Of a stretch of 37,809 bases of DNA, positions 1-37,809 are shown piece by piece; within the stretch, counting starts at the first letter, position 1; each line of letters opens with the position of its first letter. The stretch comes from Sulfurospirillum sp. (lineage in GTDB: Bacteria > Campylobacterota > Campylobacteria > Campylobacterales > Sulfurospirillaceae), in contig JAJOKG010000050.1 of NCBI GenBank assembly GCA_021206415.1, positions 1 to 37,809 on the forward strand, in the 5' to 3' direction. Position numbers and translations under genes: made by a program. The notes under the pieces are model-generated. The model was given only the letters and a program-made list of their open reading frames with translations, had not been told where the DNA came from and did no database searches.

Positions 1-762
1 CTTTTAAATGTAAAATCAAGTAAAAAAAACTTTTTTTATTGGCATTGGGTTGGTTAAATTTTTCCACAAAAAAAAGGAGTTTTTCATCGACCAACTCTGA
101 GGTAATGGCGTAGAGTTTATCTTTGGAAATTTTTGTAACACTCTTTAAATAGTTGTAAATTTGAAAAAGAGATACTTTCGTGCCTTGCAATTCACAAAAA
201 CGCTTATAGACCAAAAAACGAGTACTCTCTTTTAGGAGAATGTGAAGCAATTCTTGAATACTTTTTGCCTCAATGCTTTCGCCGTGTTGAATGTGCTGTG
301 GAAATGTACCATAGTTGGTGTAAAAGATTGAAAAGATGTTCAATGTTAGAATGTTTTTTATCGAAGGCTAAAAACTCTTCAAAATCCAAAGGATAGAGTG
401 TGTCGTTATGAAAGCCCTCAAGCGTTTTACATGTAAAGGGTGTTGTTAGAATTATTTCAGGAACATAGGGCAATGTAAATGAAAAATCAAAAGATTCAAT
501 GATTAAAAGTTGAAGCGAATTTTGACGTACAAATGTCTCTAAATAGTCGATAATTTCAGCTTTGTCAATGCGTTCGTCTGCAAGGTCTATGTAGAGGTAC
601 TCTTTAGATTCATAGCGACTAAGATGGTCAAAAATAAGATGGGTTTTTCCACTTTTTCTAGGACCATGCAGAATGACTTTGGCATGCTCAAACGTGATTT
701 TACGATCAATAAAAAAAACTATTTTTGCAAGAAACTTCGTAAAGAAGTTGCAGGGTTTTCAT
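1..762 (-). CDS. AAA-type ATP-binding protein, frameshifted and cut by the window edge
   Basis: Read from the complement, the gene starts at an ATG at 762-760 behind an AAGGAG ribosome binding site. It carries a Walker A motif (GPRKSGKT) near residue 37 and a hydrophobic strand with acidic residues (YLYIDLADER), as in the archaeal-type ATPases that often carry a C-terminal DUF4143-like domain. The later part includes LDFEEFLAF and reads off the left edge of the window. Three frame breaks are visible: a T run at about 711-718 just after the start, one near 315-330, and a T run at about 66-74. Each is cured by one base. The ORF track shows only a central fragment (270-473). The substrate is unknown, and the gene is divergent from the ribosomal operon. 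The ATPase call is fairly sure; the family is tentative. Confidence 0.6.
426..437. repeat. TTTACATGTAAA palindrome in the ATP-binding protein gene
   Basis: A perfect 12-base copy, read on the minus strand as Phe-Thr-Cys-Lys. It and the map copy are the only ones not read as Leu-His-Val. Confidence 0.9.
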
Positions 763-851
763 CGTTTCGCTCCTTGATAAAAGTATTTTATATCTTTCCT
801 TATTAAAAGGAAATAAAATAAGAAATCCAAGCTGAAAAACCCCTATATTTC
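763..851. other. intergenic stretch between divergent genes
   Basis: AT-rich region holding the AAGGAG site of the minus-strand gene and one small hairpin (TTTCCTT 795-801 with AAGGAAA 807-813). A TATAAAAT on the minus strand (785-792) could be its -10 box. Nothing else is recognised. Confidence 0.4.
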
Positions 852-880
852 TTGACTTTTGCTATCTATTGTAGTAAAAT
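852..880 (+). promoter_or_regulatory. sigma70-type promoter of the ribosomal super-operon
   Basis: TTGACT (852-857) and TAAAAT (875-880) are separated by exactly 17 bases and lie about 57 bases before the rpsJ start. This is the best -35/-10 pair seen in the window. It probably drives the long ribosomal cluster; transcription itself is inferred. Confidence 0.7.
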
Positions 881-937
881 CACAGTCCTTTAATTAGGTC
901 ATCTTTCAAGGTGGCAAGTTCTTTACAGGGGTCCTAA

Positions 938-1249
938 ATGGAAAAAATTAGACTTAAACTCAAGGCGTATGACCATAGAGTTTTAGACAGATCTGTTGCA
1001 GCTATCGTAGAAGCTGTCAAACGAACTGGAGCCGAAATCGTCGGACCAATTCCTATGCCTACAAAAATCAAGCGCTATACAGTGCTTCGATCACCGCACG
1101 TAAACAAAACTTCAAGAGAGCAATTTGAGATGAGAATCCATGCACGTATGATTGACATCGTGTCTGCGACGACGGATACAGTTGATTCACTTATGAAACT
1201 TGACCTCGCTCCTGAAGTCAATGTTGAAGTTAGAGCAATGGGTAAATAA
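938..1249 (+). CDS. rpsJ: 30S ribosomal protein S10
   Basis: The 103-residue product starts [13 protein letters not shown] and contains the conserved [21 protein letters not shown] stretch of S10. S10 sits in the head of the small subunit and also serves in NusB-dependent antitermination in bacteria that have that system. The length is normal and an AGGGG ribosome binding site precedes the ATG. It is the first gene of the cluster, with the promoter close upstream, and rplC follows after six bases. No stop or frame break is present. The ORF called on the other strand at 1075-1371 is a shadow. Confidence 0.97.
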
Positions 1250-1255
1250 GGGGTA

Positions 1256-1837
1256 ATGATGGAATATATTATTGAAAAAATCGGCATGAGCCGAACAATT
1301 GCAGTACCAAGCGTTCCTGTTACGTTACTCAGAGTGTTAGAAGCAAAAGTATGTTCAGTTGATGAGAACAAACGTGCTTTAGTTTCTTATGTAAGTGGCA
1401 AAAAAATGAACAAAGCAATTGCAGGTCAGCAAAAAAAAGTATAACCTTTCTGCTGCATTTAATCGTTTTGTTACATTGGATGTTGCAAATACTGAAGTAG
1501 GCGATTTAAACACTGCACCTTTGAGTGAAGCACAGAGATTAAAAGTTCTTTGAACACAAAAGGTAGAGGTTTTACAGGTGTTATTAAACGTCACAACTTT
1601 CATGGTGGTCCTGGTGGACATGGTAGCCGTTTCCATAGAGCTCCTGGTTCAATTGGTAACTGTGAATGGCCAGGTCGTGTTCAAAAAGGCAAAAAAATGC
1701 CTGGTCACTATGGTAATACCCAAGTGACAGTACAAAATGAGATCGTTTCATTTGACGCAGAAAATGGCATTTTAGCTGTTAAGGGATCAGTTCCTGGCGC
1801 GAATGGATCATTAGGTAAAGCAAGGATTGTTAAATGA
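1256..1837 (+). CDS. rplC: 50S ribosomal protein L3 (two apparent frameshifts)
   Basis: L3 is an early assembly protein of the large subunit whose long extension reaches toward the peptidyl-transferase centre. Three pieces join into one normal L3 of about 193 residues: [14 protein letters not shown] to GQQKK, then [10 protein letters not shown] to LKV, then [16 protein letters not shown] to KARIVK. The first break is an A8 run at about 1431-1438 where seven A restore the frame. The second, near 1546-1550, is a missing T (LKVS-LNTKG). The start may be either ATG of the pair at 1256 and 1259. The stop overlaps the rplD start by four bases. An essential gene cannot be truly broken like this, so I treat both as sequencing errors. 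Confidence 0.93.
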
Positions 1838-2448
1838 GTAGCGCAATCGTATTAAATGAAAAACTAGAAAATGTTGGTGCATTAGCTCTTCCAGCAAGTT
1901 TTGAAGAGATTCACTCACACAACTTATATCTTTATGTTAAATCATACCAAGCTGCGCTCCGCTCAAACACGGCTCACTCTAAAACAAAAGGTGAAGTCAG
2001 TGGTGGTGGTAAAAAACCATGGGCTCAAAAAGGTCGTGGTGGTGCTCGTGCTGGTAGTAGAAGAAGTCCTGTATGGGTTGGCGGTGGTGCTGCATTCGGT
2101 CCTAAAGCTAACAGAAATTATGATTTGAAAGTCAATAAAAAACAGAAAAGATTAGCGTTAGAGTTTGCTTTGAATGAAAAAGCGGCAAATAATGCACTTT
2201 TTGTTGTTGATTCTTTAAATATCGAATCAGGCAAAACAAAAGATGCAGCAAGCATAATTAAAACATTGGGTACAAGAGATGCATTAATCGTTAAAGAGTT
2301 GGTTGATGAAAAAACCATGTTAGCGTTTAGAAATATCCAAAATTGCTATCTTGTTGATGCAAGCGAATTAAATGCTTACTTAGCAACTGCTTTCTATGCA
2401 GTAATCATAGAAAAATCAGTGCTTGAAACAATCACAAAAGAGGGCTAA
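1834..2448 (+). CDS. rplD: 50S ribosomal protein L4
   Basis: The 204-residue product has the L4 signature [19 protein letters not shown], the basic loop that extends into the peptide exit tunnel, followed by the conserved [12 protein letters not shown]. The ATGA overlap with rplC suggests translational coupling. In E. coli L4 also represses its own operon through the S10 leader; I see no clear counterpart of that leader upstream of rpsJ here. Intact, normal length. Confidence 0.97.
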
Positions 2449-2450
2449 GA

Positions 2451-2733
2451 ATGGCTGATATTACTGATATTAAAGCAATCCTTTATACTGAAAAGAGCTT
2501 GAGCCTTCAAGAGAATGGTACGGTCGTTATTCAAACATCTGTTAGAATGACAAAAAATGGCTTGAAAGAAGTATTAAAAACAATATTTTGGTTTCACGCC
2601 TATTAAGATCAATTCTCTTAGAGTTATGGGAAAAGTTAAGAAGTTTAAAGGCATTGAAGGCAAACGTAATGATTTTAAAAAGTTTTATGTTCAGTTGCCT
2701 GAAGGCGCAAAACTTGAGAATGTGGAGGCGTAA
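2451..2733 (+). CDS. rplW: 50S ribosomal protein L23 (frameshift)
   Basis: This gene is missing from the ORF track because it is broken. It starts [16 protein letters not shown] two bases after rplD and runs to LKEVLK. In another frame it then continues [24 protein letters not shown] and ends LENVEA. The break is an A5 run at about 2576-2580, where four A give LKQYFG. Restored length is about 93 residues, normal for L23, which lines the exit-tunnel mouth and docks trigger factor and SRP. Two bases separate its stop from rplB. Confidence 0.92.
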
Positions 2734-2735
2734 TC

Positions 2736-3566
2736 ATGGCAATAAAATCATTTAAACCTTACACCCCGAGTCGTAGATTTTTAACCAGTCTTGATTCTAA
2801 AGATATTACTGCAAAAGCAAGTGTTCCTTCTTTGTTAGTAAAAATTGCTGCAACAGCAGGTAGAAATAACAATGGTAGAATCACTTCTCGTCATAAAGAA
2901 GCGGGTGCCAAAAAACTTTACAGAATTATTGATTTTAAACGTACAAAGTTTAACATCGAAGGTACTGTAGCAGCAATCGAATATGATCCAAACAGAAACT
3001 GTAGAATTGCACTTATCAACTATGTTGATGGCGACAAGAGATATATCCTTCAACCATCAGGTCTTAAAGTAGGCGATAAAGTACAATCAGCAGAAGGCGG
3101 ACTTGATATTAAACCAGGTAACGCTATGAAGCTAAAAAACATTCCTGTAGGTACTATTTTACATAACCTTGAACTTAAACCTGGTAAGGGTGGTCAGATG
3201 GCACGTAGTGCTGGTGGTTACGCTCAACTTATGGGTAAAGAGACTCAATATGTTATGGTAAGACTCCCTAGTGGTGAAATGAGACAGGTATTGGCTGAAT
3301 GTATGGCAACCGTTGGCGTTGTTGGAAATGAAGATTGGGCAAACGTTGTAATTGGTAAAGCGGGTCGTAACAGACATCGTGGTATTAGACCTCAAACACG
3401 TGGTTCTGCAATGAACCCAGTGGATCACCCACACGGTGGTGGTGAGGGTAAAACTAACTCAGGACGTCATCCAGTAACTCCATGGGGACAACCAACCAAA
3501 GGTAGAAAAACTCGTAAGAAAAAAGCGAGCGACAAACTGATTATTTCTAGAAGAAAAGGAAAATAG
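2736..3566 (+). CDS. rplB: 50S ribosomal protein L2
   Basis: The 276-residue product is full-length L2, with the OB-like and SH3-like RNA-binding domains and the hallmark C-terminal segment [14 protein letters not shown]. The histidine of that segment is implicated in subunit association and peptidyl-transferase activity. The tail ([14 protein letters not shown]) is basic, as usual. It is cleanly open, with rplW two bases before and rpsS directly after. Codon use matches its neighbours. Confidence 0.98.
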
Positions 3567-3850
3567 ATGGCTAGATCGCTAAAAAAAGGTCCTTTTGTTG
3601 ACGCTCATTTGTTGAAAAAAAACGCTCGAAGCAAAAGAGACAAAATCAAACAAGCCGATTAAGACATGGTCTCGTAGAAGTACAATTCTTCCTGATATGA
3701 TCGGACTTACATTCAATGTTCATAATGGTAGAAACTTTGTACCTGTGTATGTAACAGAGAATCATATCGGCTACAAAATGGGTGAATTTGCACCAACTCG
3801 TACGTTCAAGGGTCATAAAGGCTCTGTTCAGAAAAAAAATTGGTAAGTAG
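3567..3850 (+). CDS. rpsS: 30S ribosomal protein S19 (frameshifts)
   Basis: Absent from the ORF track. The gene opens [18 protein letters not shown] right after the rplB stop. It breaks at an A8 run (about 3617-3624), where seven A restore TLEAKETK. It then reads [24 protein letters not shown] and [15 protein letters not shown], the S19 core that binds the head 16S rRNA with S13. A second A8 run at 3832-3839 would turn the apparent end KKNW into the expected KKIGK, with stop at 3848-3850. Restored length is about 93 residues, normal for the family. Confidence 0.92.
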
Positions 3851-3857
3851 GTATAAG

Positions 3858-4190
3858 ATGAGTAAAGCAGTATTAAAATTTATCCGTTTATCACCTACAA
3901 AAGCAAGGTTAGTTGCACGTGAAGTTCAAGGAATGAATGCAGAATTTGCTATGGCAAGTTTAGAATTTATGCCTAACAAAGCGGCAAAAATTATCTCTAA
4001 AGTGATCGCTTCTGCAGTTGCAAATGGCGGATTTGAGCCAAATGAAGTCGTTGTTGCTTCTTGCCGCGTTGATGCAGGTCCAGTGTTGAAGCGTTTTATG
4101 CCAAGAGCAAGAGGTAGTGCTGGTGGCATTAGAAAACCAACTTCTCATATCATTGTTGAAGTAGCAAAAGCTGCAAAGAAGGAAGACTAA
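3858..4190 (+). CDS. rplV: 50S ribosomal protein L22
   Basis: I place the start at the ATG at 3858 ([19 protein letters not shown]), not the TTG used by the ORF track, because L22 homologues begin there and the extra residues come from the rpsS end. The 110-residue product carries the conserved beta-hairpin region ([20 protein letters not shown]) that lines the exit tunnel and where macrolide-resistance changes occur in other species. rpsC follows after one base. Confidence 0.96.
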
Positions 4191-4191
4191 G

Positions 4192-4905
4192 ATGGGTCAA
4201 AAAGTAAATCCGATTGGTTTAAGACTTGGTATTAATAGAAACTGGGATTCAAGATGGTTCCCTGGTAAGCAAACATTAGCAACCAGCATTGGTGAAGATT
4301 ATAAAATCAGAACATTTTTGAAAAAAGAACTTTACTATGCGGGTGTGAGTCAAATTTTAATTGAGCGTACAGCTAAGAAATTAAGAGTCACTGTTGTTGC
4401 TGCACGTCCTGGTATCATTATTGGTAAAAAAGGTTCTGACATTGAGAAATTAAGACTCAAACTTAGTAAGCTTATCAATAAAGATGTCAATGTTAATATT
4501 AAAGAAGAGAGACGTCCTCAAGCTTCTGCTCAACTTTGTGCAGAAAACGTTGCGATGCAATTAGAGCGTCGTGTTGCATTTAGAAGAGCTATGAAAAAAG
4601 TGATTCAAGGTGCACAAAAATCTGGTGCTAAAGGTATTAAAATTTCTGTTGCTGGTCGTTTAGGTGGTGCAGAGATGGCAAGAACTGAATGGTACTTAGA
4701 AGGACGTGTTCCTCTTCATACACTTCGTGCAAAAATTGATTATGGTTTTGCTGAAGCACACACTACATACGGTGTTATTGGTGTTAAAGTATGGATTTTT
4801 AAAGGTGAAGTTCTTGTAAAGGGGCTTGCTCCTGAGAAAGAAGAAACATCTGAAAAAGAAAATACTAGAAAGCCTAGAGCACGTAAAGAGAGAGGTAAAA
4901 ACTAA
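4192..4905 (+). CDS. rpsC: 30S ribosomal protein S3
   Basis: The 237-residue product starts [14 protein letters not shown] and has a KH type 2 domain with the RNA-binding loop [14 protein letters not shown] near residue 80. The C-terminal domain includes [26 protein letters not shown]. The tail is charged and rich in Glu, Lys and Arg. S3 forms part of the mRNA entry tunnel with S4 and S5. Its stop overlaps the rplP start by one base (TAATG). Confidence 0.98.
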
Positions 4906-5330
4906 TGTTAATGCCTAAAAGAACAAAATATAAAAAGCAGATGAAAGGCCGCAATCGCGGTGAAGCGCAAAGTGGTGCTTCTATCTCCTTTGGTGAAATT
5001 GGTCTAAAAGCGGTTGAGGCGGGTCGTATTGATTCACGCCAAATTGAAGCTGCAAGGATTGCATACACACGTCACGTTAAGCGTCAAGCAAAAACATGGA
5101 TTCGTGTATTCCCAGATAAACCATTAACAGCAAAACCTCTTGAAACCAGAATGGGTAAAGGTAAAGGCTCTGTTGATAAATGGGTTATGAATATTAAACC
5201 TGGCAGAATTATTTTTGAAATGGCTGGTGTTCCTGAAGAGTTGGCACGTGAAGCGTTAACCCTTGCAATGCACAAATTGCCTTTCAAAACCAAGATTGTA
5301 ACTCGAGAGAGCGAAAATGAAGTATATTGA
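4905..5330 (+). CDS. rplP: 50S ribosomal protein L16
   Basis: The 141-residue product starts [19 protein letters not shown], typical of L16, and contains the conserved core [12 protein letters not shown]-like segment (here [22 protein letters not shown]). L16 organises the A-site region of 23S rRNA. The ATG overlaps the rpsC stop, and its own 3' end overlaps the rpmC start by 14 bases, the largest overlap in the cluster, implying coupled translation. Confidence 0.97.
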
Positions 5331-5511
5331 TTTAAATAGCAAAAGCGCATCAGAGCTTGCAGAATTGTTAAAAGAGAAAAAGGTTCTTTTGTTTACATTA
5401 AGACAAAAGCTAAAAACAATGCAACTGACTAATCCAAATGAGATTAAAGAAGTTAGAAGAGATATCGCACGTATTAATACGGCTATTTCTGCTCAAGTAA
5501 GGGGTAACTAA
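5317..5511 (+). CDS. rpmC: 50S ribosomal protein L29
   Basis: The small 64-residue helical product starts [22 protein letters not shown] and has the typical L29 end [16 protein letters not shown]29 sits beside L23 at the tunnel exit. The gene begins inside the end of rplP and shares its last base with the rpsQ start. Its length is normal and it has no frame break. Confidence 0.95.
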
Positions 5512-5762
5512 TGGCTTTAAAACGAGAGATTCAAGGCGTAGTTGTTCAAAAAGCGGGCGATAAAACTATCACTGTTTTAGTAGAAAGACGCGTTATGCAC
5601 CCACGATATCGCAAGTTCGTTAAACGTTTCAAAAAATACCTAGTCCATGACGAGAGCAACCAAGTAAAAATCGGCGATACGATAAGTGCGATTGAGTGTA
5701 GACCTCTTTCAAAAAGAAAGTCTTTCAGACTCAGTGCTATTGTTAAAGTAGGAGTTGAATAA
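5511..5762 (+). CDS. rpsQ: 30S ribosomal protein S17
   Basis: The 83-residue OB-fold product reads [27 protein letters not shown], with the family motif [19 protein letters not shown] and ends near [14 protein letters not shown]17 binds the 5' domain of 16S rRNA early in assembly. It overlaps both neighbours by a single base (TAATG junctions), as is common across this cluster. Confidence 0.97.
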
Positions 5763-6130
5763 TGATTCAAAGTTTTACAAGATTAGCGGTAGCTGATAAC
5801 AGTGGTGCTAAAGAAATTATGTGTATTAAAGTTTTAGGCGGTAGTAAGCGTCGTTATGCAACAGTAGGTGATGTTATTATCGCTTCTGTCAAAAAAGCAT
5901 TGCCAAGTGGTAAAGTGAAAAAAGGACAGGTTGTTAAAGCGGTTATCGTTAGAACAAAAAAAGAAATTCAAAGAGAAAACGGCTCACTCATTCGTTTTGA
6001 TGAGAATGCAGCGGTTATTCTTGATAACAAAAGAGAGCCAATTGGTACAAGGATTTTCGGACCAGTCGGTCGTGAAGTTCGTTATGCTAACTTTATGAAA
6101 ATCGTATCTTTGGCGCCGGAGGTACTATAA
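5762..6130 (+). CDS. rplN: 50S ribosomal protein L14
   Basis: The 122-residue product starts [28 protein letters not shown], the standard L14 opening, and ends with [23 protein letters not shown], the expected C-terminus. L14 forms an inter-subunit bridge with 16S rRNA and is the docking site of the silencing factor RsfS. It is complete, with single-base overlaps on both sides. Confidence 0.98.
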
Positions 6131-6366
6131 TGGCAACTAAGATGAAAATTAAAAAAGGCGATACAGTTAAAGTTATCGCAGGCGACGATAAAGGTAAAGA
6201 AGCTAAAGTGCTTCAAGTTATGCCAAAAACTTCACAAGTTATCGTTGAGGGTTGCAAAGTAGCAAAAAAAGCCATTAAGCCAACTGAGAGTAATCCTAAG
6301 GGTGGTTTTGCCAATATTGAAAAACCAATTCATATCTCTAATGTGGCTAAAGTAGAGGGTAAATAA
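6130..6366 (+). CDS. rplX: 50S ribosomal protein L24
   Basis: The 78-residue product has a KOW motif at its start ([23 protein letters not shown]), as in L24, an assembly initiator near the tunnel exit. The conserved [16 protein letters not shown] near the C-terminus confirms the family. It is at the short end of the L24 size range, normal for Campylobacterota. The start ATG overlaps the rplN stop and its stop overlaps the rplE start. Confidence 0.97.
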
Positions 6367-6911
6367 TGAACAGATTGCAAGAAAAATTTAATGCTGAAGT
6401 TCAACCAGCATTGGTTAAAGAGTTTAATATTTCAAACCCTATGTTGGCTCCTAAGATCGAAAAAATTGTTATTAGCGTTGGAGCTGGTGAAGAAGGTAAA
6501 GATACGAAATTATTGCAAAATATCGTTGATACCATTTCTTTAATCGCTGGTCAAAAAGCGGTTGTTGCGAATGCTAAAAAATCTGTTGCGGGCTTTAAAG
6601 TGCGTGCTGGATATCCAGTAGGTGTTAAAGTATCTCTTCGTAAAGAGAATATGTACGCATTTTTGGATAAACTCATTTCAGTTGCTCTTCCTAGAGTGAA
6701 AGATTTTAGAGGTCTTCCAAGAACTGGATTTGATGGAAGAGCAAATTATAACTTTGGTCTTAATGAGCAATTGATGTTTCCAGAAGTTGAATATGATAAT
6801 ATTATGAAAACTCACGGAATGAATATTACAGTCGTAACAACTGCTAGCAATGATAAAGAAGCATTTAGACTTCTTGAACTCATTGGTTTGCCGTTCGCAA
6901 AAGGTAAATAA
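6366..6911 (+). CDS. rplE: 50S ribosomal protein L5
   Basis: The 181-residue product contains [38 protein letters not shown] and [23 protein letters not shown], the hallmarks of L5, which binds 5S rRNA and contacts the P-site tRNA. It ends with the usual [13 protein letters not shown]. It is intact, and rpsN follows after one base. Confidence 0.98.
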
Positions 6912-6912
6912 T

Positions 6913-7098
6913 ATGGCTAAAAAATCAATGATTGCAAAGGCTGCAAGAAAGCCTAAGTTTCAAGTAAGAGCGTACACACGATGTCAAATTTGTGGACGTC
7001 CACACTCTGTTTACAGAGATTTTGGTATCTGCAGAATTTGTCTTCGTAAAATGGCAAATGAGGGTCTTATTCCAGGCCTCAAAAAAGCAAGCTGGTAA
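6913..7098 (+). CDS. rpsN: 30S ribosomal protein S14, zinc-binding type
   Basis: The start is the ATG at 6913, giving [16 protein letters not shown]; the ORF track extends it wrongly into rplE. The 61-residue length and the paired cysteines (CQIC at about 24-27 and CRIC at about 40-43) identify the short zinc-ribbon S14, in contrast to the long cysteine-free form of enterobacteria. S14 binds the 16S head late in assembly. There is no second S14 gene in this window. Confidence 0.96.
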
Positions 7099-7109
7099 GG
7101 AAATAGACT

Positions 7110-7505
7110 ATGATTAATGATCTAGTAGCAGATTCTTTAACGAGAATCAGAAATGCATCAATGAGAAAACTTGATGTAACGAAATTAATGCATTCAAAAC
7201 TGGTAGAAGCGGTTTTAGTTATTTTCCAAAACAAAGGTTATATCGAAAGTTTTAACGTTGTTGAAGAAGGTCCTAAGAAATTTATCAATGTTGTTTTGAA
7301 GTATGATGCAAGAGGCCAACAAGTTATTAATGAAGTAAAAAAAATCTCAAAGCCAGGACGTAGAGTCTATAAAGGCCGAGATGAGATTAAACGCTTCAAA
7401 AATGGTTATGGTACTATTGTTGTTAGTACATCAAAAGGTGTTCTTAGTAATGATGACGCACACAAAGCAGGTCTTGGTGGCGAAGTTATTTGTAGTATCT
7501 GGTAA
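7110..7505 (+). CDS. rpsH: 30S ribosomal protein S8
   Basis: The 131-residue product starts [22 protein letters not shown] and ends with the conserved [12 protein letters not shown]8 is a primary binder of helix 21 of 16S rRNA and, in E. coli, the repressor of the spc operon. The 75-base gap downstream (7506-7580), the widest inside the spc part, has no clear stem-loop or start codon of its own, only an AAAGGAAAG ribosome binding site for rplF. Confidence 0.97.
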
Positions 7506-7580
7506 TTAGCTGTTCTTTTATGGTATTCGATATCCATTCTAAGATTGTAAGCTTATCGTAGACAAGTAAAAGGAAAGAAA

Positions 7581-8117
7581 ATGTCTCGTATTGGTAAAAA
7601 ACCTATTAAAATTCCTGCAGGTGTAGAAGTATCTGTTAATGGTGATTTAGTAGAATTTAAAAAAGGTAGTGTACAAAAAGTTTTGGACACTAAAGGAAAT
7701 GTTGACGTCAAAGTTCAAGATGGAGAGCTTGTGTTTATTTCAAAAGGTGCTGATCGTCAGAGCAGCGCTTTTTGGGGAACATATCGTGCACTTGGTCAAA
7801 ACGTCATTACGGGTTTAACTGAAGGTTTTAAAAAGCAACTTGAAATTAATGGTGTTGGTTATAGAGCAGCTGTTAATGGTAAAGTTCTTGAGCTTCAACT
7901 CGGTTATTCTCATCCAATTAATTATGAATTTCCACAAGATGTTCAAATTAGTGTTGAGAAAAACGTAATCACAATTGTCGGTGATGATAAGCAAGTCGTA
8001 GGTCAAATTGCTGCCGAAATTAGAAGTTTTAGGGCTCCTGAACCGTATAAAGGTAAGGGTATTAAGTATGTTGATGAGACTATTATCCGTAAAGCCGGAA
8101 AAACTTCCAAGAAGTAA
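7581..8117 (+). CDS. rplF: 50S ribosomal protein L6
   Basis: The 178-residue product starts [17 protein letters not shown]. The second of the two duplicated domains carries the RNA-binding [13 protein letters not shown] motif near the C-terminus. L6 lies near the sarcin-ricin loop and is needed for elongation factor G function. It is complete, preceded by a purine-rich ribosome binding site, and followed after 10 bases by rplR. Confidence 0.98.
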
Positions 8118-8127
8118 AGGGTAGGAA

Positions 8128-8484
8128 ATGAGAGCAAATATTTTAAAACGAAAGCTTGCACTAAGAGTTAAGCGTAAAAGAAGAATTAGAGCTGATATTT
8201 CTGGTACAGAAGTAAGACCAAGAATTTCTCTTTTTAAATCTAATAGATATCTTTATGCGCAAGCAATTGATGATGCTACAGGTGTTACTTTAGCAAGTGT
8301 AGATGGTAAAAAGTTAGGATTTAATGCAAGTAAAGCAGCGGCAACAGAAGTTGCAAAAGCGTTTGCAGAAACACTTAAGGCTAAAAATTTAACTCAAGTT
8401 GTCTACGATAGAAATGGTTATTTGTATCATGGCGTAGTTGCTGCTTTTGCTGATGGCCTTAGAGCAAACGGCATAGTGCTATAA
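8128..8484 (+). CDS. rplR: 50S ribosomal protein L18
   Basis: The 118-residue product begins with a basic tail ([19 protein letters not shown]), then [20 protein letters not shown] and ends [28 protein letters not shown], as L18 does. It binds 5S rRNA together with L5. It is intact. The long ORF on the opposite strand at 8427-8897 is a shadow of this gene and rpsE. Confidence 0.97.
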
Positions 8485-8508
8485 GAAAAAGAAGAGGAAA
8501 ACGATTCA

Positions 8509-8952
8509 ATGGAAAAATATAACAGAGAAGAGTTTGAAGAAGTCATCGTTAACATTGGCCGCGTAACAAAAGTTGTTAAAGGTGGTAGACGTTTTAGATT
8601 TACAGCACTTGTCGTTGTTGGAAATAAAAAAGGTCTTGTTGGCTTTGGTTTTGGTAAAGCTAAAGAGGTTCCTGATGCGATTAGAAAAGCAGTTGATGAT
8701 GCATTTAAAAACATTGTCAAAGTGAACATTAAAGGTTCAACTATCGCGCATGATGTTGAAGTTAAATTTAATGCAAGTCGTATTATTCTAAAACCTGCTA
8801 GTGATGGTACTGGCGTAATTGCTGGTGGTGCAACACGTCCTGTTGTTGAACTTGCAGGTATTAAAGATATTTTGACAAAGTCATTGGGTTCAAACAACGC
8901 TTCTAACGTAGTAAGAGCAACGATTAAAGCTCTTAGTATGATTAAAAGCTAA
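8509..8952 (+). CDS. rpsE: 30S ribosomal protein S5
   Basis: The 147-residue product has the S5 double-stranded-RNA-like domain ([37 protein letters not shown]) and the C-terminal fold with [19 protein letters not shown]. The first loop, near the glycine/arginine stretch, is where spectinomycin resistance arises in other bacteria. S5 helps maintain decoding accuracy. rplO follows directly; no rpmD (L30) lies between them, unlike the E. coli order. Confidence 0.97.
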
Positions 8953-8971
8953 GTGAAGAAAGGGATTCAAA

Positions 8972-9376
8972 ATGGCATTAGATAATCTTACCCCAGCAGA
9001 AAATTCTACTAAAGAGATCAAACGCGTAGGTCGTGGTCAAGGTAGTGGTATGGGAAAAACTGCTAGCCGTGGTAATAACGGACAAAAATCTCGTACAGGC
9101 TATAAGCGTAAAAGAGGTTTTGAAGGTGGTCAACAACCCCTTCAAAGAAGATTACCAAAAGTTGGTTTTACTTCTAAAATCGTAAAGCCTTATGTAATTA
9201 ACATTGATAAAATTAAAGCAGTAGCTGAACTTGCAGAAATTACTGTTGATGCAATTAGAACTGTACATAAAATGTCAAGTAGTGTTATTAAAGTAAAATT
9301 GATTGGTGCAGGTGCGAAAGAATTAACGGCTAAAATCAAAGACGAAAATGTTGTTTTTACTGGAATGAGTAAATGA
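8972..9376 (+). CDS. rplO: 50S ribosomal protein L15
   Basis: The 134-residue product has the glycine-rich basic N-terminus of L15 ([23 protein letters not shown]) and the conserved [19 protein letters not shown]15 bridges several 23S domains late in assembly. The stop overlaps the secY start by four bases (ATGA), linking ribosome and translocon synthesis. It is somewhat shorter than E. coli L15 (about 144), ordinary for the group. Confidence 0.97.
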
Positions 9377-10635
9377 ATCAAGATCTTACGAGGAAGATTT
9401 TAGTTACGTTAGGTTTTATATTTGCATACAGGATTCTGGCATATGTGCCAGTTCCTGGTGTCAATATAGAGGTAATTAAAGAGTTCTTCGACTCCAATAG
9501 CTCCAATGCTCTTGGTATGTTTAATATGTTCAGCGGTAATGCTGCTGAACGATTAAGCATTATCTCCTTAGGAATCATGCCTTACATCACCGCTTCAATT
9601 ATTATGGAACTACTTGCTGCGACATTTCCAGCACTTGGTAAAATGAAAAAAGAACGTGATGGTATGGTTAAATATATGCAGATTATCCGTTACGCTACGA
9701 TAGCTATTACAATCGTACAGGCGATTGGTGTTTCTGTAGGGCTAGGGGGAATGACAGGTCGATCTGGTGAAAGCGCCATTATGCTTGATATGACAACATT
9801 TTCAGCAATTGCAGCCGCGAGTATGTTAACAGGGACAATGCTTCTTATGTGGATTGGTGAACAAATCACACAACGTGGTATTGGTAATGGTATCAGCTTA
9901 ATTATTTTTGCAGGTATTGTTTCGGGAATTCCAAATGCAATTGGTGGAACAATCAATCTTGTTAATACAGGGGAGTTAAATTTCCTTGTGGTTATTGGAA
10001 TACTCATCGTCATACTAGCAACAGTTGGTTCTATTATTTATGTAGAGATGGGTGAACGTAGGGTTCCTATTTCATATTCACGAAAAGTTGTTCTTCAAAA
10101 TCAACATAAGCGTATTATGAATTATGTACCGATTAAGATGAATCTTAGTGGTGTTATCCCTCCAATTTTTGCAAGTGCTATTTTAATGTTTCCTTCAACC
10201 ATCATGCAAGCAAGTACGAATCCAATTGTTCAAACTATTCACGATTTTCTTAATCCAAACAGTTATATCTTCAATGTACTAACCTTTATTTTTGTTATTT
10301 TCTTTGCTTATTTTTATGCATCCATTGTTTTTAATGCAAAGGATATTTCAGAAAATCTCAAAAAACAAGGTGGTTTTATTCCTGGTGTGAGACCAGGTGA
10401 GAGTACCGCACTTTATTTGAATGAAGTAGCAGGACGTCTAACGCTTTGGGGATCCATTTATTTGGGATTGATTTCTACCCTTCCATGGGTTTTAGTGAAG
10501 GTTATGGGTGTACCGTTTTATTTTGGTGGAACAGCTGTTTTAATTGTCGTTCAAGTAGCCCTTGATACAATGCGTAAAATTGAAGCACAAATGTATATGA
10601 ATAAATATGAAACACTTAGTGCTGTAGGACTTTAA
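9373..10635 (+). CDS. secY: protein translocase subunit SecY
   Basis: The 420-residue inner-membrane protein forms the central channel of the Sec translocon. It opens [21 protein letters not shown] with conserved PVPGVN. The sequence supports about ten membrane segments, including [15 protein letters not shown] and [14 protein letters not shown]. The cytoplasmic loop [13 protein letters not shown] and the later [11 protein letters not shown] are family marks for ribosome and SecA contact. It is intact and overlaps rplO by four bases. map follows four bases later. Confidence 0.98.
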
Positions 10636-10639
10636 TCGT

Positions 10640-11399
10640 ATGGCAATTACCATTAAAAAAAGCGCAAGAAATTGCAAAGCTTTCTGATGCGAATAGAATT
10701 GTTGCCAAAACATTAGAGTATCTTACATGTAACATTCATCCTGGCATGAGTTTGAAAGAGCTAAATGCCATGGGTGAAGCTTACATTCAGAGCCATGGTG
10801 CTCGTCCTGCTTTTAAAGGTCTTTATGGTTTTCCTGCTGGTGTTTGTACTTCTGTGAATGAAGTAATTATTCATGGTATACCAACAGACTATAAACTTCA
10901 AGAGGGTGATATTGTTGGCATGGATATTGGCACAGAGCTTAATGGTTGGTATGGCGATTCTGCTGTAACAATTGGTGTTGGAAAAATATCTCAAACAGAT
11001 GAATCATTGATAGCTTGTGCTAAAGATGCACTTTATTATGCGATAGATATTATTCATGCTGAAATGCGTTTTAAAGAGTTAAGTTATGCAATAGAACAGT
11101 TTATTCTTTCAAAGGGATATGTTCCTTTAAGAGGCTTTTGTGGTCATGGCATTGGTCGAAAGCCACATGAAGAGCCAGAATTACCCAATTATTTAGAAGG
11201 TAATAATCCCAAAAGTGGTCCTAAAATAAAAAATGGTATGGTGTTTTGCATTGAACCAATGATATGTCAAAAAGAAGCAACACCGAAAATTTTAGACGAT
11301 AAGTGGTCTGTTGTCTCAACAGATGGGTTAAGAGGAAGTCACTATGAGCATACGGTTGCAATCATAGATGGCAAAGCAGAGATTTTGTCGCTATCTTGA
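10640..11399 (+). CDS. map: methionine aminopeptidase, type I (frameshift near the start)
   Basis: This metallo-enzyme removes the initiator methionine from new proteins. The start is the ATG at 10640 (MAITIKK). An A7 run at about 10654-10660 needs one base fewer to continue [21 protein letters not shown] into the ORF listed from 10746. Ligands and catalytic residues are visible: the histidine of VNEVIIHG, the aspartates of [30 protein letters not shown], and the glutamates of FCIEPM and YEHTVAI. Restored length is about 252 residues, normal for type I. One TTACATGTAA palindrome lies at 10723. infA follows. Confidence 0.93.
10723..10732. repeat. TTACATGTAA palindrome in map
   Basis: A perfect 10-base copy, read in map as Leu-Thr-Cys-Asn. 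It is the only copy inside the 14-kb ribosomal cluster, and it lies in map rather than in a ribosomal-protein gene. Confidence 0.9.
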
Positions 11400-11415
11400 A
11401 GGTCTAGGAGGTAAA

Positions 11416-11634
11416 ATGGCAAAAGATGATGTAATTGAAATTGATGGAAAAGTAATTGAAGCACTTCCAAATGCTACATTTAAAGTTGAAGTGCAAAATA
11501 GTCATGTGATTTTGTGTCACATTGCTGGTAAGATGAGAATGCATTATATTAAGATAATGCCAGGTGATACAGTAAAAGTTGAGTTGACCCCGTATAGTTT
11601 AGATAAAGGGCGTATAACCTATAGGTATAAGTAA
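11416..11634 (+). CDS. infA: translation initiation factor IF-1
   Basis: The start is the ATG at 11416 behind AGGAGG, giving 72 residues from [24 protein letters not shown]; the ORF track extends upstream into map. The S1/OB fold has the expected [29 protein letters not shown] and ends [10 protein letters not shown]-1 occupies the A site during initiation. Downstream come a -10-like box and a structured leader before rpmJ, so infA may close one transcription unit. Confidence 0.97.
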
Positions 11635-11653
11635 ATTATTAGTTTAATTTATG

Positions 11654-11659
11654 TATAAT
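11654..11659 (+). promoter_or_regulatory. -10 box of a possible internal promoter before rpmJ
   Basis: TATAAT lies 138 bases before the rpmJ start, with no clear -35 hexamer. Campylobacterota promoters often have a poor -35, so this is plausible. Start of transcription just before the structured leader would make sense of that leader; this is inference. Confidence 0.5.
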
Positions 11660-11673
11660 TAACCCCTTTTGTA

Positions 11674-11774
11674 AAACTGTGTGAAGAATAATCGAAAAAA
11701 GACCACTGTTTTTTCGATTGTTGGTTTGGCAAACGTCGTCAAACCTGTGACAGTTTAACTCAAAATTCCAGTGG
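11674..11774 (+). promoter_or_regulatory. structured leader before the alpha-operon genes, candidate pseudoknot
   Basis: The 163-base gap between infA and rpmJ has four pairings. AATCGAAAAAA (11690-11700) pairs with TTTTTTCGATT (11709-11719) around the 8-base loop GACCACTG. GGTTTG (11723-11728) pairs with CAAACC (11740-11745). AAACTGT (11674-11680) pairs with ACAGTTT (11750-11756) around both. The loop bases CCACTG (11703-11708) pair with CAGTGG (11769-11774), just before the rpmJ ribosome binding site, which would make a pseudoknot. E. coli regulates its alpha operon by S4 binding a pseudoknot in front of rpsM. Here similarity is in location and type of fold only; the ligand is unknown. No T run follows, so it is not a simple terminator. 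Confidence 0.55.
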
Positions 11775-11796
11775 AAAAAAAAGTTCAGGAGTCACA

Positions 11797-11910
11797 ATGA
11801 AAGTACGACCTTCTGTAAAGAAGATGTGCGATAAATGTAAAGTGATTAAACGAAAAAATATCGTTAGAGTCATTTGCGTAAATCCAAAACATAAACAGAG
11901 ACAAGGATAA
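11797..11910 (+). CDS. rpmJ: 50S ribosomal protein L36
   Basis: Too short for the ORF track. The 37-residue product reads [37 protein letters not shown]-like sequence, with the zinc ligands C11, C14, C27 and H32 of the zinc-binding L36 type. It follows an AGGAG ribosome binding site at 11787-11791. L36 is a small late-assembly protein of the large subunit. rpsM begins two bases after its stop. Confidence 0.95.
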
Positions 11911-11912
11911 TC

Positions 11913-12281
11913 ATGGCAAGGATTGCAGGTGTAGACCTTCCAATGAAGAAAAGAGTAGAGTATGGTTTGACATACATCTATGGTATTGGTTTAACAAGTT
12001 CTAGAGCTATTTTAACAGCTACAGGAATTTCGTTTGATAAGAGAGTTCATGAGCTAAGTGAAGATGATGTTGCTGCGATTCGTAAAGAGATTCAAGCAGG
12101 TTACCAAGTAGAGGGTGATCTTCGTAAGAAAGTAGCGATGGATATTAAAGCTTTGATGGATATGGGAAGTTATAGAGGTCTTAGACATAGAAAAGGCTTG
12201 CCAGTTCGTGGTCAAAAAACAAAAACGAATGCGCGTACTCGAAAAGGTAAAAAACGCACCGTTGGCGCAAAAGCTAAATAA
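11913..12281 (+). CDS. rpsM: 30S ribosomal protein S13
   Basis: The 122-residue product starts [26 protein letters not shown] and carries the conserved [28 protein letters not shown]13 lies in the small-subunit head, where its basic tail contacts the P-site tRNA. It is intact, two bases after rpmJ; rpsK follows after 21 bases with its own ribosome binding site. Confidence 0.98.
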
Positions 12282-12302
12282 CGAAGTCTCAAAGGGAAAC
12301 AG

Positions 12303-12695
12303 ATGGCAAAAAGAAAAGTAGTACGTAAAAAAGTTGTTAAGAAAAATATTGCGAAGGGTATTATTTATATCTCAGCAACATTTAATAACACTGTCGTAAC
12401 TGTAACTGATGAGATGGGAAATGTTATTGCTTGGAGTAGTGCAGGTAGTTTGGGCTTCAAAGGGAGTAAAAAATCAACTCCTTATGCTGCACAGCAAGCT
12501 GTAGAAGATGCTCTTACAAAAGCAAAAGAACATGGTCTCAAGGAAATCGGTATTAAAGTTCAAGGACCTGGCAGTGGTCGTGAAACAGCGGTAAAAAGTG
12601 CTGGTACAACAGAAGGTATTAAAGTCTCTTTCTTAAAAGACATTACACCTCTACCACACAATGGTTGTAGACCTCCAAAAAGAAGAAGAGTATAA
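12303..12695 (+). CDS. rpsK: 30S ribosomal protein S11
   Basis: The 130-residue product contains [44 protein letters not shown] and ends [18 protein letters not shown], the S11 signature at the platform of the 30S subunit near the E site. It is complete. A 75-base AT-rich gap separates it from rpsD and shows only a weak hairpin (ATAAA/TTTAT) and an AGGAG ribosome binding site. Confidence 0.98.
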
Positions 12696-12770
12696 TTCTA
12701 ACTTTTGGAATTTACTTTTTAAGAGAAACAGAATAAATTTTTTCGTTTATGCAATAGATTAGGAGAAAAA

Positions 12771-13397
12771 ATGGCAAGATATAGAGGACCAGTCGAAAAG
12801 CTTGAAAGAAGACTTGGTGTCAGCTTAGCCCTTAAAGGTGAGCGCAGACTTGCTGGTAAAAGCGCATTAGATAAGCGACCATATGCACCAGGTCAACATG
12901 GACAAAGAAGAGCAAAAATTAGTGAGTATGGACTTCAATTAAGAGAGAAGCAAAAAGCTAAATTTATGTATGGAGTTTCTGAAAAACAATTCAGACGTAT
13001 TTTTGACGAAGCAGCAAGAAAAGAAGGCAATACAGGTATTAACTTAGTGCTTCTTATTGAAAGAAGACTTGATAATGTTGTCTATCGAATGGGTTTTGCT
13101 ACAACCAGAAGATTTGCTCGTCAGTTAGTCACTCATGGTCATATATTAGTGAATGGTAGTAAAGTTGATATCCCTTCCTATATTGTACGTGCAGGTGATA
13201 AAGTTGAGGTTTGTGAAAAATCTAAAAATAATCCTCAAGTTAAAAGAGCACTAGAGTTAACACAACAAACTGGTATAGCTCCATGGGTTGATGTTGAAAG
13301 AGAAAAAGCAATGGGTATTTTTACACGAATCCCAGAGAGAGAAGAAGTAGTTATTCCGGTTGAAGAAAGATTAATCGTTGAGCTATACTCTAAATAA
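12771..13397 (+). CDS. rpsD: 30S ribosomal protein S4, cysteine-free form
   Basis: The 208-residue product starts [23 protein letters not shown] and lacks the N-terminal zinc cysteines of the C+ form. It contains the S4 RNA-binding domain with [31 protein letters not shown]4 nucleates 30S assembly and, in several bacteria, represses its own operon by binding leader RNA, which makes it the natural suspect ligand for the structured leader at 11674-11774. It is complete; rpoA follows 15 bases later. Confidence 0.97.
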
Positions 13398-13412
13398 TTA
13401 AGTAGGTAGCAT

Positions 13413-14411
13413 ATGAAAAAAATCAATACATCAGCTTACATGCCAACTGAGATTGAGGTCGAAAATATTTCGGCAAATAAAGTTCAAATTAGTGCATATC
13501 CATTTGAATCTGGTTTTGCTGTAACATTGGCCCATCCTTTACGAAGACTTCTTTTAAGTAGTACTGTAGGATCGGCACCGACGGCTGTAAAGATTGAGGG
13601 CGTAACCCATGAATTTGATAGCATGCGTGGTATGCTTGAAGATGTTGCTCTTTTTATTATTAATCTTAAAAATATTCGCTTTAAAATTAAAGGCGATGAG
13701 AAACGTATAGAAGTGAACTACTCTTTTTCTGGACCACGGGAAATTAAAGGAAGTGATCTCGCTAATGCACAGGTTGAAATTGTTACCCCAGATACTTATT
13801 TGGCAACAATCAATGAAGATGCAGAGCTTAATTTTTCTTTGATTCTTGAAAAAGGAATTGGTTACGTTCCAAGTGAAAATACACGAGATTTAGTGGGTGA
13901 TGATTATATTGCACTCGATGCTTTTTTTTACTCCTGTTAAAAGAGCTGTTTATGATATAGAGAATGTTTTAGTTGAAGATAATCCAAATTATGAAAAAAA
14001 TTGTTTTTACAATTGAAACAGATGGACTTGTCTCTCCAATTGAAGCGTTTAAAAATTCGCTTGAGGCTATGTACGCTCAGATGTCAGTATTTAATGGTAT
14101 CTTAGATATAGCCGTTATTCCAAAGAGTGAAAGTTCTAATGAAGATGTTGAACTTGGAAAACTACTACAAAAGTGTTGAGGAGTTAAATCTCAGTGCGCG
14201 TAGTTTTAATTGTTTAGATAGAGCAGAGGTTAAGTATATTGGCGAACTTTCTCTTATGAGTGAAACAGAGTTGAAAGACCTTAAAAATCTAGGCAAAAAA
14301 TCGTTAGAAGAGATCAGACAAGTCATGGAAGAGAGTGGTTATCCAGTAGGGTATAACTTTTCTGAAGAGACAGCAAGTTTGCTCAAGAAAAAAATGAGAT
14401 TAAATTACTGA
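13413..14411 (+). CDS. rpoA: RNA polymerase alpha subunit (three apparent frameshifts)
   Basis: Alpha dimerises to start polymerase assembly, and its C-terminal domain binds DNA and activators. The N-terminal domain is clear ([31 protein letters not shown]). It runs to LDAFF, then a T8 run at about 13922-13929 breaks it. [23 protein letters not shown] follows, then an A7 run at about 13994-14000, then IVFTIETDG, then a break at CAAAAG near 14170. The C-terminal domain follows ([21 protein letters not shown] and [12 protein letters not shown]). One base too many at each point explains everything. Restored length is about 331 residues. The break must be a reading error because the gene is essential. 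Confidence 0.94.
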
Positions 14412-14430
14412 AGCCAACGAGGGTTAATTT

Positions 14431-14781
14431 ATGAGACATAAGCATGGATATAGAAAGCTTGGTCGTACTTCATCACACAGAGCAGCGTTGTTGAAGAACT
14501 TGGCTATAGCTGTTATTAAATATGAGAAAATCGAGACAACACTTCCTAAAGCTAAAGAGCTTAGAGGATATGTTGAAAAATTGATTACAAAAGCTGGAGT
14601 TGGTGGTGATCACGCTCATAAAACAGTTTTTGCGGCACTTCAAGATAAAGAGTGTACCAAAAAACTTGTGAATGAAATTGCCCCTAAATATGTTGAAAGA
14701 AACGGTGGTTACACACGTATTATTAAAACACGTATTAGAAAAGGCGATGCTGCGCCAATGGCGTTTTTAGAGCTCGTTTAA
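14431..14781 (+). CDS. rplQ: 50S ribosomal protein L17
   Basis: The 116-residue product starts [45 protein letters not shown], as expected of L17, and ends [15 protein letters not shown]17 sits near the tunnel exit. It is the last gene of the ribosomal cluster, and a rho-independent terminator lies directly behind it. Confidence 0.98.
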
Positions 14782-14788
14782 TTCTTTT

Positions 14789-14819
14789 ATTTGGGAACTT
14801 TATGTTCCCAAATTTTCTT
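14789..14819 (+). terminator. rho-independent terminator ending the ribosomal cluster
   Basis: A perfect 10-base stem ATTTGGGAAC / GTTCCCAAAT encloses the 5-base loop TTTAT and runs into TTTTCTT, starting eight bases after the rplQ stop. Farther on (14831-14864) lies a nearly pure pyrimidine tract of unknown role. No clear promoter is seen before the next gene. Confidence 0.85.
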
Positions 14820-14925
14820 AAAAATTAAAATTTTTTTTACTTCTTTCTTTTCTTCTTTCCTCTTAAATTAAGTCACTTTTAACGCAAACTATTGTTAAAT
14901 TAGCTACTTTGCTATAGGAGAATAT

Positions 14926-15207
14926 ATGATACCATTTAGTGACGAAGAGCTACTTCCTGCTGTTGAAAAATCACTTGAAAAAATTAAACCAATGTTAGCG
15001 TTAGATGGTGGTGGATTGACATTGCTTGGAATAAAAAACGGTCATGTTTTTGTTCAGTTACAAGGTGCTTGTCAAGGATGTGCATCGAGTGGCCAAACTT
15101 TAAAATATGGGGTAGAGCGTCAATTAAGAATTGATATTCATCCCGAGCTTGAGGTTGTAAATATTTTACCCGGAATGGAAGACGAGTTTGAATCATTTGG
15201 AGAGTAA
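14926..15207 (+). CDS. NifU C-terminal-domain (Nfu-type) iron-sulfur protein
   Basis: The 93-residue protein is a stand-alone NifU C-terminal domain. It has the LALDGGGLTLLGI segment and the CxxC motif (GACQGCASSGQTLKYGVE) near residue 48 that holds a transient Fe-S cluster for transfer to target proteins. It starts MIPFSDEELLPAV behind TAGGAG. It is first in a run with the repeat protein, murE and ybaB, matching my memory of the Campylobacter jejuni Cj1639-Cj1645 order. Its stop shares one base with the next start. Confidence 0.9.
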   Translation: MIPFSDEELLPAVEKSLEKIKPMLALDGGGLTLLGIKNGHVFVQLQGACQGCASSGQTLKYGVERQLRIDIHPELEVVNILPGMEDEFESFGE

Positions 15208-15772
15208 TGAACGAGTATATAAAAAAAGGTATTGAAAAATTTTATGAAAAAAACTTTAGGGAGGCAATGTTTCAGTTTTCATTGGCATTAAGTGAGCAGC
15301 CAGATGCAAAAGAAGCACGGATTGGTGCTATTTTATCTGATATGGCTATGCATAATGAAGAACAAGCAGTAGCTCTTTTTTGAATATTATCTTTTTACAA
15401 AAGAACATGGTTCTGAAGATATTGAAGAAGCCATTGAAGAGATTATAAATTCGGTTGAAAAAAAATAGTGAAAAAATCGCACATTTATTTAAGCAAGGTG
15501 ATTTAGAAAGCCGTATTAATGCAGAAAATGGTATTAAATATGAAGATTTTTTGACACTTATTGAATCTCGTGGGAGTTTCAAAGAAGCTTTTGAAGATAT
15601 TATGTTTTCAACAAAGGTTATTATTTCTAAAAAAGAAGATTTCGTTGATTTTTTAAGCAAGTTAATCGAAAATGGTTTTAGAGAAATGTCATTAAATTAT
15701 CTTGAAAGTGCTGTTACACTTTTCCCCAATGATGAACAGCTTTTATCACTCATCAAAAAAGTACAAAAATAG
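15207..15772 (+). CDS. TPR-like helical repeat protein (two frameshifts)
   Basis: The gene starts MNEYIKKGIEKFYEKNFREAMFQFSLALSEQPDAKEA, which resembles a tetratricopeptide repeat helix pair. It breaks at the T6 run near 15379-15384 (LFEYYLFTKEHGSED restored) and at an A8 run near 15458-15465. It then reads NSEKIAHLFKQGDLESRINAENGIKYEDF and ends LLSLIKKVQK. Restored length is about 187 residues. No signal peptide is seen, so it is probably cytoplasmic. It lies between the NifU-like gene and murE in the same place as the Campylobacter gene I remember as Cj1640. The function is unknown. Confidence 0.75.
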
Positions 15773-15783
15773 GGAGTTAGCCC

Positions 15784-17098
15784 TTGAAAATAGAGCTTCA
15801 AAATTGTAATCCGTTTTTACATGTAACGGATAATTCTAGTGAATGTGATGCAAACACTATTTTTCTTTTAACAGATCAAAATGTATCTTATGAAAAAAGT
15901 GCCTCTGAAAAAGGATGTAAGAAGGTTATCACTGCTAAAGAGTGTTTAACCCTTTTAGGTATTGAGGGAAAGATTAAAATTATTGGTATTACGGGTACTA
16001 ACGGTAAAACGACTACAGCTGCAGCTATTTATTCCATCTTACTTGATTTAGGAAAAAAAGTAGGGTTGCTAAGGAACACGTGGTTGTTTTATTAATGACG
16101 TGCGTATTGAAGAGAAGAGTTTAACGACTCCTCCTATTTTGCAAACGATTAAAAATTTAAAAATGGCAGTAGCGCAAGGATGTGAATATTTTGTGATGGA
16201 AGTAAGCTCACATGCGATTGCTCAAAATCGTATTGATGGACTCTCTTTTGCGCTGAAGATTTTAACCAATGTGACGCAAGATCATTTAGATTTTCATAAG
16301 AGTATTGATGAATATATCGCTGTGAAAAGCCGTTTTTTCGAAGATGAAAGTTTGAAACTGATCAATAAAGATGAACGTAATATCCGCTTTAATCGTACCA
16401 ATGCTATGAGTTATGGTATTGAACATCCTGCAACCTATAAAATTTTAGCCTATTCACTAAGCGAAGGGATCAGTGCTGCTGTCTCGAAAATTGACAAAGT
16501 GTACGAGTTTGAATCATCCATGCATGGTTTTTTTAATCTTTATAATCTTCTAGGTGCGATAAGTGCTGTTGATATGTTAGGTGTGGCAGGCATGGATGAG
16601 ATTTGTGCGGCAGTTTCACATTTTGGTGGTGTGGAAGGGCGTATGCAAGTGGTTTCACAAGAACCCTTAGTCATTGTTGATTTTGCGCACACTCCTGATG
16701 GGATGGAAAAAGTTTTAGAGAGTATCAAAGAGCGTGATATTATTGTTGTCTTTGGTGCAGGGGGTGATAGGGATCGAACGAAGCGCCCTAAAATGGGAGC
16801 TATGGCTGAGCGTTATGCTAAAAAAATTATCGTAACGAGTGATAACCCTCGCTCAGAAGAGCCTCAGTCTATTATTGATGAGATTTTAAGCGGTATGCAA
16901 CGCAAAGAATCTTTACATGTAAAGGTAGATCGCTATGAAGCTATTGAGCAAGCACTTTTGATGCAAGAAAGCAATGATGTGGTGCTTATTTTGGGTAAAG
17001 GTGATGAAACCTATCAAGAAATTGCAGGGGTAAAACATCCTTTTGATGATCGAGTGGTTGTGCGTGAAATACTTGCACGATGGGCTAAGCAAAAATAG
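15784..17098 (+). CDS. murE: UDP-MurNAc-L-Ala-D-Glu:meso-diaminopimelate ligase MurE (frameshift)
   Basis: MurE adds meso-diaminopimelate to the peptidoglycan precursor in the cytoplasm, using ATP. I take the TTG at 15784 as the start ([13 protein letters not shown]) because it has a GGGAG site and no better start is present. The P-loop is [11 protein letters not shown]. Later come [23 protein letters not shown] and DNPRSEEP, the DNPR motif that recognises diaminopimelate. The frame breaks near 16071-16073 (CTAAGGAAC should be CTAGGAAC), restoring [12 protein letters not shown]. Restored length is about 437 residues, somewhat short, as in related species. Two TTACATGTAA copies lie inside it. 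Confidence 0.93.
15817..15826. repeat. TTACATGTAA palindrome, murE 5' part
   Basis: A perfect 10-base copy read as Leu-His-Val-Thr near the murE N-terminus, a region that varies between species. Confidence 0.9.
16912..16923. repeat. TTTACATGTAAA palindrome, murE 3' part
   Basis: A perfect 12-base copy, read as Ser-Leu-His-Val-Lys in a less conserved part of the C-terminal domain. It is the second copy inside murE. Confidence 0.9.
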
Positions 17099-17140
17099 GA
17101 TAAAATAAAAAAATTTCTTAACTTTATGAGGTAATAAGCG

Positions 17141-17506
17141 ATGACGCTGGAGATGTTATACAGTAAAATTCACAGAGCCACGGTCACGGATGCGAATTTA
17201 AACTATGTTGGATCTATTACGATTGATAAAGAGTTAATAGAAGCTTCCAATTTAAAAGTGGGTCAAAAAGTAGAAGTGGTGAATATTAACAACGGTGAGC
17301 GCTTTACGACGTATGTTATTGAGGGCAAAGCAGGCGAAAAGGATATTTGCCTCAATGGAGCTGCCGCTAGAAAGGCACATATTGGGGATAAAATTATTAT
17401 TATTGCTTATGCGCATTTGAATGAGGATGAAATAAAAACATTTAAACCAACGGTCCTATTAGTCGATGAGAACAATGCGATGGTTGAAGTAAGAGACTAT
17501 ATCTGA
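17141..17506 (+). CDS. panD: aspartate 1-decarboxylase
   Basis: The 121-residue proenzyme makes beta-alanine for pantothenate and CoA. It starts [25 protein letters not shown]; the Gly-Ser bond at about 24-25 is the self-cleavage site that generates the pyruvoyl group. The conserved Tyr-58 region ([12 protein letters not shown]) and [12 protein letters not shown] are present. Length is normal. Its TGA stop overlaps the ybaB ATG by one base. The remaining pantothenate genes are not in the window. Confidence 0.97.
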
Positions 17507-17822
17507 TGTTTGAAAATTTTGATTTATCTAAAATGGGTGCTATGCTTGAAGAGGCACAAAAAGAAGCGCAAAAGATGCAAGAAGAGGCGAGCAATAAAGA
17601 GTTTACAGCCAAAAGTGGTGGTGGACTTGTGAGTGTGAGCATGAATGGTAATGGTGAGGTGATTGATATTACTATTGATGATTCATTGCTTGATGATAAA
17701 GAGTCATTACAAATTCTTCTCATGAGTGCAACAATGATGCTACAAAAATGGTAGAAGATAATAAAAAACTGGCAACAAACCAAATGCTTTCTCGTTTTGG
17801 AGGCTTTGGCATAAAGCCATAA
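17506..17822 (+). CDS. YbaB/EbfC family nucleoid-associated protein (frameshift)
   Basis: The product begins [33 protein letters not shown] and has the [18 protein letters not shown] strand pattern of the YbaB family, small DNA-binding dimers. The ORF stops at MMLQKW after a break near 17730-17736. Adding one base restores [29 protein letters not shown], a normal end, about 105 residues in total. It lies between panD and the PDZ protein; in Campylobacter the homologue follows murE, so panD looks like a local addition to that block. Confidence 0.87.
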
Positions 17823-17831
17823 GGAGCGTGA

Positions 17832-18908
17832 GTGAAACGTATTAGTCTTTTTTTTTCTTATAGTGTCGTGTATGCTTTTTGCAGCGGATGCTCCCATTGT
17901 TGCGAATAAAGCAGAGTTTGTTTATCCTGATTTTTCACAGTGTTATGAAAAAAACAAGGCTTCTATTGTCTATTTTGGAAACACCCGAGCGATTGCTTTG
18001 AGTGAAAAGTATGCGGTTGCGTATTCTAAAGAAAAGCCCAGCGTTGCTTATGCCAAATATGATTACCTTTCTCATCTCTATCTTTTTGAATCACAAAAAC
18101 CTTTAATACCCATGAAACTAAAAGCGACATCTGAATTAAAATTAGGGGAATGGCTTGGAAGTATGACGGATAAGTCAATTGTGGCTGTCAATGCTGCAAA
18201 AATAGGAAAAAGTGCCAATGAATTTTTTGAATTCGGAGGCATAGGGGAAGTCAATGCCATTGTGGGTGGTTTGTGCTGTGAAATGTATGGCTTAGGTGTG
18301 GGCGATAAATTTTTTATTGGTAGTGAAGCACTAGAGCAGTTTATGCAAGGAAAAATGGCTTCATTTGCAGAACTTGGAGTACGGGTTGTCGATGGTAATG
18401 AAAGTGTGGTGGTTGACTTTGTGGATCCAAATTTTAAAGAAGCACGCTTGAAAGTGGGTGATAAAATCACACTTTTAAATGGCAAAAAAGTTTCCAATGT
18501 GAATGAATTTAGCGAAGCTTTGAAAAGTTTTAAGGATTTAAGTAAAGTCAGTGCACAAATTCAACGTGATAATGCATGGATTGAAGAGAATATTTTAGCG
18601 CCTAAAGTTTCACCTAAAAAAAGTTGAAACACCTAAAGTGAAAAAAAACGCCTCTATCCAAAAAAGAGAGTTATTTGCAAACCAAAGGGTTTAAATTTGA
18701 TAATGACTTGAAGATCACTCATATTGCGCGAGGTTCTTTTGCTGAAAAAAGTGGTCTTAAAATTGGAGATCATTTGATGCAAATTGACAGAACACCGATT
18801 GATCGTCTATCTGACGCAGATGCTTATTTGTTAAAGCATCGTAATCGTGATATGAGTTTATTGTTTGAGCGTGATGATTTTCAGTTTTTTGTTACTTTAA
18901 AACGTTAA
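17832..18908 (+). CDS. exported PDZ-domain protein (three frameshifts)
   Basis: From a GTG at 17832, trimming one T from the T9 run at about 17848-17856 gives MKRISLFFLIVSCMLFAADAP, a convincing signal peptide, so the protein is periplasmic. The middle (residues about 30-180) contains GGLCCEMYGLGVGDKFFIGSEAL, followed by a PDZ-like part with FKEARLKVGDKITLLNGKKV. After two more A-run breaks (about 18616-18622 and 18641-18648) comes a second, clear PDZ domain: GFKFDNDLKITHIARGSFAEKSGLKIGDHLMQID. Restored length is about 357 residues. It occupies the position of Cj1643, a putative periplasmic protein in C. jejuni. No protease domain is seen. The function is unknown. Confidence 0.8.
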
Positions 18909-18918
18909 AAGGGATAGT

Positions 18919-19779
18919 TTGAGTTCTAAAGTTTTAGTTGAAAAATTTGAAGCTTTTTTAAAAAAAGAGCTTCCTGTCATAGAGAGCTTTCACCCTCATT
19001 TTAATGACGCTTTGAGTGAAATGCTAAATGTTGGAGGTAAACGTTTTCGTCCTCTTTTGCTCTTAAGTGTTGTTGAATCTTCTTCTCCTTTATTGCTTGA
19101 AAATGCTTTACATGTAAGTTTGGGCTTAGAGATGATGCATACGTATTCATTGATTCATGATGATCTTCCTTGTATGGATAATGCAGCCCTAAGACGCGGT
19201 CATCCAACGTTACATGTAAGTTATGATGAAACGACTGCTGTGTTAGTTGGTGATGCGCTTAATACCCATGCTTTTTATAGAATCGCTAATGCCCCTTTAA
19301 GTGCAGAAACTAAGATTAAGCTCGTTTCTATTCTCTCGGGCGATGCTGGAATTTATGGCATGGTTTTAGGGCAAGCGATTGATTGTTTTTTTGAAGATAA
19401 ACGTTTAGATGTGGAACAGCTAAGCTTTTTACATGTACATAAAACAGCCAAACTTATTGCGGCATCTCTTCTTATGGGAGCGGTTATTTGCGAATTAGAT
19501 AAGGCAACACAAGAAACACTGTACCAATTTGGATTGAAATTAGGGCTTTTGTTTCAAGTGCAAGATGACATTATTGATGCCACATTGAGCCCTGAAGAAG
19601 CGGGAAAACCGACTCAAAATGATAGCCATAAAAACTCCTTTGTGAATCTTTTAGGGTTAGAGGGTGCTGTAATGGAAAAAGAGAAACTTTTACGTGAGTT
19701 AGAAGAGGGATTGCATACGCTTGAAAGGCCTTTGGCGCAAAGACTTCAAGGTATTATGAATGATTATTTTAAAGTTTGA
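18919..19779 (+). CDS. ispA: polyprenyl (geranyl/farnesyl) diphosphate synthase
   Basis: The 286-residue enzyme condenses isopentenyl diphosphate units to farnesyl diphosphate, feeding quinone and cell-wall lipid carriers. Both Asp-rich motifs are present: DDLPCMD near residue 80 (with RRGHPTLH after it) and QDDIID near residue 215. GGKRFRPLL lies upstream of the first. The start is a TTG at 18919 behind AAAAGGGA. It is followed by tkt, as remembered from Campylobacter. Two exact palindrome copies and a near copy (19429-19438) lie inside it, all read as Leu-His-Val. Confidence 0.95.
   Translation: MSSKVLVEKFEAFLKKELPVIESFHPHFNDALSEMLNVGGKRFRPLLLLSVVESSSPLLLENALHVSLGLEMMHTYSLIHDDLPCMDNAALRRGHPTLHVSYDETTAVLVGDALNTHAFYRIANAPLSAETKIKLVSILSGDAGIYGMVLGQAIDCFFEDKRLDVEQLSFLHVHKTAKLIAASLLMGAVICELDKATQETLYQFGLKLGLLFQVQDDIIDATLSPEEAGKPTQNDSHKNSFVNLLGLEGAVMEKEKLLRELEEGLHTLERPLAQRLQGIMNDYFKV
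19107..19117. repeat. TTTACATGTAA palindrome copy in ispA (first)
   Basis: The core TTACATGTAA is perfect at 19108-19117, read as Leu-His-Val-Ser shortly before the first Asp-rich motif. Confidence 0.9.
19210..19219. repeat. TTACATGTAA palindrome in ispA (second)
   Basis: A perfect copy only 102 bases from the previous one, read as Leu-His-Val-Ser just after the RRGHPT motif. Confidence 0.9.
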
Positions 19780-19792
19780 TTGAGGAATAGAA

Positions 19793-21763
19793 ATGGAAAA
19801 TAAAACGTTATTAAAAAAACAAGCTGATACGATACGATTTTTAGCAGCAGATATGGTGCAACGTGCCAATAGTGGACATCCAGGTGCACCGATGGGACTT
19901 GCTGATATTGTGACTATTTTGGCTAGACATATTCATCATAATCCTAAAAATCCAAAATGGATGAATCGTGATCGTCTTATTTTTAGTGGTGGACATGCCT
20001 CAGCGCTTGTTTATTCATTTTTACATTTGAGTGGATATGATTTAAGCATTGAAGATTTAAAAAATTTTAGACAATTAGGTAGCAAAACACCAGGACACCC
20101 AGAATACGGTGACGTGCCAGGTGTGGAAGTCACAACAGGTCCTTTGGGACAGGGAATTTCTAATGCGGTTGGTTTTGCAATGGCGGCAAAATATGCTGCG
20201 AATATTTTGAACAAACCTAGCGCAGAAGTGATATCTCATAAAGTTTATTGTTTGTGTGGTGATGGTGATCTTCAAGAAGGCATTAGTTATGAAGCGTGTT
20301 CTTTGGCGGGGCATTTAGGCTTGGATAATTTAGTGGTGATTTATGATAGCAATGCTATTACCATTGAAGGCGATACTTCTATTGCATGGAGTGAAGATGT
20401 TAAACATCGTTTTGAAGCGCAAGGGTGGGAAGTCTCTCGTATTGATGGTCACAATTATGATGAAATTAATGCCGTTTTAGAGCAAGCAAAAGCGCAAACA
20501 AAACCCTATTTGATTATTGCAGATACGATTATTGCTAAAGGTGCGTGTGAGATGGAAGGAAGCCATCATGCGCATGGAGCACCTTTGGGATGTGAAGAGA
20601 TTAAAAATGCAAAAATTAAAGCAGGGTTTGACCCAGAGTTAAGTTTTGTGGTCGATGAAGATGTTAAAGCACGTTTTAGTTGTGCCCTTGAAAAAGGAGA
20701 CCTTGCAGAAGCGCAATGGAATGCTTTCATTAAAAATAGCCTCACTCCTGAGCAAAAAGAACTTTTTGAAGCCCTTTTAAATCCTGATTTTTCAAAAATT
20801 GAGTGGCCTTTGTTTGAAAGTGATGTGGCAACACGTGATAGTAATGGAAAGATTCTCAATGCGATTGCCAAAGCCATTCCTAGCTTTTTGGGAGGAAGTG
20901 CCGATTTAGGACCTTCCAATAAAAGTGAATTAGCAGGCATGGGAGATTTTCCATATGGGCGCAATATGCACTTTGGTATTCGTGAACATGCTATGGGGGC
21001 GATTGTGAACTCGTTTGCTTTGTATGGGCTTTTTATCCCTTATGGCGCAACTTTTTTTATCTTCAGTGATTATATGAAGCCTTCTGTTCGTCTCGCAGCG
21101 CTTATGAAACTGAAAAACTTTTATATCTGGACGCACGATAGCATTGGCGTGGGTGAAGATGGTCCAACGCATCAGCCGATTGAGCAACTCAGTCAATTTA
21201 GAGCACTTCCTAATTTTTATGTGTATCGTCCATGTGATGGTAGAGAAAATGTAAAAGCGTGGCAAAAAGCCCTTCGTATGCAAGCACCTGCTGCGTTTGT
21301 TTGCTCTCGTCAAAAACTTAAAGCGTTGAAAGATGAGAGAGTCTATGGGGATGTGGAAAATGGGGGGTATTTACTCACAAAACGAGACCATGCCAGTGTC
21401 ACGTTGATGGCTAGTGGTAGTGAAGTTTATCTTGCGCTCCAAGTGGGTTGTCGTTTGGAAAAATTGGGTGTGAATGCCAACATTGTTAGTGTCCCTTGTT
21501 TTGATTTATTGGTTGAACAAGAAAAAGTATACATTGAAACAATTATTGATCCTAAAACGAAAGTGGTTGCTATTGAAGCGAGCGCGGGTAATGAGTGGTA
21601 TCGCTATGCGGATGAGGTTATTGGTATGAAACGTTTTGGCGCAAGTGCTCCCGCTGAGTTGTTATTTGAAAAATTTGGACTTACTCCTGAGGGTGTTACA
21701 AAAACAGTGTGTGGATTTTTAAATATTTCATATGAAAATGTCGGTGTGGATTGTAAGCAGTAA
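19793..21763 (+). CDS. tkt: transketolase
   Basis: The 656-residue thiamine-diphosphate enzyme transfers two-carbon units in the pentose-phosphate pathway. The cofactor motif GDGDLQEGISYEACSLAGHLGLDNLVVIYDSN lies near residue 155. The active-site RANSGHPGAPMG is near the start and IREHAMGAIVNSFALYG is in the second domain. DGPTHQPIEQLSQFR follows later. It is full length and has no frame break despite its size. It follows ispA after 13 bases. Confidence 0.97.
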   Translation: MENKTLLKKQADTIRFLAADMVQRANSGHPGAPMGLADIVTILARHIHHNPKNPKWMNRDRLIFSGGHASALVYSFLHLSGYDLSIEDLKNFRQLGSKTPGHPEYGDVPGVEVTTGPLGQGISNAVGFAMAAKYAANILNKPSAEVISHKVYCLCGDGDLQEGISYEACSLAGHLGLDNLVVIYDSNAITIEGDTSIAWSEDVKHRFEAQGWEVSRIDGHNYDEINAVLEQAKAQTKPYLIIADTIIAKGACEMEGSHHAHGAPLGCEEIKNAKIKAGFDPELSFVVDEDVKARFSCALEKGDLAEAQWNAFIKNSLTPEQKELFEALLNPDFSKIEWPLFESDVATRDSNGKILNAIAKAIPSFLGGSADLGPSNKSELAGMGDFPYGRNMHFGIREHAMGAIVNSFALYGLFIPYGATFFIFSDYMKPSVRLAALMKLKNFYIWTHDSIGVGEDGPTHQPIEQLSQFRALPNFYVYRPCDGRENVKAWQKALRMQAPAAFVCSRQKLKALKDERVYGDVENGGYLLTKRDHASVTLMASGSEVYLALQVGCRLEKLGVNANIVSVPCFDLLVEQEKVYIETIIDPKTKVVAIEASAGNEWYRYADEVIGMKRFGASAPAELLFEKFGLTPEGVTKTVCGFLNISYENVGVDCKQ

Positions 21764-21765
21764 GT

Positions 21766-22422
21766 ATGGAAAAAGTCATTATTTTTGATTTAGATGGCAC
21801 CCTTTTAGATACACTTGAAGATATTGCGATCAGTGCAAATTTTGCGCTGACACAATTGGGTTTTGAACCACAAGAGACTCAAAAGTATCGTTATTTTGTC
21901 GGTGAGGGCGTCTTTAAGCTTTTTGAGAATATTTTTGCCGCTCATCCTCAAAGCACAGAGACAATTCAAAAAGCGGTAACGTTGTTTGAATCACATTATG
22001 CGAAGCAGTTTAATCAAAATACGAAGTTATATGAGGGGGTTAGCAAACTGCTGACTTTCCTTCAAACGCGCGGTTTTAAAATGGCCATTCTCTCCAATAA
22101 ACCAGATAGTTTTACTAAAATGTGCGCGGTTAAATATTTACGTCAATGGCACTTTGAAAGGGTCTTTGGTATTCGAGAAGGTGTACCACGAAAGCCTGAT
22201 CCTAGCGCTGCTTTAGAGATTTGTGAATCTTTACATGTAAAGCCTGAAGCGTGTTATTATTTGGGCGATACGATGATTGATATGCAAACAGCCAATCGTG
22301 CTGGTATGATGGCTATTGGTGCTTTGTGGGGATTTAGAGATGAAGATGAGCTTTTAGCGCATGGGGCAAAACAGATTGCAAAAACACCCAGCGAGGTGAT
22401 TAAACTCCTCGCTGAAGTGTGA
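21766..22422 (+). CDS. HAD-family hydrolase, probable phosphoglycolate phosphatase
   Basis: The 218-residue protein begins with HAD motif I, IFDLDGTLLDTLEDI, with the nucleophile Asp near residue 8. Motif II is MAILSNKP (Ser), motif III is a Lys in VPRKPDP, and motif IV is YYLGDTMIDMQTANRAGM. This fits the Gph/PGP subfamily, which clears 2-phosphoglycolate, but the substrate cannot be fixed from sequence. The start follows the tkt stop by two bases. One palindrome copy (22230-22241) is inside. Its end holds two hairpins facing the convergent chemoreceptor gene. Confidence 0.85.
   Translation: MEKVIIFDLDGTLLDTLEDIAISANFALTQLGFEPQETQKYRYFVGEGVFKLFENIFAAHPQSTETIQKAVTLFESHYAKQFNQNTKLYEGVSKLLTFLQTRGFKMAILSNKPDSFTKMCAVKYLRQWHFERVFGIREGVPRKPDPSAALEICESLHVKPEACYYLGDTMIDMQTANRAGMMAIGALWGFRDEDELLAHGAKQIAKTPSEVIKLLAEV
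22230..22241. repeat. TTTACATGTAAA palindrome in the HAD hydrolase gene
   Basis: A perfect 12-base copy, read as Ser-Leu-His-Val-Lys, the same pentapeptide as in murE at 16912. Confidence 0.9.
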
Positions 22423-22452
22423 TGAATTAGGATTTAAACTTTCCTAATTCAT
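22389..22452. terminator. two hairpins between convergent genes
   Basis: CAGCGAGG (22389-22396) pairs with CCTCGCTG (22407-22414) within the last codons of the HAD gene. ATGAATTAGGA (22422-22432) pairs with TCCTAATTCAT (22442-22452) across the shared gene ends. Neither is followed by a good T run, so a bidirectional stop is only suggested. Confidence 0.4.
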
Positions 22453-24297
22453 TGTTAAGATTTTCTGTCATAGCGTGAAGGTGCTCACTGGCTTGTGAGA
22501 CGTTATCAATACTGGTGACATTTTCTTTAGAAATCACATTGATTTTCTCAATTTCTTCTACCATACCTTTAATTTGCGTTGCGGTATGAACAAAATTATC
22601 AACCGTTGTATGCGCATCTTCAATGGTTTTTTTGATGGTGCTATCGATGGCGTTCATTCCATTTTGAAGTTCAATAGAGATGGAAGCAAGCGTGTTTACT
22701 TCGGCTGCGTTATGTGCAATATCTGTATTCGCATCCATAATAGACTGAACCACCACATTAATGGTCGCATCAATCTCCACTAAGCTTTTTTGAGTACGTT
22801 CTGCTAGTTTTCGTACTTCATCCGCAACTACCGCAAATCCACGTCCATGTTCTCCAGCCCTTGCAGCTTCAATGGCGGCATTGAGTGCTAGCAAATTGGT
22901 TTGATCAGCAATATCTCGGATAATATTTAAAATTTCTTTCACCTCATTCGCATTGTGACTTACCGTATTAAGGCGTTCTGCTAAGTTTTGCTCTTTTACG
23001 GCTGTTTCTTGCATTGTGCGCTCTAAATGTTCTGCTTGATCTTTGACCTGATTAATGTCCTGTTGTGTTTGACGTAGTGCTTCTTGAGAGGCAGTCGCTT
23101 TGGTAACAGAATCTTCAATAGCGTTTGTGAGTGAAATACCACTCTCTTTCGTTTTACTTACAATTCTAGCTTCTGCGTCTACATTTCGTACGACTTCAGA
23201 GGCAGTACGGGAGAGTTCTTCTGAAATGGAAGCATTTTCATTGCTAATCTCTTTTGATTTTTTGACAATTTCATGCAATTTTTCAATAAATCGATTGATG
23301 TTTCCAGAGACTTGACCAAATTCATCTTGGCTATTGGCTCGTAGTCTTTGACGAAGATCACCCTCAGAACTAGAGAGATCTTTGACGACGTTGTTAAGCT
23401 GATCAAGAGGTTGAAGAAGCATCTTAATTAAGAAAATCATGATACCTACAGAAACCACAAGCATGAGAATTCCAATGAAAAAAAAGCTCTTTGACTTGAG
23501 CATCTAAAAATGCATAAGCATTCTCTTTATCAAAGCTAATACCAGGTGTCCAATTCGTTTCTGTTGAAGCTTTATAAGTGAAAATTTTATCACTACCTTC
23601 CAAAGTGTACTCTATAAAACCTTCCGCATCCCCTTTTAAATGGGGCTCTAAAATAGATTTTTTGCCTAACATATCGGCTTTTGGGTGCGCAACAATGGTT
23701 TTTTTAGCATCGAGGAGCATACCATATCCACCGTTGAAATTAATGTCGCTGACGGCTTTAACGATGTGTGTCAATTCAAAAGAACTCGCAACCACACCAA
23801 TAATCTTTCCATCTTTAACAATCGGTGCCATGACGGCAACTAGATCAATAGGATCTGCTGAGCCTTTATAAATATCCGTCATTCCCGATTTACCCGTTGT
23901 CTTACCCATAATGTACCACGGTCGTTGTCGTGGATCAAAACCAGCTTTTGGTGTGGTATTGCTACCGTAAATCATAATACCTGAGGATTCAATACCCACA
24001 AAGGTATCACGGCTTTCTGAGGCTTGAGTCGTCTCTTTTAGAATAGCTTTAATCTCAGATTCGCTCATATTTTCAATATTGCTCAGCATTCTTGCCGAAC
24101 TTGAGAGACTTTTTTTTCTTATTGGCTATCCACAGATCAATATAATCCGTTAAAGAACGAGACGCCATTTTGAGGGTTGCCTCAACTTGAGTGATACTGT
24201 TTTTCTTTGTATCCATATAGCTTACCACGCCAAATGCCATAAGACTGATACAAATTAACAATGAGATGATGAGGGTAACTTTCGTTTTGAAATTCAT
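22427..24297 (-). CDS. methyl-accepting chemotaxis protein, Cache sensor (two frameshifts)
   Basis: Restored, this is a receptor of about 623 residues: a transmembrane segment near residues 8-28 ([17 protein letters not shown]), a periplasmic Cache-type sensor with [12 protein letters not shown] and [19 protein letters not shown], a second membrane segment ([19 protein letters not shown]), a HAMP domain, then the signalling helix hairpin with [43 protein letters not shown]. Breaks lie at T runs near 24109-24116 and A runs near 23478-23485 (plus-strand coordinates), each with one base too many. I prefer the second of two ATGs (MNFKTKV), matching the neighbour's MHFKTKI and the spacing to AAGGGA. 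The ligand is unknown; Cache domains of this kind often bind amino or organic acids. Confidence 0.87.
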
Positions 24298-24462
24298 CAT
24301 GCATCCCTTATTTATAAGATGTTTTTTAATGCTTAAAATTGAGGAAGGAAGTAAAAATGTAACATCCAACTCACACACGTTTTAGTATAACAGAATCTTT
24401 AAGCAAAAAATGAGACTTTTGAGAATTGTAGCATGCGAGTGTTGTAAATGGGTGATAAAGGA

Positions 24463-24512
24463 GAAAAAAAGTAACGTTCTTAGTAAGACACGCTTCTTAC
24501 TAAGAACGTTAC
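24463..24512 (-). terminator. rho-independent terminator of the second chemoreceptor gene
   Basis: On the minus strand a perfect 17-base stem (GTAACGTTCTTAGTAAG and its complement, 24496-24512 with 24471-24487) closes an 8-base loop and is followed by a run of seven T. It starts 11 bases after the stop codon. A TTACATGTAA copy overlaps the foot of the stem. Confidence 0.92.
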
Positions 24513-24518
24513 ATGTAA
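24509..24518. repeat. TTACATGTAA palindrome at the terminator foot
   Basis: A perfect intergenic copy overlapping the last four bases of the terminator stem of the second chemoreceptor gene. Confidence 0.9.
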
Positions 24519-24522
24519 AGCT

Positions 24523-26401
24523 TTACGACTTAAACTTCCCTAATTCATTATTGAGGTTTTCAGTCATAACATGGAGATGTTCAGAGGCTTGTGAGACATT
24601 ATCAATGCTTCCTACATTCTCTTTAGAGATGACATTGATTTTTTCGATTTCATCCACGATCTTTTTTAATCTTAGATGCGGTATCAATAAAGTCATTCAC
24701 GGTATGATGAGAATCATCAATGGTTTTATGAATAATGGTTGCTACACTGTTCATACCATCTTGCAATTCAATCGAGATAGAAGCTAGTGCATTGACCTCT
24801 TGTGCGTTAGCGGTAATATCTGTATTGGCATCCATAATAGATTGAACCACGACATTAATGGTCGCATCAATCTCCACTAAGCTTTTTTGAGTACGTTCTG
24901 CTAGTTTTCGTACTTCATCCGCAACTACCGCAAATCCACGTCCATGTTCTCCAGCCCTTGCAGCTTCAATGGCGGCATTGAGTGCTAGCAAATTGGTTTG
25001 ATCAGCAATATCTCGAATGATATTAAGAACATCTTTGACTTCATTGGCATTATGACTGACGGTATTAAGGCGTTCGGCTAAGTTTTGCTCTTTGGCTGCA
25101 GTAGCTTGCATGGTGTATTCTAGTTGTTCCACTTTGGTTTTAACATCAGAGATATCTTTTTGGGTATCAGAGAGTGCTTTTTGGGAATCTTTGGCTTTAG
25201 AGACAGAATTTTCAATACTTTTTACTAAAGCAATACCTTCTTCTTTGGTATGTTCAACAATACGAGATTCTGCATCCACATTGCGTACAACTTCAGAAGC
25301 AGTACGAGAAAGCTCTTCTGAGATCGAAGCATTTTCATTACTGATGGTTTTTGATTTTTTAACAATCTCATGGAGTTTCTCAATAAACTTATTGATATTA
25401 CGTGAGACTTGGGCAAATTCATCATTAGCTGTGGCACTTAAGCGTTGTCTTAAATCCCCTTCAGAGCTTGAAAGCTCTTCTACCACACCATTAAGGTTAT
25501 CCAGTGGTTTAAGCAGGGCTTTAATGAGCAGAATCATCACCCCTATGGAGAGAATGAGCATGATGATGCCCACTAAGAGTTGCTCTTTGACTTGGGTATT
25601 TAAGAAGGCGTAGGCAGTCGCTTTATCAAAACTAATGCCTGGTCTCCAGCCACTCTCTTCTGAAACTTTAAAAGCAAAGACTTTGTTGGCGCCTTCCATT
25701 GTGTATTCGAGTAAGCCCTCTTTTTTGGCTGCGAATTGTTGGGTTAAAGCCTCTTTCATAGAAGACTCTTTGCCGAGTAACTCTTTATTAGGATGGGCTA
25801 CAATCACATCTTTCGTATCCAGAAGCATTCCATAGCCACCATTAAAATTAATATCACCAATCACTTTAAAAAGGGAGGCTAACTCAATATCGATAGAGAC
25901 AACACCTACTAGCGCATTGTTACGATAAATGGGTGCCATAACGCTGACCAAGTAAGCTTTAATAGATGAGCCCATATAGGCATCCGTAATAGCAGGTTTA
26001 CCGACACTTTTGGCTTGTTTATACCAACCTCGAGCACGAGGGTCATATCCCTCAGCAGGCTTTTTCCCACTATCATAAATCATTTTTCCATCTTCATAGC
26101 CTACAAAAGATTGTACGGCCCCTAAGGATTTGGTTAACTCCTTCAATCGCTCTTTTAGTTCAATGTCATCCATGCTTGGATTTGCGGCAAGGCTTCGTGC
26201 GACACTTTCAACGGCACTCTTTTTTGATGAAATCCACAAATCAATATAATCAGTCAGTGCGCGTGATGCCATTTGAAGGCTTTGTTCTATCTGAACCACA
26301 CTGTTCTTCTTGGTATCGATGTAACTAAAAAATCCAAAAATACTTAAACTAAGCGCCATAAGTACGGCTATGGTTAAGGTGATTTTCGTCTTAAAATGCA
26401 T
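24523..26401 (-). CDS. methyl-accepting chemotaxis protein, Cache sensor (frameshift near the end)
   Basis: This paralogue of the preceding receptor has about 625 residues. It starts [34 protein letters not shown] (first membrane segment) behind AAGGAG. The Cache-type sensor includes [14 protein letters not shown] and [20 protein letters not shown] second membrane segment ([19 protein letters not shown]) and HAMP follow, then the conserved MCP tip. One extra A at about 24661-24666 breaks the end; removing it restores [19 protein letters not shown] and the end NELGKFKS shared with the neighbour. The sensor domain differs from that of the neighbour while the tip is identical DNA over 164 bases. 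Confidence 0.9.
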
Positions 26402-26478
26402 GGATGACTCCTTTAATTGTTGAGACTTTTGATTTAATTTTAGAACTTCAAAAAGACTTAAAAAAGACTTTTCAGGCT

Positions 26479-26490
26479 TTTACATGTAAA
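26479..26490. repeat. TTTACATGTAAA palindrome between divergent genes
   Basis: A perfect 12-base copy in the 221-base gap (26402-26622) between the second chemoreceptor and the aminotransferase. The gap also holds two near-repeats of AAAAAGACTT (around 26450-26470) and TACAAT at 26584-26589, a possible -10 for the aminotransferase. Confidence 0.9.
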
Positions 26491-26622
26491 GAGGTATAAC
26501 GTAAAATAATTTTGACTTGATTACAACGCTTTAGCCTGTTTTTGAGGGCATATTGCCTAAAGAAACAACAAGCATAGTTTTGTTACAATCACCTCTAAAA
26601 CTACATTTCGAGGATCTGCATT

Positions 26623-27735
26623 ATGTTACTTTTGACACCTGGCCCAACTCCCGTTCCTGAATCTGTTCGTATGGCAATGAGCACACCGACCATCCATCAT
26701 AGAACGCCTGAATTTGAGGCGATTTTTGGAAAAGCACGTGCGTATTTGAAAACCCTTTTTGATATGGAAGAGGTGGTGATGTTGGCTTCTAGCGGCACAG
26801 GAGCAATGGAAGCGTGTGTGCTTCATTTATGTCACAGCAAAGCCGTTGTGGTTAATTCTGGTAAATTTGGTGAGCGTTTTGGCAAGATTTGTGCGGCATA
26901 CAACAAACCTTTTGTTGAAATTAAAAATGAATGGGATACGCCTGTTAGCGTGGATGCGATTGTTGAGCTGGTGAAAAATGATACGAGCATTGATGCGGTC
27001 TGTATGCAAGTGTGCGAGAGTGCAGGTGGTCTTCGACATCCTGTGGAAGTTGTTGCCAAAGCAGTTAAAGCGGTGCGACCTACGATTATGGTGATTGCTG
27101 ATGGTATTACGGCTGTGGGGGTTGAAAAAGTCGATACCACATATATTGATGCGCTCATTTCAGGAAGTCAAAAAGCCTTAATGCTTCCACCAGGTCTTGC
27201 TTTCATTGGTTTAAATGCAGAGGCATTAGCAATGATTGAAGCGGGAAATGGGGCAGGGTACTATTTTAATCTCAAAACAGAGCTTAAAAATCAACGTAAA
27301 AATACGACAGCATGGACAGCAGCTACAACATTAGTTATCGGTTTGGTTGCGATGTGCGAGTTGATTGATGCTCAGGGTGGGTTAGAAAAAGTGTATGCAG
27401 ATACCCAAAAAAGAGCAATGGCAACCAACAAAGCCTTAGAAGCGCTAGGTCTTCGTATTTATCCAAAAGTACCTGCTTATGCCATGAGTGCGGTTTTACA
27501 TGAGGATGCGAGTAAGATTCGTAAACTTTTGAAAACCAAATATGGCGTGAATATGGCGGGAGGGCAAGACCATATTAAAGAGACGCTTTTTAGAATCAAT
27601 CATATGGGGCTTGTAGAAGTGTATGAAACAGCGTGGACACTCAATGCGGTTGAGATGGCACTCTCAGAGCTGGGTATTCGTTCGTTTGATGGAACGGCAA
27701 ATCGCGTTTTTACGCAAGAATTTTACCGAGGCTAA
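26623..27735 (+). CDS. class V aminotransferase (alanine/serine-glyoxylate type)
   Basis: The 370-residue PLP enzyme starts LLLTPGPTPVPESVRMAMSTPTIHHRTPEF, the usual opening of the serine/alanine-glyoxylate and archaeal-type aspartate aminotransferases. LASSGTGAMEA binds the cofactor phosphate; the Schiff-base lysine is in SGSQKALMLPPGLAF near residue 187, preceded by VIADGITAVG. The substrate pair cannot be settled from sequence: it could serve serine, alanine or aspartate metabolism. It is intact, with its stop three bases before the hisZ-like gene, so the two may be one operon. Confidence 0.88.
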   Translation: MLLLTPGPTPVPESVRMAMSTPTIHHRTPEFEAIFGKARAYLKTLFDMEEVVMLASSGTGAMEACVLHLCHSKAVVVNSGKFGERFGKICAAYNKPFVEIKNEWDTPVSVDAIVELVKNDTSIDAVCMQVCESAGGLRHPVEVVAKAVKAVRPTIMVIADGITAVGVEKVDTTYIDALISGSQKALMLPPGLAFIGLNAEALAMIEAGNGAGYYFNLKTELKNQRKNTTAWTAATTLVIGLVAMCELIDAQGGLEKVYADTQKRAMATNKALEALGLRIYPKVPAYAMSAVLHEDASKIRKLLKTKYGVNMAGGQDHIKETLFRINHMGLVEVYETAWTLNAVEMALSELGIRSFDGTANRVFTQEFYRG

Positions 27736-27738
27736 TGC

Positions 27739-28593
27739 ATGATTTATGAGCACGAAATACCCACAGGAAGTAAGCTTTATTTTGGCGAGAGTGCTAAATT
27801 AAAGCGGACATTGGAGAGGGTTGCAAGTGATTTGCTGTATGAAGCAGGATTTCAAGAGATTGTCACGCCATTTTTTTCCTATCATCAACATCAAAGCATT
27901 GATGAAAAGGAGTTGTTGCGTTTTTCTGATGAGCAAAACCACATTGTTTCATTACGTGCTGATAGTACCATGGATGCAGTGCGTTTGGTCACCAAACGAG
28001 TGGGAAGAAGCACAAGCCATTCAAAATGGTTTTATATTCAGCCGGTGTTTCGCTACCCTAGTCATGAAGTACACCAAATTGGTGCGGAGCTCATTGGAGA
28101 AGAAAATTTGAGTTTGAGCTTAGCGACAACGTTCTCTCTTTTTGCAAAATTTGAGCTGAAACCACTTTTACATGTAAGCAATATTCAGATTCCAAAAATC
28201 GTTGCTAAGATGTTAAATTTAGATTTGAGTGTGTTTGAAAAAGGTCAACTACAAAAGCTTTTGGCGTTTAATATTCCATGGCTGACAAAATTGACGTGTT
28301 TGCAAAGTCTTGAAGAATTAGAAGCTGTTATTGAAGAAGTGCCATTGGAACTTAAAGAAGAGCTCGAAAAACTTAAAACACTTTCTACACAAATTTCGTA
28401 TGATAACCTTGTTTTTTCACCGCTTTATTATGTCAATATGCGTTATTACAATGCCTTGTTTTTTAGGTTTATTGATAAAAATTTCACTGTTGGTTTAGGT
28501 GGAAATTATGATTGTGAGGGAATCGCTTCAAGCGGTTTTGGACTTTATACCGATAATTTAATCGAAATATTAATGAAAAGAGATGGGCAATAA
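27739..28593 (+). CDS. hisZ: HisRS-like protein, probable ATP phosphoribosyltransferase regulatory subunit HisZ
   Basis: The 284-residue protein has the class II synthetase fold without the anticodon domain. Motif 2 region is YIQPVFRYPSHEVHQIGAELIGEE and the motif 3 region is TVGLGGNYD, close to the GLGGRYD of HisRS and HisZ. HisZ pairs with short-form HisG at the first step of histidine synthesis. Length is short for HisZ (often 300-400). hisG is not in the window, so the partner is inferred. purA begins with no gap. One palindrome copy lies inside. Confidence 0.8.
   Translation: MIYEHEIPTGSKLYFGESAKLKRTLERVASDLLYEAGFQEIVTPFFSYHQHQSIDEKELLRFSDEQNHIVSLRADSTMDAVRLVTKRVGRSTSHSKWFYIQPVFRYPSHEVHQIGAELIGEENLSLSLATTFSLFAKFELKPLLHVSNIQIPKIVAKMLNLDLSVFEKGQLQKLLAFNIPWLTKLTCLQSLEELEAVIEEVPLELKEELEKLKTLSTQISYDNLVFSPLYYVNMRYYNALFFRFIDKNFTVGLGGNYDCEGIASSGFGLYTDNLIEILMKRDGQ
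28167..28177. repeat. TTTACATGTAA palindrome copy in the hisZ-like gene
   Basis: The core at 28168-28177 is perfect and is read as Leu-Leu-His-Val-Ser between the two synthetase motifs. Confidence 0.9.
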
Positions 28594-29841
<1,248 letters not shown>

Positions 29842-29843
29842 TC

Positions 29844-29855
29844 TTTACATGTAAA
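29844..29855. repeat. TTTACATGTAAA palindrome before the fliJ-like gene
   Basis: A perfect 12-base copy between purA and the fliJ-like gene. Its last AAA is the start of AAAGG, the only visible ribosome binding site for that gene. Confidence 0.9.
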
Positions 29856-29864
29856 GGTCTTTTG

Positions 29865-30299
29865 ATGAAAAGTCAGTTCTCTAAAATTGCTAAAATTCGC
29901 AAACAAAAGCGTGATAGCATTGAGCGAGAACTGATTAAGCATCAAAATAAAGAACGTCTTATTCGTCACAAAATTAGCTCGCTTTATGATGAAATAGCGC
30001 ATACGCAAATGCCCAAAGAGGGTTTGGTTTCGGTTTTTTTAATGGCAAGTGAACAGAAAAGTCTTTTAAGTCTTGAAAAAAAACGGTATGAACAAGAGTT
30101 ACATTTGGTTGAAAAAGCAACCAAAACACTTCAAACAGAGTATCAAAAAGCACACGTTGAGTATGAAAAAATAAAATACCTTGAAGAGCAAGAACTTCAG
30201 GCGATGATGGCAAAGATTAAACGTCAAGAACAGCTTGATTTGGATGAGATATCGACTATGTTATTTGCGGGTGAAATGAATCAGAAAGGGAGAGAATGA
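29865..30299 (+). CDS. FliJ-like flagellar export coiled-coil protein
   Basis: The start is the ATG at 29865 (MKSQFSKIAKIRKQKRDSIERELIKHQNKERLI), not the TTG used by the track. The product of 144 residues is almost wholly an alpha-helical coiled coil rich in Lys, Glu and Gln, as in FliJ, the stalk-like protein that links the export ATPase FliI to the gate. The Helicobacter protein HP0256, next to purA, is a known FliJ relative, which supports the call. Sequence alone gives only a coiled coil. Its stop overlaps the next start by four bases. Confidence 0.72.
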   Translation: MKSQFSKIAKIRKQKRDSIERELIKHQNKERLIRHKISSLYDEIAHTQMPKEGLVSVFLMASEQKSLLSLEKKRYEQELHLVEKATKTLQTEYQKAHVEYEKIKYLEEQELQAMMAKIKRQEQLDLDEISTMLFAGEMNQKGRE

Positions 30300-30826
30300 G
30301 AAGAGTTTGGATTCTTTTAATTGCGTCATTTTTGTATGCAGAAACCATTGATTGTACGAAAGTTTTTGAAGAACGCAAAAGTGAGTTATTAAAAGAGATT
30401 GAGAAAATTGATGAAGCCAGACAATCCTTTGAAGCCCTTCAAGCAGCCACCAATACCCTTTTTGAAAAACAGAAAAATGCTTTAAATGAAAAAGAGACTG
30501 CTTTAGCGAAAACAAAAGAGGAGATTTTAGCCAAAGAGAAGCAAATTGCATTGATGCTTGAAGAAAACAAAAAACTTTTAGCACAAATTGAGGCGAAGAA
30601 AAACGATAAACTTGATGAAACCTATATCAAAATGAAAGATGCTGCAGCTGCAGCGATTATTGAAAAACTTCCTGTGCATGAAGGTGCTGCTATTTTATTT
30701 GGATTGCCTCCTAAAAAAATTGTCACAAATTATGGCAAAAATGGATCCTCAAATTGCCTCGGAGATTACACAAAAGCCTCAAAAAAAGGTCCTCCTTTTG
30801 TTGAAAACAATCAAACGAAAGAGTGA
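30296..30826 (+). CDS. MotE-like periplasmic/flagellar protein (frameshifts near the end)
   Basis: The product starts MRRVWILLIASFLYAETIDCTKVFEE, with a signal peptide-like opening, then a long coiled coil (residues about 30-105). The C-terminal part, DAAAAAIIEKLPVHEGAAILFGLPPKK, followed after a break at the A7 run near 30713-30719 by LSQIMAKMDPQIASEITQ, matches the MgtE-N-type fold of MotE. MotE is a chaperone for the stator protein MotB in Campylobacter jejuni (Cj1496c, remembered). The 3' end is uncertain: a second cluster of indels near 30773-30786 decides between KLKKGPPFVENNQTKE (stop 30826) and an end at 30869. I prefer the first. Confidence 0.7.
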   Translation: MRRVWILLIASFLYAETIDCTKVFEERKSELLKEIEKIDEARQSFEALQAATNTLFEKQKNALNEKETALAKTKEEILAKEKQIALMLEENKKLLAQIEAKKNDKLDETYIKMKDAAAAAIIEKLPVHEGAAILFGLPPKKIVTNYGKNGSSNCLGDYTKASKKGPPFVENNQTKE

Positions 30827-30910
30827 CAAAACCCTTACAAATTTTTCTCTAAACAGATATTTACCTTAGCTTCGATACAATGTGTGAAAATTCAGAAGTA
30901 AGGTTTATGG

Positions 30911-31465
30911 ATGAAAATCAGATTGCCTCATGCCCCTTATATAGCCAATAAAATAGCGATCGATATTTTAAATTGCGGATTTGTTACCATGTTCAAGGGC
31001 TTGGAGCCTGTTGTCAAAGTTGCAGAAGATTTGATTGTCGAAGATATTAAAAAAGAGACAGCATTGGAAGAACGTGTTATTGAGATTTTGGATCAAAATG
31101 AAGATGAGATGGAATTTCAACGGGTTGACCGAAGAAATATGTTTTGGTTGATTAAGAAAAAACTCGCACGTGAGTTTGGTGTGATTTTATCGTATGAAGA
31201 TAGATACAATGAAGTGGCACATAAAATTTTAGAAACGTGTTGGAAACAGGGATTAATTGAATACAATGTTTCCGAAAATCGTATTAAGAATGTCGTATAT
31301 ATGGCTATTGAATCTTATGTGGAACATTTTCAAGAGATTGAAAACGAAGTAGCAGATAAAATAGCGAATTATAAGCGCAAACTTGTCCCTGGTTCTGAAG
31401 AGTATGATTTGATTTTTGAGAAGCTTTATGAAGAAGAGCTAAGAAGAAGAGGAATGTTATCATGA
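30911..31465 (+). CDS. DUF507 family protein
   Basis: The 184-residue protein (MKIRLPHAPYIANKIAIDILNCGFVTMFKG) matches the DUF507 family as I remember it from Campylobacter (Cj1495c), where it also sits between the MotE gene and carA. It has an acidic, helical middle (EDIKKETALEERVIEILDQNEDEME) and the segment WLIKKKLAREFGVILSYEDRYNEVA. No signal peptide, membrane segment or catalytic motif is visible. The stop overlaps the carA start by four bases (ATGA), implying coupled translation. Function unknown. Confidence 0.8.
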   Translation: MKIRLPHAPYIANKIAIDILNCGFVTMFKGLEPVVKVAEDLIVEDIKKETALEERVIEILDQNEDEMEFQRVDRRNMFWLIKKKLAREFGVILSYEDRYNEVAHKILETCWKQGLIEYNVSENRIKNVVYMAIESYVEHFQEIENEVADKIANYKRKLVPGSEEYDLIFEKLYEEELRRRGMLS

Positions 31466-32596
31466 TGTTAAAACCTGTATGGATTTATCTTGAAAATGGT
31501 GTTTTTTTAGAAGCCAAAAGTTTTGGTTTTGAGGGCTCAAAAACGGGTGAAATTGTTTTTAATACCTCAATGAGTGGCTATCAAGAGATTATGAGTGATC
31601 CAAGTTACGCAGGACAATTTGTCGTTTTCACCATGCCTGAAATTGGTATTGTTGGGTGTAATGATGACGATATGGAAAGCCAAAGCGTTCATGCCAGTGG
31701 TATGTTTGTCAGAAGTTTGAATGAAATGCCTTCGAATTTTAGAGCGAGAGAAAACTTACCTTCCCTTTTGAAAAAACATGAAAGTATGGGAATCTGTGAA
31801 ATTGACACACGCTACCTTACCAAGATGATTCGAGATGGTGGTCCTCAAATGATGATTGCCTCAACTGAGGTAAGCGATAAAAGAAAAACTGAAAGAGATG
31901 CTCAAAAATAGCCCTCGTATTGAAGAGGTTAATTATATTGAGCAGGTTGGAACTAAAAAAATCTTATTTACATGTAAAAGGTGTTTGGAACGCTGAAACG
32001 CAGTCTTACAATGCTGCTCAAAACACTTTAGGCAAAAAAATTGTAGCGGTTGATTTTGGTATTAAGCGTAATATTTTAAATGAATTGTGTGCAACAGGAC
32101 TTGAGGTTGAAGTCATCCCTCATGATTTTAGTGCCGATGAGATTATTGAGCGCTATAAAAAAGGAGAGATTCACGGACTCTTTTTATCCAACGGGCCGGG
32201 AGATCCTCTTATTCTTAAAAAAAGAGGCTGCGCAAAATTACCAAATTAATTGAAGCAAAAGTGCCTATGTTTGGTATTTGTTTAGGACATCAACTGCTTT
32301 CTATTGCGCATGGGCATCCAACTTACAAATTGAAATTTGGTCAGCACGGTGGTAACCATCCTGTGAAAAACACAAAAACGAATATTGTTGAGATTACCGC
32401 ACAAAATCATAATTACAATGTTCCAGAATCCGTCTGCTCTATTGCAAAGGTAACCCATATCAATCTTTTTGACAATACCATTGAAGGGTTGGAGTATAAC
32501 GATGCACCTATCTTTTCAGTGCAACATCACCCCGAAGCTAGTCCTGGTCCACACGAAAGTAAATACATTTTTCAAGAGTTTGCTAATCGACTTTAA
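31462..32596 (+). CDS. carA: carbamoyl-phosphate synthase small (glutamine amidotransferase) subunit (four frameshifts)
   Basis: CarA supplies ammonia from glutamine to CarB for pyrimidine and arginine synthesis. The N-terminal domain is clear (FGFEGSKTGEIVFNTSMSGYQEIMSDPSYAGQ and EIDTRYLTKMIRDGG). The amidotransferase domain has VDFGIKRNILN, LSNGPGDP, the catalytic Cys in MFGICLGHQLL and the His/Glu of SVQHHPEASPGPHE. Four extra bases break it: near 31880, at A7 near 31954-31960, at A7 near 32217-32223 and at A4 near 32235-32238. All follow from one extra A. Restored length is about 376 residues. One palindrome copy lies inside and a 26-base palindrome lies just behind. carB is not in the window. 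Confidence 0.92.
31967..31978. repeat. TTTACATGTAAA palindrome in carA
   Basis: A perfect 12-base copy read as Tyr-Leu-His-Val-Lys in the linker between the two CarA domains, where the family varies. Confidence 0.9.
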
Positions 32597-32615
32597 ATCA
32601 ACTTATTTTGCGTAT

Positions 32616-32641
32616 GTTTATCTTTACATGTAAAGATAAAC
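32616..32641. repeat. 26-base perfect palindrome containing TTTACATGTAAA
   Basis: The arm GTTTATCTTTACA is followed without a gap by its exact reverse complement; the 12-base TTTACATGTAAA core is at 32623-32634. As RNA the stem would extend a few more pairs, including one G-U, with CATG as its loop. It lies 19 bases after the carA stop, with no T run behind it. It could help end carA transcription or bind a dimeric protein; neither is shown. Confidence 0.92.
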
Positions 32642-32669
32642 GTACCCATCTTCGTTAAGGAGCAGTGCT

Positions 32670-33350
32670 ATAAACGCTATTGATATTTCAGCCATTATAA
32701 GTGTTGCATTTTTAGGAAGTTTAGGGCACTGCATTGGTATGTGTGGAGGATTTGTGATGGCGTACAGTAGCGCTAAAATTGATCCAACATCTTCATCCTT
32801 TCATCAATTCCTTTCTCATTTTATTTATAATGTAGGGCGCATCAGTGCTTATATTATTTTGGGGATACTTTTTGGTGCACTGGGGAGCCTTTTTACCTTT
32901 TCTGCATACGTGAGCGGTTATTTTTATTTTTTTGCTGGCATCGTTATGGTTTTAATGGGACTCTCTATGATGGGAAAAATGAAGTTTCTTACCTCTTTAG
33001 AATCGAATATTGCATTTCATCCTTTGATTAAAAAAATTTTTTCGCATTTGATTCATACTAAAACATTAGTAAGTTTTTATGGATTGGGTTTATTAAATGG
33101 CTTTTTACCTTGTGGATTAGTCTATTTTTTTTTAGCAACAGCTGTCAACATCAGGTTCAGCCATACAAGGCGCTCTCACCATGGCTCTTTTGGCATGGCA
33201 ACCATGCCTGCCATGCTTGGTCTTGGATATGTCGTGGGTTTTTTGAAAGGAAGTGGTTTTCGGGAACTGATGATTAAGCTTGCTTCCTTAATTATTATCG
33301 TGTATGGCATTTATATGTCTTATGTTGGTTTTGCAGCAGTTGCAAGATGA
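32670..33350 (+). CDS. TauE/SafE (COG2836-type) membrane protein, two compensating frameshifts
   Basis: The restored protein of about 226 residues has some six membrane segments and the conserved N-terminal GSLGHCIGMCGGFVMAY motif, typical of the heavy-metal/cytochrome-oxidase-associated branch of the TauE/SafE family. The middle has LLNGFLPCGLVYFFLATAV, with a second conserved CG. The track starts at 32739, inside that motif; the reading frame extends back to an ATA at 32670 set seven bases after AAGGAG. Residues read as NIRFSHTRRSHHGSF are out of frame between an extra A near 33147 and a missing T near 33187; the family would have TSGSAIQGALTMALFG. Its place near ccoNOQP fits a role in copper or oxidase assembly (inference). 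Confidence 0.75.
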   Translation: MNAIDISAIISVAFLGSLGHCIGMCGGFVMAYSSAKIDPTSSSFHQFLSHFIYNVGRISAYIILGILFGALGSLFTFSAYVSGYFYFFAGIVMVLMGLSMMGKMKFLTSLESNIAFHPLIKKIFSHLIHTKTLVSFYGLGLLNGFLPCGLVYFFLATAVNIRFSHTRRSHHGSFGMATMPAMLGLGYVVGFLKGSGFRELMIKLASLIIIVYGIYMSYVGFAAVAR

Positions 33351-34619
33351 AATTAGAACAATATCAACAGGCTATTGAGAGTAGTAATATTATCTCTAAA
33401 ACAGATGTTAATGGGATTATTACCTTTGTGAATGATGAGTTTTGTAAAATTTCTGGTTATACGCAAGACGAATTGATTGGGCAAAATCATAATATCGTTA
33501 GGCATCCTGATGTACCTGCTTCTACGTTTAAACAATTGTGGCAAACGATTCTTCAAAAAAAAACGTATAAATCAACCGTTAAAAATAGAGCGAAAGATGG
33601 CTCAACATTTTATGTCAATACGACGGTTTTCCCAATTTTGGATGAGCAAGGAGAGATTGAAGAGTTTATTGCGATTCGATATGATGTAACAGAGAGTGTT
33701 AGGTTAAGCGAAGCATTGATTGCTAAAGATGAAGAGCTAGAAGATCTAAACGCAACGTTGGAAAAGCGAGTTCAAGAGCAGACAAAAGCCTTGGTGGAGT
33801 TAAACCAAACCTTAGAAGAGCGTGTCAAAGAAGAGGTTGAAAAAAACCGTGAGAAAGATCGATTTTTGTTTCAACAATCTCGTTTAGCTTCGATGGGAGA
33901 GATGATTGCCAATATTGCGCATCAATGGAGACAGCCTCTTTCTGAGCTTACAATTACCCTTATCAGATGAAAAAAGTTTACACCAAGCAAGATAACAATA
34001 AAGATGAAGCGTTTGAGCAGAGTTACATGCATGCGAAAAAGATTATTTCAAAAATGTCTGAAACAATTGAAGATTTTCGTAATTTTTTTAGTCCTGAACG
34101 TCAAAGCGATCTTTTTACACTCAGCAGTGTGGCGCAAGAAGCCATAGATATTATGCATGGAACATTAGAGCGAAATGGGGTATATATTGATTTGTGTATT
34201 AAAAATGATGTGAAAATTCAGGGCTATTTTAATGAATTTTCACAAGTACTTATCAATTTAATGAACAATTCAATAGATGCATTTAGTTTATCTAAACTGA
34301 AAAAGAAATTAATTTATATTGAAATTGACACATCGATACAAGGAGATGCTATAATACGCATTTGTGACAATGCCGGTGGCATTGAAGCGGGCATTTTGGA
34401 TAAGATTTTTGAGCCTTATTTTACGACCAAACATGCAAGTTCGGGCACAGGGCTTGGGCTTTATATGAGTAAAATGATTGTTAACAACAGCATGAAAGGA
34501 CTCATTATCGCAGAGAATAAAAATAATGGGGCTTGTTTTACCATAACTATACCCGCAGTAAAAAGAGTAAAGGGGAAGAGGATGAGCGGATTATCGAAAT
34601 TAACGGTTTTATTTGTTGA
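33347..34619 (+). CDS. PAS-domain sensor histidine kinase (frameshift)
   Basis: An N-terminal PAS domain (residues about 5-120: FVNDEFCKISGYTQDELIGQNHNIVRHPDVP, then FIAIRYDVTE) resembles the aerotaxis/redox PAS type. A coiled coil (about 125-175) follows, then the phospho-acceptor region RLASMGEMIANIAHQWRQPLSEL with His near residue 195. A missing T near 33965 separates this from LTITLIQ-MKKVYTKQ. The ATPase domain follows: INLMNNSIDAF (N box), ICDNAGGIE (G1), FEPYFTTK (F), GTGLGLYMSKMI (G2). No membrane segment is seen, so it should be cytoplasmic. The end is uncertain: as read it fuses to the response regulator; one more A near 34560 gives a stop at 34617-34619. Confidence 0.85.
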
Positions 34620-35261
34620 AGATGAAGAGTATTTAAGAGAAGCACTTCACAAAGCAATGGCAGATGAATTTGCCAAATGCATACTCGCACGTGACGGTGA
34701 AGATGGGTTGAAAAAATTTAAAAAATATAAACCAGATATAGTGATTACGGATATTATGATGCCTATTATGGATGGTTTGAGTATGGCGAAAGAGATTAAA
34801 AATCTTTCTAAGCAAACGCCCATTGTTATTTTCAGCGCTTTTAGCGAAAAAGAAAAACTTTTAGAAGCTATTGATGTGGGTATTGATAAATATTTAATTA
34901 AGCCTATCGATCCTGATGAACTCTTAAAAACGTTGCATTTGCTTTCTAAAGAATTGTTTGATGAAAATGATCTTGTAGAACTAGGCTCAGGTTATCAGTT
35001 GATAAAAATAGACGGGTTTTAGTCAAAGAGGGAGAAACGATTTTTCTAACGAAAAAAGAGTTACTTTTTATCTCTATTTTAGTTAAAAATTTGGGTGTAT
35101 TTGTTTTACACGATGAGATAAAAAAGTATGTTTGGACGAACAAAAAAGTAACAGATTCAGCAATTCGTACCTTTATTAAACGTGTTCGTGAGAAAACGGA
35201 CAAAGATTTTATTAAAAATATCCCAGGACTTGGGTATAAAATTAACACGCAAGAACGATAA
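34582..35261 (+). CDS. two-component response regulator, winged-helix type (frameshift)
   Basis: The ATG at 34582 lies behind GGGGAAGAGG. The receiver domain (MSGLSKLTVLFVEDEEYLREAL) has the acidic pair near residues 12-14, the phospho-Asp in PDIVITDIMMPIMDG near 55, a Ser in VIFSAFSE and the Lys in YLIKPIDPDEL. A missing T at about 35000 breaks the linker. Restored, it continues QFDKNRRVLVKEGETIFLTKKELLFISILVKN and ends AIRTFIKRVREKTDKDFIKNIPGLGYKI, an OmpR-type DNA-binding domain. About 226 residues. It is the natural partner of the preceding kinase. The target genes are unknown; the adjacent cco operon is an obvious candidate. Confidence 0.87.
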
Positions 35262-35284
35262 TCTCATTGTTCTTGCTTTCTTCC
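35249..35284 (+). terminator. probable terminator behind the response regulator
   Basis: GCAAGAAC (35249-35256) pairs with GTTCTTGC (35269-35276) around a 12-base loop and is followed by TTTCTTCC. The stem overlaps the last codons of the regulator. It separates that unit from ccoN. Confidence 0.6.
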
Positions 35285-35360
35285 TATTTAAATATTTTTT
35301 CCATATTTTTCATTTAACACAAATTTAATCTTATTAAGCTTTATTGCAGATTCTCTTCAC

Positions 35361-35366
35361 TATAAT
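35361..35366 (+). promoter_or_regulatory. -10 box of the cco operon promoter
   Basis: TATAAT lies 52 bases before the ccoN start in an AT-rich gap. No clear -35 hexamer is present, as often in Campylobacterota. Between this box and the gene is a direct repeat TGTGA-N6-TGTGA (35377-35392), a possible site for a CRP/FNR-like regulator, although such sites are normally inverted. Confidence 0.55.
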
Positions 35367-35418
35367 TTCTACATTATGTGATATTTTTGTGACATAAAAA
35401 GACAAACAGGAGGAATTG

Positions 35419-36884
35419 ATGCAGGCTAATCATGCATTGAACTATGATTATTCAGTAGCGAAATGTTTTACCTACGCAACGATTCTATTTGGAATCATTG
35501 GTATGTTAATAGGCGTTGTTATTGCCTATCAGATGGCTTTCCCTGAGTTAAATTACTTGGCGGGCGAGTATGGTACGTTTGGTCGTTTAAGACCACTGCA
35601 TACCTCAGGGGTTATTTTTGGCTTTTTGTTGAGTGGAATTTTTGCTACTTGGTACTATATCGGGCAAAGAGTACTCAAAGTTTCTATGGCAGAATCACCT
35701 TTTTTGATGGTCTTAGGAAAGCTTCATTTTTGGCTTTATATGCTTGTCATGATTATAGCCGTGGTCAATCTTTTTTTAGGATCGGTACCTCTAAAGAGTA
35801 TGCAGAGTTAGAATGGCCACTGGATATCGCGGTGGTGGTTGTATGGGTTATGTGGGGTATTAGTATTTTTGGTTTGATTGGTATCAGACGTGAAAAGACT
35901 CTTTATATCTCTATGTGGTACTTTATTGCAACCTTTTTAGGTGTAGCAATGCTTTATCTTTTTAATAATATGGCAGTTCCGACCTATTTTGTTGCAGGGA
36001 TGGGTAAATGGTATCACTCTGTTTCCATGTATGCTGGAACCAATGATGCGATGGTTCAATGGTGGTATGGACATAATGCGGTTGCATTCGTTTTCACTGT
36101 GCCTATTATTGCCATGATTTATTACTTTTTGCCTAAAGAATCAGGTCAGCCTGTTTTTTCTTATAAGTTATCTCTTCTTTCATTTTGGGGTTTAATGTTT
36201 GTCTATCTTTGGGCAGGTGGTCACCATTTACTCTACTCTACGGTACCTGATTGGGTTCAAACGATGGGTTCTATTTTCTCTGTTATTTTGATTCTTCCAT
36301 CATGGGGTAGTGCGATTAACATGCTTCTTACGATGAAAGGACAATGGGGTCAACTCAAAGAGAATCCTTTGATTAAATTTATGATTTTTGCTTCAACCTT
36401 TTACATGTTAAGTACACTCGAAGGTCCAATTCAGGCGATTAAATCTGTTAATGCGTTAGCACACTTTACCGATTGGATTCCAGGTCACGTTCATGATGGT
36501 ACATTGGGTTGGGTTGGCTTTATGACCATGGCAGCCTTGTATCATATGGCGCCACGTATGTATAAACGTGAACTTTACAGTAAAAAATTGATGGAATCTC
36601 AATTTTGGATTCAAACCACAGGTATTGTGATGTACTTTTCAAGCATGTGGATTGCGGGCATTACACAAGGTATGATGTGGAGAGCAACGGATCAATACGG
36701 AAATCTTGCTTACTCTTTCATTGATACCGTAACCGTACTCATTCCTTACTATGCGCTTCGTGCGACAGGTGGATTGTTGTATTTAATTGGTTTCTTTATG
36801 TTTGCGTATAATTTATATAAAACCATGACTGTAAGTAAAGCAATTGAGCGAGAACCTCAAAATGCTTCACCTATGGCAGCGTAA
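35419..36884 (+). CDS. ccoN: cbb3-type cytochrome c oxidase subunit I (one frameshift)
   Basis: CcoN is the catalytic heme-copper subunit of the high-affinity terminal oxidase. The ATG at 35419 follows AGGAGG. The heme-ligand segments are RPLHTSGVIFGFLL and HFTDWIPGHVHDGTLGW; the copper-B ligands lie in MVQWWYGHNAVAFVF and WAGGHHLLYSTVPDW. The frame breaks near 35780-35784, where a missing G gives LFLGIGTSKEYAELEWPLD. Restored length is about 488 residues, normal for the family. ccoO follows 15 bases later. Expression under low oxygen is usual for this oxidase; the regulator is not shown. Confidence 0.95.
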
Positions 36885-36899
36885 GGGGAGGGTAGAATT

Positions 36900-37565
36900 A
36901 TGTTTCATTGGTTAGAAAAAAACCCATTCTTTTTTGCGGTAGGTGTCTTTTTAGTAATTGCGTATGCGGGTGTTGTGACGATTCTTCCAGACTTTATGGA
37001 GAGTGCACGACCTGTAACAGGTACGAAACCTTATACGGTTTTAGAACTTGCGGGTCGTCATGTTTATATTAAAGATAGCTGTAATGCGTGTCACTCACAG
37101 TTGGTTCGTCCTTTTAAATCTGAGACAGATCGTTATGGTATGTACTCTTTAAGTGGTGAATATGCATACGATCGACCATTTCTTTGGGGAAGTAAACGTA
37201 CGGGTCCTGACTTGATGAGGGTTGGAAATTACCGAACGACGGATTGGCATGAATACCATATGTTAGCACCTCAAAGTGTTGTTCCTGGCTCTATTATGCC
37301 AGCCTATAAGCATATGTTTAAGAACAATGCGGATATTGAAACAGCTTATGCTGAAGCATTAACCGTTAAAAACGTTTTCAATGTTCCTTATGATCAGCCA
37401 GATATGCCTAAACTTGGAACCTATGATGAGGCAAAAAAAGCACTCATGGAAGAGGCAGCTTTGATTGTTGCCGATATGAAAGATTCTGAGGTTAAAGAGG
37501 CTTTCAAGCGTGGTGAGATTAAAGAGATTGTGGCAATTATAGCCTATCTCAACAGTTTAAAATAA
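36900..37565 (+). CDS. ccoO: cbb3-type cytochrome c oxidase subunit II, monoheme c
   Basis: The 221-residue subunit starts MFHWLEKNPFFFAVGVFLVIAYAGVVTILPDF, with one membrane anchor, so the heme domain is periplasmic. The heme c site CNACH is near residue 60, followed by SQLVRPFKSETDRYG, and the axial Met is in VPGSIMPAYKHMF. It passes electrons to CcoN. It is intact, with a GGGGAGGG ribosome binding site just before. Confidence 0.96.
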   Translation: MFHWLEKNPFFFAVGVFLVIAYAGVVTILPDFMESARPVTGTKPYTVLELAGRHVYIKDSCNACHSQLVRPFKSETDRYGMYSLSGEYAYDRPFLWGSKRTGPDLMRVGNYRTTDWHEYHMLAPQSVVPGSIMPAYKHMFKNNADIETAYAEALTVKNVFNVPYDQPDMPKLGTYDEAKKALMEEAALIVADMKDSEVKEAFKRGEIKEIVAIIAYLNSLK

Positions 37566-37581
37566 GGTGCACACGGTGAAT

Positions 37582-37792
37582 ATGGAAACAATTAGAGAGC
37601 TTCAAGCGTATGGTTATATCTTTTTTACGATTTTTTTAGCCGTCATTTTGTACAGCTATTTGTATCATTTGTATAAGGCTGAAAAAAAAAGGTACAAGAA
37701 ACTATGAGCAGTATTCTAATATTGCTTTGCATGATAATCTTGACGATGCTCCAGTTGAATCCCGTACACCGTCGAATAAAGAGAAAGAATAA
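37582..37792 (+). CDS. ccoQ: cbb3-type oxidase small subunit CcoQ (frameshift)
   Basis: Not in the ORF track. It starts METIRELQAYGYIFFTIFLAVILYSYLYHLYKAEKK, a single membrane helix with a basic tail, as in CcoQ. As read, it stops at 41 residues (37707). The A9 run at 37682-37690 with one base fewer gives GTRNYEQYSNIALHDNLDDAPVESR and a stop at 37790-37792, about 69 residues, which fits the size and acidic tail of Campylobacterota CcoQ. It stabilises the oxidase complex. The next start follows 13 bases on. Confidence 0.8.
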
Positions 37793-37805
37793 AGAGGAGC
37801 AATAG

Positions 37806-37809
37806 ATGA
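37806..37809 (+). CDS. start codon of a presumed ccoP, cut by the window end
   Basis: An ATG follows GAGGAGC at the very end of the window, in the place where ccoP, the diheme subunit III, stands in ccoNOQP operons. Only one codon is visible, so the identity is from context alone. Confidence 0.45.

Follow-up and report, generated by a model that had tools for sequence, protein, structure and literature searches.

In the window, a 37,809-nt stretch of Sulfurospirillum sp. DNA, the alpha operon is headed by a pseudoknotted RNA leader that recurs across the Campylobacterota. The leader structure is real, as phylum-wide covariation excludes chance. Judged from sequence, it is almost certainly a regulatory switch through which a ribosomal protein restricts its own synthesis. 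S4, the product of rpsD in the same operon, is the likely ligand, an assignment drawn from operon content and precedent. A preliminary description of this DNA had proposed a separate Campylobacterota version of ribosomal protein autoregulation. At the sequence level this proposal is well supported by the covariation, the position at the alpha operon and the lack of a match to the Alpha_RBS family.

The leader is located in a 162-nt gap between infA (11416-11634) and rpmJ, which starts at 11797. All leader and operon features given below are on the + strand. The RNA is predicted to fold as a three-way junction closed by P1, in which helices P2 and P3 abut and a GAAG strand connects P1 to P2. 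Pairing of the P2 loop with a sequence just downstream of P1 would yield a pseudoknot whose end is about 22 nt upstream of the rpmJ start codon. P1 is the 7-bp enclosing pairing that had been described, formed by AAACTGT (11674-11680) and ACAGTTT (11750-11756). In the alignment, its two strands covary: all six counted pairs show two-sided changes, and 84.7% of cells are paired. The unpaired junction strand J1/2, GAAG (11683-11686), is nearly invariant (G in 55/62, A in 62/62, A in 62/62 and G in 60/62 sequences). The perfect 11-bp stem of the preliminary description (11690-11700 with 11709-11719) is present, but it is only the inner part of P2: The helix comprises 14 bp (11687-11700 with 11709-11722), because flanking AA/UU pairs are found in every sequence and covary to G-C. 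The two outer pairs are AU/AU, GU, GC or GC/AU in 84 of 84 aligned sequences, with the compensated forms GAAGAG/CU and GAAGGA/UC. Eleven of the 13 aligned P2 pairs carry two-sided changes, and 96.1% of cells are paired. The second hairpin, P3, was also found as described. Its 5' strand GGTTTGGC (11723-11730) begins with an invariant GG followed by covarying pairs and is paired in 96.4% of cells; column counts and covariation define the 3' strand GTCAAACC (11738-11745). The 3' strand of P2 abuts P3 with zero linker. This suggests coaxial stacking, and P2 and P3 are probably stacked in this manner within the three-way junction. Ribosomal protein leaders that bind their protein typically have a conserved unpaired strand within a junction, and the near-invariant GAAG is a probable protein contact.

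The P2 loop CCACTG (11703-11708) is an exact complement of CAGTGG (11769-11774), as had been noted. Loop and complement are conserved together: 98.8% of cells are paired with 11771-11774 over four aligned pairs. CAGTGG ends 22 nt before the AUG. It had been placed immediately in front of the rpmJ ribosome binding site (RBS); it is indeed upstream of this site, but at a distance of 12 nt from the Shine-Dalgarno sequence AGGAG (11787-11791), which is about 90% AGGAG in the alignment (columns 177-181). The window folds with a z score of -3.7 compared to dinucleotide shuffles, none of which (0/200) folded as well. Its minimum-energy fold contains P2 and P3 and lacks P1 and the pseudoknot; in place of P1, TGTGAC (11746-11751) pairs with GTCACA (11791-11796) at the rpmJ RBS.

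Compensatory changes in the four pairings were sought in an alignment of 62 sequences (A3), into which the pseudoknot was written for the covariation counts, and all four helices covary, with two-sided changes in 23 of 28 pairs. A first MAFFT alignment, which misplaced the 3' half in some rows, served solely as model seed. In A3 with the pseudoknot, 93.9% of cells are paired vs. 75.8% in shuffles; including the two outer P2 pairs, the values are 94.3% and 77.3%. Two-sided compensated cells amount to 245 compared to 66 in shuffles (0/500 shuffles as high) and the covariation score to 0.445 compared to 0.141; the shuffle comparison ignores relatedness, so these figures are not probabilities, and the changes are spread across families and many pair types. 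Upon sliding by 1-3 columns, pairing falls to 33-50%. The leader is therefore a conserved structured RNA with covariation, one mark of ribosomal protein leaders; another, the location in a 5' UTR, agrees with its position directly upstream of rpmJ wherever this was checked.

To survey the phylum, the alpha operon was located by way of S13, which was found in 297 of 298 Campylobacterota genomes. G105, a nearly complete genome of family f12, gave no match in this search. Family f1 is the Sulfurospirillum family of the window (S. cavolei, S. diekertiae) and f3 the Campylobacter family (C. showae, C. majalis, C. portucalensis); f2 appears to be Helicobacter-like, f7 Arcobacter-like, f8 Sulfurimonas-like, f4 Sulfurovum-like and f5 Nautilia-like. 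The covariance model R1 matches 139 of 298 genomes, including members of f4, f7, f9, f10 and f11. By a tally made by hand for each family, a single strong copy per genome is present in 18/18 f1 and 101/101 f3 genomes sampled. In G200 and G255, the R1 matches are not near alpha-operon genes and were discarded as chance. A second model, R2, adds f13, f15, f17 and f18. The leader was observed in front of rpmJ in f15 and f17; f13 and f18 are represented by the model match only. A credible R1 match was found in 0 of 89 genomes of f2, and a renewed search of 39 of these with R2 and looser filters gave three chance-level matches, none near alpha-operon genes. Weak model matches in Helicobacter-like genomes (E 0.014-0.09) were likewise distant from these genes and rejected as chance. 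The leader seems to have been lost in this large family. Seven f2 genomes (L043, L045, L135, L138, L143, L146, L154) have short infA-rpmJ gaps of about 60-125 nt with no trace of a leader. When 84,980 prokaryote species were scanned with a stringent pattern, which would miss divergent forms outside Campylobacterota, 22 records were obtained, all but one titled Campylobacterota. The exception is a 'Proteobacteria bacterium' MAG with an S13 98% identical to that of Sulfurospirillum.

The pseudoknot is the cleanest case of covariation because the search model R1 (P1, P2, P3) was built without any pseudoknot pairing. Among the 62 sequences, its outer pair is C-G in 41, G-C in 14, U-A in three and A-U in two. 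Besides CCACTG/CAGTGG of the window, the variants CCACTT/AAGTGG, CCACTA/TAGTGG, CCGCT/AGCGG (L069), TCACTT/AAGTGA (C. majalis), GCATTT/AAATGC (L026), GGCACT/AGTGCC (L107) and TTACAC/GTGTAA (L102) were found. Of 70 loops in five families, 67 are matched downstream by a complement of at least five bases (14.9 expected) and 45 by one of at least six bases (3.6 expected). The f7 strands are quite different (TTTGTG/CACAAA), occur in some members only, and the downstream strand adjoins the RBS; here, complements of at least five bases were counted in 10 of 14 loops vs. 4.7 expected. In f8 and f5 leaders, the pseudoknot complement was not above chance. By inspection, these families, which neither R1 nor R2 detects, appear to keep P1/P2/P3 with GAG...YUGG...CC. 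P1, P2 and P3 are present and the downstream loop complement is absent in L046-L048, L129, L136, L151 and L155 (f8) and in L163 and L164 (f5); P1 comprises about 12 bp in the f8 leaders. It is possible that such pseudoknot-less leaders represent an ancestral or reduced form.

Just upstream of the leader, the window carries an extended -10 promoter element, TGTATAAT (11652-11659). In 14/14 parsed f1 leaders, an exact TATAAT precedes the P2 loop by 46-48 nt, and it stands near this distance in most f7, f9 and f5 leaders. Hexamer matches are common in control windows, too (104/194), so it is the constant spacing that constitutes the evidence. This spacing makes it probable that a separate transcript begins with the leader. 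At the other end, the pseudoknot of the compact f1, f3, f4 and f9 leaders terminates mostly 18-25 nt before the AUG, and P3 length and linkers vary; the parser used selected another complement in L052 and was unsuccessful for a few f4 leaders, in which it mis-set P3. At most loci examined for RBS position, the pseudoknot ends about 9-12 nt before AGGAG, and most leaders do not include the RBS in the pseudoknot. With this spacing, the knot would lie against the upstream edge of a 30S subunit during initiation. An intact pseudoknot about 75-430 nt before the rpmJ AUG was observed in L109, L110 and L050 (f9), L032, L116 and L120 (f11), L034 (f10) and L193 (f17). In L050 and L193, short repeats (for example AGAAGGC or CTCATTGCC) make up the additional sequence, as though the switch had been separated from its gene by insertion of a repeat.

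Downstream of the leader, rpmJ (L36; 11797-11910), identified as an ORF with homologues at the same position, is the first gene under the proposed regulation. It is followed by rpsM (S13; 11913-12281), which begins 2 nt past the rpmJ stop, rpsK (S11; 12303-12695) and, as fourth gene, rpsD (12771-13397) for the proposed ligand S4, the latter two recognised from their ORFs and homologous loci. The ORFs of rpoA (13413-14411), frameshifted in the present assembly, and rplQ (L17; 14431-14781) complete the set. The spacing between rpmJ and rpsM amounts to 2-6 nt in 81/81 loci checked, and rpmJ-rpsM-rpsK-rpsD are contiguous in 79 of 81, the exceptions being one contig end and one out-of-place secY match. 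No terminator-like site was found in the leader, and a transcription attenuator was rejected for this reason. The absence of such a site from the leader together with the tight rpmJ-rpsM spacing favours translational control and coupling.

The leader does not correspond to a known RNA family. With Rfam 15, whose families include S4 leaders, it was unmatched at gathering score in the window and in 20 representative loci. The comparison with Alpha_RBS (RF00140) that had been suggested gave no match in the leader region even at permissive E values up to 10, and RF00140 matched 0 of 41 Campylobacterota genomes; the E. coli positive control was found. Two permissive Rfam matches in the region were unrelated and sub-threshold and were rejected. 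The S4 leader of the E. coli alpha operon shares with ours a pseudoknot at the start of the operon, the translational logic proposed here and the S4 gene downstream. However, its fold and sequence are different, and its knot comprises the rpsM RBS, whereas the knot described here stops about 22 nt short of the rpmJ AUG and, in the window, upstream of the rpmJ RBS. The predicted S4 leaders of Clostridia and Fusobacteriales also precede rpsM-rpsK-rpsD-rpoA-rplQ operons (Eckert and Weinberg, 2020; PMC7247131), but belong to other phyla and have GAAA or GUAA motifs, in contrast to the Campylobacterota leader, which precedes rpmJ and has a pseudoknot. According to a 2024 review (PMC10931766), the Bacillus subtilis rpsD leader mediates S4 autoregulation as well, but is a non-pseudoknot RNA on a stand-alone rpsD gene, and the E. 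coli rpsO (S15) leader uses a pseudoknot for ribosome entrapment, but differs in gene, ligand and fold. Eckert and Weinberg (2020) list S4 leaders in Gammaproteobacteria, Firmicutes, Clostridia, Fusobacteriales, Bacteroidia and Flavobacteria; their main text mentions neither epsilonproteobacteria, Campylobacter, Helicobacter nor rpmJ. Similarly, neither rpmJ nor the leader is mentioned in the main texts, supplements aside, of the Campylobacter TSS-map, transcriptome and Ribo-seq/translatome literature. The leader would represent a new structural class of ribosomal protein leaders, with an earlier description in subscription papers or supplements being possible.

The mechanism that we favour and consider rather probable is that the S4-bound junction and pseudoknot block or trap rpmJ initiation and that the downstream genes are repressed by coupling. 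When ribosomal proteins are in excess over 16S rRNA, S4 would bind the junction and stabilise the pseudoknot. The protein-bound fold would then be positioned at the 5' edge of the 30S subunit during initiation, so that rpmJ initiation is blocked or trapped, and the tightly spaced downstream genes would be repressed via translational coupling. Simple occlusion fits poorly for several f9, f10, f11 and f17 genomes, since their pseudoknot is about 75-430 nt before the AUG. S4 is favoured since every leader with full downstream sequence precedes an rpsD-bearing operon, and because S4 is, according to PMC7247131 and PMC10931766, an experimentally established regulator of the alpha operon or rpsD in Gammaproteobacteria and Bacilli (E. 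coli and B. subtilis) and the predicted ligand, by the same reasoning, for four other leaders of rpsD-carrying operons. The same RNA and logic could serve another operon product, S13, S11, L36 or L17. The leader adjoins rpmJ and always precedes the genes for all these products alike, and nothing in its sequence singles out S4. Mimicry of the S4 site in 16S rRNA had been suspected, as GAAGAA presumably recalls helix 16 of E. coli 16S rRNA. In a sequence comparison, the likeness of the conserved 10-mer with the GAAG junction to the relatives' own 16S rRNA was no better than to shuffled 16S; sequence mimicry was thus undetected and is not used as support for S4. Still, a ligand other than S4 appears rather unlikely: Neither L36 nor S11 is known as a repressor. 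Moreover, S4 is the repeated solution for rpsD-operon leaders in other phyla (PMC7247131). Slightly more doubtful is the view of a leader class ancestral to much of the Campylobacterota, in which some families lost the pseudoknot, a large Helicobacter-like family lacks the entire leader, and the ligand is a different product of the operon, for instance S13 or L36, which are not known autoregulators.

An S4-independent translational element, i.e., a constitutive pseudoknot acting without feedback as standby site, mRNA stabiliser or RNase shield near the promoter, would suit the -10 element directly upstream, which puts the leader at the very 5' end of the mRNA, and a role in stability fits the long spacers of some lineages and the missing pseudoknot in f8 and f5. 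We regard it as improbable, as the near-invariant unpaired GAAG and the tight pseudoknot-AUG spacing suggest recognition and a link to initiation, and the pseudoknot leader was found on the alpha operon only. Least of all do we expect a two-state switch in Sulfurospirillum, in which UGUGAC/GUCACA covers the RBS when P1 is open and a ligand on P1 and pseudoknot frees or hides it. Although this pairing belongs to the minimum-energy fold and RBS accessibility is 0.43 in its ensemble vs. 0.97 downstream of the formed pseudoknot, it is limited to one genus (g1), shows no covariation and is absent in the other f1 genera and in f3. The RBS-sequestering stem was rejected as a general mechanism because of this restriction; in g1, it may be a lineage-specific second state, alternative to P1.

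Control of the alpha operon has been worked out mainly in a few model bacteria. In the sections available, the 2024 review states that epsilonproteobacteria retain an E. coli-like alpha operon and does not describe its regulation in them (PMC10931766), and the 2020 survey of ribosomal protein leaders gives none for the Campylobacterota lineage (PMC7247131). For the phylum to which Campylobacter belongs, the leader is a concrete candidate that can be tested, and it would be a further unrelated RNA solution to probable S4 autoregulation. How such switches arise or disappear could be studied in the natural series provided by families that lost the pseudoknot or the entire leader.

The window is part of a 2.09-Mb draft genome, in whose assembly no 16S gene was found. 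Among named records, a closest match is 'Campylobacterales bacterium Zod_Metabat.1333', with 96% identity to the window across 8 kb. Compared to the 96%-identical locus L189, single-base indels were observed at 10661, 13922, 13994, 14169, 15376, 15458 and 16070, in most cases with one base more in the window. At 10661, 13922-14169 and 16070, they fall where the ORFs of map, rpoA and a murE-like gene are broken up or begin late, and hence look like draft-assembly sequencing errors, not true pseudogenes. One extra A compared to L189 is present at 11782, between the pseudoknot and the RBS.
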